Made by a program: the position numbers and the translations under genes. From a virus, in IMG/VR virus record IMGVR_UViG_3300037504_000286, positions 1-40,443 of that record: 40,443 nucleotides of DNA, one strand, 5' to 3'. The notes beneath the pieces were generated by a model. The model did no database searches and was not told the DNA's origin. It worked only from the letters and a program-made list of their open reading frames with translations. Shown piece by piece: positions 1-40,443 of the stretch (the stretch's first letter is position 1; every line of letters starts with the position of its first letter).

Positions 1-61
1 AGCAAGATAGCCATTGATGATTAACTGCGCACCCGCTACTAAGGCAAGGAGCCACGATCGC

Positions 62-328
62 ATGCCAGACAATGCAGGGGGGCCCAGAAAACGAAAGTGC
101 GTCAGCGGGCCGGAAATCGCCCCCTGTGGCCATTCCGTATTCGCGACAGCACCCGAGCGCACCGTCGAGGCCGTGAGGCAGCACGCGTGCGGCGGGACCT
201 GCGCCATCTGCGGCGCCGAGCCCGCGACGCACATCGCTGCGTTGCTCGGCAAGGCGTCATTGGTCTGCGAGGCGTGCGCCGCACGCATCATCGCGTCGAA
301 CCTCTCCCGCTGGGAGCCCGAGGCATGA
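62..328 (+). CDS. Small Cys-rich (zinc-finger-like) phage protein
   Basis: An 88-residue protein of unknown function just before the large terminase gene. Its second half holds two CxxC pairs (CAICGAEP and, about 20 residues later, CEACAARI), spaced as in a small zinc ribbon, so metal binding is likely. I chose ATG 62 because AAGGAG at 46-51 precedes it; an upstream in-frame start at 14-17 has no comparable site. The position just upstream of a terminase is where small terminases or HNH proteins often sit, but I see neither an HNH motif nor a clear helix-turn-helix, so that role is only positional inference. Confidence 0.6.
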   Translation: MPDNAGGPRKRKCVSGPEIAPCGHSVFATAPERTVEAVRQHACGGTCAICGAEPATHIAALLGKASLVCEACAARIIASNLSRWEPEA

Positions 329-381
329 GCGACCTGCAGGACGACGGCGACGCCATCTGCAGACGGACAGGAGAGCCGTGA
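325..381 (+). CDS. Possible 18-residue linker ORF
   Basis: A tiny ORF whose ATG overlaps the preceding stop (ATGA) and which ends directly before the terminase start. Its last codons contain the AGGAGA ribosome site of the terminase gene. It may only pass ribosomes from the upstream gene to terminase; nothing shows that the peptide itself matters. Confidence 0.25.
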   Translation: MSDLQDDGDAICRRTGEP

Positions 382-382
382 A

Positions 383-2593
383 ATGGTCCTAAGCCGCGAA
401 AAACAGCTGGAGACGATGTCGCAGCGCCAGCGTAAGGAGTGGGCAAAGGCGCGCGACATCGAGACTGCCTACCGGAAATTCAGAAAAAAACACAGGCGCA
501 ACGTCACCAGACACAGGCGCAGCCGAGACAGCTTCCGCCTGTTCTGCGAATCGTATTTCGCCAACAGCTTCGGTATTGCATGGTCCGGCGATCACCTGAC
601 GGTGCTCGGAAAAATCGAACGCGCAGTGCTTGACGGCGGGCTATTTGCGCTGGCCATGCCTCGCGGCAACGGCAAGTCGACGCTGTGCCTGGCCGCGTCG
701 CTGTGGGCGCTGCTCTATGGACATCGCCGGTTCTTGGCCATCATCGCCGCCACCGAGGCGCACGCTTGTGAAATGCTTGGCAACTTGCGCTCAGTGTTCG
801 AGCAAGAGGAGCTGCTCGCCGCCGACTTCCCCGGCGCCGTGTTCCCGGTGCGTGCGCTTGAGGGAATCACGCACCGCGCGAACGGCCAGCTGTGGCGTGG
901 GTTCCGGACGCATATTTCGTGGAAATCTGACCAAGTCATTCTTCCGCAGGCCCCGGCGCGCATTCCTGGGTCTGAGGGATGCGGCGCGACGATCCGCGTT
1001 GCCGGCCTGACCGGCCGCATCCGCGGAATGAACCGGCGTGGCCCAGATGGCGAAACGATGCGGCCGGACTTTGTCATCCTGGACGACCCGCAGACCGACG
1101 AGAGCGCGGCGAGCATTGCGCAGAACCGGACACGCGAGCGGATCGTTGCCGGTGCCATCCTCGGCCTGTGCGGACCTGGCGCCCACATGGCCGGTGTCAT
1201 GCCGTGCACCGTGATTCGGCAAGGCGACATGTGCGACCGCGTCCTTGATCGCGAGCGGCACCCTGAATGGAACGGCGAGCGCATGGCGCTTGTCTACAGC
1301 TGGCCGACGAATAGCGAGCTGTGGGAAAAATACGCGGACATGTGGCGAGCCGGCAGGGACGCAGAAACAGGCATGCACGATGCGTCAGACGCCACGGCGT
1401 TCTACGCAGCCAACCGCGCAGCGATGGACGAAGGTGCATCGGTCGCATGGGAGGGACGCAAGCGCGACGGTGAGCTGTCGGCGCTGCAACATGCCTACAA
1501 CTTACGCTTAGAACATGGCGACGAGGCGTTTTTCTCGGAATATCAGAACGCCCCGCTGTCAATCGATCACGACGGCGCCGGCGAGCAGCTGACCGCAGAA
1601 GAGGTCGGCGAGAAGCTCAGCGGCATGCCACGCGGCGGTGTGGGCCTATCCGCCGACATGGTCACCGCGTTTGCTGACGTCCAGGGCAACAGCCTCTGGT
1701 ACGTCGTCGTCGCCTGGAAGCGCGATTTCACTGGCGAGCTTATCGACTACGGCGTATGGCCAGAGCAGGGCGCGTCTTATGTCACCGTCAACGAAATTCG
1801 CAAGACGCTGCAGTCTACATATGGAGACCTTGGTCTTGAGGGTCAGATCTACGCCGGCCTACAAGACCTGTCGCGCTTCCTGCTCGGCACGCGCTACACA
1901 TGCAGCGACGGCAGCAAGCTCCGCATTGACCGAATGATGATCGATGCCAATTGGGGCATGTCTACCGAGGTGGTCTACCAGTTCTGCCAGCAATCAGAGT
2001 TCGCCGCGCTGCTGACGCCTAGCCACGGAAGCGGCATCACTGCGAGACAGAACCCGATGTCGAAATGGCGCAAGGCGCGCGGGGAGCGCATCGGGATCAA
2101 CTGGCGCATGCGTCGTGCGCGCCGCGGTTTGCGCTCGGTAATTTATGATACCAACTTTTGGAAGACCTTTGTCATTGGACGCCTGCGAACCGCACGCGGC
2201 GACAAGGGCTCGCTGCTGCTCTACGGGCGGCCAGGCATCGGCGTCGACAGCCACACCATGCTTATCGACCACCTGACCAGCGAGTACGCCGTGCGCACCG
2301 GTGGACGCGGGCGCGAGATCGACGAGTGGAGCCTACGGCCTGGCCGCGACAACCATCTGTGGGACTGTCTGGTTGGCTGTGCCGTCGCAGCAAGCGTCGA
2401 GGGCGCCGCCCTGGTCATCGATGGCGCCGCTATGGACGGCGGCCGCCGCAAAAGACAGCCGCTGGCGCCTGGATCAGATAGCGAGCGCCCGCGCATGAGC
2501 GACGCCAAGGAGCGTGCCGCGCAGGAGCGTAGGCGTAACGCTAGCAACAGGCCGCGCATGAGCGAGGTGCAGAGGTCCCGACGCCGTCGCTAG
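383..2593 (+). CDS. terL: Terminase large subunit (lambda gpA / GpA family)
   Basis: The DNA-packaging motor: an N-terminal ATPase drives translocation into the prohead and a C-terminal nuclease cuts the concatemer. The 736-residue protein shows Walker A PRGNGKST at residues 93-100, Walker B VILDDPQ at 231-237, and nuclease acidic residues at about D432 (ADVQ), D521 (MIDANWG) and D661 in DNHLWDC, the last motif being typical of the GpA family. The length is slightly above lambda gpA. The basic tail repeats the peptide RPRMS (from about 700 on). AGGAGA lies 6-8 bases before ATG 383. A gpW-like joiner and a gpB-like portal follow, as in lambda. Confidence 0.93.
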   Translation: MVLSREKQLETMSQRQRKEWAKARDIETAYRKFRKKHRRNVTRHRRSRDSFRLFCESYFANSFGIAWSGDHLTVLGKIERAVLDGGLFALAMPRGNGKSTLCLAASLWALLYGHRRFLAIIAATEAHACEMLGNLRSVFEQEELLAADFPGAVFPVRALEGITHRANGQLWRGFRTHISWKSDQVILPQAPARIPGSEGCGATIRVAGLTGRIRGMNRRGPDGETMRPDFVILDDPQTDESAASIAQNRTRERIVAGAILGLCGPGAHMAGVMPCTVIRQGDMCDRVLDRERHPEWNGERMALVYSWPTNSELWEKYADMWRAGRDAETGMHDASDATAFYAANRAAMDEGASVAWEGRKRDGELSALQHAYNLRLEHGDEAFFSEYQNAPLSIDHDGAGEQLTAEEVGEKLSGMPRGGVGLSADMVTAFADVQGNSLWYVVVAWKRDFTGELIDYGVWPEQGASYVTVNEIRKTLQSTYGDLGLEGQIYAGLQDLSRFLLGTRYTCSDGSKLRIDRMMIDANWGMSTEVVYQFCQQSEFAALLTPSHGSGITARQNPMSKWRKARGERIGINWRMRRARRGLRSVIYDTNFWKTFVIGRLRTARGDKGSLLLYGRPGIGVDSHTMLIDHLTSEYAVRTGGRGREIDEWSLRPGRDNHLWDCLVGCAVAASVEGAALVIDGAAMDGGRRKRQPLAPGSDSERPRMSDAKERAAQERRRNASNRPRMSEVQRSRRRR

Positions 2594-2695
2594 CCGCGCA
2601 TGGGCGCGCGACATCCACATATGCACGTCGTAGCACTGCAATAGGGTATCTGATGGCGTAGAAGGCCACGTTGGGCCGGCGTACCATAGTCGGCC

Positions 2696-2890
2696 ATGGC
2701 CGACCTGCAGACCGAAATCGAGGACGCTGCCGACCGACCGAAGCGCGCCACCGGCGATCACGGCACCTACGACCAGCACCCGCTGCCGGACCTGATCGAA
2801 GCAGACCGCTACCTACGGGGTCGTGAGCGCCAGAACGCCGGTAAGATCGGCGTCAAGTTCCGGCAAATCCGTCCGCCTGGGTCAGCCTGA
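2696..2890 (+). CDS. gpW-like head-tail joining protein
   Basis: A 64-residue protein between terminase and portal, the place and size of lambda gpW, which sits in the portal channel and stabilises packaged DNA. The C-terminal part (LPDLIEADRYL followed by KIGVKFRQIRPPGSA) resembles short phage proteins that carry this annotation. Its TGA shares a base with the portal ATG (TGATG), suggesting coupled translation. The 102 bases upstream hold no other gene. Family membership rests on synteny plus this weak sequence pattern. Confidence 0.65.
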   Translation: MADLQTEIEDAADRPKRATGDHGTYDQHPLPDLIEADRYLRGRERQNAGKIGVKFRQIRPPGSA

Positions 2891-4452
2891 TGGCAGTCCG
2901 GCGCATTTCCGAGCGCGGACGCATGAGCGCCGACCAGATCGAGGCGCGGCAGCGCGCCCGCGATGCGGCTCGCGCCGTGATCCGAGCCAAGTTCGACGCT
3001 GCCCAGACGACAGACCAAAACACCAGGCATTGGGCAAACGCCGACGCACTCAGCGCCGACGCTGCGGCGAGCTACGGCGTCCGCACCACGTTGCGCAACC
3101 GTGCCCGCTATGAGGTTGCCAACAACTGCTACGCACGCGGCATCGTCAACACCATCGCTCACGACATGCTGGGCGGACCCGGCCCCTCTCCGCAATTCAC
3201 GGCCGAAACGCTTTCAAGGGGCGATCAACAGATGGTCGAGCGCGAGTTCGCCGCGCATGCCGCCGCAATGGGACTGGCGTCCAAAGCGCGCACGATGCGC
3301 ATGGCGCAGGCGCAAGACGGCGAAGCGTTCGGCATCTTGATCACCAACCCGGGACTGCGCAGCCGCGTCAAGCTGGGGCTGCGCCTGGTAGAGCCGGAGA
3401 TGGTCACCAGCCAGAGCGTCATCACAAGCCAGGTGTTCGGCGATCCGCAGGAGGTCGACGGCATCCGCTTTGACCCGTGGGGCAACACGCTGCTATACCG
3501 GGTTCTGCGCTCCCATCCAGGCGGCGTCTGGCAATTCCAGGTCGGCGAGTCCGACGATGTGCCGGCAGAGGCTGTCATTCATCTGTTCCGAGCCGAGAGG
3601 CCAGACCAGCGCCGCGGACTTCCGGAGATAATGGCAGCCCTCCCACTTTTCGCGTTGCTGCGTCGATGGACGCTGGCCACCGTCAAGGCAGCAGAAGTCG
3701 CCGCGTCCTTCTCAGCGCTGCTATTCACCGACCAGGGGCCCGATGGAGAAGCTGACGAGGCCGAAGCGTGGGACACGCTCGACATCGAGCACGACGCCAT
3801 GACCACGCTTCCCATGGGCTGGAAACTGGCGCAGCTCCAGGCAGAGCACCCGTCGAGCACTTACGAGGCCGGCAAGCGCGAGGTTATCAACGAAATTGCG
3901 CGATGCCTCGATATGCCCTACAACGTGGCCGCTGGCAACTCCTCCAGCTACAACTACGCGTCCGGCCGGCTGGACTGGCAGACATATTTCCGTCGCCTGC
4001 AGGTCGATCGCTACGAATACGGCGCGCGTCTCTACGGCCCTGTGTTCGACGCCTGGGCGCGCGAGGCCGCGCTCGACGAGGCATACCTGCCGATGCGGGT
4101 GCGTACCGTGCTGCGCCAGCGAGCCTACAGCGTGGCCTGGAATTGGCCAGGAATGGAACATGTCGACCCCGAGAAGGAAGCCAACGCAGCCTTGACGCGC
4201 ATCGCCGCCGGCATCAGCACGCAGCGCATGGAGCTGGCCAAGCTTGGGCTCGACTACGACCTGGTACAGAAGCAGCGCGAGGAGGAAGCGCGCGACAACG
4301 AGACGCGTGGAATTGCTGGTCCGGCCAAGCCGCTAAACCGTTCGGCGACAATTTCGCAGAGCACCAGCAAGACGATAGAAGAAGACGAGGAAGACCAAGA
4401 CAACCAGGCGCCAGATGACGCACGAGAGCCAGCCGCGGAGGCAATGCCGTGA
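2890..4452 (+). CDS. Portal protein, lambda gpB family
   Basis: The 520-residue dodecameric portal through which DNA enters and leaves the head. The recognisable core is the C-terminal half: EHPSSTYEAGKREVINEIA, CLDMPYNVAAGNSSSYNYA and the following RRLQVDRYEYGARLYGPVFDAW-like stretch, all characteristic of lambda-family portals. The last 50 residues are charged, low complexity and rich in D/E. Translation is coupled to the gpW-like gene by a TGATG overlap. The gene ends inside the start of the protease-capsid gene (GTGA overlap at 4449-4452). Confidence 0.93.
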   Translation: MAVRRISERGRMSADQIEARQRARDAARAVIRAKFDAAQTTDQNTRHWANADALSADAAASYGVRTTLRNRARYEVANNCYARGIVNTIAHDMLGGPGPSPQFTAETLSRGDQQMVEREFAAHAAAMGLASKARTMRMAQAQDGEAFGILITNPGLRSRVKLGLRLVEPEMVTSQSVITSQVFGDPQEVDGIRFDPWGNTLLYRVLRSHPGGVWQFQVGESDDVPAEAVIHLFRAERPDQRRGLPEIMAALPLFALLRRWTLATVKAAEVAASFSALLFTDQGPDGEADEAEAWDTLDIEHDAMTTLPMGWKLAQLQAEHPSSTYEAGKREVINEIARCLDMPYNVAAGNSSSYNYASGRLDWQTYFRRLQVDRYEYGARLYGPVFDAWAREAALDEAYLPMRVRTVLRQRAYSVAWNWPGMEHVDPEKEANAALTRIAAGISTQRMELAKLGLDYDLVQKQREEEARDNETRGIAGPAKPLNRSATISQSTSKTIEEDEEDQDNQAPDDAREPAAEAMP

Positions 4453-6611
4453 CCAAGCGACAGACCATTCGAGCGAGCGCGCCGGCAGGTGGATGCATGA
4501 GCATCCGCGGCAGCTTGGTGCTTGCAGCTGCCAGGGAGGAACGGGACGGCAAGGACGGGCCTCGCAAGTTTACGATGGACCTCTACAACGGCGGCGAGCT
4601 TGGCCAACCGTGGTCCGATGCTCCCATCGTGATAGACTTGCAGGGCCTTGGCGGCATCGAACGTAGCCGTCCTGTCCTGAAAGACCACAATCCCGCGCTG
4701 ATCGTCGGCCACACGACGGCGATTAACAACAACGGCAAGTCGGTGCGCGTTGAGGGCGTTGTCAGCGGCACCAGCGCGGTGTCGAGAGACGTCGTCGGCC
4801 TGGCTGACAACGGCTTTCCGTGGCAGTCCAGCATCCAGGCTGCCATCGAAAAGATGGAATACGTCGGCGAAAATACCGACGTGAAGGTGAACGGACAGAC
4901 ATTCACTGGTCCGGTCTACATCGCCCGCCAATCCACGTTCAAGGAAGCCAGCTTCGTCGCGCTTGGAGCCGACGACACCAGCTCAGCAAACATGGCCGCG
5001 ACACTCGCCGCGGCGCGATCGAACCATCAACACACCCAAAAGGGGATGTTCACCATGACTTTCGAGGAATGGCTGAAGGCGCGGGGGAAGTCCCCTGACA
5101 GCCTCACCGATGACGAGCGCAAGACCTTGCGCGCGGCCTACGACAAGGAGGCGGCCGGAAGCGGCGTCACCGCCAAGGCCAAGAGCCAGGCGAAGAAGCC
5201 GGATACGCAGACCGCTACCGCGCAGACCGCTACCGCGCAGCCTGATCCCGTCGTTGCCGCCGCCCAGCAGATCGATGCCGGTCGCGCGCAGATTGCCGCC
5301 GAGCAGCGACGCGTTGCCGAGGTGCAGCGCGTGGCCGCGTCGCATCCGGAAATTTGCGCGAAAGCCATCGAGGATGGATGGAGTGCCGACCGTGCTGAAC
5401 TCGAGGTGCTGCGAGCCAGCCGCCCGACCGGCCCGACCGTGTCCAGCGGACGCAGCGAGCCGGCCGTGGCCAACGCCGTTCTGCAAGCCGCGCTGATGCT
5501 CAGCTGCGGAGTCGCCGAGAAAGACACCGGTGCCGACGACAAGACCCTGCAGGCTGCGCACAGTCGCTACCGCTACGGCCTCGGCATCCAGCAGTTGCTG
5601 ATCGAGGCAGCCATGGCGCGCGGCTATACCGGTCCGCAGCGCGTAAACGCTGGCAATCTCAAGGAGATTCTGGCCTTCGCCATGCCGCCGCTGCCGATGA
5701 CGGTGCACGCTGCCAACCAGTTCTCGTCCATCGATGTCGGTGGTATCCTCGGAAATACCGCAAACAAGGCCCTCATGATGGGCTTCATGTCGGTCGAGCG
5801 CGTCTGGTCCGAGATCGCGCAGGTCAAGAGTCACGGCAATTTCCACACGCACACGCACTACCGCATGACCGGAGACCTGCAGTACGAGAAGGTCGCGCCG
5901 GCCGGCGAGATCGCGCATGGCACGCTGGGCGAGGAAAGCCACACGCTCAAGGTCGAGACCTATGCGAAGCTGCTCGGCATTCCGCGCACGTCGATCATCA
6001 ACGACGAACTCGGCGCGTTGACGGAAGTTCCGCAGCGACTCGGGCGTGGCGCCGCGCTCAAGATCAATGATGTGTTCTGGGAATCCTTCCTGGACAACTC
6101 GGCGTTTTTCACGACTGGGCGCGGCAACCTCAAGACCGGCGCCGCGGCGTCGGCGCTCGACATCACCGGCCTCACCAACGTCGAGACGATGTTCCGCGAC
6201 CAGACGGACGCCGACAGCAAGCCGCTCGGACTGAATCCGGCGCTGCTGCTGGTGCCGAACGCGTTGGCGGCCAGCGCCCGGCAACTGATGAACTCGGCCG
6301 AGGTCCGGCAGACCGCTGGTGCCGCCGATACCGGCGTCGCCAATCCGTTCGCCAACGCCTTCCGCGTGCTGGTCTCCAGCTACCTGAGCAACAGCGCCTA
6401 CACCGGCTACAGCTCGACCGCCTGGTACCTGCTCGCCAATCCTGCCGAGGAGGCGACCATGGCCATTGGCTTCCTGAATGGCCAGCAGGCGCCGACCATC
6501 GAGCAGGCCGACGCCAGCTTTGACACGCTCGGTATCCAGATGCGCGGCTACCACGACTTCGGCGTGAGCAAGTGGGAATATCGCGCCGGCGTCAAGGCGT
6601 CCGGCGCCTGA
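4449..6611 (+). CDS. Prohead protease - scaffold - major capsid fusion
   Basis: One 720-residue reading frame combining three head-assembly functions. Residues about 20-200 look like a phage prohead serine protease, with a likely catalytic His at H80 (LKDHNP) and Ser at 127-128 (FPWQSSIQ). Residues about 203-345 are Ala/Gln/Lys-rich and probably coiled, like a scaffold. The rest is an HK97-fold or Mu gpT-like major capsid protein (for example ALTEVPQRLGRGAALKIND and NPALLLVPNAL). GTG 4449 has GGAGG seven bases upstream. An in-frame internal ATG with its own strong ribosome site lies at 5055 and is listed separately. A tandem 15-bp duplication encodes TATAQTATAQ. Confidence 0.9.
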   Translation: MTKRQTIRASAPAGGCMSIRGSLVLAAAREERDGKDGPRKFTMDLYNGGELGQPWSDAPIVIDLQGLGGIERSRPVLKDHNPALIVGHTTAINNNGKSVRVEGVVSGTSAVSRDVVGLADNGFPWQSSIQAAIEKMEYVGENTDVKVNGQTFTGPVYIARQSTFKEASFVALGADDTSSANMAATLAAARSNHQHTQKGMFTMTFEEWLKARGKSPDSLTDDERKTLRAAYDKEAAGSGVTAKAKSQAKKPDTQTATAQTATAQPDPVVAAAQQIDAGRAQIAAEQRRVAEVQRVAASHPEICAKAIEDGWSADRAELEVLRASRPTGPTVSSGRSEPAVANAVLQAALMLSCGVAEKDTGADDKTLQAAHSRYRYGLGIQQLLIEAAMARGYTGPQRVNAGNLKEILAFAMPPLPMTVHAANQFSSIDVGGILGNTANKALMMGFMSVERVWSEIAQVKSHGNFHTHTHYRMTGDLQYEKVAPAGEIAHGTLGEESHTLKVETYAKLLGIPRTSIINDELGALTEVPQRLGRGAALKINDVFWESFLDNSAFFTTGRGNLKTGAAASALDITGLTNVETMFRDQTDADSKPLGLNPALLLVPNALAASARQLMNSAEVRQTAGAADTGVANPFANAFRVLVSSYLSNSAYTGYSSTAWYLLANPAEEATMAIGFLNGQQAPTIEQADASFDTLGIQMRGYHDFGVSKWEYRAGVKASGA
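5038..5057 (+). promoter_or_regulatory. Internal ribosome binding site and start codon inside the capsid fusion gene
   Basis: AAAAGGGGA at 5038-5046 precedes ATG 5055 with normal spacing. The ATG is in frame with the fusion gene (codon 203) and sits exactly where the protease part ends and the scaffold-like part begins (MTFEEWLKARGK). Initiation here would give a separate 518-residue scaffold-capsid protein, comparable in logic to lambda C and Nu3. Confidence 0.65.
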
Positions 6612-6619
6612 CCGGAATA

Positions 6620-6645
6620 GGCCGGCTGCAGTTCGGCAGCCGGCC
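6620..6645 (+). terminator. Perfect 10-bp GC hairpin after the capsid gene
   Basis: GGCCGGCTGC (6620-6629) and GCAGCCGGCC (6636-6645) pair perfectly around a six-base loop, eight bases after the capsid stop. No T-run follows, so it is more likely an mRNA-stabilising or attenuating hairpin between the capsid and decoration-protein genes than a full intrinsic terminator. Confidence 0.5.
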
Positions 6646-6677
6646 GACATAAACCATTCAACGAAGGAACAAATCCC

Positions 6678-7025
6678 ATGAGCATGACCGCGACCATGAA
6701 TAAGGCCGGCAATCGCATCGACTACACCCCGGGATCCGCAGTGGAAGCCGGGGACGTGGTCGTGCAGGCGTCGCTGGTCGGCGTGGCGACCGAGGATATC
6801 GCCGCCAACGCCATCGGCAGCTTGGCCGTCACCGGCAACTTCAGCTTCCCGAAGTCGACCGGATCGAGTACCGCCATCCCGGCCGGCACGAACGTCTACT
6901 GGGACGCTGGCAGCGAGGTGGCCACCGCGACCGCTGGCAGCAACAAGCGACTCGGCGTCTCCGCTGCATCCGCCACCGACAGCGCGTCGACCGTCGACGT
7001 GCTGCTCGGCCACCCGCACGGGTGA
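6678..7025 (+). CDS. Capsid decoration-like protein, DUF2190 family
   Basis: A 115-residue beta-rich protein of the DUF2190 type, found directly after major capsid genes and thought to bind or decorate the head. The pattern GDVVVQASLVGVA, the central GSLAVTGNFSFPK and the closing STVDVLLG are typical of the family. GAAGGAA precedes the start at 6678, with a second ATG two codons later. The length is about normal for the family. The modification genes follow immediately. Confidence 0.8.
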   Translation: MSMTATMNKAGNRIDYTPGSAVEAGDVVVQASLVGVATEDIAANAIGSLAVTGNFSFPKSTGSSTAIPAGTNVYWDAGSEVATATAGSNKRLGVSAASATDSASTVDVLLGHPHG

Positions 7026-7120
7026 CCTGACAACTGGGCGCCATGATGGCGTACACGCCTGGCCGGTCGTAGCGGGAGCGGCCGGCCGGGCAATTCCCGC
7101 AGATCCCGAGCGAGGCGACG

Positions 7121-7732
7121 ATGCTTGCACACCAGATCGCCGACGCAGCGCCGTGGCCCAGGAAGCGGCCGTGTGCGCTGCGATGCCTCGACGGGTGGGG
7201 CATCCACATGCGCGCTTTCGACGGCGCGCTCCGCGGCATCGACGCTCCGCGGATCATCGAGGTCGGCGCCTGGCTCGGGCGTACCAGTGATGCACTGCTG
7301 CGCCGCTGGCCGCGTGCCACGCTGGTCTCCATAGACCTGTGGGATGCCAGCGGATTCTGGCAAGAGCGCCTGGCCGGTCTGCGCACTGAGGGCGCCATCG
7401 ACGATACTGCCACGCCGCTCACTCAGTACATGACCAACGTATGGGAACACCGCGACCGGGTGACCTGCGTGCAGGCGCCGTCGCACGTCGGCATGCACCG
7501 ATGCCGCGACGTGCGGCCGCATCTGGTCTACATCGACGCCGACCACTCCTACGAGGCCGTGCGCCGCGACATCAGCGCCGCGCTCAACTGCTTTCCAGGC
7601 GCTGTAATTTGCGGGGACGACTACGAGGACCGCACGGACGGCGGCACCGGGGTCAAGCGCGCCGTGCATGAGACCGCAGGCCATCGCGGCTATCGCGTGG
7701 TAACCATCGGCAGGTGGTGGCGCTATGCGTAG
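7121..7732 (+). CDS. Class I SAM-dependent methyltransferase
   Basis: A 203-residue Rossmann-fold methyltransferase of the Methyltransf_24 kind. Motif I is IIEVGAWLGRTS (about residues 46-57), followed by an acidic strand end VSIDLWD and the family signature VYIDADHSYEAVRRDI, then VICGDDYED. Such enzymes often methylate sugars or cap glycans. It opens a three-gene block with two glycosyltransferase-like genes inside the structural operon, and its stop overlaps the next start. The substrate is unknown; sugar modification of a virion or host glycan is an inference from the neighbours. Confidence 0.82.
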   Translation: MLAHQIADAAPWPRKRPCALRCLDGWGIHMRAFDGALRGIDAPRIIEVGAWLGRTSDALLRRWPRATLVSIDLWDASGFWQERLAGLRTEGAIDDTATPLTQYMTNVWEHRDRVTCVQAPSHVGMHRCRDVRPHLVYIDADHSYEAVRRDISAALNCFPGAVICGDDYEDRTDGGTGVKRAVHETAGHRGYRVVTIGRWWRYA

Positions 7733-8552
7733 CATCGGCATAACAGTCACGTCACAGGCAGCGCAGCACGCCAAGACTGCGCTCAGTCTTTACGCCGCCG
7801 CATATGGCTGCAGCGAAAGCTTGCAGCGCGTGCGCGCTGAGCTGGGGTGTGATTACGGGCATGAAGAAGCACGGGAATTGTTCCACGTGGAACAGTCGGG
7901 AATCCGCGTAGGGATGCCTGGCGACGACGCCGATGTCATACTGGACCCGACCGACGCCGCTAGCTCAGTTCGCCACGACGCGCCGCTAGTGCTGCGCCGC
8001 AGCGCCGCGCCTGGAGACCTGACCTTTCCAGCGTTTCCGCGACGCGAGACTGTGCTGCTCAGCGTCAAGCCTGCCGCACGCAGCGAAAAACCAGTCGTCG
8101 GATTCTGCGGACTGACATCGCGCCCACAGCGCCGCCGCCAGTTCGTTGCGTTTTACTACGAGCACGACGGCATCGACATGCGCCTTGTTGAGCGCCAGCA
8201 GTTCATGGCGCGCGAAATGCCACTATCGCAGGCGACAGCCGAGTACGTGGCAAACCTCATCGACTGCCAGTATCAGCTCTGCCCCATTGGCGTCGGACGT
8301 TTTTCGTATCGCTACTATGAGGCGCTTGCAGCAGGGCGCGTGCCGGTCGTGGACTCATGGCACGCGGACACGGAGCACGACGTTGCGATAAAGCGCCAAC
8401 TCAACGACGGCCCTCACGTGCTGTGTCGACAGCATCCACTTGATTTTGTAGCGGTGTGCGAACACAACCGCGCCGAGTGGCTGCGGTGCCATAGCCCGTT
8501 TGGATGGCTGACGCGTTTTGCCGCTGTGCTGAGCGAAAGGTTCGAGCTGTGA
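7725..8552 (+). CDS. Exostosin-like glycosyltransferase
   Basis: A 275-residue protein whose C-terminal half resembles exostosin/GT47-type sugar transferases: a nucleotide-sugar domain with YQLCPIGVGRFSYRYYEALA followed by AGRVPVVDSW, where a conserved glutamate (YYEAL) normally contacts the donor. The N-terminal half looks like the acceptor domain and shows no clear motif. ATG 7725 lies inside the end of the methyltransferase gene, and its stop overlaps the next start (GTGA at 8549-8552), so the three enzymes are translationally coupled. No signal peptide or membrane segment is seen, so it should act in the cytoplasm. Confidence 0.72.
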   Translation: MRSIGITVTSQAAQHAKTALSLYAAAYGCSESLQRVRAELGCDYGHEEARELFHVEQSGIRVGMPGDDADVILDPTDAASSVRHDAPLVLRRSAAPGDLTFPAFPRRETVLLSVKPAARSEKPVVGFCGLTSRPQRRRQFVAFYYEHDGIDMRLVERQQFMAREMPLSQATAEYVANLIDCQYQLCPIGVGRFSYRYYEALAAGRVPVVDSWHADTEHDVAIKRQLNDGPHVLCRQHPLDFVAVCEHNRAEWLRCHSPFGWLTRFAAVLSERFEL

Positions 8553-10237
8553 TCCCGCGCATTCTGCATTTTATTTGGATAGGTAGCGAGCTGCCATCGT
8601 GGGCGCGCCGCAACATCGAGGAATGGCGCCTCCTGTGCCCTGAGTTCGACGTGGTGATTCACAACGAATCGTCGCTTTTGCCTTGCTTGGCTGACGCCTA
8701 CGCCAATGCCAAAGCGTGGTGCTCGCGCGCCGACCTGCTGCGCTACAGTATTTTGCAGCAGCACGGCGGCTGGTATTTTGACGTCGACTTCTGGCCACTG
8801 CGCCCGCTTTCGCATGCATACTACTGCTGGAATCTCATCGGCGAGCGCGTGTTCTGCAGCAAGCAGCAGGGGCACAAGTCCGGCGCGCGCCTGCCGTACA
8901 ACAACGCGCCGTTGGCGTGTGCGCCTGGAGCGCCCGGCATGCTGCGTCTGGTCGAATACTGCCAGGCGCTCGGACGGCGAAGGGACCTGGGTCGCGTTGC
9001 GCTTGGCCCTGAGCTGATGAGCCGCGCGTTGCGTGATGCTCCGCATGACTTCCTTGTCAGCGAAGCGGGGTGGTGGTTCCCGGTGACCGTGCGCCAGGGC
9101 GCCGATGCCTATTCGTATTTTCTCCACGATGGAGACAGGCACGCGCTGAACAGCGCCGGTACCGCCGGGCACGTGCCTTTCGCCGCGCACCTGTGGGCCG
9201 ACCAGAACGACATGGCAAAGGCGATGTCAGTCGACTACAGCAGCAAGCCACTTGCGCTGGCCATGGACTTCAAGAATCCGCGGCAATTCGTGCACAGCGT
9301 CGCGGCTGGTCTGGAGCGCATCGGCTATCAGGTGCAGCGGTGCCAGAACGTGGACGAGGCGGCCGGTTTCTTCCGCCGTCCGAGCGTAGTAGTTGGGTGG
9401 AACGGAGTCCGCGATCCGCGCTGGTGGCAGTATGCTGAGGAAATTGGCGCCGTGCACTTGGCCTGTGAACACGGGTATTTTCACCGTGAGCGAAATTTCC
9501 AGTGCGACCACATGGGATTCTTGCATCGCTCCAGCCTGCGGGATAGGCTGCGCGCAGGAGAGCGACCACCGGCAGATGCGGACAAGCGCCTTGCAGCTTG
9601 TGGAGCGCCGGACATCGCTCCGATGTGTCCGCGCAAATCCGGCTACTGCCTGGTGCTTGGACAAGTAGACGGTGACACGCAGCTGGTAGACAGTGAGGTG
9701 CCAGGATATGCACCGCTGCTGCGGCAGCTCAGCCGGCACATGCCAAGCGGGATTGATCTGGTCTATCGACCGCACCCACTCATGGCCACGCGCCATGCCA
9801 ATGCCGCTGGGCGCTGGCCGCGCATCCGCATGCGACGCAACCCAGATCCGCAATATGAGCGCCAACAGTACTGCGCCAACAAAATCGGCGCCAGCCTCGC
9901 CGATGACCTGCGCGGCGCGCGTTTCTGCGTGGCGATTAACAGCAACGCGCTGGTCGAGGCCACGGCAGCAGGCATCCCGTGCATGGCCTTCGGGCCGGCG
10001 CTTGGCATCGATGCTGGCGTCTACCTCCATGCGACGATTGCCACGCTCACGGAAGCGTGTCGCGCCATGCTGGACGGCTGGGCGCCGAGTGATGAGGCGG
10101 TGAGAAATTACCTGCGGTGGCTGGCCTGCTACCAGTACACGCGCGAAGAAATCGAACAAGGCGACGCGCTGGCGGCCATGCTGCAGCGTGCTGGCGCGAG
10201 CCTGCCACAGCAAAACACGGAGACAGCGCACGCATGA
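8549..10237 (+). CDS. Two-domain glycosyltransferase (GT32-like + capsule-polysaccharide type)
   Basis: A 562-residue protein apparently carrying two sugar transferases. The N-terminus (IPRILHFIWIGSELPSWARR, then SRADLLRYSIL and GGWYFDVDFWPLRPL with a DxD-type metal motif) matches the glycosyltransferase family with the Gb3-synthase/Och1 DXD domain. The C-terminal half (KSGYCLVLGQVDGD, DLVYRPHPL, AINSNALVEATAAGIPCMAFG) resembles KpsC/KpsS-like capsule transferases. I chose GTG 8549 because AAAGG at 8536-8540 precedes it and it overlaps the upstream stop; an earlier in-frame ATG at 8504 adds 15 unlikely residues. A fusion of these two classes within a phage head operon is unusual. Confidence 0.75.
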   Translation: MIPRILHFIWIGSELPSWARRNIEEWRLLCPEFDVVIHNESSLLPCLADAYANAKAWCSRADLLRYSILQQHGGWYFDVDFWPLRPLSHAYYCWNLIGERVFCSKQQGHKSGARLPYNNAPLACAPGAPGMLRLVEYCQALGRRRDLGRVALGPELMSRALRDAPHDFLVSEAGWWFPVTVRQGADAYSYFLHDGDRHALNSAGTAGHVPFAAHLWADQNDMAKAMSVDYSSKPLALAMDFKNPRQFVHSVAAGLERIGYQVQRCQNVDEAAGFFRRPSVVVGWNGVRDPRWWQYAEEIGAVHLACEHGYFHRERNFQCDHMGFLHRSSLRDRLRAGERPPADADKRLAACGAPDIAPMCPRKSGYCLVLGQVDGDTQLVDSEVPGYAPLLRQLSRHMPSGIDLVYRPHPLMATRHANAAGRWPRIRMRRNPDPQYERQQYCANKIGASLADDLRGARFCVAINSNALVEATAAGIPCMAFGPALGIDAGVYLHATIATLTEACRAMLDGWAPSDEAVRNYLRWLACYQYTREEIEQGDALAAMLQRAGASLPQQNTETAHA

Positions 10238-10545
10238 CCCTTCTGGAGCCGCCGACCGACAAGAACAAGCGACTACCAAGCCGCGCGTTGAGCCAGCGCA
10301 CTGTTGTGCAGATTGGCCTCGGTACCGTGTGCGGATTTATCACGACCGCCATGGCGTGGTTCTTCTGTCGCCTTGCTGCATGCGAGGACAGCCAGGCCAT
10401 CGCGGCAACCGAAATCCAGGTCATTAAAACACAGCAACGGGCAGACCGGGACCGACAAGACGAGCGGCACTCGGCGCTGCTCATGCAGCTGCAGGCAATC
10501 AGCGCGCAGTTGGCAGAGATCCAACGGGACATGCGCGTGCGCTGA
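10234..10545 (+). CDS. Small single-span membrane protein with coiled-coil tail
   Basis: A 103-residue protein with a basic N-terminus (KNKRLPSRALSQR), one hydrophobic segment (about residues 24-48, VVQIGLGTVCGFITTAMAW) and a charged, probably coiled C-terminal half (QRADRDRQDERHSALL). It overlaps the glycosyltransferase stop by ATGA and the next gene by TGATG. The topology could suit a holin, pinholin or accessory membrane protein, but such proteins are hard to assign by sequence and its place among head-tail genes is not typical for lysis. Confidence 0.6.
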   Translation: MTLLEPPTDKNKRLPSRALSQRTVVQIGLGTVCGFITTAMAWFFCRLAACEDSQAIAATEIQVIKTQQRADRDRQDERHSALLMQLQAISAQLAEIQRDMRVR

Positions 10546-10922
10546 TGGCAAGTCGCGCGGCGACATACTGGAATATCAAGGCCCGGCCGCTGATGTGGAC
10601 GGAGCACGGCGAGACCGTCACGCTTCGCGACCCTTCGCAGGCAGCGAGCCAGCAGGACAGCGCCCTGTCGGTGATTTTCCGCAGGCAGCGTGCAACCGGT
10701 CGTAGCCAAGCCGGCATTGGGGCCGAGTCGTTCGAGGGCACCGCAGAGGCGGTCGTACGGATCACCGATATGCCGACCAAACCTGGCGCCAGGTCCAGCA
10801 TTATCAGAGAGGGCGAGAAGTGGCAGATCCGATGGATCGAGAGACAGGACGAATGGACGTGGGTTATGCATCTTGAGCACCCGAACCGCGTACTGGCGAT
10901 CCGGCCAGGGGTTTCGATATGA
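10545..10922 (+). CDS. Probable head-tail joining protein (gpFII-like)
   Basis: A 125-residue, probably beta-barrel protein (EHGETVTLRDPS, then IIREGEKWQIRWIERQDEWT and WVMHLEHPN) placed where phages of lambda layout encode the head-tail stopper or adaptor. The strand-rich C-terminus recalls gpFII-like and related joining proteins. It overlaps both neighbours by four or fewer bases, within the tightly packed connector block. The assignment depends mainly on order and size. Confidence 0.5.
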   Translation: MASRAATYWNIKARPLMWTEHGETVTLRDPSQAASQQDSALSVIFRRQRATGRSQAGIGAESFEGTAEAVVRITDMPTKPGARSSIIREGEKWQIRWIERQDEWTWVMHLEHPNRVLAIRPGVSI

Positions 10923-11452
10923 CCGAGCCAGATGGGATCCTGAGCTTACCGCTTGAGGCAGCGCGAGAAATCATCGCCGCAAGCACGGAGTTCCAGACGT
11001 GGACCGGGACGGCCAGCGAGGCCGCCGCCAAAGAGCGCGTGTGGCCGGTGGAGACACCGCCAACAGGAGAAGACCAGGACATCGAGGAGGTGGCCCCGTC
11101 GCCGCTGGCCATTGTGGATTACGGCGCATTCGTTCGAGAGCGGTACACGGTCACCAACTCCAACCTGTTTCAGCACTCTACAGCAGGAAGCGACGTGGCG
11201 ATTTATTTCCGCGCCAAGGCAAGCGGCGACCTCCCAGATGCGGTGTGGAATTTCACGAACGCGGTCGGCGCCATCATCGAGGATATGGAGGCGTGGGCCA
11301 GCGAACTGCAGGGCGAGAGCCTTGCGATCAATCGCGTAGAGCTGACGCAGCCACCAATGCGCGTCGAGTACACCAGGCGCGAGCGCGACGGCGACTACTG
11401 GGAGTGCGTCGTCACGATCGGATTCACCCGCCAGCCGGTCAGGTACGCATGA
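10919..11452 (+). CDS. Probable tail completion / terminator protein
   Basis: A 177-residue soluble protein between the putative joiner and the gp10-like protein. The N-terminus (LPLEAAREIIAASTEFQTW) and the centre (AVWNFTNAVGAIIEDMEAWA) look alpha-beta mixed, as in tail terminators and minor tail proteins of the gpU/gpZ region. No catalytic motif is visible. It starts by ATGA overlap and ends by ATGA overlap with an upstream start of the lipoprotein gene. The family was not recognised with certainty. Confidence 0.45.
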   Translation: MTEPDGILSLPLEAAREIIAASTEFQTWTGTASEAAAKERVWPVETPPTGEDQDIEEVAPSPLAIVDYGAFVRERYTVTNSNLFQHSTAGSDVAIYFRAKASGDLPDAVWNFTNAVGAIIEDMEAWASELQGESLAINRVELTQPPMRVEYTRRERDGDYWECVVTIGFTRQPVRYA

Positions 11453-11469
11453 TCGCCGAGGAGTCCACC

Positions 11470-11784
11470 ATGGATGAGAAAGACAACCCGATCCGCATGG
11501 CGCGGAGCTTCTTAGCCATCTGCGTGCCCATGTGGGCCGTCATCATCGCCCTGCTGTGTCTGTGCGGCTGCGGCGGCTACCGCCTAAGCGACGAGTGCCG
11601 CCAGGAGGTGGCCGACAGCGCAGCCACGACCATCGAATGGACTGAGGCCGTGCGCGCCGGTGTCGATCCCGAGGCTGCCGCCACGGCAATCCGTGCCCTG
11701 CAGGAGGGCGTGCTGCACGTCCTGCAGGCCGAGTACACACCCAGCACCGAGCGTCAGCAGACGCCGGATGGAGCCAGCGAATGA
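11470..11784 (+). CDS. Small lipoprotein, possibly spanin-like
   Basis: A 104-residue protein with a classic lipoprotein signal: basic start (KDNPIRMARS), hydrophobic core (FLAICVPMWAVIIALLC) and a lipobox ending LCGC, so it should be lipidated and membrane anchored. The remainder is a mostly helical, acidic periplasmic domain. GAGGAG at 11458-11463 supports ATG 11470 over the in-frame ATG 11449 that overlaps the upstream gene. Phage lipoproteins of this size are often outer-membrane spanin subunits, but the tail-gene context and lack of a proline-rich segment leave this open. Confidence 0.62.
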   Translation: MDEKDNPIRMARSFLAICVPMWAVIIALLCLCGCGGYRLSDECRQEVADSAATTIEWTEAVRAGVDPEAAATAIRALQEGVLHVLQAEYTPSTERQQTPDGASE

Positions 11785-12419
11785 CCCGCACCGCCATTGC
11801 CCTGCTCACCGCCCTGCTCATCGGAGCCACGATCGCCGCGCCAGCCGGCGTGCTCATGTCCGCCGAGCCCATCCAGGCCGCCGCCGACCGCACCGCGGCG
11901 CAAATCGTCGGCGACACGGACGAGGCTGTGTCCGCAGCCATCGCGCAGCGCGACCGCACGATTGCGACCTACGAGGACACCATGGCCAAGGTCGGCTGGG
12001 GCGCAGCCATCCTAGGCGGCCTGATGGCCGTCGTGAAGGTCGGCGCCCGGCTGCCGTTCGTGCCTGCGCCAGTCCGCGGCGTGCTCGAGGTGGCCAATGG
12101 GTTTTTGCCTGGCCTGACCGGACCCAAGGCGCAGCGAGCTGAGAAGAAATACCGCAAGGCAGCCGAGGCCGGCGTCGAGGGAGTCGAAGTGTTGCTGAAC
12201 CTGCTGCGCAAATACCAGCCACAGCTAGAGCAAACTGCCATCGGACGCTTGAAGATTATACAAGAAGCCCTTGGGACTCGCGAGATCGTGCGCGATATCT
12301 TGGCGGCGCTGCGACTATCTGACGGACCGACCATTGCCGAGGAAATGCAGGAGATGGAAATGCCGAGGCGCGTCGCCAGCTCACTGAGCGATGTGAACAA
12401 GAACGTGGAGCACGGATAA
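11781..12419 (+). CDS. Membrane protein with signal sequence, unknown function
   Basis: A 212-residue protein starting with a signal-like helix (AIALLTALLIGATIAAPAGV), then a helical charged stretch, a second hydrophobic segment (about residues 72-84, VGWGAAILGGLMAVVK) and a long charged helical C-terminal region (LLNLLRKYQPQLEQTAIGR and onwards). It is coupled to the lipoprotein gene by ATGA and ends in TAATG with the next gene. A lipoprotein followed by an inner-membrane helical protein recalls lysis or superinfection-exclusion pairs, but no family was recognised. Confidence 0.5.
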   Translation: MTRTAIALLTALLIGATIAAPAGVLMSAEPIQAAADRTAAQIVGDTDEAVSAAIAQRDRTIATYEDTMAKVGWGAAILGGLMAVVKVGARLPFVPAPVRGVLEVANGFLPGLTGPKAQRAEKKYRKAAEAGVEGVEVLLNLLRKYQPQLEQTAIGRLKIIQEALGTREIVRDILAALRLSDGPTIAEEMQEMEMPRRVASSLSDVNKNVEHG

Positions 12420-12955
12420 TGGCGATTCGCATTGCACGCAGTACGTGGCTCAAGATCGAAGGCGGCGAGAGGCTGCAAAAAGATCTGAGGGGCCTTGGCC
12501 GCGGTGTCGCGCGAAAGATCGGTCGCCGCATCGTGCGAAGCATGATGTCGCCGGTGCTGCGTGACGCGAAGGCGCGGGCGCCGGTCCAGAGCGGTCTGTT
12601 GCGCGCCAGTATCGGGATAGTGGCACGCTCAAGCAGAGGTCGGGCAACGCACACCGCACGGGTCGGCACGCGCGCAAACGTCAGCTTCCGCGACCGGCGC
12701 AGCAAGCAGCTCATGGTGAGCGGCCGCGGCCAACACGCCGAGCACTGGAAGCGCAAGGGCGCGACCGTGACGAAGCGCACGGCGAACCAGTATGCCGGTG
12801 GCATCGAATTTGGAACCAAAGCGGACGGACGCATTGCCCGCAAGGCAGGTGGCGCCTTCATGCTCAACGAGCCGATGAAGCGCCGCACGCCTGGAATTAT
12901 CGACAACTTCGAACGCCTGTTGCGCGAAGAAATCAACAAACACGCCAAAGTATAG
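12419..12955 (+). CDS. HK97 gp10-like tail completion protein
   Basis: A 178-residue basic protein. The segment DAKARAPVQSGLLRASIGIV and the later YAGGIEFGTK and GGAFMLNEPMKRR are the hallmarks of the HK97-gp10/gpZ-like family, which sits at the head-proximal tail end and helps complete or attach the tail. It directly precedes the tail tube gene, as expected. Start and upstream stop overlap (TAATG). Confidence 0.82.
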   Translation: MAIRIARSTWLKIEGGERLQKDLRGLGRGVARKIGRRIVRSMMSPVLRDAKARAPVQSGLLRASIGIVARSSRGRATHTARVGTRANVSFRDRRSKQLMVSGRGQHAEHWKRKGATVTKRTANQYAGGIEFGTKADGRIARKAGGAFMLNEPMKRRTPGIIDNFERLLREEINKHAKV

Positions 12956-12967
12956 GAGAACACACCC

Positions 12968-13366
12968 ATGGCAACCAAGGCACTGGAGGGTGTCGGCGCA
13001 ACCGTCACCTTCGGAACCAGCGACTACACCGCCGACCTCATCAGCTTCACGCTTCCCGAGCGTGCTACGGAGTCGATCGACACCAGCCACCTCGGCACCA
13101 CCGACTACATGACGAGCAAGCCATCGTCGCTGTCTGACCCTGGGCAGCTCCAGCTGGTGTTCGACTACGATCCGGCTATGCCGGACCTGCGCGATGATGG
13201 CGCCCAGACGGTGACCATCACCCTCGCCGACAGCAGCACGCTGACCTTCAGCAACGCCTACTGCATCAGCCAGGGCGGCTCCGAGGGCACCATCGGGGAG
13301 CGCATGCAGGAGTCGGTCACCATGCAGCTCAGCGGCGACTACGTGTATGCCGCCGCCTCGAGCTGA
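12968..13366 (+). CDS. Major tail tube protein
   Basis: A 132-residue protein, Thr/Ser/Asp-rich and strand-rich, fitting the gpV-type tail tube fold. ATESIDTSHLGTTDYM is the loop seen in many siphophage tube proteins, followed by PGQLQLVFDYDP and a closing VTMQLSGDYVY strand. It begins 12 bases after the gp10-like gene with a TAGGAGA ribosome site and is followed by the tail assembly chaperones, the standard order. No Ig-like extension is present and there is no sheath gene nearby, which supports a non-contractile tail. Confidence 0.85.
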   Translation: MATKALEGVGATVTFGTSDYTADLISFTLPERATESIDTSHLGTTDYMTSKPSSLSDPGQLQLVFDYDPAMPDLRDDGAQTVTITLADSSTLTFSNAYCISQGGSEGTIGERMQESVTMQLSGDYVYAAASS

Positions 13367-13392
13367 TCCACGGTAGAACAGGAGATCCCGCC

Positions 13393-13722
13393 ATGAAACG
13401 ACTGTCCATCATCGCAAAATTGCAGGAAGCCAGCGCGCTCCGCACCGTGCACGTCGAAGGAATCGGAGACGTGCAGGTGCGGCCGCTGCCGATCGGCGCA
13501 GCCATGGAGCTGCAGCGAGCCAGCCAGGACAATGACCAGGCTGGCGTCGGCTGGGCCATTGTCCGCAGTTGCATTGTGGACGAGGACGGCGCGCCGCTGT
13601 TCGGCGACGACGACCGCGCCTTGTTCGACGCCCTGCCCATGGACCTGGTCGGTAGGCTGACCGACGCCTGTGGCGTTGCCGACGACGACGACGCCAGCGA
13701 AGAGGCCGTCGCGGGAAACTGA
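13393..13722 (+). CDS. Tail assembly chaperone, gpG-like
   Basis: A 109-residue chaperone that coats the tape measure before tube assembly. The N-terminal strand-rich part (LRTVHVEGIGDVQVRPLPIG) and the acidic Asp-rich end (ADDDDASEEAVAGN) are typical. The last three sense codons form a slippery heptamer just before TGA, so a minority of ribosomes should continue into the T extension. AGGAGA precedes the start. Confidence 0.85.
   Translation: MKRLSIIAKLQEASALRTVHVEGIGDVQVRPLPIGAAMELQRASQDNDQAGVGWAIVRSCIVDEDGAPLFGDDDRALFDALPMDLVGRLTDACGVADDDDASEEAVAGN
13713..13719 (+). promoter_or_regulatory. Programmed -1 frameshift slippery site GGGAAAC
   Basis: The heptamer G GGA AAC is in the correct X XXY YYZ phase: zero-frame codons are GCG GGA AAC followed at once by TGA. 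It is one base different from the GGGAAAG used by lambda G-GT. A -1 slip moves into a frame that stays open to 13970. Confidence 0.9.
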
Positions 13723-13970
13723 GGGATGACCCGCTTGCAGTCTTCTGCTTCCGCCTGGCCCGCGACCTGGGCTGCACGGTCGCAGAGCTTGCACGGCGGG
13801 TCACGTGGCACGAGTTTTTGCACTGGGTGCAGTTTTATTTACTGGAGGCGCGGCAAATGTCGCTGAAAACCAGCAACAGTGCGGCGCCAGCTGACGTAGT
13901 GCCAGCGGCGCAGGTGCCAGATTTCGTGCGTCGCTGGGCTCAGCGCGGCAAGAAGAAGGGGGCGAAGTAA
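13719..13970 (+). CDS. Tail assembly chaperone frameshift extension (T of GT)
   Basis: The extension reached by -1 slippage from the gpG-like gene: 83 codons ending at TAA 13968-13970, giving a fusion of about 192 residues. It begins LRDDPLAVFCFRLARDLGCT and contains TWHEFLHWVQFYLLEARQM, like the T domains that bind the tail tube protein and recruit it to the tape measure. It has no ribosome site or good start of its own. The end is Lys-rich (RGKKKGAK), and the tape measure gene starts two bases later. Confidence 0.88.
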   Translation: MRDDPLAVFCFRLARDLGCTVAELARRVTWHEFLHWVQFYLLEARQMSLKTSNSAAPADVVPAAQVPDFVRRWAQRGKKKGAK

Positions 13971-13971
13971 C

Positions 13972-16176
13972 GTGGCCAAGCAGATGACGCGCCTCAACGT
14001 CAGCTTGACGGCAAACACGGGCAATTTGTCCCGTGGCATGAAGCGCGCATCGAAAATTGTAGGACGATTCAGCAACGACGTGACGCGCGTCGCACGTGCT
14101 CTGACCAGTCCGCTAGCGCTCATCACTGGAGGGCTGACCGCCGCCGGTCTGCTGGCCAAGATGCGTAGCGCGGCGAACGGCATCGACGCCTTGGCCAAGG
14201 CGTCCGATAAACTCGGCATCAGCACGCAAGCGCTCGCCGGGTTTCGGCATGCCGCTGAGCAGACCGGCATTGGCGCGGACCAGGCCACAGTCGCCCTGCA
14301 GCGCATGGTGCGCCGTATTTCCGAGGCAGCGCAGGGAACCGGCGAGGCACGCAGCGCGCTGCGCGAGCTAGGGCTTTCCGCTAAGGAGCTGGCGGCGCTG
14401 TCGCCTGACCAGCAATTCCGCGCCATTGCCGGCGCCATGTCAAACGTCGCGCAACAAGGCGACCGCGTGCGTCTGGCCATGCGCCTGTTCGACACCGAGG
14501 GCGTCGCGTTGGTCAACACGCTATCGCTCGGGACGGATGGTCTTGACAAAATGGCAGAGGAGGCCGGCACTCTTGGCCTTGCAATCAGCCGCGTAGACGC
14601 AAAGAAAATCGAGCAAGCAAACGACGCCATGGACCGCGCGGGCAAGGCCATTGACGGGGCATTTGCTGCTTTGGCGATACGGTTTGCGCCGGCCATCGAG
14701 GAGGCTGCAAACCGCTTCACCGCAATGACTGCAGACGCTGAGAGGTTCGGAGAGCTGAGCGCCAGCGTATTCGATGGCGTAATTAAGGCCATTGGGTTTG
14801 TTGCAGACGCCGTCTACAGCCTGCGCCTTGTATGGAAGGGCCTTCAGGTAGGGCTCGCGAAGATCGGACGCAATGCAGCGCGATCGTTTAACGATCTGGC
14901 AAAGGGCGCGCAGTGGGTCACGCAGTTTGTAGAGCGCATTGGCGAAACATTCGAGGCGGCTGCATCGGTAATTGGCGCTGTCTTCGACGCACCGATGGCC
15001 GCTGTAAAGCTGGCCTTTTCCGGGCTGGTGTCGTTCATCGCGTCATCAGTGAACAGTGTCCTGGACAACATCAGGGGCATGGCCCACGAAATGGGTATGA
15101 AGTCCCTGGTCGAACAGACCGAGCGCGGCATGGACGCCATGAATGCCATGGCACAAGCCGCAGATGATATGGCCGATGGCGCTGAAGGCGCGGACGCAAT
15201 ACGACAATCCATGGATCGCCTGTCGGATGTTGTCACGGCTGACTTCGCTCCGGTCCATGGGATCCAGGCGCTCAACGATGCCATAGCCCAGGGGTCAAAA
15301 GGAATCTGGGAGCTCGAGGAGCAAATCCAGGCGATGAAGGACGCCGGGATGCCGAGCGAGCGCATCAAGGCTTTTGTTGCAGAGGTCGAAAAGGCTGCCA
15401 ACAAGGCGGCTGCAGCCGTCAACAGCATTGGCAAAGTCACTGACGACGCCAGCGACCCGATGGCCACACTGGATTCGTTGTTGAACGCAGAGCTTGAGAG
15501 GATTCGCAAGCACAACGAGCAGAAACTGAACGTGCTCAACGATTTTGGTATCCGCGAGCGCGAACAGATAATGCTGCAAGAGAAGATCAAGCGCGAGAAT
15601 TTGCGCATGGCCTTTGAACAAGGAATGCTGACCAAGCAAGAGATGGCAGAGGCTGAAATCCAGCTTGTGAAGCAGCGTGAAGAGGCCATCAAGAAACTTG
15701 AGCAACAGCGCCGCGAGTTCAGCTTGGCCGATGCCAGCCGATTCGCGAACGAGTCGCTGAATCTCGCGAATCAATTTGGCGATCAGGCTATCGGACTGCA
15801 AAAGACAATCTCGCTAGTGCAGTCCGGCATCAGCATTGCGACCGGTATCGCTCGGGCACAAGAGCTTGGCTTTCCGCAGAACCTCGCCGAGATGGCTCGC
15901 GTTGCTGCTGTCGGCGTGAAGGTTGCCAGCCAGATCCAGGGCGCCTCGCGCGGTGCAGCACAGGTGAGCAGCGGTGTCAGCACGTCGACCGGACAGGCGG
16001 CAGCGTCAGCCGGCGGAACCGCTGCGCCCGCAGGCGGTCAAGCAACCGGTGCAACGCAGCCAGGACAATTGCTGTACCTGGAAAGCGGGGCCTACCTGCG
16101 CAGCGATGCGATCGCCGACCTGCTCAACGACGCGATAGAGCGCAACGTGCGCATCACGGGGGTGATTCGTGGCTGA
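13972..16176 (+). CDS. Tail tape measure protein
   Basis: A 734-residue protein that sets tail length and is later ejected with the DNA. It is the longest tail gene, lies directly after the G/GT pair, and is Ala-rich and almost wholly helical. Residues about 60-260 carry the repeated helical pattern of phage tape measures (LGISTQALAGFRHAAEQTG; SPDQQFRAIAGAMSNVAQQG; DTEGVALVNTL), hydrophobic segments occur in the middle (FDGVIKAIGFVADAVYSL), and a charged coiled coil lies near residues 500-590. It starts with GTG two bases after the GT stop, with GAAGGGGG upstream. Confidence 0.92.
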   Translation: MAKQMTRLNVSLTANTGNLSRGMKRASKIVGRFSNDVTRVARALTSPLALITGGLTAAGLLAKMRSAANGIDALAKASDKLGISTQALAGFRHAAEQTGIGADQATVALQRMVRRISEAAQGTGEARSALRELGLSAKELAALSPDQQFRAIAGAMSNVAQQGDRVRLAMRLFDTEGVALVNTLSLGTDGLDKMAEEAGTLGLAISRVDAKKIEQANDAMDRAGKAIDGAFAALAIRFAPAIEEAANRFTAMTADAERFGELSASVFDGVIKAIGFVADAVYSLRLVWKGLQVGLAKIGRNAARSFNDLAKGAQWVTQFVERIGETFEAAASVIGAVFDAPMAAVKLAFSGLVSFIASSVNSVLDNIRGMAHEMGMKSLVEQTERGMDAMNAMAQAADDMADGAEGADAIRQSMDRLSDVVTADFAPVHGIQALNDAIAQGSKGIWELEEQIQAMKDAGMPSERIKAFVAEVEKAANKAAAAVNSIGKVTDDASDPMATLDSLLNAELERIRKHNEQKLNVLNDFGIREREQIMLQEKIKRENLRMAFEQGMLTKQEMAEAEIQLVKQREEAIKKLEQQRREFSLADASRFANESLNLANQFGDQAIGLQKTISLVQSGISIATGIARAQELGFPQNLAEMARVAAVGVKVASQIQGASRGAAQVSSGVSTSTGQAAASAGGTAAPAGGQATGATQPGQLLYLESGAYLRSDAIADLLNDAIERNVRITGVIRG

Positions 16177-16948
16177 TGCCATCACGCTTTTGCCTGGCAC
16201 CACCCTGCCGCACATCGCCTACGACAGCGTGCTAGAGGATGCGACGCTGTCGAGCGCTGCCACCACCGCCACAGACGGAGCGGCCGACAATGTCCTTGGG
16301 TGGCAAGAATACACCTTCTGGAAGCCGACCGGCGGCGGAACCTACACCATCGAGGCAGACCTGGGCGGCAGCTACGAGGTGTCATGCTGGGCCATGCATG
16401 GCCACGATGCGCTGGGCACCGTCGCCATGGACACCTGGAACGGCAGCGCCTGGGTGGAGCACAGCACCGAGCTTGCGGACGGCAGTGGCGACACGCTCTA
16501 CCTGCGCGGCGATACTCTGACCACGACGAAACTGCGCTTCCGTATCGCCAGCCTCAGCTACCTGGCAATTCTGTTTGCGGGACCGGAATTGACGCCAGCG
16601 ATGAATGTCAAGCCAGGAGGATGGTCCGACCCGCGCGTCGGCGCCCTGGCGGTCACAGAACCAGAGACCAGTCGCGACGGCGTATGGCTAGGCACGACGA
16701 TTCGCCGCTGGCAGTGCCGGCAGAGCGTGACGCTTGAGGACATGGCGCAATCGTGGGTCGCTGACTACTGGCGGCCGTTCATGACTACGTGCAGCGCCCA
16801 GCCCTATTTCCTGCACTGGCACACGGCTGATTGGCCAGATGGCGCCGCGTTTTGCTTCGACAACCAGTTCTCCAAGCCAGACTTCAGCCGCAACGCGATG
16901 ATGACCGTTGCCGTTGAGTCGACGATGAGCACGGGCGTCACGCCATGA
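16169..16948 (+). CDS. Distal/minor tail protein
   Basis: A 259-residue strand-rich protein directly after the tape measure, the usual place for distal tail components that join tube and tip. The first half resembles a carbohydrate-binding-like beta sandwich (TYTIEADLGGSYEVSCWAMH, then KLRFRIAS), and the second half has W/Y-rich motifs (RRWQCRQSVTLEDMAQSW). The GTG start overlaps the tape measure end, and its stop overlaps the next start. The precise family was not recognised. Confidence 0.6.
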   Translation: MADAITLLPGTTLPHIAYDSVLEDATLSSAATTATDGAADNVLGWQEYTFWKPTGGGTYTIEADLGGSYEVSCWAMHGHDALGTVAMDTWNGSAWVEHSTELADGSGDTLYLRGDTLTTTKLRFRIASLSYLAILFAGPELTPAMNVKPGGWSDPRVGALAVTEPETSRDGVWLGTTIRRWQCRQSVTLEDMAQSWVADYWRPFMTTCSAQPYFLHWHTADWPDGAAFCFDNQFSKPDFSRNAMMTVAVESTMSTGVTP

Positions 16949-18672
16949 CCTACGCCACGCTTGCGGCACAACAAGCGCGGCAGCCATGCACCGTCGTCGA
17001 AGTAGACCTCGATTATTACGACGACGCTGGAATCACCGCGACCAATCCTGACGGAAGCCTGTGCTATCGCACGCCGGCAACGACGAATCAGGGCACGTTC
17101 ACGCTCGGCACGAAAACCCGCAAGTGGCAGTCTGAGCACGTCGCGCCGATTGCCGCGCTCGGCGCCATCCCATGCGTGCGCAAGGTGTCGGTTGCCGCGG
17201 AGGAAATCCGCGCAGCGGAGGGACTGGGCACGTTCGGCAAAGTCTCTATCACCCTGCAGGACTTCGTCGACGACGATCGCCTCGAGGATCCGTTCTGGTC
17301 CGACGCGAGCCGCGGCGACCACAAGGCCGGCACCTATTTCGGCAAGCTTGTGGCGCGCAACCCATACTGGACCGGCCGGGCGCTGCGCGTGCGCGAGGGT
17401 TTCGTGGTCGACGGCGCTTTCGACACGGTCCAGGCCATCACCAGACAGTATCTTATCCGTGACATCCAGGGCCCGACCGGCGGCGTGATGACAATCACCG
17501 CCGTTGGCCCCCTGCAGCTGCTTGGGCTCAACGCCATAGAGGCGCCAGCGGGCACCGGTGGCAGGCTGCTGGCAGACATAAGCGCGTCGGACATGTCGAC
17601 GAGCATCACGCCGGAATATACCGCAGAGGATTACGCAGCCAGCGGCTATGTTCGCGTCAACGATGAGGTCATCGCCTACACGCGCACCGGCGCCATCATG
17701 ACTTTCACAGAGCGCGGCGCGCTCAACACGGTAGCCGCATCGCACAGCGAGGGCGACAGCCTGCAACACTGCATATATTACCAGGACCAGCGCATTGACG
17801 ACGTGCTCTATGACCTGCTTGTTACGCGCGGAGGGGTTGACGCGTCCTACATCGACGTTGCTGGATGGGAGGATGAGGCCGATCAATGGCTAACGCTGTA
17901 CCAGCACACCGTGCTGATCAGCGAGCCGGTCAAGGTGCTCGACCTGGTGCGCGAGTTGCTGGAGTCAGCAGGCTGTTACATGTGGTGGGACGACCAGTCC
18001 GCGCTGGTCCGCCTGCGTGCGCTGCGTCCCGCGCAGGACAACGACGACACATGGACCGACGCATACCACCTGCTCGACACCGTGGGCGTCAGCCGTGATT
18101 TGAGCGACCGCGTGTCGCGCACCGATGTGCTTATCGGACTGCGCAGCAGCATCGAGGACGCCGACGAAGTCGGCAGCTACCGGGTGCGTGTCGTGGGGGT
18201 CAGCGACGGCGCCGAGGCAGACGAGCACCGCACCGAGCAATTGCGGATCGTCAAGACCAGGTGGCTATCCGAGCAGCAGGTCAGCCTTGCGTCGCGCATC
18301 AGCTACCAGATCACCGCCACGCTCAAGGACGGGCGCAAGACGTTTGACATGGTCGTGTCTGCAAAGGACAGTGCCATCAAGGTGGGCGACATTGTCGTTT
18401 TGCAGACGCGCGACATCATCGACCGCAATGGCAACGCCGAGTCGACGCGTGTGCTGATTGTTCGGCGTGAGGAGGTCGTTCATGGCAGTAAATACCGGTA
18501 CAAGGCCGAGCTGCTGCCGTTCACCGGTCGCTTTGCATTCTGGACCGACACCGCGCTTGGCAGCCTGGACTTTCCGGATTATGACCAAGCGACGGACGCG
18601 CAGCGAGATCCAGGCGGATTCTGGTCAAACTCTGACGGCACTTATCCTAGCCCGCCGTACCTGTGGGGATGA
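16945..18672 (+). CDS. Tail tip / baseplate hub protein
   Basis: A 575-residue, largely beta protein following the distal tail gene. The N-terminal region (TVVEVDLDYYDDAG, TRKWQSEH, VSITLQDFVDDD) and the middle (DDVLYDLLVTRGGVDASYID) match siphophage tail-hub proteins that combine a distal and central hub role. SYQITATLKDGRKTFDMVV near residue 455 and the closing VRREEVVHGSKYRYKAEL are strand pairs. Host recognition proteins follow. The hub role comes from position, size and these patterns; no enzymatic motif is visible. Confidence 0.65.
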   Translation: MTYATLAAQQARQPCTVVEVDLDYYDDAGITATNPDGSLCYRTPATTNQGTFTLGTKTRKWQSEHVAPIAALGAIPCVRKVSVAAEEIRAAEGLGTFGKVSITLQDFVDDDRLEDPFWSDASRGDHKAGTYFGKLVARNPYWTGRALRVREGFVVDGAFDTVQAITRQYLIRDIQGPTGGVMTITAVGPLQLLGLNAIEAPAGTGGRLLADISASDMSTSITPEYTAEDYAASGYVRVNDEVIAYTRTGAIMTFTERGALNTVAASHSEGDSLQHCIYYQDQRIDDVLYDLLVTRGGVDASYIDVAGWEDEADQWLTLYQHTVLISEPVKVLDLVRELLESAGCYMWWDDQSALVRLRALRPAQDNDDTWTDAYHLLDTVGVSRDLSDRVSRTDVLIGLRSSIEDADEVGSYRVRVVGVSDGAEADEHRTEQLRIVKTRWLSEQQVSLASRISYQITATLKDGRKTFDMVVSAKDSAIKVGDIVVLQTRDIIDRNGNAESTRVLIVRREEVVHGSKYRYKAELLPFTGRFAFWTDTALGSLDFPDYDQATDAQRDPGGFWSNSDGTYPSPPYLWG

Positions 18673-18681
18673 GGGGACACC

Positions 18682-19587
18682 ATGGCTGACAACTGGACGA
18701 CACTCACTGACGAGACGCTCACGGCTGGGAAGCCGATTACGTTCGAGCAGGGACGGGCGTTTCGCGATAATCCAGAGGCGATTGCCGCCGGCAACCCTTT
18801 GGCGCCTAACATCAGTCCGGCGGCGCTGAGATGGGTGTGGGACGATATTTACTACGACAGCGGCACCCATGGCTCACTGACGGCTCTTGGCAATGGCGCA
18901 TTTCAGTGGACAGCGCCAACAGGATGCACGGCAATACTCATCGAGGCTATCGGCGGCGGCGGCGGGGGCGGCGCTGGACAATACGGTGATTACGGAGGAC
19001 CTGGCGCAAATGGCGGCAACACTTCGTTCGCCGGGGCAGTTATAGGGGCCGGTGGCGGTGGGGCAACGGGGTACACGCCGTTCACTGCTGCAGCCGGCTC
19101 AGGTGCTGCGGTATCCTCTGAGGTAGATGACGGAGTACAGGGAAGCGGCGGCGGTGGTCCTGCCCCTGGCGGCAATACGCCGACACCGAGTGGCGCTGGA
19201 GGCGCTCTTGAGCTTGGCATAACCGAATGGTTGAAAGGCGGCGAGTCCGCGACGACTGCGCTAGAGCCAGGTTCGGGGGGCCAGAACTTCGGGGCCGGAG
19301 GAGGCGGCGGCGCAGGCTCGTTGGGCAATCAAGGTCACGCGGGCGGCGGCGCGGGCAGCTACGGTCGCGTCGTCCGCTCCGTGACTCCCGGAACCTCGTA
19401 CTCTGTGCAAATAGGGAAAGGCGGGAGCGGCGGGGGCAGGTGGAACGGTGGAGCTACGACGTACCTGGCCAATGGCGGTACGCACAGGGCCGGCGGCGCT
19501 GGCTCGATCTACCCCACGAATGAGGCTGTGGGCGGCGGCGGCGGTGGCGCAGGCTACATGCGCATCTGGCGCCGCGTGGAGGTCTGA
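18682..19587 (+). CDS. Glycine-rich tail adhesin-like protein
   Basis: A 301-residue protein whose C-terminal two thirds is built of long glycine runs (AIGGGGGGGAGQYGDYGG, GAGGGGGAGSLG, GKGGSGGGRWNGG) separated by short variable loops, ending with the strand GGAGYMRIWRRVEV. This pattern resembles the polyglycine-II sandwich of T-even gp38 adhesins, where the loops between Gly motifs determine receptor specificity. The N-terminus (DETLTAGKPITFEQGRAFRD) is likely the virion attachment part. It is placed after the tail hub, as expected for a receptor-binding protein. Confidence 0.68.
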   Translation: MADNWTTLTDETLTAGKPITFEQGRAFRDNPEAIAAGNPLAPNISPAALRWVWDDIYYDSGTHGSLTALGNGAFQWTAPTGCTAILIEAIGGGGGGGAGQYGDYGGPGANGGNTSFAGAVIGAGGGGATGYTPFTAAAGSGAAVSSEVDDGVQGSGGGGPAPGGNTPTPSGAGGALELGITEWLKGGESATTALEPGSGGQNFGAGGGGGAGSLGNQGHAGGGAGSYGRVVRSVTPGTSYSVQIGKGGSGGGRWNGGATTYLANGGTHRAGGAGSIYPTNEAVGGGGGGAGYMRIWRRVEV

Positions 19588-19589
19588 TC

Positions 19590-19955
19590 ATGACGGAGCA
19601 GCTCGACGGCACTATCATCGACCAGGACGGCGCACCGGTGGCGGCCGCGACCATCGAGGTACGCGACGACGCCGGCTCTCTGGTCACGCTCACAGATGCC
19701 GATGGCAACAGCGAGGCCAACCCTCTGACCACCGACTCCAACGGCGCCTACGACGTGCAGGTGCCCACTGCCGGAACCTATTACCTGACCGTCACCAAGG
19801 GCCAGGCGGAGACGGTTTTAACGAAGATTCTACGCGGAACGGTAACGGTGGTGCGGTTTACCGCGTCCCAATACGCGACAGGTCCGCAGGCAGCCAGAGC
19901 GAAGTTCGCAACGTCGCTCCCTTCCCGCGTCGTATCATTCAACCCGGATCCATAA
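19590..19955 (+). CDS. Small Ig-like/carboxypeptidase-regulatory-type tail protein
   Basis: A 121-residue protein with one domain of the carboxypeptidase-regulatory or Cna-B type: DGTIIDQDGAPVAAATIEVR, TDADGNSEANPLTTDSNGAY, DVQVPTAGTYYLTVTKG. Such domains decorate phage tails and may bind cell-surface sugars weakly. It starts three bases after the glycine-rich adhesin stop and is followed by another tail protein. No catalytic residues are expected. Confidence 0.65.
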   Translation: MTEQLDGTIIDQDGAPVAAATIEVRDDAGSLVTLTDADGNSEANPLTTDSNGAYDVQVPTAGTYYLTVTKGQAETVLTKILRGTVTVVRFTASQYATGPQAARAKFATSLPSRVVSFNPDP

Positions 19956-19967
19956 AGGCAGACGAAC

Positions 19968-20909
19968 ATGGCACTAGCACGAAGCAACTGGCGCGCAAGC
20001 TCGGTACAAGAATTTACCGCCGGCGCATCTGTGGCAGACATTCTGTCTGCGCTCAAGACGCTTATTGACGCCGAGGTCGCAGCGAATCCGTCCACGTATA
20101 AGTGGAGCGTGAGCGACTACGACGCCACCAACGGCACGCTTGAAATAAAAAGCAACGCATCTGGCGTAGCCAGCATGCGCGTATTGTTTTTCGGCGGGCG
20201 CACCCCAAGTGCCGCGGCGGTTACGTTTAGCTCAGCAGAGATTGACGGATTTTACTGTTGCGTTGCGCCAGCCGCCGCAACGACTGGGCCAGACGCCGAC
20301 TACGCCAGCGGCTCGCCGTACGCGTCTGACTCGACACAGGGTGTGCAGGTCGCAGACATGAGCGACACGATCAGTGCAGCCGATAGGCTGCGATACTTTG
20401 AAAACGACGAGCAGTTCGTGCTTGTCATCAACGACCGTAACGGAGACAGCGATACGGCTGTGTGCCTTAGCGGTGCCATTGTCGAGCACCCTGTGGACGG
20501 ACGCGTATACGGCGTGTGCACGCAGTCTGGATACACCATAGGAATCTCATCAGGAATTTGGTCCCAATCGGCTAATCTGCAAAGAATAGTGCCGACCGGA
20601 AACGCGGAGTCGACCAACTATCCGAAGTTGGTCGTGCTGCGGAGCGGATCAATCAAGGCGTGCCAGGACATCGTAGCGCAGTATGATGCGGCGGCCATTG
20701 AGCTCATGCAAAGTGTCGGAGGCAACACGCGATACTACGTGCCGGTGCAGATCGTCTCCGACGCAGAATATGTCGGCGACTTGCGACAGGCCTACATCGG
20801 GCCCAAGGCCATGCTCGGTCTCGTCCAGCGCGACGGCGGCGACGACTACGGGTATGCCATCAGCAGCAGCGAGACGGACAGCAACGAGGCGCTCTGGCTC
20901 ACGAACTGA
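19968..20909 (+). CDS. Tail-associated structural protein, unknown
   Basis: A 313-residue protein closing the tail gene set. The N-terminus (SNWRASSVQEFTAGASVADI) is followed by strand-rich sequence with several cysteines (FYCCVAP, ACQDIV) and a C-terminal region around NTRYYVPVQIVSDAEYVGDLR and QAYIGPKAMLGLVQ. The last part resembles short phage proteins of tail-fibre regions. AAGGCAGA precedes the start. Function is inferred only from position. Confidence 0.5.
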   Translation: MALARSNWRASSVQEFTAGASVADILSALKTLIDAEVAANPSTYKWSVSDYDATNGTLEIKSNASGVASMRVLFFGGRTPSAAAVTFSSAEIDGFYCCVAPAAATTGPDADYASGSPYASDSTQGVQVADMSDTISAADRLRYFENDEQFVLVINDRNGDSDTAVCLSGAIVEHPVDGRVYGVCTQSGYTIGISSGIWSQSANLQRIVPTGNAESTNYPKLVVLRSGSIKACQDIVAQYDAAAIELMQSVGGNTRYYVPVQIVSDAEYVGDLRQAYIGPKAMLGLVQRDGGDDYGYAISSSETDSNEALWLTN

Positions 20910-20964
20910 TGCCCAGCACGCCTGCGCCATAGACAGCGCTTGCAGCCGCATGCGTGCCGGCTCC

Positions 20965-20991
20965 TCGTGGTACAATGGAGGCATACCACGA
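20965..20991. promoter_or_regulatory. 8-bp inverted repeat overlapping the promoter
   Basis: TCGTGGTA (20965-20972) and TACCACGA (20984-20991) are exact inverse copies separated by 11 bases. The left arm overlaps the extended -10 box, so a regulator bound here would block transcription. Alternatively it folds at the 5' end of the message. Confidence 0.5.
20968..20976 (+). promoter_or_regulatory. Extended -10 promoter
   Basis: TGGTACAAT matches the extended -10 pattern TGnTAnAAT. No good -35 lies 16-18 bases upstream, as is usual for this class. The downstream genes start at 21006 (AAGGAG at 20991), 21086 and 21310. Confidence 0.5.
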
Positions 20992-21005
20992 AGGAGCAGA
21001 GCCCC

Positions 21006-21089
21006 ATGTGCACCACCTGCCTCATCATCGCCGCCCTTGCTATCGGAGTGGCCTGCTGCGCCGCGCGCTCCAGGGCGGTACGGTCATGA
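21006..21089 (+). CDS. 27-residue hydrophobic Cys-rich peptide
   Basis: A tiny ORF (MCTTCLIIAALAIGVACCAA, then a basic end RSRAVRS) with AAGGAG nine bases before its ATG. It has one hydrophobic stretch, so it could be a membrane micropeptide. It is the first ORF behind the promoter at 20968 and overlaps the next gene by ATGA. Function unknown. Confidence 0.5.
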   Translation: MCTTCLIIAALAIGVACCAARSRAVRS

Positions 21090-21313
21090 GCACCGTGCTG
21101 GACCGCCAACTGTGGACCAGCGCCGGCCGCAGACAGCCCTGTCAGGACGCGCCAGCCCTGCGGCTGCGCTGCGGGCTGGATCGTGTCCGCGTCGTCACTG
21201 CCGGCGGCATCATCCTGGCCAGTGCTCCGACGCTCGCCGCGGCGCAGTATCTGCGTAGCGCCATCGATCGCAGCGACAGCCTCTGGCTGGCCTGCATCGA
21301 GTGGGCAGCATGA
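21086..21313 (+). CDS. Hypothetical 75-residue protein
   Basis: A small protein (MSTVLDRQLWTSAGRR, ending SLWLACIEWAA) joined to both neighbours by ATGA-type overlaps. The centre, LDRVRVVTAGGIILASAPTLAA, could form strand-helix pairs. No family recognised. Its place at the end of the rightward late operon suggests a late or moron-type function. Confidence 0.5.
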   Translation: MSTVLDRQLWTSAGRRQPCQDAPALRLRCGLDRVRVVTAGGIILASAPTLAAAQYLRSAIDRSDSLWLACIEWAA

Positions 21314-21612
21314 TGGACATCACCACCGACGCGGCGCAAGCCCTGCGCCGCGCACTGGCCGACGCGCTGCAGGCGCACCACGTGTCCATGGTTGCCACCG
21401 ACGCCGCAGCACTGCGGCTGGCCGGCACCCAGCACACCGAGGAGCGGGCGGCGCTCCTCCGAACCGTGGCGCAGGCAGTGCGCCGCGAGCAGCGTCGGCA
21501 GCGAGACGCCAATGCGGCGTGGGACGCGTGGGACGCGCTCGAGGATCGCGACGGCTTCCGCGCGACCGACAGCGACGGCTACGTCATCGGCGAAGACGGG
21601 CGGCTGTGCTGA
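21310..21612 (+). CDS. Hypothetical 100-residue helical protein
   Basis: An Ala/Arg-rich protein with long helices (DAAQALRRALADALQAHH, TEERAALLRTVAQAVRREQ) and an acidic end (DRDGFRATDSDGYVIGEDG). It starts at tandem ATGs overlapping the preceding stop. It is the last rightward late gene, and its 3' end overlaps the convergent HTH gene by 29 bases. Function unknown. Confidence 0.5.
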   Translation: MMDITTDAAQALRRALADALQAHHVSMVATDAAALRLAGTQHTEERAALLRTVAQAVRREQRRQRDANAAWDAWDALEDRDGFRATDSDGYVIGEDGRLC

Positions 21613-21919
21613 TCCGCAGTCCGCCCGGGTCCACCTGCGACATGCACGCCCGCAGGCGCGCCATGCACTCGTTCCTGGATGGCCCAGTCTCGTCCTCGCC
21701 GCGATCCACGCACGCGATCAGGTCCCGCGCGGCAGAGCGCAGCGGCGCCAGCCCGCAGACGGCGCAGAGCGCCAGCCATGCCGGCCGTGGCACGGATTTA
21801 TCCCGCCGCGCGAGGTAGCGACGCAGCGTGCTCGGGTCGATCCCGAGGCGCCGCGCCGCCTCCATCTGGCTGATGCCGGCGCGCTCGATCATGGCGCGCA
21901 TGTCGTGCCCTGTGCTCAT
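21584..21919 (-). CDS. Helix-turn-helix DNA-binding protein
   Basis: A 111-residue protein with an N-terminal helix-turn-helix: MRAMIERAGISQMEAARRLG followed by IDPSTLRRYLARR, like Cro/C1 or similar phage regulators. The C-terminal half (LIACVDRGEDETG, ARLRACMSQVDPGG) is unassigned. AGGAGGACC precedes ATG 21919, which overlaps a 15-codon upstream ORF by ATGA. It is the last gene of the leftward operon, so it may be a late-acting repressor or antirepressor of that unit. Confidence 0.7.
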   Translation of the reverse strand: MSTGHDMRAMIERAGISQMEAARRLGIDPSTLRRYLARRDKSVPRPAWLALCAVCGLAPLRSAARDLIACVDRGEDETGPSRNECMARLRACMSQVDPGGLRISTAARLRR

Positions 21920-21963
21920 GGTGGTCCTCCTGTGCCGGCGGGGTCGTAGGTGATAAGCGTCAT
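21916..21963 (-). CDS. 15-residue relay ORF duplicated from the repeat gene start
   Basis: A short ORF (MTLITYDPAGTGGPP) whose ATG overlaps the repeat-protein stop and whose stop overlaps the HTH start. Its first residues copy the N-terminus of the repeat protein (MTLINYDRA), and 21 bases here match the corresponding upstream start region at 19 positions. Either a recombination relic or a translation relay. Confidence 0.35.
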   Translation of the reverse strand: MTLITYDPAGTGGPP

Positions 21964-22430
21964 TGGACCCCATTATGGTTGAGCAGCGTCAGCCGCTGCT
22001 CGGGCGAGAGGCCGGGAGCGTAGCACACGACCATGCCCCGCCACTGCTTGGTCGACGCCAGAGCCATCTGGACACGCTGGTCGTCGGAGAGGCCGAGGAC
22101 GTGGCAGGCGACTCGCCCACGCCACTCTTCGTCCGACGCCATGGCGAGCTTAACCCGCTGGTCGGGCGATAGCCCTGGGGCGTGGCAGGCGATTCTCCCA
22201 CGCCACCGCTTGGTCGACGCCATAGCGAGATTGACCCGCTGGTCTGGCGAGAGGCCGGGAGCGTCGCAGGCGACTCGCCCACGCCACCGCTCGGTCGACG
22301 CCAGAGCCAGCTGGACGAGCTGGTCAGGCGTGACGGCGTCGCCCCTGGACAGGCCGTGCTGGCGCATGAACTCATCAAGTCCCTCTTCACAGCACGTCTT
22401 GCGGGCGCGGTCGTAGTTGATGAGCGTCAT
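21960..22430 (-). CDS. Repeat protein with four 27-residue units (LRV/HEAT-like solenoid)
   Basis: A 156-residue protein with four tandem 27-residue repeats at residues 33-59, 60-86, 87-113 and 114-140, and a partial fifth. Each unit follows the pattern LSPDQRVxLAxASTxxWRGR, then a short VACHAPG-type end. Conserved Leu/Ala, Trp, Arg-Gly and Cys suggest two helices per unit, most like leucine-rich-repeat-variant or HEAT-type alpha solenoids that bind protein or nucleic acid. The unique N-terminal 32 residues contain vicinal cysteines (KTCCEEG). GAGGAG precedes ATG 22430. Coupled to both neighbours by ATGA overlaps. Function unknown. Confidence 0.7.
   Translation of the reverse strand: MTLINYDRARKTCCEEGLDEFMRQHGLSRGDAVTPDQLVQLALASTERWRGRVACDAPGLSPDQRVNLAMASTKRWRGRIACHAPGLSPDQRVKLAMASDEEWRGRVACHVLGLSDDQRVQMALASTKQWRGMVVCYAPGLSPEQRLTLLNHNGVQ
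22011..22334 (-). repeat. Four tandem 81-bp coding repeats
   Basis: Four consecutive 81-bp units in frame within the repeat-protein gene. They are highly similar in DNA as well as protein, which suggests recent amplification or continuing unequal exchange. Confidence 0.8.
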
Positions 22431-22582
22431 GGTCGCACTCCTCTGCCTGTCGGGCGGGTCGGCTGCGGGGCGGGCCCCGAGGCCTCCACCGCGGCGATCG
22501 CGGCTCGCAGCTTGGCCACCAAGTCAGCGCCCTCAATCCCCCAAGTCGCCGAGTCGCCCTCGCGGGTGGTGTCTGTGGGCAT
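22427..22582 (-). CDS. Small 51-residue protein
   Basis: A short gene with a strong AGGAGG site at 22590-22595, seven bases before ATG 22582. The product (MPTDTTREGDSATWGIEG, then DLVAKLRAAIAAVEASG and a Pro-rich basic end) probably has one helix. Its stop overlaps the repeat-protein start (ATGA), making a translationally coupled pair. Unknown function. Confidence 0.6.
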   Translation of the reverse strand: MPTDTTREGDSATWGIEGADLVAKLRAAIAAVEASGPAPQPTRPTGRGVRP

Positions 22583-22692
22583 GTCATGCCCTCCTGCGCC
22601 GGCAGGGGTGGCGGCCGGCGCTCCGTAGGGTGTCTGTCACTGCCTCGGCCCGGCCCGCACGACGCGGGACCGGGGAGAGGCGGGTGGCCCAG

Positions 22693-22926
22693 CTATTCGT
22701 CCTCCGTTGAATTGCGGAACTTTCGTTTCTTGAACCGCTTGGCCAGCTCCGTGTCGTGTCGATTATACTTGTCCAGGATCGACGATCGAACGGCGCGGCC
22801 CGCAGGCGCGGCGTCTCCGTTGTCGGTGGCGTACCGGTCCGGGGTCGACGGACGAATGCCGTCGCTAGCACAGGCCAACACGCTCAGCGCATGTAGCATA
22901 CGCAGCTGTGGGTTGAGTGGTTTCAT
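22693..22926 (-). CDS. Hypothetical small basic protein
   Basis: A 77-residue protein (MKPLNPQLRMLHALSVLACA) with a strongly basic C-terminus (ELAKRFKKRKFRNSTEDE) that may bind nucleic acid. AGGAAAAAGG precedes ATG 22926; a GTG six codons upstream is also possible. It lies in the leftward operon between two unknown genes. Confidence 0.5.
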   Translation of the reverse strand: MKPLNPQLRMLHALSVLACASDGIRPSTPDRYATDNGDAAPAGRAVRSSILDKYNRHDTELAKRFKKRKFRNSTEDE

Positions 22927-22973
22927 AAGCCTTTTTCCTCTCACGGGTTCGGTAGGTCATGGCAGTAGCCCAT

Positions 22974-23828
22974 CTATCGCACGTCCAGCGCCGCCTGCTC
23001 AGCAGCCAGACCGCCCAGGTGATCGCGCAGCCAGCCGCGGCCGACCTCGATCGTCTCGGTCGAGGTGACGTACCGCGGGCGTCCACCCGCACGCGCGTAC
23101 GACGACGGGTGAGACACGCGCTGGAGGCCGGACTCAGAGACCCAGTGCCCAGCCTCACCAGTGCAGGCCGGCGCATGGCGCCCTGGGACGATCACGACGC
23201 CGACGTGACCGCGCTGACCGAGCCGCCGTCGCAGGGCCCGCGCGACGTCGTCCGGGCACGTCACGCTGCGACGCGGCTTTATGGCCTGGAGTTCGTCAGA
23301 CCAGCGGTCGCGTAGGCTGCGCCGCTGCTGCTGACGCCTGGCAGCCAGCCGCCGCTGACGCGCCCGCTCGCGCTTGGCCATCTCACGGCGCCCGATCTCT
23401 ACCGCGTCGGCGTCGTGGCTGATGCGCGCCGCCAGCCGGCGTACCGTGTCCCGCTCCTGTGCCAGCTGCTGGTCGGCGTGCTCGAGCGCGTCGACCAGTC
23501 CCGCGACGCTGTCGCGCGTGCGCCGCACCTCCTGCTGCGCGTCTGCCAGCTCGCGCAGCTGGAGCCGGCGGCGCTCTGCGACTACGCTCAGCCGGCCCAT
23601 ACGGTGATAGAGCTCGTCGACATGAACGCGCGCGTCCTGTAGAGACGCAGTGCGCATGATGAGCCTCGAGGCCAGGCGCGCGGCGTCTGACGGTATGCGC
23701 ACGCCCCGGTCGATGCACAGGATCAGATCCCGCATTGTGGGCGTGACGTGCTCCGGGTGGCTGCCGATCAGATCGGCGGCCTTGTGGTGGTCGGGGGTGC
23801 AATCGTATTTGGTGCCGAGCATGTGCAT
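22974..23828 (-). CDS. Coiled-coil, basic protein of unknown function
   Basis: A 284-residue protein. Residues 1-65 look globular (YDCTPDHHKAADLIGSHPEH; RDLILCIDRG), residues about 70-170 form a long charged coiled coil ending in a very basic stretch (AKRERARQRRLAARRQQQRR), and the C-terminal third (CPDDVARALRRRLGQRGHVG; HPSSYARAGGRPRYVTS) is globular. The basic stretch suggests nucleic-acid binding. GGAGGGAAGGGA precedes ATG 23828. It is the largest gene of the leftward operon and lies just after the tRNA. No family recognised. Confidence 0.6.
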   Translation of the reverse strand: MHMLGTKYDCTPDHHKAADLIGSHPEHVTPTMRDLILCIDRGVRIPSDAARLASRLIMRTASLQDARVHVDELYHRMGRLSVVAERRRLQLRELADAQQEVRRTRDSVAGLVDALEHADQQLAQERDTVRRLAARISHDADAVEIGRREMAKRERARQRRLAARRQQQRRSLRDRWSDELQAIKPRRSVTCPDDVARALRRRLGQRGHVGVVIVPGRHAPACTGEAGHWVSESGLQRVSHPSSYARAGGRPRYVTSTETIEVGRGWLRDHLGGLAAEQAALDVR

Positions 23829-23874
23829 GTCGTGTCCCTTCCCTCCGTAGAGGCAGTGCGACCGTGGTCGCTGG

Positions 23875-23899
23875 TGATGCCGCCCGTGGGCGGCGGTGT
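23875..23899. repeat. 25-bp hairpin repeat, copy 1
   Basis: An exact direct copy of the sequence at 24331-24355. It contains the inverted repeat GCCGCC-CGTG-GGCGGC, giving a six-bp GC stem with a four-base loop. It lies in the gap between the tRNA and the 284-residue gene. Confidence 0.7.
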
Positions 23900-23967
23900 G
23901 TCAATATGGTACCGATGATGTGAGCGCATGGGTGCGCTGTGCCCCTGGCGTGGGGCGGGTGGTGTAG

Positions 23968-24051
23968 TACCGGGAGAGGGACTTGAACCCTCACGACCTT
24001 GCGGTCAGGGGGTTTTAAATCCCCCGCGTCTGCCAATTCCGCCACCCCGGT
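23968..24051 (-). tRNA. tRNA-Leu (anticodon UAA)
   Basis: An 84-nt tRNA on the minus strand. Acceptor stem ACCGGGG/TCCCGGT pairs fully (one G-U) with discriminator A; D stem GCG/CGC with loop GAATTGGCAGA; anticodon loop TTTAAAA (anticodon TAA); long variable arm GACC-GCAA-GGTC typical of Leu; T arm GAGGG-TTCAAGT-CCCTC. CCA is not encoded. The anticodon stem has an A-C mismatch at positions 31-39, where most tRNA-Leu(UAA) have A-U. It is co-directional with the leftward operon and flanked by its genes. Confidence 0.93.
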
Positions 24052-24070
24052 TCTTGTATCGGGTGCGTGG

Positions 24071-24292
24071 TCAGATGATGCCGTGGTCGATCGCGATAGA
24101 CTCGGCGCTTACCCCGTCGATGGATCCGGCGAGGACAGTGGCCCGCTGCTCAGGCTCCCCCGTCTGGGAAAGCATCTCGCGCACTGCATGCGCGGCTGCC
24201 ACGCTGCGGTCGTCGGTAGAGTAGTCGCCGGACATGTCCATGTCGGACTGCATGTCAGCTGATGTCCAGTAGAGATCGGCGTGGTAGGTCAT
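24071..24292 (-). CDS. Hypothetical 73-residue acidic protein
   Basis: A small acidic protein (MTYHADLYWTSADMQSDMDM, then a helical Ala/Glu-rich part ending AIDHGII). GAGGAG lies before ATG 24292. It is the second gene behind the leftward promoter and ends 19 bases before the tRNA. Unknown function; an early host-interaction protein is a guess from position only. Confidence 0.55.
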   Translation of the reverse strand: MTYHADLYWTSADMQSDMDMSGDYSTDDRSVAAAHAVREMLSQTGEPEQRATVLAGSIDGVSAESIAIDHGII

Positions 24293-24330
24293 GGTGTGTC
24301 TCCTCACTGTGCCCCCGTGGGGCCGGTGGT

Positions 24331-24355
24331 TGATGCCGCCCGTGGGCGGCGGTGT
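24331..24355. repeat. 25-bp hairpin repeat, copy 2
   Basis: The second exact copy of the 25-bp element at 23875-23899, lying between the first two leftward genes. The same GCCGCC-CGTG-GGCGGC hairpin is formed. The two copies bracket the 73-residue gene and the tRNA, and may act as RNA processing or attenuation sites. Confidence 0.7.
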
Positions 24356-24361
24356 TTCAGG

Positions 24362-24487
24362 TCAGTAGCCCAAGGACCGCTGGGCGGCGCGCAGGGCGCT
24401 ACGCCGCGCCCACCAGGCCGGGGTGGCGCGCACGGCCCGGGCGTGGGCCTTGAGTGCGTGTCCGGAGATGAATCGGTATGCGGCCAT
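24362..24487 (-). CDS. 41-residue basic peptide, first leftward gene
   Basis: A short, Arg/Ala/Trp-rich protein (MAAYRFISGHALKAHARAVR, then PAWWARRSALRAAQRSLGY). GAGGAGA precedes ATG 24487. It is the promoter-proximal gene of the leftward unit, about 20 bases behind the expected transcription start. Basic and Trp-containing, possibly nucleic-acid or membrane binding; family unknown. Confidence 0.6.
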   Translation of the reverse strand: MAAYRFISGHALKAHARAVRATPAWWARRSALRAAQRSLGY

Positions 24488-24514
24488 GGCTGGATCTCCT
24501 CGTGTCATGCCCCT

Positions 24515-24542
24515 ATTGTAGCGCCTTCTGCACTAGTGTCAA
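24515..24542 (-). promoter_or_regulatory. Leftward sigma70-type promoter
   Basis: On the minus strand, TTGACA (24542-24537, perfect -35) and TACAAT (24520-24515) are separated by 16 bases. It should drive the whole leftward block (24487 to 21584) including the tRNA. Confidence 0.82.
24531..24538. promoter_or_regulatory. Palindrome CACTAGTG in the leftward promoter spacer
   Basis: A perfect 8-bp palindrome between the -35 and -10 of the leftward promoter; a candidate operator half of the switch region. Confidence 0.35.
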
Positions 24543-24550
24543 ATGCAATC

Positions 24551-24579
24551 TTGACCGATCGGTCACACGTCGATAGAAT
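24551..24579 (+). promoter_or_regulatory. Rightward sigma70-type promoter
   Basis: TTGACC (24551-24556) and TAGAAT (24574-24579) with a 17-base spacer. The expected transcription start coincides with the ATG of the HTH gene at 24586, so its message is probably leaderless. It is back to back with the leftward promoter, the two -35 boxes being eight bases apart. Confidence 0.8.
24552..24565. promoter_or_regulatory. 14-bp perfect palindromic operator
   Basis: TGACCGATCGGTCA is its own reverse complement and overlaps the rightward -35 box. A dimeric regulator, most simply the HTH protein encoded at 24586, could bind here and control both divergent promoters. Confidence 0.65.
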
Positions 24580-24585
24580 CCGCCT

Positions 24586-24831
24586 ATGCGGACGCTCACA
24601 GACCTGTGCGAGGCAGCCCTGGAAGACGGCAAACACACCAGCCTGGGCGCGATCGCGCTCGAGGCCGGCATGGCGAGGGAGACGCTGTCAAGGCTGCTGG
24701 CCTGTCGCATGCGCCAGCCCGGCGCGGTGCTCCTGGCTGGCCTGGCCGAGGCGCTGGGCGTGGACCTGCAGACGGTGTACGACGCATGGTCGCACCAGTG
24801 CCAGATTGCAGGGGCGGAGACGCAGCCATGA
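24586..24831 (+). CDS. Cro/CI-like helix-turn-helix regulator
   Basis: An 81-residue protein with a lambda-repressor-type five-helix domain: HTSLGAIALEAGMARETLSR is the helix-turn-helix (about residues 17-36) and LLAGLAEALGVDLQTVYDAW the closing helices. There is no C-terminal cleavage domain, so it is Cro-like in size. The start codon lies at the predicted +1 of its promoter and there is no ribosome site, implying a leaderless message as for lambda cI from PRM. It is first in the rightward early operon and overlaps the next gene by ATGA. Confidence 0.78.
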   Translation: MRTLTDLCEAALEDGKHTSLGAIALEAGMARETLSRLLACRMRQPGAVLLAGLAEALGVDLQTVYDAWSHQCQIAGAETQP

Positions 24832-25316
24832 GCATGCACGGAGATCCGCCCCTCGAGGCCTTGCTCGACGCTGCCAAGACAGCGCCCCAGAGACAGGCGC
24901 CTACGGTGCTCACCCGCGCGGCCGAGGCGCTTGAAGAAATGGCTGCGCAGCTGGAGGACAGCCACACCGTGGCCGGCCGCTGGCAGGTGGTGGCGGCCGG
25001 CGATCGGCTGGCGCTGGAGGATGTGCAGCGCTGGCGCGGTATGGCGGACGAGCTGCGCGCAGCCGAGGCACAGCTGCAGCGCCTGACGGCAGAGGATGAG
25101 GCGCCGGACGTCGCGCGTGCGGGCCGTGAGATGGCGGCGGCGTATCCCCGGGCCGTGCACGCGGCTAGGATGATGCAGCAGGAGTGCCGCCACCTCGCGC
25201 AGATCGATGATGCTGGCGCGCTGTCGCGTGCCGCCCGCCGGCGCGACGAGCAGGCCAGGGTGCTCGGCGAGATCCTTTTCGATGCGCTCGTCGGGGCTGG
25301 GCTGGTGCAACCATGA
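24828..25316 (+). CDS. Helical hypothetical early protein
   Basis: A 162-residue, almost wholly helical, Ala/Arg/Glu-rich protein (TRAAEALEEMAAQLEDSHTV; AADELRAAEAQLQRLTAEDE-like stretches). It begins by ATGA overlap with the HTH gene and ends by ATGA overlap with the next. No catalytic motif seen. As the second gene of the early operon it may be a host-takeover or regulatory protein; this is positional inference. Confidence 0.55.
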   Translation: MSMHGDPPLEALLDAAKTAPQRQAPTVLTRAAEALEEMAAQLEDSHTVAGRWQVVAAGDRLALEDVQRWRGMADELRAAEAQLQRLTAEDEAPDVARAGREMAAAYPRAVHAARMMQQECRHLAQIDDAGALSRAARRRDEQARVLGEILFDALVGAGLVQP

Positions 25317-25519
25317 GCGGTGACGGTGGTCGTCGCGCCGTGCTCTTCCAGGCCGTGGAGCCGGGCCAGTGGTTCGAGTACCGCGGCAGCACGTGTCGCA
25401 AGGTGCACGGCGGCGATGACTACGCGATCGCGGTGACGCAGACCGGACGCGAGCAGCGCGTGCGCGTGCCGCCCACGGCCCTGGTGCACGCCTACCCGAT
25501 CGAGGGGGCGCCCACGTGA
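25313..25519 (+). CDS. Small beta-rich hypothetical protein
   Basis: A 68-residue protein that looks like one small beta barrel (VLFQAVEPGQWFEYRGSTCR; VTQTGREQRVRVPPTALVHA). Its last 13 codons include a 23-bp stretch repeated almost exactly at 27116-27138, with partly the same reading (ALVHAYPIE here, TLVHACPIE there). It overlaps both neighbours (ATGA, GTGA). Function unknown. Confidence 0.55.
   Translation: MSGDGGRRAVLFQAVEPGQWFEYRGSTCRKVHGGDDYAIAVTQTGREQRVRVPPTALVHAYPIEGAPT
25481..25503. repeat. 23-bp direct repeat, left copy
   Basis: CTGGTGCACGCCT...CCCGATCGA, identical at 22 of 23 positions to 27116-27138. The two copies bracket the segment with the membrane gene, Cas12-like fragment, CRISPR array and His-rich gene. 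Confidence 0.75.
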
Positions 25520-25557
25520 GCACGCCGGAACAACTCGAGAAATACGGAGTCGCATGA
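25516..25557 (+). CDS. 13-residue coupling ORF
   Basis: MSTPEQLEKYGVA begins with a GTG inside the upstream stop (GTGA) and ends in ATGA with the next gene. It probably passes ribosomes on; a relic of a longer gene is also possible. Confidence 0.35.
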   Translation: MSTPEQLEKYGVA

Positions 25558-25808
25558 TGGACACCGAATACGATCGCTGGCTCGAGCAGCATGACGCCCA
25601 CTGCCGCAGGCTTCGGCGCATCGAGCGCTGGCTATGGCGCACCCTCGCCGTCGCCGCGCTGGCGGTGCTGGCTGTGGTGCTGTACCTCTGCGCAGTGGTA
25701 GGCGCAATGCCTCTATGGCTCGCAATGCCGGCGCTCGTCTGCGGCACTCTGCTGGTGGCCGTGGCGTGGCAAATCAAACAACCCCCTACCGAGGAGGACC
25801 CGCAGTGA
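25554..25808 (+). CDS. Small two-span membrane protein
   Basis: An 84-residue protein with a charged N-terminus (DTEYDRWLEQHDAHCRRLRR) and two hydrophobic segments (TLAVAALAVLAVVLYLCAVV and PLWLAMPALVCGTLLVAVAW) joined by a very short turn, so both ends should face the same side. Its stop overlaps the GTG of the Cas12-like fragment (GTGA). Function unknown; a superinfection or lysis-timing role is only a guess. Confidence 0.6.
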   Translation: MMDTEYDRWLEQHDAHCRRLRRIERWLWRTLAVAALAVLAVVLYLCAVVGAMPLWLAMPALVCGTLLVAVAWQIKQPPTEEDPQ

Positions 25809-26150
25809 TACGTAATTATGTCTACGGCGTCAAGATGCACGAGCCCGATAAGGCCTACGATATTTTGCGCGCCGCGCATCGATTCCGCAATCAGATGGTG
25901 GAAATCGAGCTGCAGCGCAGACGTGAGTACCACGCGGCCGTCGCACTGCGATATCCGAGCATCGCCGCGCTGGTCGATCGCGTGGACGCCATCGATATGG
26001 AGCTGGCCGATGCCGCAGTCTCGTCTCACGTGGGCCGAGGACTGCGTGCGGCTCAAGAATGCGATCGGGCAGGACCTCGTGCCGGTCGACGTGCTAAGCC
26101 AGCTGCGCGCGGCAATTGCGAGCGGTCTGTCTACGCAAGGGGTCGCATAG
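25805..26150 (+). pseudogene. N-terminal fragment of a Cas12-like (Cas12m / type V-U1 style) protein, frame-disrupted
   Basis: From GTG 25805 the frame gives MIRNYVYGVKMHEPDKAYDI and then AAHRFRNQMVEIELQRRREY and YPSIAALVDRVDAIDMELAD. The order YG-x-K, A-HRxRN-x-(L/M)VEIE-xx-RR, then YP and a coiled stretch matches the start of small Cas12 proteins, e.g. Cas12m with its AHNLREDLVSLQ region. At about 26010 the protein-like frame moves to the +2 frame (TWAEDCVRLKNAIGQDLVPV, then LSQLRAAIASGL), ending at TAG 26150. Only about 113 residues are present; the WED, RuvC and zinc parts are absent. Seventy bases later a CRISPR array begins. It may be a decayed effector or a retained recognition-domain protein. 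Confidence 0.62.
26010..26150 (+). CDS. Alternative: separate 46-residue ORF at the end of the Cas12-like fragment
   Basis: ATG 26010 could start its own small protein (MPQSRLTWAEDCVRLKNAIG, ending STQGVA) instead of continuing the upstream frame by a shift. No good ribosome site precedes it. If it is independent, the upstream frame would run on into the repeats, which looks non-coding there; the frameshift reading is therefore preferred. Confidence 0.35.
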   Translation: MPQSRLTWAEDCVRLKNAIGQDLVPVDVLSQLRAAIASGLSTQGVA

Positions 26151-26161
26151 CCATGCTTGGC

Positions 26162-26220
26162 GGCACCGCTCGCAAATGGGTTTGCAAGTCGCGCCCACAC
26201 CGCGACTTGCGAGCGGTGCC
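26162..26220 (+). ncRNA. Long nested hairpin in front of the CRISPR array
   Basis: GGCACCGCTCGCAA (26162-26175) pairs perfectly over 14 bp with TTGCGAGCGGTGCC (26207-26220), and inside it GTCGCG (26188-26193) pairs with CGCGAC (26201-26206). An alternative 10-bp hairpin joins 26184-26193 with 26201-26210. TCGCAAATGGGT at 26170-26181 also resembles the first bases of the CRISPR repeat with one extra A. It ends exactly where repeat 1 begins: a structured leader, small RNA, terminator of the upstream gene, or decayed repeat. Confidence 0.6.
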
Positions 26221-26548
26221 ATCGCAACGGGTGGGCATTCCCTTTGTCAATGCCACCTGTGTGAGCAGCTACGACACCGGCGACATAACCGCATCGCAAT
26301 GGGTGGGCATTCCCTTTGTTAATGCCACGACTGCGCCGACGTTGCCGTTGTCGCCGCACCGCAGGTCGCAATGGGTGGGCATTCCCTTCGTCAATGCCAC
26401 ATGGTGGCCGGCAAGTGGCACCTCATGGCCTGGGTCGGACCGCAACGGGCGGGCATTCCCTTTGTCAATGCCACCGGGTTGAGTCCCTGGGCGCCCCAGG
26501 GCCCGGGAAGGTATCGCAATGGGTGGGCATTCCTTTTGTCAATGCCAC
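26221..26548 (+). CRISPR. Five-repeat CRISPR array
   Basis: Five 36-nt repeats (26221-26256, 26293-26328, 26365-26400, 26439-26474, 26513-26548) share the core GGGCATTCC and end AATGCCAC. Spacers are 36, 36, 38 and 38 nt and unrelated to one another. Near the repeat 3' end, GGCATT and AATGCC form a hairpin around a nine-base loop, as in Cas12-type direct repeats, which puts the spacers to the right of each handle. Repeats differ at a few positions, mostly transitions in the 5' part or loop. I see no spacer match in this window and no cas1 or cas2. Confidence 0.85.
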
Positions 26549-26569
26549 GCCTTGTGATCGACTTCGATG

Positions 26570-26612
26570 GCAAGGCAAGTCAGGCAGGCAAGCAAAAACA
26601 AACCATCCTTTT
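26570..26612 (+). repeat. Short GGCAA-type tract after the array
   Basis: A short run of GGCAAGGCAAGTCAGGCAGG followed by an A-rich part and the AAGGAG of the next gene. It has the same layout as the longer pentameric tracts at 27983 and 28882. Confidence 0.5.
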
Positions 26613-26625
26613 AAGGAGCACTAAA

Positions 26626-27078
26626 GTGGACACACACCACCACAACCACCGCCACAACCACCACAACCGGCACTGGCATCTACTGCGTGCGTTCCTTAAT
26701 GCCGTGATTCATGAGTCCTTCGAGCATCGAAGCGCAGAGCTGGAATGGATGTCCAGGGCCGATGTAGTATATGTTGATACACACAGCTGTGAAGCAAAGG
26801 CGCCGCTTTTGCAGGTTGACCATTGCACCGCAGTTTCAGATCTGCTGTACAAGGCTCGCAGTCTTGGCTCCTGTTCGTCTGACCACGTTCACGAGATAGT
26901 CAGCAAAACCCTCGCTTCTTCTGACGATCCTGATGCGCGCGTACGCGTCGCCTTCTCGAAACTGCAAAACGGTACGGCGCCCTTTCTCACAAGGTACGAA
27001 TTGAAAGAGGACGGCAGCATCGTTTTCTGTGGCGTGCATGACTTTGGCGTTATGCTGCAGGACGGCGAGACAGGCTAG
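26626..27078 (+). CDS. Histidine-rich N-terminus protein, unknown
   Basis: A 150-residue protein starting at GTG 26626, seven bases after AAGGAG. Nine of the first 18 residues are His (HHHNHRHNHHNRHWH), a likely metal-binding tail. The rest is an alpha-beta domain (LRAFLNAVIHESFEHRSAEL; MSRADVVYVDTHSCEAKAPL; RVAFSKLQNGTAPFLTRYEL). Its composition is less GC-biased than its neighbours', hinting at separate origin. It lies between the CRISPR array and the right copy of the 23-bp repeat, so it travels with that segment. No family recognised. Confidence 0.6.
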   Translation: MDTHHHNHRHNHHNRHWHLLRAFLNAVIHESFEHRSAELEWMSRADVVYVDTHSCEAKAPLLQVDHCTAVSDLLYKARSLGSCSSDHVHEIVSKTLASSDDPDARVRVAFSKLQNGTAPFLTRYELKEDGSIVFCGVHDFGVMLQDGETG

Positions 27079-27106
27079 GCAGGCCTGGCAGGCACGGCGA
27101 GACGCC
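27067..27106 (+). repeat. Short GGCAGG-type tract
   Basis: GGCTAGGCAGGCCTGGCAGG and a following GGCACGGCGAGACG run overlap the end of the His-rich gene. It is another small member of the pentameric tract family. Confidence 0.45.
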
Positions 27107-27115
27107 AGATTCACG

Positions 27116-27138
27116 CTGGTGCACGCCTGCCCGATCGA
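27116..27138. repeat. 23-bp direct repeat, right copy
   Basis: Matches 25481-25503 at 22 of 23 positions. Here it lies in a non-coding gap, reading TLVHACPIE in the same sense as the end of the gene at 25313, so it looks like a leftover piece of that gene beyond an insertion. Confidence 0.75.
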
Positions 27139-27209
27139 AAATCAATCCACCGGGGCCTTAGCCAGCCCCATCTAAACACCAGCGCCGACACGGCGAAAGG
27201 AGTATAAAA

Positions 27210-27959
27210 ATGGCTAAAGCAAAGAGCAACGACGGCATCCAAATCCAGACCGTCACCCGCGGGACGCTCACGGCGTACGTCGTGGGAACGACCCCGCTCA
27301 TCTGCAACTGCATGTCCGCAAAGGCCCGGCATGAGATCCTGATGCCGGACAAAGCGAGCAAGCGCAAAAGCGCCAGTCTCAAGCACGACGTGATGCAGGA
27401 GTTCCACGACAGCGTCTACACCGACCTGTCCGACAAGGCTCCGACCTTGATCACCGGTCTTTCCGCGTGGTTCAAGGCTGCGATGGTGGGCGCCACGGTG
27501 GACATGCCGGACGCCAGCAAGGCCGGCATCGGCCGCAACGTGTGGGTGCGCGGTGAGCGCGTGCACGTCTACGGCGCGCCGAAGCTGCTGATGAGCGTCG
27601 TGCGCAGTGCCGGGATGAACAAAACGCCGGACATGCGGACCAGGGCCATCATCCCGGAGTGGGCTTGTGCGGTCGAGATCGAGTTTGCATGTCCGCAGCT
27701 GACGGCCAAGGCTGTCGGTGAGCTGCTGGCCACGGCCGGTATCGTGATGGGCGTCGGCGACTGGCGGCCGGAGAAGGGGAGCGGGAACTACGGCCAGTTT
27801 AAGGTCGTGCCGCAGTCCAACCGTAAGCTGCAGCAGATCATGCGCATCGGACGCAAGCAGCAGCTGCAGGCGATGCAGGATCCGCAGCCGCACGACGACG
27901 AGACGCAGAAGCTGCTCGCGTGGTACGAGGGCGAGCTGCAGCGGCGCGGGCTCGCCTGA
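27210..27959 (+). CDS. Conserved phage early protein of unknown function
   Basis: A 249-residue protein. The stretch GTTPLICNCMSAKARHEILM, the middle AAMVGATVDMPDASKAGIGR and the late GIVMGVGDWRPEKGSGNYGQ match a family of phage early-region proteins often seen near single-strand annealing genes; its function is not established. GAAAGGAG precedes the ATG. A 380-bp pentameric tract follows the stop codon. The RecT-like gene downstream supports a recombination or DNA-metabolism setting, which is inference. Confidence 0.6.
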   Translation: MAKAKSNDGIQIQTVTRGTLTAYVVGTTPLICNCMSAKARHEILMPDKASKRKSASLKHDVMQEFHDSVYTDLSDKAPTLITGLSAWFKAAMVGATVDMPDASKAGIGRNVWVRGERVHVYGAPKLLMSVVRSAGMNKTPDMRTRAIIPEWACAVEIEFACPQLTAKAVGELLATAGIVMGVGDWRPEKGSGNYGQFKVVPQSNRKLQQIMRIGRKQQLQAMQDPQPHDDETQKLLAWYEGELQRRGLA

Positions 27960-27982
27960 GTCGTGAAAGGTGTTGGTGCGGT

Positions 27983-28360
27983 ATGGCAAGGCAGGCGCGG
28001 CTCGGCTGGGCGGGGCGAGGCTCGGCTGGGCCCGGCACGGCAAGGCAGGCAAGGCTCGGCGTGGCCAGGCGAGGCTTGGCAAGTCCCGGCAAGGCAGGCA
28101 AGGCGTGGCTGGGCGCGGCCGGGCTTGGCACGGCCAGGCAAGGCAGGCACGGCAGGCAAGGCCCGGCAAGGCCCGGCGTGGCCCGGCGTGGCCCGGCGTG
28201 GCCCGGCAAGGCAGGCAAGGCTGGGCTAGGCCAGGCGCGGCTCGGCTGGGCATGGCAAGGCAGGCATGGCGTGGCAAGGCGAGGTTTGGCGCGGCAAGGC
28301 AGGCACGGCAGGCATGGCGGGGCATGGCGGGGCGGGGCGTGGCGTGGCGTGGCAAGGCAC
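27983..28360 (+). repeat. Long pentameric (GGCNN)n minisatellite
   Basis: About 378 bp of degenerate five-base units such as GGCAA, GGCAG, GGCGT and GGCCC with occasional phase slips; local motifs GGCAAGGCAGG and GGCCCGGCGT recur many times. It fills the whole gap between the stop at 27959 and the A-rich leader and ribosome site of the gene at 28399. All rightward frames are nearly stop-free, which explains spurious ORFs here. The top strand is G-rich. Confidence 0.9.
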
Positions 28361-28398
28361 CAAATAACCAGTAACCAAAACACAGAAAGGAGCCAGAG

Positions 28399-28881
28399 AT
28401 GGCAGCCAAACTAAAAGACAGGGCGGCGAAGATCACAGCGCGCGACAAGCGCGTCCGGCAAATCTACAAGAAGGCCGGCAAGGTGCTGCGTCCGGAAGAT
28501 ATCATCGAGGACGCGCGCGATCCCAAGAGTCCGCTGCACGACTCTTTCGAGTGGGACGACTCCAAGGCTGCACACGCCTACCGTATGGAGCAAGCCCGCC
28601 GCCTCATCCGGGAAATCCGGGTGGACGTGGAATACAACAGCCACGAGATCACAGCGCCGGTCTACGTGCAGGACACCCGGCGGGACAAAGGCTACATAGC
28701 GGCCGAGGACCTGAAAAGCGACAGGCAGCACGCAGCGGAGTGTCTGGCGCGACGGCTCCGCGCGTGCTACAGCGACCTGGCCGCCAACCGCGAGCTGGCC
28801 AGCAAACTCGAGCTCAGCGACGCATTCGACCGGTTCCTTGACGGCTTGGAAAAGCTGCGGGAATTGGTGGGCGCGGCGTAG
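28399..28881 (+). CDS. Conserved phage hypothetical protein
   Basis: A 160-residue basic protein. ARDPKSPLHDSFEWDDSKAA followed by YRMEQARRLIREIRVDVEY is a pattern I know from unassigned phage early proteins. The C-terminal part is helical (ECLARRLRACYSDLAANREL). GAAAGGAG precedes ATG 28399. It lies between two pentameric tracts, in the same gene group as the RecT-like protein. Function unknown, possibly nucleic-acid related given the basic N-terminus. Confidence 0.65.
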   Translation: MAAKLKDRAAKITARDKRVRQIYKKAGKVLRPEDIIEDARDPKSPLHDSFEWDDSKAAHAYRMEQARRLIREIRVDVEYNSHEITAPVYVQDTRRDKGYIAAEDLKSDRQHAAECLARRLRACYSDLAANRELASKLELSDAFDRFLDGLEKLRELVGAA

Positions 28882-29075
28882 CCTGGTGTGGCTTGGTAGG
28901 GTGCGGCAGGCACGGCAGGGCGCGGCAAGGCAGGCGAGTCGCGGCTTGGCCGGGCATGGCACGGCATGGCGCGGCAGGCGCGGCAGGCGTGGCTGGGCAA
29001 GGCGTGGCGGGGCTGGGCAAGGCAGGCGCGGCTTGGCATGGCCGGGCAAGGCAAGGCACGGCGAGACGCGGCACA
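28882..29075 (+). repeat. Second pentameric (GGCNN)n tract
   Basis: About 195 bp with the same five-base period (GGCAC, GGCGC, GGCAA, GGCGT). Like the first, it begins at the stop codon and ends in a short A-rich leader containing ATAACC and AACACAG before the next ribosome site, so the two intergenic blocks are paralogous. Confidence 0.85.
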
Positions 29076-29116
29076 GATAACCAAAAAAGCCAACACAGCA
29101 ACACGGGGAGAATACA

Positions 29117-29536
29117 GTGAGCGAAACCCTTACCATCCACGACCTGGCCCGCCGCCTGCGCGAAGCCGCGCCCGGCTGCCTCATTTACTACAGGCTGCCG
29201 GATGACGAACCCGGCCACAGCATCACCGAGACGCAGGGGCTGACCTCGCGCGAGCAGGTGGCGCTGGCGGTGCAGATCCTGATGTCGTGGGCCGACGATG
29301 AGGGCCTGGATTACGACGATGTCCTCGGCGCCATGACCGTCGCGCAGCTGTGCGAGCGCATGGGGATGGTGGAGGACGAGCCTGTGCACGTCGCGGCATC
29401 TTGCGCGCACTGCGCCCATCGGGCGCCCACGCCTGCCGATGATCCGTGCGCGATTCTGTGTCGCCGCCACGAGGCTGTCATGCCGCGCACGCTGGTGTGC
29501 GCCGAATTCACGCCACGCCTGCGGGTGACGTCGTGA
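29117..29536 (+). CDS. Hypothetical protein with C-terminal Cys cluster
   Basis: A 139-residue protein starting at GTG 29117 after GGGGAG. The first 90 residues are alpha-beta (TIHDLARRLREAAPGCLIYY; EQVALAVQILMSWADDEGLD). The end has CAHCAHR, then DPCAILCRRHEAVMPRTLVC, a four-to-five Cys/His cluster typical of small zinc modules in phage early proteins. It overlaps the next gene by GTGA. Function unknown. Confidence 0.6.
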   Translation: MSETLTIHDLARRLREAAPGCLIYYRLPDDEPGHSITETQGLTSREQVALAVQILMSWADDEGLDYDDVLGAMTVAQLCERMGMVEDEPVHVAASCAHCAHRAPTPADDPCAILCRRHEAVMPRTLVCAEFTPRLRVTS

Positions 29537-29784
29537 GTCATCAACTGCATGCCGCCTTGGACGCCGCCGAGGAGCGCGCGGCCCAGGCAGAGGCAGCCGA
29601 GATCCGCGTCGGCTGGCAGCGCCGCTATGCGCTGCGTGAGCGCGACCGCTGGCGGCGCCGGTTCCGCGTGCTGCTGGTAACCAATTTGATCGTGTGGTGC
29701 GCCCTCGCCGTGTTGGCGGCGGTGTACTATTTCCCGCAAATCCGCAGCGCGCAGCCGCTGCACATGACCCTAGAGGAGTATTAG
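29533..29784 (+). CDS. Small tail-anchored membrane protein
   Basis: An 83-residue protein with a charged helical N-terminus (AALDAAEERAAQAEAAEIRV; YALRERDRWRRRF) and one membrane segment (VLLVTNLIVWCALAVLAAVY) near the C-terminus. It is coupled to the preceding gene by GTGA. Unknown role. Confidence 0.55.
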   Translation: MSHQLHAALDAAEERAAQAEAAEIRVGWQRRYALRERDRWRRRFRVLLVTNLIVWCALAVLAAVYYFPQIRSAQPLHMTLEEY

Positions 29785-29786
29785 AG

Positions 29787-30752
29787 ATGAAAGAGCCAAC
29801 CGCGCCCGCAGTCGGGCCGACCAACGGCGTAGGGCAAGGCTTTGCCCTGGCCCTGAATCCGCGGTCGGCGGAAGACGCGATGAAGTGCGCCGACTGGATG
29901 GCGAAATCCAGCCTGGTGCCGAAGGCTTACGCTGGGAAGCCGGCTGATATCGTCATTGCCGCGGCCATGGGCGCACGCCTCGGGCTGGACCCGTTCAGCG
30001 CGCTCGCTGGTATTTCCGTCATTAATGGCCGCCCCGCTTTGTGGGGCGACTCGATGCTGGCGGTGTGCCAGCAGCGCCCCGACTGGGGCGGAATGACGGT
30101 GGAGTGGTCTGGTGAGGGCGACGCGCGCACTTGCGTAGTCACTGTGCGCCGCAAGGGGGTGCCGGACTACCCTGGCCGGTTCGGCGTCGCCGATGCCAAG
30201 CAGGCAGGCCTTTGGGGTAAGCAGGGTCCGTGGCAGCAATATCCTGAACGCATGATGGAGGTGCGCGCGCGCGCATTCGCACTGCGGGGCCAGTACGCTG
30301 ATGCGCTCGCTGGCTTCCACGCCCGCGAAGAGCTCGACGACGGCATGCTGCGTGAGGCGGAAGGCACCGTGGTCGCTGATCCGCAGCCGGCGCGCACCGG
30401 TGGCCAGGCCACAGCGCAGCAGCAGCCATCCCAGCAAGCCGCAGCGTCGGGCCGCCCCAAGCGTACGGCGCCGGCGGCCGAGCAGCAGCCGTCCGAGCAC
30501 CCGGCGATCGAGCACGCCCGTGGCCTGTACCAGCGCGTGAGCAGCGAGGACGCGACCAAGGCGGCCAATCTATTCGCGCGTGTGTCGCGGCTCTATGGCG
30601 CCGACAAGCCGCCGGAAATTGCCGCTGATCGACTCGACGATTTCGGCCAGGCCATCGCCGACCTGGCCAAGGCAGCCGGCCTCGAGGACATGCTGGCGAC
30701 CGTCGACCAGTGGGAGGCCGAGGTAGCGGCCATGGACGGGGGTGACGCATGA
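29787..30752 (+). CDS. RecT-like single-strand annealing recombinase
   Basis: A 321-residue protein. ADWMAKSSLVPKAYAGKPAD, then AAAMGARLGLDPFSALAGIS and VINGRPALWGDSMLAVCQQR, and FGVADAKQAGLWGKQGPWQQ followed by YPERMMEVRARAFALRGQYA form the standard pattern of a phage RecT-like protein that anneals single strands in recombination and replication. A Gln/Ala-rich linker (residues about 200-235) leads to a short helical C-terminal domain. GAGG-type sites precede ATG 29787. It overlaps the next gene by ATGA. Confidence 0.78.
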   Translation: MKEPTAPAVGPTNGVGQGFALALNPRSAEDAMKCADWMAKSSLVPKAYAGKPADIVIAAAMGARLGLDPFSALAGISVINGRPALWGDSMLAVCQQRPDWGGMTVEWSGEGDARTCVVTVRRKGVPDYPGRFGVADAKQAGLWGKQGPWQQYPERMMEVRARAFALRGQYADALAGFHAREELDDGMLREAEGTVVADPQPARTGGQATAQQQPSQQAAASGRPKRTAPAAEQQPSEHPAIEHARGLYQRVSSEDATKAANLFARVSRLYGADKPPEIAADRLDDFGQAIADLAKAAGLEDMLATVDQWEAEVAAMDGGDA

Positions 30753-31531
30753 GCCCTGCCCCCGTCATCGTCCGCCACGAGATCCCAGCCGAGATCGTGG
30801 CGCTGAGCCCTGAGACCGTGGCCGAGGTTGCCCGCCTGCTCGCGTCTGCCGAGGCGTGTGATGTCACCGATTTGCCGTCGCTGGAGGTCGCCGAGCATCT
30901 ATTCCGCGACATCGACGCGCTTGGCAAGTCTATCAGCGCCCAGCGCCTGGAGGTCACGCGGCCCCTTGACGCTCTCAAAAAACAGATAATGGCAGCCGAG
31001 CGCGACGCCACCAAAGCCCTGCAGCAGCGTCGCGAAGCGCTCGGCGGCCAAGTGCTGACGTTCCGTCGCAAGCTGGAGGCCGAGCGCCGCGAGGCCGAGC
31101 GCCGGGCTCGCGAGGAGGCCGAGCGTCGAGAGCGCGAGCGCCTGCAGCGGCAGCGCGAGCGGGAGGAGGCGGCACGCCGCGAGGCTGAGGAGCGTGCGGC
31201 GGCCGAAGCCGCACTTTTCGGCGGCGAGCCAGAGCCCGCGCCGGTGGTCGTGGAGCCGGAGCCCGAGCCGGAGCCCGAGCCGGCCGTGGCGATGCCTGCG
31301 GTGCCGGATGCGCCGGCGGCCGTGCGCGCCGTGCGCCGGACGCGCGTCGATATCTACGACGAGGCGGCGCTGGTCCGTGCCGCGTGCCAGTCTGGCGACG
31401 GGCGCCTGTACGGGCGCCAGGTGCTGACGATCGACAAGCGCGCCGCTGAGGCGCTGGCCAAAGCCGGCGTCGAGGTGCCCGGCGTGCGCCTGGTCGAGGT
31501 CGAGAGCATCGCGTCTAGCGGGAGGCGGTGA
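30749..31531 (+). CDS. Coiled-coil protein near the recombinase
   Basis: A 260-residue protein. The N-terminus resembles phage proteins found next to RecT-type genes (LRSISAQRLEVTRPLDALKK-like region), followed by an extended Arg/Glu coiled coil (about residues 100-155), a Pro-Glu repeat linker (EPEPEPEPEPAV) and a compact C-terminal domain (RVDIYDEAALVRAACQSGDG; VPGVRLVEVESIA). It may be a recombination accessory factor; no enzymatic motif is visible. Confidence 0.55.
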   Translation: MSPAPVIVRHEIPAEIVALSPETVAEVARLLASAEACDVTDLPSLEVAEHLFRDIDALGKSISAQRLEVTRPLDALKKQIMAAERDATKALQQRREALGGQVLTFRRKLEAERREAERRAREEAERRERERLQRQREREEAARREAEERAAAEAALFGGEPEPAPVVVEPEPEPEPEPAVAMPAVPDAPAAVRAVRRTRVDIYDEAALVRAACQSGDGRLYGRQVLTIDKRAAEALAKAGVEVPGVRLVEVESIASSGRR

Positions 31532-31534
31532 GGC

Positions 31535-32467
31535 ATGACCCTCCCTGAGCGCCTCGAATACATCCGCCCGTCCAGTATGGCCGCCATCGAGCTCTGCCCA
31601 GGCAGGGCGCTGATGGAGGCACGCGCATGTGCGCTGGTGCCGGCGCTGCGGGACGCATGCAGCCCGGCCGCGCGCCAGGGAACCCTGGGCCACGAGGTCG
31701 TGGCGCAGACGCTGTCGCTCATCTACCAGCGGCCGGACGGGTGGATGGATCTCGAGGCTGCCCAGACGCGCATGGCGCACGCCTTCGATTCGCTGGACCC
31801 ATGGAGCCGCGACAGTGCGCGCCGGTGCCTGAGCTACGGCGTAGCGCTCGTGGACCGCGAGGTGGCGCGGGTGGGCCAGGCCGGCGTGCATCTGTCCATT
31901 GAGCGGCATTTGTCCGGCCAGGGCATCGATATCGGTCGGGGTGGCACTGCCGACTTGGTAATCGTCACCGACGACAAGGCGGTGGTCGCCGACTGGAAGC
32001 TGTGTTTCCTCAGTCAGGGAGATGCGGCCGACCACCTGCAGCTCGCGTGTTACGCCGTCATGGCGTGGGACAAATACCAACCCAAGGCGGTCGAGATCCA
32101 CCTGGCCAACGGCCGCCGGCGCGAGTGGTCGAGCGCGATCTATGATGCGCACGCCATCGACCTAGCGCGCGATCGCGTGCAGCGCGCTGTTGCCGCTGCG
32201 CGGGCCGAGTGTCCACATCTGTCAGCAGGCATCGACCAGTGCCGCTACTGCAAGGCGCTGCCGCTCTGTCGCGCAGCGCGGGAGAGGATCATGCACGCAG
32301 CCCACAGCCAAGCGCTGTTTGGCGCGCAACCCGAAGACCGGATCCGTCTGGCTGAGGACGCCGCGCTAGCACGCAGGTTCGCCGAGGAGGCCAAGAACCT
32401 GCAGAAGATGTGGCGCAAGGAATTACGGACCAACCAATCACCCTCACATCAAGGAGCAATTCAGTGA
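31535..32467 (+). CDS. PD-(D/E)XK nuclease, DUF2800-like
   Basis: A 310-residue nuclease of the RecB/Cas4-like superfamily. Visible pieces are RPSSMAAIELCPGRALMEA (first Cys), GTLGHEVVA (His), TADLVIVTDDKAVVADWKLC (the D-x-K core), DHLQLACYAVMAW (Gln/Tyr motif) and CRYCKALPLCRAARE (C-terminal Cys cluster), so an iron-sulphur cluster is plausible. Such phage proteins partner single-strand annealers by resecting ends. It lies three bases after the coiled-coil gene. Confidence 0.78.
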   Translation: MTLPERLEYIRPSSMAAIELCPGRALMEARACALVPALRDACSPAARQGTLGHEVVAQTLSLIYQRPDGWMDLEAAQTRMAHAFDSLDPWSRDSARRCLSYGVALVDREVARVGQAGVHLSIERHLSGQGIDIGRGGTADLVIVTDDKAVVADWKLCFLSQGDAADHLQLACYAVMAWDKYQPKAVEIHLANGRRREWSSAIYDAHAIDLARDRVQRAVAAARAECPHLSAGIDQCRYCKALPLCRAARERIMHAAHSQALFGAQPEDRIRLAEDAALARRFAEEAKNLQKMWRKELRTNQSPSHQGAIQ

Positions 32468-33807
32468 GTCAAGAACAGACCATCCATGAACCGCCGGCCC
32501 TCCACATCGGCCAGCGGGTGCGCGATCGCCAGAGCGGCGACAAGGGCACCGTGATCGACATCAGCCATTGGAGCGACGAAGATCAGGATCACTTGGTGCC
32601 GGTGGCATTCGATAACGGCGAGGAGTTCAACGTCGGCATGCGGCTGCTGGTGATCGAGCCGACGGCCGAGCAGCCGCAGCCGGCGCATCGGCAGGCCGTG
32701 GTCGTCTACGCCGGCGATCCGATGACGGCAGAGGGCCAGTCGTGTATCTGGGGCCTGGGCGCCACTAATGACGCGGCGCTGGCCGACGCGCGGCGGTGGA
32801 TCCAGGACACGGACGGCGCCACAGACGAAGGGCTGCAGTGCGCGCCCGCCGATGAGGCATTGGCGGACTACATCGGCCGCGAAGGCACGCCTCCGCATGG
32901 ACAGTGGTCGTTGCGCGACGGACGGGCAGTGCTGGTACCGCCGCCGTGGGCCGGCACGTCTGCACAGGAGGAGGCGCCGCCTGTCGAGAGCGTCTCAGAC
33001 GACACGCCACCGCCGCCCGAGGAGGCGCCGGATATTCCGGCTGCGGACGAGGCGACCGAGGCCCCGGAGCCGGTACACCAGGTGGTGCAGGGCGAGGCGT
33101 CCGAGGTCGAGGCGCTGCGGGAGCGCGATAGCCAACTGCGCGCGCTCGCCAAGGTGCATCGGGATTTGCGCACTCAGGCCGCAGACCTGCAGACGGAGCT
33201 GAACGGGCTGCGCCAGCGGATGAAGGACATCACCCAGCGCATGGAAGACCTAGCCATCGACCAGGTGCAGACGCGATTCCTGAGCGCTGACGGCACGGTC
33301 GAGAGCGAGGTCGCCGACCTGTTCCAAGGCCAGGACGGTGACGACGATGCTGGCGACGTCGACCCCGAGGCCGAGACCCAGCGCATCGAGCGGGCCGATG
33401 ACGCCGACCAGGCCGAGCGCCGCGTCAGCCTCGCCGATCTGGGCGGCACGGTGGAGGAGCTCGACGCGTCCTATCGCAGCGCGCCGCCATCAGACGTCGA
33501 CGCGCCGGCCAAGGTCACGGTGGTCGACCGGCCGGATCGCGCGTACCTGGTCGTTGACTGCGTCGATGACGAGCAGGGCGACGGCGACATCTACTCCCTT
33601 GCCCCGCTCTACACGCGCGACGAGTGGCAGCAGCTGCACGGCGAGGCGATCGGCGGCACGCTGCGGGGACCAGCCGACGGATTGCAGACGTACGTCGAGG
33701 CGCACGGGCGCTTGGCCGGCGTCGAAGTCAAGGTCGGCCGTCGCATCATGGTAGTCGGGCCCGATGGCGACTGGCTTAGCGTCGCGGTTCCGGCGGGCGA
33801 GGAGTAG
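32464..33807 (+). CDS. Large multidomain hypothetical early protein
   Basis: A 447-residue acidic protein. The N-terminus has a small beta domain (IGQRVRDRQSGDKGTVIDIS), then a Pro/Glu-rich linker, a coiled coil (QLRALAKVHRDLRTQAADLQ onwards), an Asp-rich stretch (QDGDDDAGDVDPEAE) and a C-terminal beta domain (ADGLQTYVEAHGRLAGVEVK; GPDGDWLSVAVP). AAGGAG precedes GTG 32464, which overlaps the nuclease stop. It is the last phage-type gene before the integron cassettes; attC0 begins 14 bases after its stop. Function unknown. Confidence 0.55.
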   Translation: MSQEQTIHEPPALHIGQRVRDRQSGDKGTVIDISHWSDEDQDHLVPVAFDNGEEFNVGMRLLVIEPTAEQPQPAHRQAVVVYAGDPMTAEGQSCIWGLGATNDAALADARRWIQDTDGATDEGLQCAPADEALADYIGREGTPPHGQWSLRDGRAVLVPPPWAGTSAQEEAPPVESVSDDTPPPPEEAPDIPAADEATEAPEPVHQVVQGEASEVEALRERDSQLRALAKVHRDLRTQAADLQTELNGLRQRMKDITQRMEDLAIDQVQTRFLSADGTVESEVADLFQGQDGDDDAGDVDPEAETQRIERADDADQAERRVSLADLGGTVEELDASYRSAPPSDVDAPAKVTVVDRPDRAYLVVDCVDDEQGDGDIYSLAPLYTRDEWQQLHGEAIGGTLRGPADGLQTYVEAHGRLAGVEVKVGRRIMVVGPDGDWLSVAVPAGEE

Positions 33808-33820
33808 GACCACCCGACGC

Positions 33821-33874
33821 GCCCAACCCAGCGATCAGCGGCGCGTAAGCGTCCGCTGAATTGCCTGGTTAGGC
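33821..33874 (+). other. attC site 0
   Basis: R'' GCCCAAC (33821-33827) and R' GTTAGGC (33868-33874), 54 bp. The inner arms ATCAGCGG and CCGCTGAATT form an imperfect stem. It differs from attC1 by only a few bases. It follows the last upstream phage gene. Confidence 0.85.
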
Positions 33875-33899
33875 CAGGCCAATCACCCAGGAGTACACT

Positions 33900-34367
33900 A
33901 TGCATATGACCGCAACCCTGTCGCCATGCCGAACATATCGGTACGACCTCACCCGCCGATGGGGCGAGGGCCCGCTATGTGCTTTCATTGGGCTCAATCC
34001 CTCGACTGCGGATGAGACGACCGACGATCCCACCATTCGCCGGTGCATCGGATTTGCTCGCGATTGGGGATGTGGCCAACTGGTGATGCTGAACGCATAC
34101 GCCTACAGAGCGACCAACCCCCGCGATATGAAGCGATCCGCAGACCCAATAGGCCCAAACAACGACGCCGCCCTCCGCTGGTGGTCTGGAAAGGCCAGTG
34201 TGGTGGTTGCAGCATGGGGGACCCATTGCGATCCATCGCGAGCCCAGGCGATTCGGGCGATGATCCCTGAACTACATTATTTGCGCCTGACCAAGCACGG
34301 ACAACCGTCGCATCCGCTGTATTTGCCCAGGGCGCTTACGCCACAGCCGTGGCCCCACGACGCCTAA
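33900..34367 (+). CDS. Cassette 1: DUF1643 family protein
   Basis: A 155-residue protein of the DUF1643 family: CAFIGLNPSTADETTDDPTI, then RCIGFARDWGCGQLVMLNAY and NPRDMKRSADPIGPNND are its hallmark segments. The family is common in integron cassettes and phages; its biochemical role is not established. AGGAG at 33889-33893 precedes the ATG. The TAA stop lies within the R'' box of attC1 (GCCTAAC), as in many cassette ORFs. Confidence 0.85.
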   Translation: MHMTATLSPCRTYRYDLTRRWGEGPLCAFIGLNPSTADETTDDPTIRRCIGFARDWGCGQLVMLNAYAYRATNPRDMKRSADPIGPNNDAALRWWSGKASVVVAAWGTHCDPSRAQAIRAMIPELHYLRLTKHGQPSHPLYLPRALTPQPWPHDA

Positions 34368-34416
34368 CCCCAGCGATCAGCGGCGCGTCAGCGTCCGCTG
34401 AATTGCCTGGTTAGGC
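34362..34416 (+). other. attC site 1
   Basis: R'' GCCTAAC (34362-34368) and R' GTTAGGC (34410-34416), 55 bp. The R'' box is the exact reverse complement of the box that opens cassette 1. Arms GCGATCAGCGG and CCGCTGAATTGC pair with one extra base on one side, the extrahelical base needed by integron integrases. Confidence 0.9.
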
Positions 34417-34429
34417 GAAGGAGATAGAC

Positions 34430-34792
34430 ATGGCAGACATTGATCGAACACAACTAGAGGCTGCTGCGCGGCGCCTTCGTGATGCAGAGTGGATCGGAGC
34501 GACGATCGACTCGTGCACTGGTGACATCTTGCCACCTACGGGCGATATGGGAGAGCTGATGCATGCAGGGATTCAGGCGCGCAGTGCCATCCTTGCCGCA
34601 CTGCGCGCCCATCCGGCGCAGCCGGTAAATGCGTCGACGCTTGGGTCGTATTGGGCGGGATACTGCCCGACCTGTGCGTGGCGCGGCAGTAGCGAGCACG
34701 CTGACGGTGGAGAGCCCACCATGGCTGGCGATTTCAGTGAGGTGATTTGTCCAATCTGTGGCACGGAGCTGGAAGAAACGAAAACCGCCTAA
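34430..34792 (+). CDS. Cassette 2: small protein with C-terminal zinc ribbon
   Basis: A 120-residue protein. The N-terminal helical part (DRTQLEAAARRLRDAEWIGA; MHAGIQARSAILAALRAHP) is followed by a zinc-ribbon pair, CPTCAWRG and CPICGTELE, about 30 residues apart. AAGGAG precedes the ATG. The stop lies inside the R'' box of attC2. Function unknown; such single-domain unknowns are usual cassette cargo. Confidence 0.72.
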   Translation: MADIDRTQLEAAARRLRDAEWIGATIDSCTGDILPPTGDMGELMHAGIQARSAILAALRAHPAQPVNASTLGSYWAGYCPTCAWRGSSEHADGGEPTMAGDFSEVICPICGTELEETKTA

Positions 34793-34843
34793 CCCCAGCG
34801 ATCAGCGGCGGCGGAGCCGTCCGCTGCATTGCCGTTGTTAGGT
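34787..34843 (+). other. attC site 2
   Basis: R'' GCCTAAC (34787-34793) and R' GTTAGGT (34837-34843), 57 bp. The R'' box complements the box opening cassette 2; the R' box opens cassette 3. The terminal loop (GGCGGAGCC) differs from attC0 and attC1. Confidence 0.88.
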
Positions 34844-34863
34844 GTGAACACGGAGAGGACGAC

Positions 34864-35103
34864 ATGAGCCACCCAATACTAAAGACATATGTCTATTGTG
34901 AAGATAAAGTGTTCTTCGTGAGCACTATAGAGCGAGAATATGATACTTATGAAGGCACGTTCGGCGGCGAGGAAACTATCGCCTGGGAGATGGATGGGGA
35001 AGCCCGAGGCAAGCAGATATACCAAGGCGGCGGAATGCAGTCGCACTTTGACGTATGCCGCAGACTGGCCTTAGATGGGCATACGGACCCATATGACGAC
35101 TGA
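34864..35103 (+). CDS. Cassette 3: hypothetical 79-residue protein
   Basis: A small acidic protein (LKTYVYCEDKVFFVSTIERE; GEETIAWEMDGEARGKQIYQ) with clearly more A and T than the surrounding phage genes, suggesting separate origin. GGAGAGGACG precedes ATG 34864. The stop is followed by attC3 after one base. Function unknown. Confidence 0.7.
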   Translation: MSHPILKTYVYCEDKVFFVSTIEREYDTYEGTFGGEETIAWEMDGEARGKQIYQGGGMQSHFDVCRRLALDGHTDPYDD

Positions 35104-35104
35104 C

Positions 35105-35165
35105 ACCTAACCGACCAAGATCAGTGGCGCCACGAAGTGGCGTCCGCTGGAGCGCCTTGTTGGGC
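35105..35165 (+). other. attC site 3
   Basis: R'' ACCTAAC (35105-35111) is the exact reverse complement of the GTTAGGT box opening cassette 3. R' GTTGGGC (35159-35165) opens cassette 4. The site is 61 bp; the inner stem is TGGCGCCACGAAGTGGCG. Confidence 0.85.
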
Positions 35166-35211
35166 GGCAGTTCCGGCGATTCACCAACCTAATAGCCCAC
35201 GGGAGCAACAA

Positions 35212-35358
35212 ATGGAACCTTGTTACACGCACACGACAAAGATCGGGCCAGCTCCGAAGGCCGATGATGACGGCGGTAATCCGTGGATCCATCGGTGGCA
35301 CTACAGCGATGGATCGTACCGAGACGTGGTGGTCGGTGCATTACACAGAGCGGGGTAA
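35212..35358 (+). CDS. Cassette 4: 48-residue protein
   Basis: A small protein (MEPCYTHTTKIGPAPKADDD, then WIHRWHYSDGSYRDVVVGAL) with GGGAG before ATG 35212. Short ORFs of this kind are common in cassettes. About 30 bases separate the stop from the truncated attC4. Function unknown. Confidence 0.6.
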   Translation: MEPCYTHTTKIGPAPKADDDGGNPWIHRWHYSDGSYRDVVVGALHRAG

Positions 35359-35391
35359 CCTGCAGGGCGGTGGACACAAGGACACGAGGCC

Positions 35392-35411
35392 GCCTAACAC
35401 CCCTGATCAGA
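35392..35411 (+). other. Truncated attC site 4 (left half only)
   Basis: R'' GCCTAAC (35392-35398) is followed by CCCCTGATCAG, sharing the GATCAG element of the other attC sites, but no L' or GTTRRRY box follows before the next gene. The right half was lost at the junction with phage DNA. Confidence 0.7.
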
Positions 35412-35421
35412 AGACACCTCT

Positions 35422-35724
35422 ATGAACAGCATTAGAAAGACTCCCATGCTAATTGAGATCAATGCCGGCCACACCATCATTACGGTGGACCGTATCGCCG
35501 CAGTCCATGCCACCACCAGCGGGCGCACGAAATCGCTGTCGGTCCACGTCGCGCACTCAGCGCCGCTGCATATCCCGTACGGCGAGGATGCGGACCGCTG
35601 CGCCGCCGATCTGCATCGGCTGAGCGAGGCGCTGCGTGAGCTGCACGGCCGGCCTGCAGAGACCTGCCAGGAGGTGGTCGACCAGATCATGAGCGAGCCG
35701 CATCCGGATGGGGGGCCGTGGTGA
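35422..35724 (+). CDS. Hypothetical protein at the right cassette junction
   Basis: A 100-residue protein. From ATG 35446 it reads MLIEINAGHTIITVDRIAAV and ends with a helix (ADLHRLSEALRELHGRP), a small alpha-beta domain. The ribosome site before ATG 35422 is poor, and the first eight residues may stem from the junction with the truncated attC; ATG 35446 could be the original start. It overlaps the RusA gene by GTGA. Confidence 0.55.
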   Translation: MNSIRKTPMLIEINAGHTIITVDRIAAVHATTSGRTKSLSVHVAHSAPLHIPYGEDADRCAADLHRLSEALRELHGRPAETCQEVVDQIMSEPHPDGGPW

Positions 35725-36227
35725 TACGCCTCGAGGCCCTGCCCCTGCCATGCCCGGTCAATGCCATGTGGCGCTCCATCCAGACCGGCCGCTATTCCCG
35801 CACGGTGCTGTCGAAGCGCGCCCGCGAGCGCCGCGACCTCATCGTCGAGCAGATCCACCAGCGGCTGGGTGGACGGCCTGAGCCCATGGCAGGCAGCGTG
35901 GCGGTGCAGATGACTGTCACGCCGAGGGACAAGCGCACGCCGGACGTGGACGCCCACATCAAACACCTCCTGGACTGCCTGGCGCATGCCGGGATTTACG
36001 AGGACGACCGACAGGTGACCGCCGTGTACGTCGAGCGGATGCCGACGCCGCAGCACCCGGGCAGTGTGACGGTGGAGGTGTGGCCGATCCACGATGACCC
36101 ACCGCCGGCCGACGAGGCGGGGCAGACCGAGCTGGCGTTCGACGTGGTGGACGACGCCGCGATCGCCGTCAGCACGCCAAGAGGACGCCCGCCAGGGCCG
36201 GTCGTAGAGGAGGAGGCGCCATGGTGA
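35721..36227 (+). CDS. rusA: RusA-family Holliday junction resolvase
   Basis: A 168-residue endonuclease that resolves branched DNA from recombination or replication. PLPCPVNAMWRS is the N-terminal motif, and KRTPDVDAHIKHLLDCLAHA followed by GIYEDDRQV carries the acidic residues of the active site (Asp in PDVD and EDDRQV). The C-terminal 50 residues are an extra, weakly ordered extension. It starts with GTG inside the preceding stop. Confidence 0.88.
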   Translation: MIRLEALPLPCPVNAMWRSIQTGRYSRTVLSKRARERRDLIVEQIHQRLGGRPEPMAGSVAVQMTVTPRDKRTPDVDAHIKHLLDCLAHAGIYEDDRQVTAVYVERMPTPQHPGSVTVEVWPIHDDPPPADEAGQTELAFDVVDDAAIAVSTPRGRPPGPVVEEEAPW

Positions 36228-36547
36228 CTACACAGACCGATCGCGCAGCAGGAGGAGGACCGCCAAGCGGCTTGGCGCTGGCCCTGGTGACCGGAGTGCA
36301 CGCCGACCCTGCACCGGTGACCTGCGCGACCCACATTGTCGAGGTGCCGCCCGATGAGGTGCTGCGCCGCATCGATCCGCGCACCGGCCACGCCGTCGAG
36401 CGCTGCCACGCCCGATGCGTGGCGCGCGGCGAGACCGTGAGCTACTGCGACAGGCGCTGGCGCGTCGTCAAGGCCGGGCGCTGGGGCGCCTGGCTGGTGT
36501 GGTCTGACTCCGTGGTGCAGCGGACGCAGGAGGGCAGCACCTCGTGA
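36221..36547 (+). CDS. Hypothetical 108-residue protein
   Basis: A small protein with an Asp/Pro-rich start and a compact C-terminal beta part (HARCVARGETVSYCDRRWRV; VKAGRWGAWLVWSDSVVQR). AGGAGGAGG precedes the ATG. It lies between RusA and the primase-helicase and is coupled to the next gene by GTGA. No family recognised. Confidence 0.55.
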   Translation: MVTTQTDRAAGGGPPSGLALALVTGVHADPAPVTCATHIVEVPPDEVLRRIDPRTGHAVERCHARCVARGETVSYCDRRWRVVKAGRWGAWLVWSDSVVQRTQEGSTS

Positions 36548-36819
36548 GTCCACCACGCATCCGACCGCATATCCCAGCGCAATCCTACCGCCCGGCTGCG
36601 CACGACCGCACGCCGGGCGATCGCGTGCTGGTTCAGACCTGTGCCGGCGACCTGGTCAGCCTGCGCGGCACCGACTCCGTGGTGCGGCGCGTGCGCGCCA
36701 GCGGCGAGCCCGGGCGCGGCATCCGCATCGTCGCCGACGCCTCGACGGCCGTCGCCGGCGAGATCATCGAGAAGCGAGGCCCGCGTGGCTTCGCGTGGGG
36801 GATGGTATTGCAGCGATGA
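36544..36819 (+). CDS. Hypothetical 91-residue basic protein
   Basis: A small basic, beta-rich protein (RPHIPAQSYRPAAHDRTPGD; LVQTCAGDLVSLRGTDSVVR) starting at GTG 36544 and ending in ATGA with the primase-helicase gene. A role as a replication accessory protein would fit its place but is not supported by a motif. Confidence 0.5.
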   Translation: MSPPRIRPHIPAQSYRPAAHDRTPGDRVLVQTCAGDLVSLRGTDSVVRRVRASGEPGRGIRIVADASTAVAGEIIEKRGPRGFAWGMVLQR

Positions 36820-39059
36820 GCATCGAGACACCTTCCCCCGCACAGACATCAGAGCCACGTGGGCGCATCGACTTCGCGCGCATCAACCTCGAGGCGCTAC
36901 GGCGCTTGCCCGACCTGGTCGCGGACTGGTATCCGGCCGGACGCGCCCAGGGGGCCGAGTGGCGCACCGGGTCACTGCGCAGCGATGAGATGGGTGCGTC
37001 AGCGGCCATCAACCTGGAGACCGGCCGCGCCAAGGACCACGCCAGCGAGGATGCGGCCGGCGATCCGGTGGGCCTCTACGCGCTGCGCTACGACCTCAGT
37101 AATGGGGAGGCCGCCGAGGAGCTCGCGCGCTGCCTGGGCATCGAGGCGCGGCCACAGCGCCAGCGCCGGGGACGTCCGCCGTGTGAGCCGTCGGCTCACG
37201 ATGTGAGCCAGCGTCTCACATCACAAAACGAGAGCGAGAGCGATGCGGTAAGCGCGGAGCAAGAGCGACCCGCCGGCCTGACCCTGCTGCAGTACTCCGA
37301 GGCCAAAGGGTTGGATGAAGCCCTGCTGCGCCGCTGGGGACTGCGCGACGGCAACCATGGTCGTACGCGATCAGTCGTGATGCCGTACAAGGGGCCGGAC
37401 GGCGAGACGCTCGCTCTGCGCCACCGCGTGGCGATCAGCGGCGGCGACAAGTTCCTCTGGCGCAAGGGTGATAAAGTAAACGTCGCCGGCCTGTACGGGG
37501 TGTGGATGCTCCGATGGTGGCGGAAGGACGGCAAGCGCCGGCTGTGGATCGTCGAGGGCGAGAGCGATTGCCATACGCTCTGGCAGGCCGGTGAGGCGGC
37601 ACTGGGCGTGCCTGGAGCCACGACCATCGCCAAGCATCCGGAGTGGCTCCAAGCTGCCGATGGCTTCGACGAGGTGGTGGTCGTGCACGAGGGCGGAACG
37701 GCCGCTGAAGGTCTGGTGCACGCCGTGCGATGGAGCTGCGTGCGTGATCGCTTGTTGGTGGTAGATATTCAGGCCGAGGTTGACACCGAATCCAAGGACC
37801 CCAGCGCTCTATGGGAGCGGTGCGGACAGGACAAGGAGGCGTTCCGGGCGAAGCTCGACATGGCGCTGGAGACTGCGGTCGACGCGGACGGTAAGGCCGT
37901 AGACCAGGCGCCACCTCTGGCCCCACCTCGAGAGTGGACACCCATCGTTGACCGCGACCTGGCACCGCGACCGTGGTTGTACGGAAATATCTGCATTCAA
38001 GGGGAAATCACCATCATGCAGAGTCCTGGAGGCATGGGCAAGTCCACGCTCATGCTCGCAATGGCGGTCAGCGTGGCGATTGGCGAGGATCTGCTAGGCA
38101 ATCGTAAGATCTACGGCGGGCCGCAGGCGGCTCTCTATTGGTCCGGCGAGGACTCGTGTGACGAGATCGCACGCCGGGTGTTCGCGATATGCAAACATTA
38201 CCGCATCGACCAGGAACGGTTGCAGGGAAAGCTGTTCTTCGCCTCGGCACTCGATGACGAACACGCCATGGTCATCGCGTGCCAGGATGGCAACGATGTG
38301 GTGGTCGCCGAGCCGGTGGTGGGACTCCTGCACGACATCCTCTCAGAGCGGCAAATCCGGTTGCTGATCATCGATCCCATGGTGGCGTTCCATGAGTGCG
38401 AAGAGAATGCGAATGGTCCAATGAACCAAGTCGCACGGGCATGGAAACACATCGCCCGCACCGCGGAATGCGCTATCGCCGCCGTCACGCACACGCGCAA
38501 GCTCGGGTTCGGCGAGAACACCGCCGACAGCAACCGCGGCGCCAGCTCGATGCGTGATGCCTGCCGCGTGCAGCTAACGCTCAACGCCATGACCGAGGAC
38601 GAGGCCAGCAAGGCCGGCGTGCCGAAGGAGCAGCGATGGCGCCACCTGCGCATGGATACCCGTAAGAGTAACCACGCGCCGCCCAGCGAGTTCGCGACAT
38701 GGTTCCGACTGGAGTCGGTGACCCTGCGCAATGGCACCGACGACTACCCGGATGACAGCGTCGGCGTGCCGGCGCCATGGCAGTGGCCCGGGGTGCTGGA
38801 CGATGTCACGAAGGACGACATCGCCCGCCTGCTGGGTGCGATGCGCAGCAGCACGGACGTGCGGGCCGACTCACGAGCCAAGGAATGGTTCGGGAACCTG
38901 GTCGCCGAGGTCTTCGGGTGGGATCTGGCCGAGGACCGACCGCGGGTGCTCAAGGCGATCAAGGAGTGGGAGGCGAGCGGGATGATCCGCAGGGCGGCGG
39001 TGGAAGATGATTGGCGCCATAAGAAGATCGTATTCCTTCCCGGGGAGAAGCCCGAATGA
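36816..39059 (+). CDS. Primase (TOPRIM) - RepA-like helicase
   Basis: A 747-residue replication protein. Residues about 240-270 hold the TOPRIM strand and catalytic glutamate (LWIVEGESDCHTLWQAG, E248). Residues about 385-620 form a RecA-like helicase with Walker A SPGGMGKST (403-411) and Walker B RLLIIDPMV (D520), followed by THTRKLGFGENTADSNRGAS, typical of RepA-like (AAA_25) ATPases. The C-terminus resembles a winged-helix DNA-binding domain. No zinc-binding primase motif is visible at the N-terminus. Repeats of an apparent origin begin ten bases after its stop. Confidence 0.88.
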   Translation: MSIETPSPAQTSEPRGRIDFARINLEALRRLPDLVADWYPAGRAQGAEWRTGSLRSDEMGASAAINLETGRAKDHASEDAAGDPVGLYALRYDLSNGEAAEELARCLGIEARPQRQRRGRPPCEPSAHDVSQRLTSQNESESDAVSAEQERPAGLTLLQYSEAKGLDEALLRRWGLRDGNHGRTRSVVMPYKGPDGETLALRHRVAISGGDKFLWRKGDKVNVAGLYGVWMLRWWRKDGKRRLWIVEGESDCHTLWQAGEAALGVPGATTIAKHPEWLQAADGFDEVVVVHEGGTAAEGLVHAVRWSCVRDRLLVVDIQAEVDTESKDPSALWERCGQDKEAFRAKLDMALETAVDADGKAVDQAPPLAPPREWTPIVDRDLAPRPWLYGNICIQGEITIMQSPGGMGKSTLMLAMAVSVAIGEDLLGNRKIYGGPQAALYWSGEDSCDEIARRVFAICKHYRIDQERLQGKLFFASALDDEHAMVIACQDGNDVVVAEPVVGLLHDILSERQIRLLIIDPMVAFHECEENANGPMNQVARAWKHIARTAECAIAAVTHTRKLGFGENTADSNRGASSMRDACRVQLTLNAMTEDEASKAGVPKEQRWRHLRMDTRKSNHAPPSEFATWFRLESVTLRNGTDDYPDDSVGVPAPWQWPGVLDDVTKDDIARLLGAMRSSTDVRADSRAKEWFGNLVAEVFGWDLAEDRPRVLKAIKEWEASGMIRRAAVEDDWRHKKIVFLPGEKPE

Positions 39060-39068
39060 CCACCAATG

Positions 39069-39232
39069 TGCGGCAGTGCGGCAGTTGGATTTGCGGCAGT
39101 CATGGGACTGGCGCAAGCGGTGCGCTAGTGACGGCCGTTTGGGGGTCTCTCTCCCGTAGGGAGAGACCCCAACTGCCGCACTGCCGCAACGGGGGTCGGA
39201 TGCAGCCCAGGCAGGTGCGGCAGTGCGGCAGT
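39069..39232 (+). other. Iteron-like repeats, possible replication origin
   Basis: Seven copies of TGCGGCAGT: a tandem pair TGCGGCAGTGCGGCAGT at 39069-39085, one at 39092-39100, an inverted tandem pair at 39172-39188, and another direct tandem pair at 39216-39232. A strong hairpin (GGGGTCTCTC/GAGAGACCCC) lies between the direct and inverted sets. Repeats beside the primase-helicase gene fit an origin or replication-control site. Confidence 0.55.
39142..39170. terminator. GC-rich hairpin within the iteron region
   Basis: GGGGTCTCTC and GAGAGACCCC pair over ten bases around a short loop (an alternative pairing uses a two-base bulge). No T-run follows. It may mark the end of the helicase transcript or be part of the origin. 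Confidence 0.5.
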
Positions 39233-39248
39233 CAGGATCCCGGAGCGC

Positions 39249-39326
39249 GTGGCCTGCGTGAAGCACACGATCGAGATCGACTGCGAGGAAGGCGATGTCG
39301 GTGTCGTCGTCCAGACGAGCGGCTAG
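39249..39326 (+). CDS. Possible 25-residue ORF
   Basis: GTG 39249 opens a short frame reading VACVKHTIEIDCEEGDVGVV and ending VQTSG. GGAG lies close upstream, though the spacing is short. The composition is protein-like, unlike the longer overlapping frame, but a non-coding origin sequence is equally possible. Confidence 0.3.
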   Translation: MACVKHTIEIDCEEGDVGVVVQTSG

Positions 39327-39386
39327 GATCTGAGAGCACACACCGGGCCAGTGGCCCACAGCGCCCCGACCGGGGAAAGGAAACCA

Positions 39387-39887
39387 ATGAGCAAGGACAA
39401 CAGCGGCATGGCCGAGCGGCCGGCTATTACCAAGTCGGCACAGCAGCCGGCGAAGAAGTCACAGAATGGCCGCGGCAGCAGCGCGCCAAGCAAGGCGGCC
39501 GTGGACATGATGCGACTGCACGATGCCATGCGGCATCGTCAGGCGGCGCATCTGCCGGAAATTGCCGAAGACCTCGGCATGGACATTGACGCGTGCCTGG
39601 AATTGGCCCAGGCGTGCCCGACCATCAATGCGCGCCACAGCATCAGTGGATGGAGCCTGCGGCTTGTCGCGCGGGATATTACCGTTGACCAAGCCAACGA
39701 CGCATGTGACAGGATCGCGTCCAGGCATGACGACGCTGGATTCATCACCGTCGCAGAGGCCGAACGGCTGGCGGGCAGGGATGCCCTGGAACGAGCGCTC
39801 AATGGCGGCATGATCCAGACACGTGTGCTCGCTGGTCGTATTGCGGTTAGGCAGGCTGACATCGAAGACGTGATCAAGGGGGGCTGA
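39387..39887 (+). CDS. Putative DNA-binding protein with excisionase-like C-terminus
   Basis: A 166-residue protein. A disordered Lys/Gln-rich start is followed by a helical region (HLPEIAEDLGMDIDACLELA) and a C-terminal segment FITVAEAERLAGRDALERAL, then NGGMIQTRVLAGRIAVRQAD and IEDVI, which follows the pattern of the small excisionase/MerR-type winged helix (HTH_17). GAAAGGAAA precedes the ATG. It follows the iteron-like region, so a replication or transcription regulator is plausible. Confidence 0.55.
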   Translation: MSKDNSGMAERPAITKSAQQPAKKSQNGRGSSAPSKAAVDMMRLHDAMRHRQAAHLPEIAEDLGMDIDACLELAQACPTINARHSISGWSLRLVARDITVDQANDACDRIASRHDDAGFITVAEAERLAGRDALERALNGGMIQTRVLAGRIAVRQADIEDVIKGG

Positions 39888-39889
39888 CC

Positions 39890-40378
39890 GTGTACGTGCT
39901 GCCACAGACGCCAGTATCCTGTCTGATCCTCCACGCGCTTGGGACGGCCGGTGAACCGCTGTCCACTGATGCGCTCGCACGCGCAGTGCGCAGGGAGCGG
40001 GCGTCTGTGGCTGCCGCCATGACCAGGCTGCAGGCGCAAGGTCTCGTCGTGCGATGCACCCAGCGGGGCGAGTGGTCACTCGGACACCACCGCGACCTGA
40101 GAGCCGAGGTGGTGGCCCTGCTTGGCGGACGGCCGGTGACCGTGGCGTCGCTGGCTCGTCGGCTGGGCGTGCCCAATCCCGCGGTGCGACGCGTGCTCCG
40201 CGACCTCGAGAAGGCAGGGCATGCGACCAGGCTCACGACTGTCGGTCCATGGCGCGTGCGGGAGGAGGGGGACCCAGACGTGCCGCCGTACGCCGACTGG
40301 TGGGAGGAGGACCCCGCCAGCCGGCGGTGGTACCCGACACCGGTGGCGTGTCCAAAAACTCAACATATGTCGAGATAG
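39890..40378 (+). CDS. Tandem winged-helix protein
   Basis: A 162-residue protein with two consecutive winged-helix-like repeats: CLILHALGTAGEPLSTDALA then MTRLQAQGLVVRCTQRGEWS, and VVALLGGRPVTVASLARRLG then AVRRVLRDLEKAGHATRLTT. Two DNA-reading domains in one chain suggest a transcription or replication regulator. It starts at GTG 39890, three bases after the preceding stop. The C-terminal 30 residues (YADWWEEDPASRRWYPTPVA) are Trp/Tyr-rich. Confidence 0.65.
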   Translation: MYVLPQTPVSCLILHALGTAGEPLSTDALARAVRRERASVAAAMTRLQAQGLVVRCTQRGEWSLGHHRDLRAEVVALLGGRPVTVASLARRLGVPNPAVRRVLRDLEKAGHATRLTTVGPWRVREEGDPDVPPYADWWEEDPASRRWYPTPVACPKTQHMSR

Positions 40379-40443
40379 TGGACACCATGGCGGACACTGC
40401 GGCGCTTTCTGGGTCCTTCGTAGGGGGTGGTGCCGCTCTGGAC
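40378..40443 (+). CDS. Partial ORF running off the window end
   Basis: A frame opening with GTG 40378 in the preceding stop (TAGTG), or ATG 40387, reads MADTAALSGSFVGGGAALD and is still open at the last base. If the two window ends are joined it would stop at position 22-24 (reading on as SKIAIDD). Too short to identify. Confidence 0.3.
   Translation, partial: MDTMADTAALSGSFVGGGAALD

Follow-up and report, generated by a model that had tools for sequence, protein, structure and literature searches.

Inverted integron cassettes in a phage operon: an attC cluster probably served by host integrases

Introduction

How do integron gene cassettes come to lie within a phage operon, and which enzyme would move them there? 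The question is raised by a stretch of 40,443 nt, here called the window, which is a linear viral contig of IMG/VR derived from a metagenome and carries terminase, head-protease/capsid, RusA and primase/helicase genes. In integrons, IntI acts on the folded bottom strand of attC, and this strand selectivity orients the cassette for expression from the promoter Pc (PMC8946536); recombination increases when the bottom strand is placed on the lagging-strand template (PMC8946536, PMC11023631). Clusters of attC sites that lack an integrase (CALINs) have been reported in 17 cases from phages, and IntI1 recombined five of the six phage attC sites tested (Qi et al. 2023, PMC9892861). The cassettes of these phage CALINs, which contain small ORFs and DNA methyltransferases, were described as lying "in the same direction" (TJE1, PH101) or as divergent (P12002L) (PMC9892861). 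The original prediction for this locus, made from sequence alone, called cassettes in phage genomes rarely described; the remark is right, though such cassettes have already been published. Here we analyze the sites, their polarity relative to the genes, and their occurrence in other viral contigs.

Results

Four attC sites and their cassettes

A covariance model (CM R1) was trained on 20 attC sites, four from class 1 resistance cassettes and 16 from chromosomal integrons, with the window sequence excluded. In the window it matched exactly four sites, with scores of 46-53 bits and E values from 1.7e-9 to 3.2e-11 (Table 1). A structural search for R''/R' boxes joined by a bulged L''/L' stem, whose initial version was too strict for the controls and was then relaxed, returned the same four sites only in 40 kb, against none or one in the shuffled window. 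An Rfam scan of the window gave no family matching the attC sites. Boxes, stem and extrahelical base are all present in each site, on the minus strand. The half site, GCCTAACACCCCTGATCAG, belongs to repeat family D1, with 81% identity to the reference copy, and opens the array when this is read in site polarity. The four complete sites and the half site that had been predicted are thereby borne out, with all four accepted by the covariance model that might have rejected them, and the box pairs GTTAGGC/GCCTAAC (twice) and GTTAGGT/ACCTAAC had been read correctly.

Table 1. Features of the cassette array and of its phage surroundings (window coordinates)
Feature	Position	Strand	Evidence or remark
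Upstream phage gene, 465 aa	32410-33807	+	ORF call; no confident family
attC site A, 5' of ORF1; 3' end of array in site polarity	33821-33874	-	CM R1 46.2 bits, E 1.7e-9; plus strand 24.0 bits
Cassette 1 ORF (ORF1), 155 aa, DUF1643	33900-34367	+	PF07799 5.8e-40; phrog_3230 2.1e-53
attC site B, 5' of ORF2	34362-34416	-	CM R1 50.4 bits, E 1.4e-10; plus strand 20.7 bits
Cassette 2 ORF (ORF2), 120 aa	34430-34792	+	Possible zinc ribbon: Pfam Zn_ribbon_3 E 0.085, sub-threshold
attC site C, 5' of ORF3	34787-34843	-	CM R1 52.8 bits, E 3.2e-11
Cassette 3 ORF (ORF3), 79 aa, AT-richer (cassette GC 0.51)	34864-35103	+	ORF call; no family found
attC site D, 5' of ORF4	35105-35165	-	CM R1 52.3 bits, E 4.4e-11
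Cassette 4 ORF (ORF4), 48 aa	35212-35358	+	Within longer frame 35137-35358; no family found
Half attC site E	~35391-35411	-	Reversed L'/R' half only
Downstream phage genes: 100-aa ORF and RusA-type resolvase	35422-36227	+	PF05866 2e-10; phrog_34 4.7e-25
Primase/helicase-type replication gene, early region	36795-39059	+	phrog_239 3.5e-26, phrog_906 3.1e-32

The four predicted cassette ORFs are real and the DUF1643 assignment of the first is confirmed by Pfam, while the zinc ribbon proposed for the second stays at the level of a sub-threshold hint. ORF2 is preceded by a GAAGGAG ribosome-binding site and had no match in the phage records searched. DUF1643 also occurs in two other viral contigs, both without attC; its structure prediction gave a modest model (pLDDT 76) with no significant match in the PDB, and a DNA search of phage records with the whole array returned DUF1643 fragments only. 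The cassettes have a GC content of 0.51-0.60 against 0.67-0.69 in the flanks, and phage-codon scores are weak for ORF1, ORF2 and ORF4. ORF1 (stop at 34365-34367) and ORF2 both end in a TAA that directly precedes the crossover point, GCCTAA^C. The boxes in or beside which the stops had been placed were labelled R''; the minus polarity of the sites makes them reversed R' boxes.

CM, Pfam and PHROG matches support the original placement of the cassettes inside a phage replication/recombination operon. The four sites lie within 1.35 kb, and searches of the 40 kb record, which may be a fragment, for an integron integrase or any other tyrosine recombinase (TIGR02249, PF00589) gave no match; neither attI nor Pc was seen in the window. 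The locus is therefore a CALIN within the limits of this record, and not a complete integron. A comparison with related phages, for other cassettes at the same site, had been named as a check. Queries with the primase and DUF2800 genes returned no relative of the window phage, and the capsid gene gave relatives at 41-49% identity, among which an attC, a weak one, was present in only one of the 27 records tested; neither a close relative nor an empty site was found.

Polarity of the sites relative to the genes

All four sites score best on the minus strand (at most 24 bits on the plus strand) and the ORFs are on the plus strand, so each attC lies 5' of, and antisense to, its own gene. The original reading, in which the attC of each gene follows it at the 3' side, is reversed by these scores, and the canonical arrangement of a co-oriented gene with attC at its 3' side is found at none of the four sites. 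The same polarity is visible in the stem: on the plus strand of the window it reads CAGCGG-CGC...GCG-T-CCGCTG, with the unpaired base in the right arm, whereas in canonical attC, such as that of aadA5 (CAAGCGG-A-CGGGC...GCCCG-CCGCT), the unpaired base is in the left arm. In the integron controls the polarity given by the unpaired base alone, a structural measure that requires no training, coincided with gene direction. Polarity also agreed with the direction expected from intI in all six independent sites that were usable, several of the additional IntI-linked control regions ending at contig edges.

Inverted cassettes among viral contigs

Viral contigs with attC were gathered by three patterns that took no account of gene direction, similar contigs were clustered, and about 100 viral contigs other than the window were compared. 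Among viral clusters with at least two sites, 42 were mostly inverted, seven mostly co-oriented and two tied; by site pairs, 156 were anti/anti and 21 co/co. The controls with at least two sites were co-oriented in seven of seven cases (six cellular clusters and one plasmid cluster, none inverted), and the cellular loci gave one anti/anti pair against 27 co/co. The difference between viral contigs and controls is significant by Fisher's test, with p = 1.5e-5 when clusters are counted and p = 2.7e-24 when sites are. When a further attC family was then scanned to test the prediction, the contigs dissimilar from the initial set gave 24 inverted clusters, one co-oriented and one tied. Gene direction in the survey came from a simple gene caller, supported by the depositor's calls in MW202573 and by families found for many cassette ORFs. 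Most contigs are metagenomic fragments, and a search with one terminase family confirmed the gene in only 12 of 44.

The same type of site was found by pattern in 16 bacterial-genome stretches, where the genes are co-oriented with the sites, and nine of ten tested bacterial genomes with this site type contain an IntI above the curated cut-off. Of the 44 viral records with at least two sites, only one has an IntI that passes the cut-off, and in that record the array is co-oriented. L172 (IMGVR_UViG_2834908352_000001), with a terminase match, a real IntI and at least 13 co-oriented sites, is probably a prophage adjoining or carrying a host integron. In MW202573, a complete circular phage genome, four CM sites are on the minus strand and the depositor-annotated CDS on the plus strand, but the cassettes of phage TJE1 are co-oriented; PH101 gave no CM match within the first 50 kb tested. 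Because most survey clusters and MW202573 are inverted but TJE1 is co-oriented, inversion is prevalent, not universal, in viral contigs. The comparison suggests that phages usually have the inverted gene-to-attC layout and bacterial integrons the forward one.

As a separate observation, a recurrent attC-like site, AACCAGCGGATGCAGCGGACGG...GCCGCTGATCCTGCGTGTT, with semi-conserved flanks occurs in the viral contigs L006, L009, L014, L019, L020, L022 and L023.

Anatomy, cargo and mobility of inverted cassettes

Of 121 genes in inverted viral cassettes, 57 have a stop codon whose last base abuts the crossover, and start codons are concentrated about 20-32 bases past the preceding box. The cargo is diverse, with 156 proteins falling into 149 protein clusters, and includes phage-like functions: six N6_N4 methyltransferases, Mom, an Acb2/Tad1 hairpin domain, a dATP/dGTP diphosphohydrolase and an RNA ligase. 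Two other phages, L092 and L134, are nearly identical except for exactly one cassette, which lies between attC sites. The arrays of L107 and L139, otherwise unrelated, have one cassette in common at 94% identity, the homology stopping at the box; another, common to L109 and L169 (86%), has its limits from box to box, and a third is common to L168 and L154 (77%). Exchange of cassettes between phages is what these data support, and two of the pairwise comparisons leave undefined which hairpin travels with the gene.

Discussion

The locus is likely an integrase-less attC cluster of inverted cassettes within a phage operon, whose most plausible mover is the IntI of the host acting in trans. In the gene direction, the proposed mobile unit would comprise an antisense attC, a short leader with the ribosome-binding site, the ORF and TAA^C. 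The cassette genes have the same direction as the phage operon, whose transcription should express them without Pc. As no tyrosine recombinase is encoded in the window record, the IntI of the infected cell would most likely excise and insert the cassettes by attC x attC recombination, and cargo could be swapped with co-infecting phages. Since site polarity fixes the orientation of insertion, only cassettes of the inverted type would be expressed after insertion here, ordinary bacterial ones being placed antisense; the phage cassette pool would thereby stay apart from the bacterial pool. In the inverted layout, moreover, the recombinogenic bottom strand of attC would be the coding (non-template) strand. 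Candidate reasons for the inversion are a barrier against host cassettes, a better exposure of the strand, or a founder effect.

A broader proposal, which we put forward tentatively at somewhat under even chances, is that phages maintain a cassette pool of their own, with opposite gene-to-attC orientation and moved by host IntI, in which inversion works as an orientation lock. Phage cassettes would then be silent behind a bacterial Pc, bacterial cassettes would be silent in a phage operon, and the recombinogenic strand might be exposed by phage transcription or by lagging-strand replication.

The view of Qi et al. (2023) would make the array an ordinary CALIN: part of some bacterial integron, caught once by illegitimate recombination and now carried as passive baggage. 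Phage CALINs are indeed known, the window sites are true attC, the low GC and the foreign codon usage show acquisition from outside, and presence among relatives is sporadic. Captured bacterial genes, however, would stay co-oriented with their attC whichever way the block is inserted. In the window four of four are inverted, and the cellular site pairs show that integron controls hardly ever have this layout; DUF1643, in addition, is a phage gene family with copies in attC-free viral contigs. We therefore hold passive capture to be unlikely. A junction of phage and host integron DNA created during assembly has still less to recommend it. The window is a single metagenomic contig, recorded as linear, in which GC shifts at the array, but host integron DNA would be co-oriented, and the inverted layout recurs in dozens of unrelated viral contigs as well as in the complete circular genome MW202573; an assembly artefact is thus the most improbable of the explanations considered.

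The hairpins might instead be transcription terminators, RNA-processing or mRNA-stabilising elements of the phage that merely resemble attC. They lie between operon genes at fixed distances, inversion puts a hairpin just 5' of every start codon, and attC sites are thought to be weak terminators (PMC9892861). Against such RNA elements stand the extrahelical base, boxes of the R type (GTTRRRY/RYYYAAC) and the 46-53 bits of an integron-trained model, together with homology blocks of unrelated phages that end exactly at boxes and the near-identical phages one cassette apart, which make this reading very improbable, only slightly less so than a chimera.

The preferred reading, an array of inverted cassettes moved by host IntI, has partial parallels in known systems. 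Like the window, the phage CALINs of TJE1, P12002L, PH101 and MW202573 are attC clusters without an integrase. Systematic inversion was not reported for the phage CALINs of Qi et al.; MW202573 turns out to be inverted once polarity is scored, whereas TJE1 is not. Class 1 and sedentary chromosomal integrons have attC of the same sequence and structure class (CM, R boxes, extrahelical base), but the window lacks intI, attI and Pc and its genes are antisense to attC. In the inverted integron of Vibrio cholerae (PMC11023631), orientation is likewise proposed to alter the single-strandedness of the bottom strand; there, however, the whole array is flipped relative to replication and the genes remain co-oriented with attC, whereas in the window the inversion is between gene and attC within each cassette. 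In the open-access PMC literature searched, neither systematic inversion nor a mostly inverted phage pool was found reported. Phage CALINs are known, then; what the window adds is the inversion of the cassettes, apparently the commoner arrangement among viral contigs.

The suggestion that the phage serves as a vehicle carrying host cassettes between bacteria loses ground. With genes that oppose the polarity of their attC, a cassette taken up by a bacterial integron would come to lie antisense to Pc; inverted arrays carry cargo of phage type, and none of the window cassettes was found in bacterial integrons in this analysis. An orientation-distinct phage pool, on the other hand, would give a testable marker separating phage-made from bacteria-made cassettes, and it would explain how phages could exchange anti-defence genes (methyltransferases, Mom, Acb2/Tad1-type) one at a time through a host enzyme. 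The results bear on the origin of cassettes and on the role of phages in cassette traffic, and awareness of polarity changes the annotation of phage CALINs.

Away from the array, the window holds further elements. At 26223-26557 five copies of a repeat of about 35 bases, TCGCAAYGGGTGGGCATTCCCTTTGTCAATGCCAC, spaced 72-74 bases, form a small CRISPR-like array whose spacers and repeat had no significant match in phage or plasmid records. A tRNA-like gene is located on the minus strand at 23968-24051 (Rfam, 47.3 bits), and GC-rich low-complexity repeats at about 27900-29080 give rise to long overlapping ORFs with stretches such as GRARQGRHG.
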